From Bacillota bacterium (GTDB lineage: Bacteria > Bacillota_C > Negativicutes > Sporomusales > Sporomusaceae): a stretch of DNA of 9,727 nt. The stretch is from positions 1-9,727 of the forward strand of contig JAEZQV010000277.1 of the NCBI GenBank assembly GCA_023441125.1, given 5' to 3'. Shown here one piece after another: positions 1 through 9,727 of this stretch (within the stretch, counting starts at the first letter, position 1; the number at the start of each line of letters is the position of its first letter). The notes under the pieces were generated by a model. That model searched no databases and was not told the DNA's origin. It was given only the letters and a program-made list of their open reading frames with translations. The position numbers and the translations under genes are program-made.

Positions 1-1
1 C

Positions 2-298
2 AAAAACGATATTTTCATGTCGGACAAGGTGAAAGCCGCCATGGATGAATTCCGTACCTTTATGTTCAATAAGATATATCATTCGGCTGAACTGGAGCCT
101 GATCGAAAAAAAGCCAAATATATTATCTGCAAACTTTTTGAATACTACATAAGTAATCCTAGGAGTTTGCCGGAGGAATTTTTAGAGCGGGAAGAACGCT
201 GGGATTTGCAGACCGTGGTTATTGATTATATTGCCGGCCTGACTGACTTGTACGCCATTAAACAATTTGAAAAATTATTTATTCCCGCTGCCTGGTGA
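2..298 (+). CDS. dgt: dGTP triphosphohydrolase-family protein, C-terminal end (partial)
   Basis: An open frame enters from the left edge (codons from base 2) and stops with TGA at 296-298, giving the last 97 residues of a longer protein. Visible signatures match the C-terminal tail of dGTPase-like HD-domain hydrolases: a helical stretch with LRTFMF and a following VY-like KIYHS, then LFEYYISNP, and near the end the family-typical DYIAGLTDLYAI followed by a short tail ending in P-A-A-W. The catalytic HD motif lies upstream, outside the window. These enzymes hydrolyse dGTP (or other dNTPs) to the deoxynucleoside and triphosphate in the cytoplasm. A dgt gene directly upstream of dnaG-rpoD is a familiar order in Clostridia and Negativicutes, which supports the call. 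The ATG at base 17 is an internal methionine, not the start. Family is likely; substrate is inference. Confidence 0.85.
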   Translation, partial: KNDIFMSDKVKAAMDEFRTFMFNKIYHSAELEPDRKKAKYIICKLFEYYISNPRSLPEEFLEREERWDLQTVVIDYIAGLTDLYAIKQFEKLFIPAAW

Positions 299-303
299 GG
301 GCC

Positions 304-336
304 AAAAGAGGCAGAGCAATTGTGCTCTGCCTTTTC
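304..336 (+). terminator. Rho-independent terminator after dgt
   Basis: A 9-bp perfect stem pairs GGCAGAGCA (310-318) with TGCTCTGCC (323-331) around a 4-nt loop. It is extended by the A-rich 304-309 pairing with the T-run at 332-335. It starts 12 nt after the dgt stop and should end that transcript, so dnaG needs its own promoter. Confidence 0.9.
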
Positions 337-340
337 TCTT

Positions 341-591
341 GAACAAATATTATTAGATTTGTCAAGCGCAAAAGAGGAATTTTGTCATCTGTATTGAATA
401 ATAATTATTAAATTCAAAGATGCTAAGAAAAGTCTTACTGTTGACTACAGAAAAGTCAAAGTCAATTGTGATCTTTTGGCAGGAATATTATTCTGAGTGT
501 AGAATTAAGTCAAACATTGGAACTATTTGCATATCGACGAAGTTAACACAGCAGAATAATCTACTTATTTACCTGGATAAGGTGAGTTCAT
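341..591 (+). promoter_or_regulatory. dnaG leader/promoter region with repeated motifs
   Basis: This is 251 bp of AT-rich DNA between the dgt terminator and dnaG. A possible sigma-A promoter is TTGTCA (382-387), 18 bp, TATTAA (406-411), which is only moderate. Two 25-bp copies of an element AGGAAT...GAAT lie at 375-399 and 481-505 (17 of 25 positions identical). The hexamer TTGACT (441-446) and its complement AGTCAA (454-459, 460-465, 508-513) occur four times. TTTGTCAAG at 358-366 matches the Spo0A box consensus TTTGTCRAA at 8 of 9 positions, and TGTAGAA at 498-504 is one base from TGTCGAA. No convincing small gene was found; a 64-codon open frame here lacks a ribosome site and runs into dnaG. 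Confidence 0.45.
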
Positions 592-2403
592 ATGAAAGAT
601 GCGGTTTTCGATGACTTTATCGATAGATTGCGTTCCGAAAGCGATATTGTCAGTATTATCTCCGACTATGTTTCTTTAAAAAAGAAAGGAAAAAATTATT
701 GGGGTTGTTGCCCTTTTCACAATGAGAAAACCCCCTCATTTTCGGTTACTCCGGACAAAGGTTTTTTTTATTGCTTTGGTTGTCAGGCCGGCGGCAATGT
801 TTTTAATTTTCTTATGAGGGTTGAAAACATTACTTTTTTTGAAGCAGTAAAATTGCTGGCTCATAAACTGAATGTCCCGCTGCCCGAAAAGGAAAAGTCA
901 CCGCGCGAACAAGCCCGCGACCAGGAACTTGTCCGGATATATCAGGTTAATGAGTTGGCACGAGATTTTTTTCATGCCTGCCTTACCAAGACAAATTTTG
1001 GCAAGCCGGCGCGGGAATATTTGGCAAGCCGAGGGATAACGGCTGAATGGATTGATTTTTTTAAACTGGGGTTTGCACCTCCGTTATGGGATAAACTATC
1101 ATTAACATTCAGTGCCAGGGGTATCGCGCTGGATATACTGCTAAAATCAGGACTATGTGCAGCCCGGACTGCCGGCGACGGTGTTTACGACCGTTTTCGT
1201 AACCGGATTATGTTTCCAATAAGTGATGTCCGGGGACGGATAATTGGTTTTGGCGGCAGGGTCCTGGACAATACACAGCCCAAATACCTTAATTCGCCGG
1301 AAACACAGGTTTTCAACAAACGGTATGTATTATATGGCTTTGACAACGCGCACAAACATATTCGTGATACCGGTCAGGTAATTATTGTAGAAGGTTATAT
1401 GGATGCTATCAGTCTGTATAAACATGGTATCCGCAATGTTGTGGCATCACTGGGAACGGCTTTTACGTCGGAACAGGCCAGAAATCTGTTAAAACTAAAT
1501 GCCGAGTTGCTGTTTTCCTATGATAGCGACGCTGCCGGCCAGAATGCCACACTCAGGGCACTCAGCACGGTGCGTTCGCTGGGAGCAACGGTCAAAGTAG
1601 TGTCTGTGCCTGATGGCAAGGACCCTGATGAATTTGTCAGCAAACATGGCAGCCAGGCTTTTGCCGAATTAATAACCTCGGCCCAGCCATTATTAGACTA
1701 TCAGCTTGATCAGGCGCTCAAAGCCGATGATTATTCAACCGTGCAGGGTAAAATTGCCGTTGTTGGCAAATTGGCGCCTATTCTGGCGGAGGCCGATAAC
1801 GCGGTGGCGGTCAATGCCCATATTACCCGCCTGTCGCAAACACTGGCCGTAGATGAAAGCGCATTAAGAACTGAAATAACAAAATATATCGTCCAGGCCA
1901 AAAAGGATAAAAATGTAAATAACGGGAAAACTATAAATATTGCACTCTTATATAAACAGCCGGCGCCAGCAGTAGTCCAGGCTGAACGGCAACTCATCAG
2001 ACTGATGTGCGATGATTTATCACTTGTTCCGTATGTCTTTGCTAAAATTTCTCCGCAAGAAATTCAGGGAGCTTTGCAGCAAGAGATTATTAATTTCATA
2101 TTTAATGCGTATAATATGGAGAAAAATATAACACCGGCGCAGCTAAATGCTGTGGTAAATAACCTGCCGGAAAAGGCAAGTAGTGAGTTTTCGCATATTA
2201 TGTTAATGGAAATTCAATATGATGATATGGTCAGATTTGTAGATGATTGTATAAAAGCGATCAGGTTAGCGCATTTGACCGTTTTATATGAACAGCACCG
2301 GCTGATGGCCGACGAATTAGAACGCATGGGGGATAGTAACTTTCTGCAGGAACTTGCGGAAAGTCAGCGAATTAAACATGAGATTAGAAAACTACATCAT
2401 TAA
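592..2403 (+). CDS. dnaG: DNA primase DnaG
   Basis: A complete 603-residue primase, normal length for the family, which makes the RNA primers for Okazaki fragments at the replication fork with DnaB helicase. The N-terminal CHC2 zinc-binding domain is visible: C40, H43, C61 and C64, inside [13 protein letters not shown] and [10 protein letters not shown]. The central TOPRIM catalytic core has E267 in VEGYMD, D311 and D313 in SYDSDAAG, and the GKDPDEF segment at 342-348. Residues after about 430 form the variable helicase-binding C-terminal part. The ATG at 592 follows an AAGGTGAG ribosome site (579-586). The rpoD start lies 56 nt after the stop, so the two probably share a transcript, as in the classical macromolecular-synthesis operon. 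All expected catalytic residues are present and nothing looks broken. Confidence 0.98.
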
Positions 2404-2459
2404 TATTCAAACATGGAGTACATTACCATTGTCGATTGCCAAGGGAAGGGGGGAAAACT

Positions 2460-3566
2460 ATGGCTGATAAAAAAGCTGCACCGGGCGAGCAAGTCAATGA
2501 ACTTTTACACAAAGGGAAAAAGCGTGGTGTGTTGACGTACGCTGAAATTATGGATACAATGCAAACTGAAGATATGAGTCCGGATGAAATTGATGACATG
2601 TATGAAATCTTTAATAATAAAGGTATTGAAATAGTTGATGAAGTCCCGGATGTTGAACTTATTGAAGGTCCAGATATTTCCGAGATTGAATCAACAGCCG
2701 AAGAAGTAGATATCGATCTTACCATTCCTGAAGGCATTAGTATCGATGATCCTGTTCGTATGTACCTCAAGGAAATTGGCCGTGTACCTCTTTTGACTGC
2801 TGATGAAGAGATTAATCTTGCCAAGCGTATGGAACAAGGGGATGAAGAAGCCAAGCGCCGCCTTGCCGAAGCGAATTTGCGGCTGGTGGTAAGTATCGCC
2901 AAGCGGTATGTTGGCCGGGGTATGCTGTTTCTTGACCTGATTCAAGAAGGTAACCTGGGTCTGATTAAGGCTGTAGAAAAATTCGACTATAATAAAGGGT
3001 ATAAATTCAGTACCTATGCCACCTGGTGGATACGCCAGGCAATTACCAGAGCCATTGCCGATCAGGCCCGCACAATTCGTATTCCGGTGCACATGGTCGA
3101 AACCATTAACAAACTTATCCGGGTTTCACGCCAACTGCTCCAGGAACTGGGACGTGAACCGTCGCCTGAAGAAGTGGCCAAAGCTATGGATGTCAGTGTG
3201 GAACGGGTGCGGGAAATCATGAAAATTGCCCAAGAACCTGTATCACTGGAAACACCCATAGGGGAAGAGGAAGATTCCCACCTGGGTGATTTCATCGAAG
3301 ATCAGGATGCGCCGGCGCCGGCAGAAGCAGCCTCCTTTATGCTGCTGAAGGAACAACTGGAAGAGGTTCTGGAAACGCTGACGCCGCGTGAAGAAAAAGT
3401 GCTGCGCCTTCGCTTTGGTTTAGATGACGGCCGGGCCCGTACTTTAGAAGAGGTAGGCCAGTATTTCGGTGTTACCCGGGAACGTATCCGGCAGATAGAA
3501 GCCAAAGCGCTCCGGAAATTGCGTCATCCCAGCCGCAGCAAGAAACTGAAGGATTTTCTCGAATAA
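2460..3566 (+). CDS. rpoD: RNA polymerase primary sigma factor (sigma-70/SigA)
   Basis: A 368-residue housekeeping sigma factor, close to the 371 of Bacillus SigA. Region 1.1 occupies the acidic N-terminus. Region 1.2 starts near D96 with [12 protein letters not shown]. Region 2 holds the core-binding and -10-recognising block, with [19 protein letters not shown] and then [13 protein letters not shown] at 183-195 (W189 and W190 help melt the promoter). Region 3 begins near RIPVHMVE. Region 4.2 has the -35-binding helix-turn-helix [17 protein letters not shown] from V338. The ATG at 2460 is chosen because AAGGGGGG (2446-2453) sits 6 nt upstream; a TTG at 2436 would add eight residues but leaves that ribosome site inside the gene. 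No terminator is visible after the stop, so transcripts may run into the tRNA array. Confidence 0.98.
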
Positions 3567-3581
3567 AAACCGCTAAAGCAC

Positions 3582-3610
3582 TTGACGTAATAAGGACATT
3601 GTTTTATAAT
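3582..3610 (+). promoter_or_regulatory. Strong sigma-A promoter of the tRNA array
   Basis: TTGACG (3582-3587), a 17-bp spacer and a perfect TATAAT (3605-3610). Transcription should start near 3617, about 12 nt before the first tRNA. The near-consensus match fits stable-RNA expression. It lies 15 bp after the rpoD stop codon. Confidence 0.92.
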
Positions 3611-3628
3611 AATCAACGTTGGCGATAC

Positions 3629-3704
3629 TCCTCGATAGCTCAGTTGGTAGAGCAATCGGCTGTTAACCGATCGGTCGTAGGTTCGAGTCCTACTCGAGGA
3701 GCCA
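3629..3704 (+). tRNA. tRNA-Asn (GTT)
   Basis: A full 76-nt cloverleaf. The acceptor TCCTCGA (3629-3635) pairs perfectly with TCGAGGA (3694-3700); G3701 is the discriminator base and CCA is encoded at 3702-3704. The anticodon loop CTGTTAA carries GTT at 3662-3664, and the T-loop is TTCGAGT. First gene of the array, directly behind the promoter. Confidence 0.98.
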
Positions 3705-3718
3705 GTTATTATGTTAGC

Positions 3719-3746
3719 AAACAGGCTTTCTTCGGAAAACCTGTTT
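3719..3746 (+). terminator. UUCG-capped hairpin between tRNA-Asn and the CAT tRNA
   Basis: AAACAGG-C-TTTC (3719-3730) pairs with GAAA-A-CCTGTTT (3735-3746) through 11 pairs with one C/A mismatch, capped by an exceptionally stable TTCG tetraloop (3731-3734). The T-tract afterwards is short and interrupted, so it is probably a weak terminator or a processing/attenuation hairpin rather than a full stop: the following tRNAs have no better promoter of their own. Confidence 0.65.
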
Positions 3747-3757
3747 TAGTATCTTTA

Positions 3758-3832
3758 GGGCCTATAGCTCAGCGGTAGAGCAGCCGGCTCATAACCGGCT
3801 GGTCCCTGGTTCGATCCCAGGTGGGCCCACCA
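3758..3832 (+). tRNA. tRNA with CAT anticodon, probably tRNA-Ile2 (lysidine-modified)
   Basis: A full 75-nt cloverleaf. The acceptor GGGCCTA (3758-3764) pairs with TGGGCCC (3822-3828), discriminator A3829, encoded CCA 3830-3832. The anticodon loop is CTCATAA, anticodon CAT. Automatic tools would usually call this Met. The acceptor carries C4-G69 and C5-G68, the pairs that in E. coli mark tRNA-Ile2 as substrate of the lysidine synthase TilS and distinguish it from elongator Met. The acceptor start also resembles Ile2 genes more than the initiator, which needs an unpaired first position and three G-C pairs next to the anticodon loop. tRNA identity is certain; the Ile2 assignment is inference. 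Confidence 0.85.
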
Positions 3833-3861
3833 TAAGCAGTGAACCGGATTTCTAGGAGCAA
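3832..3861 (+). repeat. tRNA-spacer repeat, copy 1 (truncated, type b core)
   Basis: The head ATAAGCAG begins on the last base of the preceding tRNA's CCA end. It aligns along about 30 bp with the start of copy 3 (4069-4101): head, then ACCGG/GCCAGG, TTTCTAGGAGC against TCTTTGGGAGC, then AAAGCG against GAGAGCG. It stops at AGCG, where copy 2 begins abruptly with ATAAGCAG, so the second half of this unit is missing. Confidence 0.6.
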
Positions 3862-3957
3862 AGCGATAAGCAGAGAGCCAAGAAAGTGAGCCATTAGGCG
3901 AAGCTTGATTGGTGCGAATCGCTATCGCTTAGTTCTGAGCGTAGCGAAGAACCTCCT
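3862..3957 (+). repeat. tRNA-spacer repeat, copy 2 (complete, type a core)
   Basis: A unit of about 90 bp: head ATAAGCAGAGAG (3866-3877), a hairpin core (3878-3912), then ATCGCT duplicated in tandem (3918-3929), and a tail with GTTCT...AGAAC (3932-3952) ending ACCTCCT. The core pairs CCAA (3878-3881) with TTGG (3909-3912), then tandem G/A-A/G mismatches, then AAGT (3884-3887) with GCTT (3903-3906), with GCC-ATTA-GGC at the tip (3890-3899). It matches copy 4 with three substitutions and two small indels. Confidence 0.85.
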
Positions 3958-3958
3958 A

Positions 3959-3988
3959 ATTATCCGTACTATAACCATATTATCCGTA
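3959..3988 (+). repeat. 10-bp direct repeat upstream of tRNA-Glu
   Basis: ATTATCCGTA occurs at 3959-3968 and again at 3979-3988, starting 20 bp apart, in the short gap between repeat copy 2 and tRNA-Glu. The role is unknown. The ACTATAACC between them gives a weak -10-like TATAAC without a good -35. Confidence 0.6.
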
Positions 3989-3992
3989 TCAT

Positions 3993-4067
3993 GGCCCGTT
4001 GGTCAAGCGGTTAAGACACCGCCCTTTCACGGCGGTATCAAGGGTTCGATTCCCTTACGGGTCACCA
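3993..4067 (+). tRNA. tRNA-Glu (TTC)
   Basis: A full 75-nt cloverleaf. GGCCCGT (3993-3999) pairs with ACGGGTC (4057-4063) including one G-U pair; discriminator A4064, encoded CCA 4065-4067. The anticodon stem CCGCC/GGCGG encloses CTTTCAC, with anticodon TTC at 4026-4028. Confidence 0.98.
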
Positions 4068-4068
4068 T

Positions 4069-4141
4069 ATAAGCAGAGAGCCAGGTCTTTGGGAGCGAGA
4101 GCGACGCAAAGACCTGTGCGAATCGCTTAGTTCTGAACTGT
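4069..4141 (+). repeat. tRNA-spacer repeat, copy 3 (type b core, tail fused to copy 4)
   Basis: The head ATAAGCAGAGAG begins one base after the CCA of tRNA-Glu. Its core differs from copies 2 and 4: a perfect 9-bp stem AGGTCTTTG (4083-4091) with CAAAGACCT (4107-4115) around GAGCGAGAGCGAC-like sequence. It then rejoins the common part GTGCGAATCGCTTAGTTCTGA and ends at GTAGCG, where copy 4 starts. So one family carries two exchangeable hairpin cores between shared flanks. Confidence 0.8.
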
Positions 4142-4232
4142 AGCGATAAGCAGAGAGTCCAAGAAAGCGAGCCATTAGGCGAAGTTTGATTGGTACGAAT
4201 CGCTTAGTTCTGAGCGTAGCGAAGAACCTCCT
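4142..4232 (+). repeat. tRNA-spacer repeat, copy 4 (complete, type a core)
   Basis: A close match to copy 2: head (4146-4158 with one extra T), the same hairpin core with CCAA (4159-4162) and TTGG (4190-4193), a single ATCGCT, and the same tail to ACCTCCT (4226-4232). Within the inner stem, copy 2 has G3886-C3904 and T3887/G3903, while copy 4 has G4167/T4185 and C4168-G4184. Both changes keep pairing through G-U wobbles, which suggests selection for the folded form, although two changes are few. Confidence 0.85.
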
Positions 4233-4243
4233 ATATACATCAC

Positions 4244-4319
<76 letters not shown>

Positions 4320-4321
4320 TG

Positions 4322-4355
4322 AAAAAACCTGCGAATTTGTTTCGCAGGTTTTTTC
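4322..4355 (+). terminator. Rho-independent terminator of the tRNA array
   Basis: AAAAAACCTGCGAA (4322-4335) pairs perfectly with TTCGCAGGTTTTTT (4341-4354) around a 5-nt loop, ending in a T-run. It begins two bases after the tRNA-Val CCA. A textbook terminator that closes the rpoD/tRNA transcription unit. Confidence 0.96.
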
Positions 4356-4518
4356 CGTCCTGATAGAAAGGATAACTTTCACCTGGATAAGAGCAACATC
4401 GGCTTACACTTTCGCCAAAGGCTCGGCGCAAGCCGTGTTTTCTTTAGCGATAGCCACACAGGATTTTATCATCGGTAAGCGAAATACTAAGATAGAAAAG
4501 TGCCAAGGAGGCTGTTAC
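4356..4518 (+). other. trmK leader, 163 bp without a clear promoter
   Basis: After a strong terminator a promoter for trmK is expected, but no good -35/-10 pair stands out. Structure is present: GAAAG-GATAA-CTTTC (4367-4381 region), and CGGCTT (4400-4405) can pair with AAGCCG (4430-4435), enclosing a GCC-AAA-GGC hairpin. The frame reads open through this stretch into trmK but also across tRNA-Val, so it is not taken as coding. Confidence 0.5.
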
Positions 4519-5223
4519 GTGAAATTAGGTCAACGGTTGCAGGCAATTGCCGACATGGTTCCGGCTGGATCGGTTATCGCCGATATCGGCACAGATCATG
4601 CTTATTTACCCATATATCTGATTAAGCAAAAGATTGCTGCCAGGGCGATTGCCGGTGATGTTCATCATGGCCCGTATTTATCGGCGCAGGGCGCCGTTGC
4701 GGCTCACAACCTGGAGCAAGCGATTTCAGTCCGCCAGGGAAACGGTTTGGCAGTAATACAGCCTGGCGAGGCGGATGTTGTTGTTATTGCCGGCATGGGC
4801 GGAGCCAATATTATCGATATTTTAAGTGCGCGGCCGGAAGTGACAGCTGCTTTTAAACGCCTTATATTACAGCCGATGATTGCGGCGTCTCTGGTCCGCA
4901 GCTGGCTGCATGCGCATGACTGGCAAATCATTAATGAACAACTGGTGCAGGAAGACGGTAAGCTGTACCAGATAATTGCCGCCGAGCCCGGGGTAAGCCA
5001 GCAGCTAGCAGACGATATACTGTACGAAATCGGTCCGGTACTCTGGCAAGCTAAACCGCCTTTACTAAGACAGCATATTCAGGAACTGATCGGACACCTG
5101 CGTTCTGTAGTAGTGGCGATGGCCGCCGGTGGCGCAGAAACTGTGAACTCTGTGAAGTATAAAAACTATACCGACAGACTAAAAAAACTGGAGGACAAAC
5201 TAAATGCCTGTAAAATGCCGTGA
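4519..5223 (+). CDS. trmK: tRNA (adenine-N1-22) methyltransferase TrmK
   Basis: A 234-residue class I SAM-dependent methyltransferase of the TrmK/YqfN family, which methylates N1 of A22 in the D-arm region of a subset of tRNAs. The N-terminal SAM-binding motif I is IADIGTDHAYLP at 20-31, with the acidic loop GDVHHGPY at 46-53. AGMGG at 91-95 is the family-typical loop, followed by LILQP. The C-terminal part, ending in lysine-rich RLKKLEDKL, is the helical extension of this family. The GTG start at 4519 is supported by a strong AAGGAGG (4505-4511) 7 nt upstream. The longer open frame from 4186 runs through a tRNA gene and is rejected. It overlaps the next gene by 20 nt. The trmK-nif3 pair after the primary sigma factor is conserved in Firmicutes. 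Confidence 0.94.
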   Translation: MKLGQRLQAIADMVPAGSVIADIGTDHAYLPIYLIKQKIAARAIAGDVHHGPYLSAQGAVAAHNLEQAISVRQGNGLAVIQPGEADVVVIAGMGGANIIDILSARPEVTAAFKRLILQPMIAASLVRSWLHAHDWQIINEQLVQEDGKLYQIIAAEPGVSQQLADDILYEIGPVLWQAKPPLLRQHIQELIGHLRSVVVAMAAGGAETVNSVKYKNYTDRLKKLEDKLNACKMP

Positions 5224-6322
5224 TATTATGGCCGAACTGGAACTGCTGGCACCGAAGCACTTGGCGGAAGACTGGGATAATATCGGTTTGTTGTTGGGCA
5301 GTCCGGAGCAGGATATACATAAAATACTGGTGACCCTCGATGTGGACCAGGCAGTTGTTGCTGAAGCCGTTGCGACCGGAGCCAATATGCTTGTCAGCCA
5401 TCATCCGCTGCTGTTCAAAGGCATAACCAACATTCGCACAGATTCGGCAGCAGGCAGTATGCTAGCGGCTTTGCTTAAAAACGATATCGCGGTGTATGCC
5501 GCTCACACCAATCTTGACAGCGCAGCCGGCGGTGTAAATGATGTATTGGCGCAAAAACTAAATCTCCAAGGAGTTGTGCCCCTATCGACGGTGTACCAGG
5601 AGCAGCTTCATAAACTGGTTGTTTTTGTTCCTGCTTCCCATCTTGAAAAAGTACGTACTGCCATGACGGCAGCCGGTGCGGGGCACATTGGCAATTACAG
5701 TCATTGTACCTTTCAAACCCGGGGAACCGGTACTTTTTTACCGCTTGCCGGCACAACGCCGTTTATTGGCGAGCAGAATAAGCTTGAATATGTGGAGGAA
5801 TACCGTCTGGAAACCATTATGCCGACGGAAATACGCTCACAAGTGATAAGGGCCATGATTGCAGCCCATCCGTATGAAGAAGTGGCTTATGACGAGTATT
5901 TATTAGTAAATCCCGGTCCCCGCAGCGGGTTGGGAAGAGTAGGCAATCTCAGCGAGCCCACGACCTTAGCCAGTTTTGTCGCAGAGGTAAAAACGGCCTT
6001 GGGTATTCACTCACTTAAAGCTGCCGGCCCGGGCAACGCAGTCATAAATAAAGTAGCGATATGCGGCGGCAGCGGCGCCGGCCTGGTAAAAAACGCGCTC
6101 AAGGCCGGCGCGCAAGCGCTGGTCACCGGTGATGTAAAATATCACGATGCGCAGGCAGCGGTTGCAGCCGGCTTGTGCATTGTTGATGCCGGTCATTTCG
6201 CAACCGAACAACCGGTAGTGGCCCGCGTAGTTGATTATTTGAGCCAGTGTGCCGGGAAAAAACACTGGAATATACCAATTATTGCCAGCAAAACGAATCA
6301 GGATGTGTTTACGACCTATTAG
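5204..6322 (+). CDS. Nif3/YqfO-family dinuclear metal protein
   Basis: A 372-residue member of the Nif3-like family in its long form: two Nif3 halves around an inserted YqfO/CutA-like domain (roughly 130-230, with AAHPYEEVAYDEY). Likely metal ligands are visible: H66 and H67 in LVSHHPLLF, H101 and D105 in AAHTNLD, and H331 and E335 in DAGHFATEQ. Databases often name it GTP cyclohydrolase 1 type 2, from work on one homologue; the cellular role in most bacteria remains unclear, so that name should not be taken literally. The ATG at 5204 lies inside the end of trmK, with GGAGG (5190-5194) 9 nt upstream, so the two are translationally coupled. No terminator follows the stop before the thi promoter. 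Confidence 0.92.
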   Translation: MPVKCRDIMAELELLAPKHLAEDWDNIGLLLGSPEQDIHKILVTLDVDQAVVAEAVATGANMLVSHHPLLFKGITNIRTDSAAGSMLAALLKNDIAVYAAHTNLDSAAGGVNDVLAQKLNLQGVVPLSTVYQEQLHKLVVFVPASHLEKVRTAMTAAGAGHIGNYSHCTFQTRGTGTFLPLAGTTPFIGEQNKLEYVEEYRLETIMPTEIRSQVIRAMIAAHPYEEVAYDEYLLVNPGPRSGLGRVGNLSEPTTLASFVAEVKTALGIHSLKAAGPGNAVINKVAICGGSGAGLVKNALKAGAQALVTGDVKYHDAQAAVAAGLCIVDAGHFATEQPVVARVVDYLSQCAGKKHWNIPIIASKTNQDVFTTY

Positions 6323-6346
6323 ACAAGTTTATGCCGTTTTATGAGT

Positions 6347-6375
6347 TTGACGATTTGTAACTTCTGATATAAAAT
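6347..6375 (+). promoter_or_regulatory. sigma-A promoter of the thi operon
   Basis: TTGACG (6347-6352), a 17-bp spacer and TAAAAT (6370-6375). Initiation near 6382 would place the riboswitch P1 stem about 15 nt downstream. Good match, correct position; an overlapping TATAAA at 6368 would give a shorter spacer. Confidence 0.8.
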
Positions 6376-6396
6376 ATACATATAAAAGAATATCTT

Positions 6397-6492
6397 GAGG
6401 CCGAGGGAGCTCATGTTATGGGCTGAGAGTGGAACTAGCGAGTTCCTTACCTCCATACCTGATCGGGATAATACCTGCGGAGGGAGGTCGTG
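6397..6492 (+). ncRNA. TPP riboswitch (THI element)
   Basis: The conserved aptamer core is plain: GAGGGAGC (6403-6410), GGCTGAGAG (6421-6429), and ACCTGATCGGGATAATACC (6457-6475) followed by TGCGGAGGGA. A variable P3 hairpin with GGAACTAGCGAGTTCC (6431-6446) lies between. P1 closes with GGCC (6399-6402) to GGTC (6486-6489). It senses thiamine diphosphate and lowers expression of downstream thiamine synthesis genes, here thiS-thiG-thiH-thiE. Confidence 0.97.
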
Positions 6493-6542
6493 TGTGTATT
6501 AAGTGCGCGTCTTTACCATTCGGTGGGACGTGTTTTTATTTT
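6489..6542 (+). terminator. Riboswitch expression platform: terminator and candidate antiterminator
   Basis: The terminator stem pairs CGCGTC (6506-6511) with GACGTG (6527-6532), then, after a bulged T6512, TTACC (6513-6517) with GGTGG (6522-6526), with loop ATTC; TTTTTATTTT (6533-6542) follows. A competing GU-rich hairpin can be drawn: CGTGTGT (6489-6495) with GTGCGCG (6503-6509), which would occupy the left arm of the terminator. It shares C6489 with the P1 stem, so TPP-stabilised P1 would favour termination. The terminator is seen directly; the switching model is inference. Confidence 0.8.
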
Positions 6543-6561
6543 GGCAAAGGGGGTATGCAAC

Positions 6562-6762
6562 ATGCGGATTATTGTAAATGGCAGGGACATGCTTGTTGCC
6601 GACAAACTCACAATCAGTGAATTCGTTGCGAACCAAGGCTACAATCCCGAAATTATTGTAGTCGAATATAACAAGAGTATTGTAAATAAGCAGGAATGGC
6701 AAACCATTCAGTTACAGCCGGAAGATTGTCTCGAAGTGATCTCATTTGTTGGGGGAGGTTGA
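6562..6762 (+). CDS. thiS: Sulfur carrier protein ThiS
   Basis: A 66-residue ubiquitin-fold sulfur carrier, the usual size, ending in FVGGG. The C-terminal glycine is adenylated and converted to a thiocarboxylate that donates sulfur to the thiazole ring made by ThiG. The ATG at 6562 has AAAGGGGG (6546-6553) 8 nt upstream and begins MRIIVNG, a typical ThiS opening; the longer frame from 6490 would start inside the riboswitch platform. First gene of the operon, just after the riboswitch terminator. Its last three codons also form the ribosome site of thiG. No ThiF-type adenylyltransferase gene is nearby. Confidence 0.96.
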
Positions 6763-6766
6763 AATA

Positions 6767-7552
6767 ATGACTACTAATTTATTGGCAGATGCTTTAAAAA
6801 TCGGGGATAAACAACTGACAAGCCGTTTGTTTTTAGGGACCGGTAAATTTGCTAACAACAGGCTCATCCCTGAAGTTGTCAGTGCTTCCGGATCTCAGGT
6901 GGTTACGGTTGCTTTACGACGGGTTGACCCTGAATACCAGGACGAAAACATCGTCAGCTACATACCGAAAGAATGTACATTAATGCCCAACACCTCAGGT
7001 GCCAGGAGTGCTGAGGAAGCGGTTCGCATTGCCCGGTTAGCCAAAGCCGCCGGCTGTGGAAACTGGATAAAAATTGAGGTTATTGCCGATAACCGCTACT
7101 TATTGCCTGACAATATCGAAACAATTAAGGCAACTGAAATTTTGGCGGCGGAGGGATTTGTGGTGCTGCCTTATATGAGTCCCGATTTAATGGCTGCGAA
7201 GCGTTTGGCGGCGGCGGGCGCCGCTGCTGTTATGCCGCTCGGAGCGCCGATCGGCACTAACCGCGGCTTAAAAACCAAGGAACTGGTAAAAATTCTGATT
7301 GAGGAAATTCCTTTGCCAGTTATCGTGGATGCCGGTATTGGCCGGCCATCTGAAGCGGCTGAAGCTATGGAAATGGGAGCGGCCGCTGTGCTGGTAAATA
7401 CGGCGGTGGCAACAGCCGGCAATCCGGTTGGTATGGCCCGGGCCTTCGGCCTGGCTGTCGCTGCCGGCCGTCAGGCCTTTCTGGCCGGCCCTGGCACCAT
7501 TCAGGATTATGCCTGCGCGTCATCGCCGTTGACCGGTTTTTTACATGAATGA
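6767..7552 (+). CDS. thiG: Thiazole synthase ThiG
   Basis: A 261-residue TIM-barrel enzyme, normal length, that condenses 1-deoxy-D-xylulose 5-phosphate, dehydroglycine and ThiS-thiocarboxylate sulfur into the thiazole phosphate. K102 in [10 protein letters not shown] is the expected Schiff-base lysine. Other family marks are LFLGTGKF near the start, the VVTVALRR strand, [16 protein letters not shown], the phosphate-region loop [10 protein letters not shown] and [21 protein letters not shown]. The ATG at 6767 follows GGGGGAGG (6751-6758) and is 4 nt after the thiS stop; a TTG 21 nt earlier in frame has no ribosome site and is rejected. ThiG works in complex with ThiS and, in anaerobes, with the ThiH product. 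Confidence 0.97.
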
Positions 7553-7579
7553 CGGCAATAGCTTGAAGGAGGCGCTACC

Positions 7580-8680
7580 ATGAGTGTTTATGAAGAAATA
7601 GGACAATATCGCCAATTGAATTTTGCCGATATTTATCAGCAGATAACCGCTTTGGATATTCAAAGAATTCTAAGTAAAGACCGGCTGACGGTATTTGATT
7701 ATCTGGCCTTATTGTCGCCTACGGCGGAAAACCAGCTTGAAGCAATGGCCCAGAAAGCCCATCGCCTAACCGTCCAGCAATTCGGTCATACCATACTGCT
7801 GTATACACCATTGTATTTGGCTAATTACTGCGTTAACCAGTGTGTGTACTGCGGCTTTCATGCTCATAACAGGATTGAGAGAAAAAAACTGACTCTGGAG
7901 CAAGTAGAGCGTGAGGCTGAAGCGATTGCGGCTACCGGCTTAAAGCATATTCTTATCCTGACCGGTGAATCGCGTACGCATTCTTCGGTTGCCTATATCA
8001 AAGATTGCGTCCGGATACTGAAAAACTATTTCAGTTCCATCAGCATTGAAATCTATCCATTGGAAACCGGGGAATATCATGAACTGGTAACAGCCGGCGT
8101 TGACGGCATGACCATCTATCAGGAAACCTATAATGAAGAGACGTATGCGGAACTGCATCCGGCAGGTCCTAAGCGCAATTACCGGTATCGGCTGGATGCT
8201 CCCGAACGTGCCTGTCAGTCAGGAATGCACGCAGTCAATATCGGGGCCCTGCTAGGTCTCAGCGATTGGCGCAGTGAGGCTTTTCTGACCGGCGTGCACG
8301 CTGATTATCTGCAGAGAAAGTATCCTGAGGTGGAGATCAGTATGTCACCGCCGAGAATGCGGCCCCATGTCGGCGGCTTTCCCCCCAAGGTTGTCGTCGA
8401 GGATAAAAATCTGGTGCAATATATTTTAGCCTTCCGGTTGTTTATGCCCCGCAGCGGCATTACACTATCTACGCGGGAAAATGCAGTCCTCCGCAACCAC
8501 ATGGTCAAACTTGGCGTTACCAAGATGTCGGCCGGGTCCTGCACCGCGGTCGGCGGTCATGCGGAACAAGCCGCAGTCGGACAGTTTGATATATCGGATG
8601 AACGCAGCGTAGCTGAAATGGCAGCCATGCTGTATGAACAAAACTACCAGCCGGTGTATAAAGACTGGCAAATGTGGTAA
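7580..8680 (+). CDS. thiH: 2-iminoacetate synthase ThiH (radical SAM tyrosine lyase)
   Basis: A 366-residue radical SAM enzyme, close to the E. coli length of 377. It cleaves tyrosine to 2-iminoacetate (dehydroglycine) and p-cresol, supplying ThiG. The 4Fe-4S cluster motif CxxxCxYC is C84, C88 and C91 in [14 protein letters not shown]. Later family marks are [17 protein letters not shown], the region around [33 protein letters not shown], and [12 protein letters not shown]; the C-terminal [12 protein letters not shown] and [11 protein letters not shown] are also typical. An AAGGAGG (7566-7572) lies 7 nt before the ATG, 27 nt after thiG. Having this oxygen-sensitive route rather than ThiO fits an anaerobe. 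Confidence 0.97.
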
Positions 8681-8711
8681 AGCAAACTTTTTATTATGCG
8701 AGGGGATGGCT

Positions 8712-9365
8712 ATGGAATATAAAAAAGCGCTGACTAACTTTCTGACAACAGATCTCTATGCCCTGACTGCCGAAGAACATTCGCTGGGCAGAACCAATGT
8801 GGAAGTTGTTCAACAGTTAATTGCTGCCGGTATTAAGGTCATACAATACCGGGAAAAAGATAAAAAATCCGGGCCAATGTATCAGGAGTGTGTAAAAATC
8901 AGAGAAATGACAGCGCAGGCCGGAGTCACTTTCATCATAAATGATCATGTGGATTTGGCCATATTGGTCGGTGCTGACGGCGTCCATATCGGTCAGGAGG
9001 ATTTGCCGCCGGGCAAGGTAAGAGAATTGATCGGTGATAATATGCTTCTAGGATTATCGACCCACTCACCCGAACAGGCGCTGGCTGCTGTTGAACTCAA
9101 GTGTGTTGACTATATTGGCGTAGGACCAATCTATGCCACAAAAACGAAAAAAGACGTGTGCCAGCCGGTAGGCCTCACCTATCTTGAATATGTTGTGAAT
9201 AACCTAAAGATTCCGTTTGTCGCCATCGGCGGTATTAAGGAGCACAATGTTGGTGAAGTAAAACAGCATGGGGCGAGAATTGTCGCCATGGTAACCGATA
9301 TCGTCGGAGCTGTGGATATTCCAGCCAAAATCCAGGCCATTCGCCGGAACATGAACAGACAATAA
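8712..9365 (+). CDS. thiE: Thiamine phosphate synthase ThiE
   Basis: A 217-residue TIM-barrel enzyme joining the pyrimidine diphosphate (HMP-PP) and thiazole phosphate into thiamine phosphate. Visible family motifs in order: IQYREKDK (pyrophosphate contact), FIINDHVDLAILVGADGVHIGQEDL, LGLSTHS, YIGVGPIYATKTKKD, PVGL, and the C-terminal phosphate loop VAIGGI. The start at ATG 8712 is chosen because GAGGGG (8700-8705) is 6 nt away; the ATG at 8706 directly abuts that site. The N-terminus is about ten residues longer than the shortest family members. Last gene of the operon, 31 nt after thiH. No hairpin terminator is visible behind it. Confidence 0.96.
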   Translation: MEYKKALTNFLTTDLYALTAEEHSLGRTNVEVVQQLIAAGIKVIQYREKDKKSGPMYQECVKIREMTAQAGVTFIINDHVDLAILVGADGVHIGQEDLPPGKVRELIGDNMLLGLSTHSPEQALAAVELKCVDYIGVGPIYATKTKKDVCQPVGLTYLEYVVNNLKIPFVAIGGIKEHNVGEVKQHGARIVAMVTDIVGAVDIPAKIQAIRRNMNRQ

Positions 9366-9373
9366 TTACCGCA

Positions 9374-9402
9374 TTGACTTGACCGACATTTAGTGATATT
9401 AT
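9374..9402 (+). promoter_or_regulatory. sigma-A promoter of rnpB
   Basis: TTGACT (9374-9379), a 17-bp spacer and TATTAT (9397-9402), 8 bp after the thiE stop. Initiation is expected near 9409, a few bases before the RNase P RNA. Strong match with correct spacing. Confidence 0.85.
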
Positions 9403-9420
9403 TAATATTCAAACACATAA

Positions 9421-9727
9421 TTCGTCTGAGTATGAAAGATGATCGCGAATGCATGTCAGCATTTGAGGAAAGTCCGAGCTCCACAGGGCAGGGTGCTGGA
9501 TAACGTCCAGCGAGGGCGACCTTAGGGATAGTGCCACAGAAATGCAGACCGCCTGACAGCTGTCAGGTAAGGATGGAACGGTGCGGTAAGAGCGCACCAG
9601 CAGTCAGGTGACTGGCTGGCTAGGTAAACCCCACCTGGAGCAAGACCGAATAGGGAAGGGATGAAGCTGCCCGCTGAGCCTTCCGGGTTGTGTCGCTTGA
9701 GCCGGCAGGCAACTGCCGGCCCAGATA
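9421..9727 (+). ncRNA. rnpB: RNase P RNA, type A (3' end cut off by the window)
   Basis: The catalytic RNA that trims 5' leaders from precursor tRNAs. Conserved blocks: GAGGAAAGTCCGAGCTCC (9465-9482), CAGGGCAGGGTGC after it, ACAGAAA (9536-9542), GGTAAGAGCGCACCAG (9585-9600), TAAACCCC (9625-9632) and GGAGCAAGACCGAATAGG (9637-9654). A GCCGGCAG/CTGCCGGC stem with a GCAA tetraloop (9701-9720) corresponds to the P18 hairpin of type A. P3 is short (AATGC-loop-GCATT). The window ends at CCAGATA, so the last conserved block and the 3' strand of P1 are missing. The exact 5' end is approximate. Type A separates this genome from Bacilli. Confidence 0.96.

Follow-up and report, generated by a model that had tools for sequence, protein, structure and literature searches.

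Collinear blocks of modular hairpin repeats in two spacers of a bacterial tRNA gene array

Repeated sequences in the spacers of tRNA operons have been described in Escherichia coli, where the tyrT repeat and its RtT RNA lie beside tRNA 3' ends; the tyrT repeat includes a piece of the tRNA 3' end, and Rfam holds an RtT family. Spacers can also give rise to RNAs of their own, as in the case of E. coli 3'ETS-leuZ, a sponge that comes from a multi-tRNA transcript (PMC6191717). Outside tRNA operons, two kinds of short repeats need to be considered. One comprises the REP and other stem-loop sequence families of bacteria (PMC2267715). These are defined by their dispersal over the genome. The other comprises the MITEs, with a stated size range of 50-500 bp (PMC10969869).

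The window, i.e., the whole stretch of 9,727 nucleotides analysed here, contains dnaG, rpoD, four tRNA genes (Asn, CAT, Glu and Val) and trmK, in addition to a TPP riboswitch (6393-6502) and the first part of an RNase P RNA. Apart from trmK, the gene names are our assumption from the translations, and the genes downstream of the riboswitch are presumably thiamine-related. An 18-nt direct repeat, ATCATTAATATTCAAACA, occurs with one mismatch at the end of the dnaG frame (2396-2413) and just before the RNase P RNA (9398-9415). A search with TrmK returned the window's own protein cluster (two sequences from two contigs), followed by a protein at 90%, and the closest named match was from Sporomusa aerivorans (77%). 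These matches make it probable that the host belongs to Sporomusa or is closely related to it.

The tRNA array and its repeats comprise the following features:

3582..3610, + strand: sigma-70-like promoter site TTGACG-17-TATAAT upstream of tRNA-Asn, 11/12 consensus matches
3629..3704, + strand: tRNA-Asn(GTT), no repeat 3' of the gene
3758..3832, + strand: tRNA (CAT), Met according to ARAGORN, probably Ile2; encoded CCA 3830-3832
3832..3866, + strand: C1, 5' half of a B unit, 35 nt, apparently what a 42-nt deletion between AGCGA repeats has left
3833..3958, + strand: block 1, B remnant plus A, 126 nt, in the Ile2-Glu spacer
3867..3957, + strand: u2, A unit, 91 nt; core A at 3878-3914, 6-nt tandem duplication (ATCGCT), full tail hairpin
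3993..4067, + strand: tRNA-Glu(TTC); encoded CCA 4065-4067
4068..4233, + strand: block 2, complete B plus A, 166 nt, in the Glu-Val spacer
4069..4145, + strand: u3, complete B unit, 77 nt; perfect 10-bp hairpin arms 4082-4091 / 4107-4116, shortened tail
4100..4146, + strand: two AGCGA direct repeats (4100-4104 and 4142-4146) bounding 42 nt absent from block 1
4146..4232, + strand: u4, A unit, 87 nt; core A and full tail hairpin
4244..4319, + strand: tRNA-Val(TAC), no repeat 3' of the gene
4321..4355, + strand: probable terminator, a 15-bp perfect inverted repeat ending in a T run, found by inverted-repeat search

The gene with the CAT anticodon is referred to below as Ile2, which is our presumed reading of it. 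The spacer between tRNA-Asn and this gene is 53 nt long and repeat-free, and those with repeats measure 160 nt (Ile2-Glu) and 176 nt (Glu-Val). The preliminary description of this DNA held that modular hairpin repeats fill the latter two spacers, which was borne out both by alignment against shuffled sequences and by folding. The uniform unit of about 90 bp was not recovered, the four units being 35, 91, 77 and 87 nt long, and neither was a head and tail common to all of them: the exact head ATAAGCAGAGAG is present in three of the four units, with ATAAGCAGTGAA instead in C1, and CGCTTAGTTCTGA is found in three and ACCTCCT in two (u2 and u4). As had been stated, two of the units start on or one base after an encoded CCA: the first base of C1 (3832) is the final A of the CCA of Ile2, and in u3 the ATAAGC begins at 4069, one T after the CCA of tRNA-Glu. 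The two different hairpin cores were also confirmed. Cores A and B are of nearly equal length (37-38 nt) and their likeness is marginal or none, the scores being reached by 191 (u2 against u3) and 2035 (u4 against u3) of 5000 shuffles, so that core exchange and long divergence are indistinguishable.

When the two spacers are aligned as a whole, 117 of 130 aligned bases are identical and the score is 165.5, compared to 500 dinucleotide shuffles that averaged 61.8 and reached 85.5 at most; since it exceeds all of these, the repeats are not a product of chance. The units follow each other in the same order and orientation in both spacers, and it is more fitting to regard the four "copies" originally described as a single B-A dimer that is present twice. 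Block 1 differs from block 2 in being without the 42 nt between the two AGCGA repeats and in the 6-nt tandem duplication (ATCGCT), which is in u2 and not in u4.

The shortest unit had been called a truncated copy. C1 is indeed incomplete, but it is not an independent copy, as it corresponds to the 5' half of the B unit in a B-A block. Its alignment score with u3 (43) was reached by none of 2000 shuffles, and its scores with the A units by 213 (u4) and 92 (u2), and the reading of C1 as a truncated A unit was therefore rejected. Without the first eight bases of C1, the corresponding numbers were 6 (u3), 61 (u4) and 311 (u2) of 2000. The AGCGA motif starts at 4100 and 4142 in u3, and the intervening 42 nt, which take in the entire 3' arm of hairpin B (4107-4116), are what C1 lacks, besides one 1-nt indel. 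If block 1 underwent slippage from one AGCGA copy to the other, the resulting deletion would account for both the truncation of C1 and the AGCG/ATAAGC junction. The latter had been put forward as a rule for copy junctions; as a recurrent integration junction it was dropped, because one inherited dimer junction together with a deletion at 5-bp microhomology fits better. The complete form is more likely to be the ancestral one, given that the extra 42 nt include an arm complementary to the retained arm and a tail shared with the A units.

Divergence between the blocks is uneven. Not counting indels (two and one, respectively), the A units u2 and u4 share 83 of 86 aligned bases, whereas C1 shares 27 of 35 with u3; the Fisher p is 0.002 for what is a comparison picked post hoc. 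This is as expected if intact hairpins were under constraint that was relaxed once the pairing arm had been lost, and it would fit gene conversion equally well. The three substitutions that distinguish u2 from u4 are all located in core A, each keeping or creating base pairs. In simulations, all pairs of u4 survived three random transitions in 35% of the trials with unrestricted placement and in 16% with placement at paired positions, and the pairing argument is therefore a weak one.

Fold z-scores against shuffles were -2.5 for u2, -3.7 for u3 and -3.2 for u4, so that these units fold, like members of REP families, as short non-coding hairpins; for C1 the value was -0.1. In the predicted folds of both u3 and u4, the head pairs with the tail (TAAGC.GA / TC.GCTTA) to close a stem around different cores; the A units have a tail hairpin, GTTCT...AGAAC, in addition. 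The fold of u2, with its 6-nt duplication, differs from that of u4 outside the core. Folded as a whole, the first spacer is closed by an outer stem of AGGAG (C1) and CTCCT (u2 tail) and the second folds otherwise, and these unlike folds count against one conserved structure at the block level. A 9-nt direct repeat, TTATCCGTA, is located between block 1 and tRNA-Glu (3960-3968 and 3980-3988), and in the predicted fold CGGAT of C1 is paired with ATCCG from the first of these copies. The tail ends in GAACCTCCT (3949-3957 and 4224-4232), which we take to resemble the anti-Shine-Dalgarno end of 16S rRNA, a likeness that is probably a coincidence.

Judging from the sites at its ends, the array is probably one transcription unit. 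The TTGACG-17-TATAAT site, one of three detected by a promoter scan of the region (shuffle mean 1.3), ends 18 nt upstream of tRNA-Asn, and the terminator-like hairpin follows tRNA-Val; a consensus scan of the region flagged no terminator-like site, the hairpin at 4321..4355 included. The blocks would then probably be transcribed as spacers of one tRNA precursor. As to coding capacity, it had been stated that the repeats have no protein of their own, and a protein search with the minus-strand frame over u3-u4, that frame alone, indeed gave no candidate. Two open reading frames of at least 80 aa nevertheless overlap the blocks, namely this 106-aa frame, which also crosses tRNA-Val, and an upstream extension of the trmK frame.

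Further copies were sought both in the window and elsewhere. The rest of the 9.7-kb window gave no further copy: local scores outside the array were at best within the shuffle range, and the head and tail patterns matched nowhere outside the array. With up to three mismatches allowed, TCGCTTAGTTCTGA and GCGATAAGCAGAGAG each had three matches in the window, all within the array (expected 0.63 and 0.24; three matches were reached in 3 and 2 of 200 shuffles, respectively). The first queries against plasmid and phage records included tRNA-Glu, and the 20 matches listed for each were centred on that gene (180 and 182 further records). The negative results come from repeat-only queries, for which neither u2 (plasmids) nor u3+u4 (plasmids and phages) had a match. 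Among viral contigs, the head, core and tail patterns gave either nothing or matches that were judged to be chance in view of low unit scores, apart from the bare tail hairpin. Altogether 66 viral loci were scored against the units and sequence contexts were inspected for three (L015, L016 and L067), most of the 27 head and 17 core matches being judged by their low scores alone; the best unit score was 21.5 (L047), and core-pattern loci reached up to 19.5. The bare tail hairpin, GTTCTGARCGNAGYGAAGAACC, is found in five viral contigs (L045-L049) with no head or core adjoining, and its L047 version is nearest to the tail hairpin of the window. Rfam families had no match inside the blocks at E-values up to 10, and a manA-II match (4238-4355) overlaps the second spacer by no more than its final bases. 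In the literature, exact 19-mers of the tail hairpin or its variants had no match, and the titles and opening parts of abstracts among the matches listed do not mention this repeat. A search of genome contigs with one TrmK protein led to no more than two loci, both distant, one in a Bacilli MAG and one in a Tenericutes MAG. A phylum search from these loci found a DnaG match in 389 of 392 genomes, and because the best identity among the matches listed was 42%, we take the 392 genomes to include no Negativicutes. Similarly, the TrmK family matched in three of the 14 control genomes, none of them a Negativicute.

How did the two blocks come about? The most economical reading, and in our opinion a fairly probable one, is that a small palindromic repeat was copied locally. 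Tandem duplication of a small non-coding stem-loop repeat would first have given the B-A dimer, which would then have been copied as a block of approximately 165 nt into another spacer within the array, presumably when tRNA 3' ends recombined or underwent gene conversion. Block 1 would subsequently have lost the 42 nt by slippage between the AGCGA repeats and gained the 6-nt duplication. In each complete unit, head and tail could pair into a stem that carries core A or B, and the element is probably a tolerated structured spacer without a further dedicated job. Of the recombining element proposed initially, this retains a duplication within the array, a single deletion between 5-bp direct repeats and a single slippage of 6 bp, and nothing beyond. 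Local copying has evidence against it as well. The Ile2 and Glu tRNA genes (75 nt) share 44 identities, with all six pairs of tRNA genes in the range of 40-49, and as these two are not mutual duplicates no simple tandem duplication of a tRNA together with its spacer is visible, which would speak against copying within the array; the unlike predicted folds of the two blocks, and of u2 and u4, would also count against it. The serious rival is a dispersed REP- or MITE-like palindromic family that inserted in the array more than once, perhaps with a preference for tRNA 3' ends. The units are palindromic with stable hairpins, each block starts at or one base past a CCA, and such palindromes recur, as the tail hairpin alone in five viral contigs indicates. 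The tail hairpin presumably resembles dispersed intergenic palindromes, and given this look the presence of the blocks may stem from insertions of a genomic repeat family. Independent insertions would, however, have to repeat the same B-A order and internal junction, the plasmid and phage queries found nothing, and the units contain no inverted repeat of at least 12 nt. A mobile element linked to tRNA 3' ends, as the preliminary description proposed, was not borne out: the window gave no related copy outside the array, the 3' ends of two of the four tRNAs (Asn and Val) carry no block, and two block sites are too few to establish targeting to CCA ends. We consider the dispersed family unlikely, if worth serious attention.

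It had also been suggested that the repeats are an RNA processing module, and the promoter-like site, the terminator-like hairpin and the stable predicted folds are compatible with this. Spacer hairpins could have been selected because they guide cleavage of the tRNA precursor (e.g., by RNase III) or become small RNAs. The probable single transcription unit, hairpin stability above that of shuffles, the greater divergence of the B remnant without its pairing arm relative to the intact A unit and the placement of all three u2-u4 substitutions would agree with such a role. The same divergence pattern is nevertheless predicted by gene conversion, random transitions often leave the pairs of u4 intact, the module is absent from the Asn-Ile2 spacer, no Rfam family is recognised inside the blocks and the two blocks fold differently, all of which makes a selected RNA module rather improbable. 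Very improbable, in our view, is a constant stem scaffold (12-nt head and approximately 21-nt tail) with exchangeable cores, set precisely at CCA ends and kept for the maturation of tRNA precursors or for spacer RNAs.

If local copying is true, the array represents a small and clear case of tRNA spacers acquiring and remodelling structured repeats, and the events can be put in sequence: copying of the block, microhomology deletion and then faster divergence of the half left without its pairing partner. If processing of the hairpins or their conservation in Sporomusa were established, this would offer a handle on the maturation of CCA-encoded tRNA precursors in Negativicutes.

Among the known systems, the tyrT repeat and RtT RNA resemble the blocks in their position in a tRNA-operon spacer next to tRNA 3' ends. 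Unlike in the tyrT repeat, no piece of a tRNA 3' end is seen in the units described here, and the blocks have no Rfam match to RtT RNA. With the REP and stem-loop families, the units share being short, non-coding, repeated, intergenic and hairpin-folding (PMC2267715). Compared to MITEs as outlined in PMC10969869, the units are within the 50-500 bp range, palindromic and without an own protein found, but differ in showing neither long terminal inverted repeats nor a clear target-site duplication. An inverted-repeat search (seed 9, minimum 12 nt) recovered none in the units, the sole one found being the terminator-like repeat, and terminal repeats of at least 12 nt were likewise not seen; by eye, head and tail share TAAGC/GCTTA and GA/TC. 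Inspection by eye also revealed no target-site duplication at block 1, and TATA flanks block 2 on both sides, which could be chance. Like 3'ETS-leuZ (PMC6191717), the blocks lie downstream of a tRNA, in what is probably a multi-tRNA transcript.
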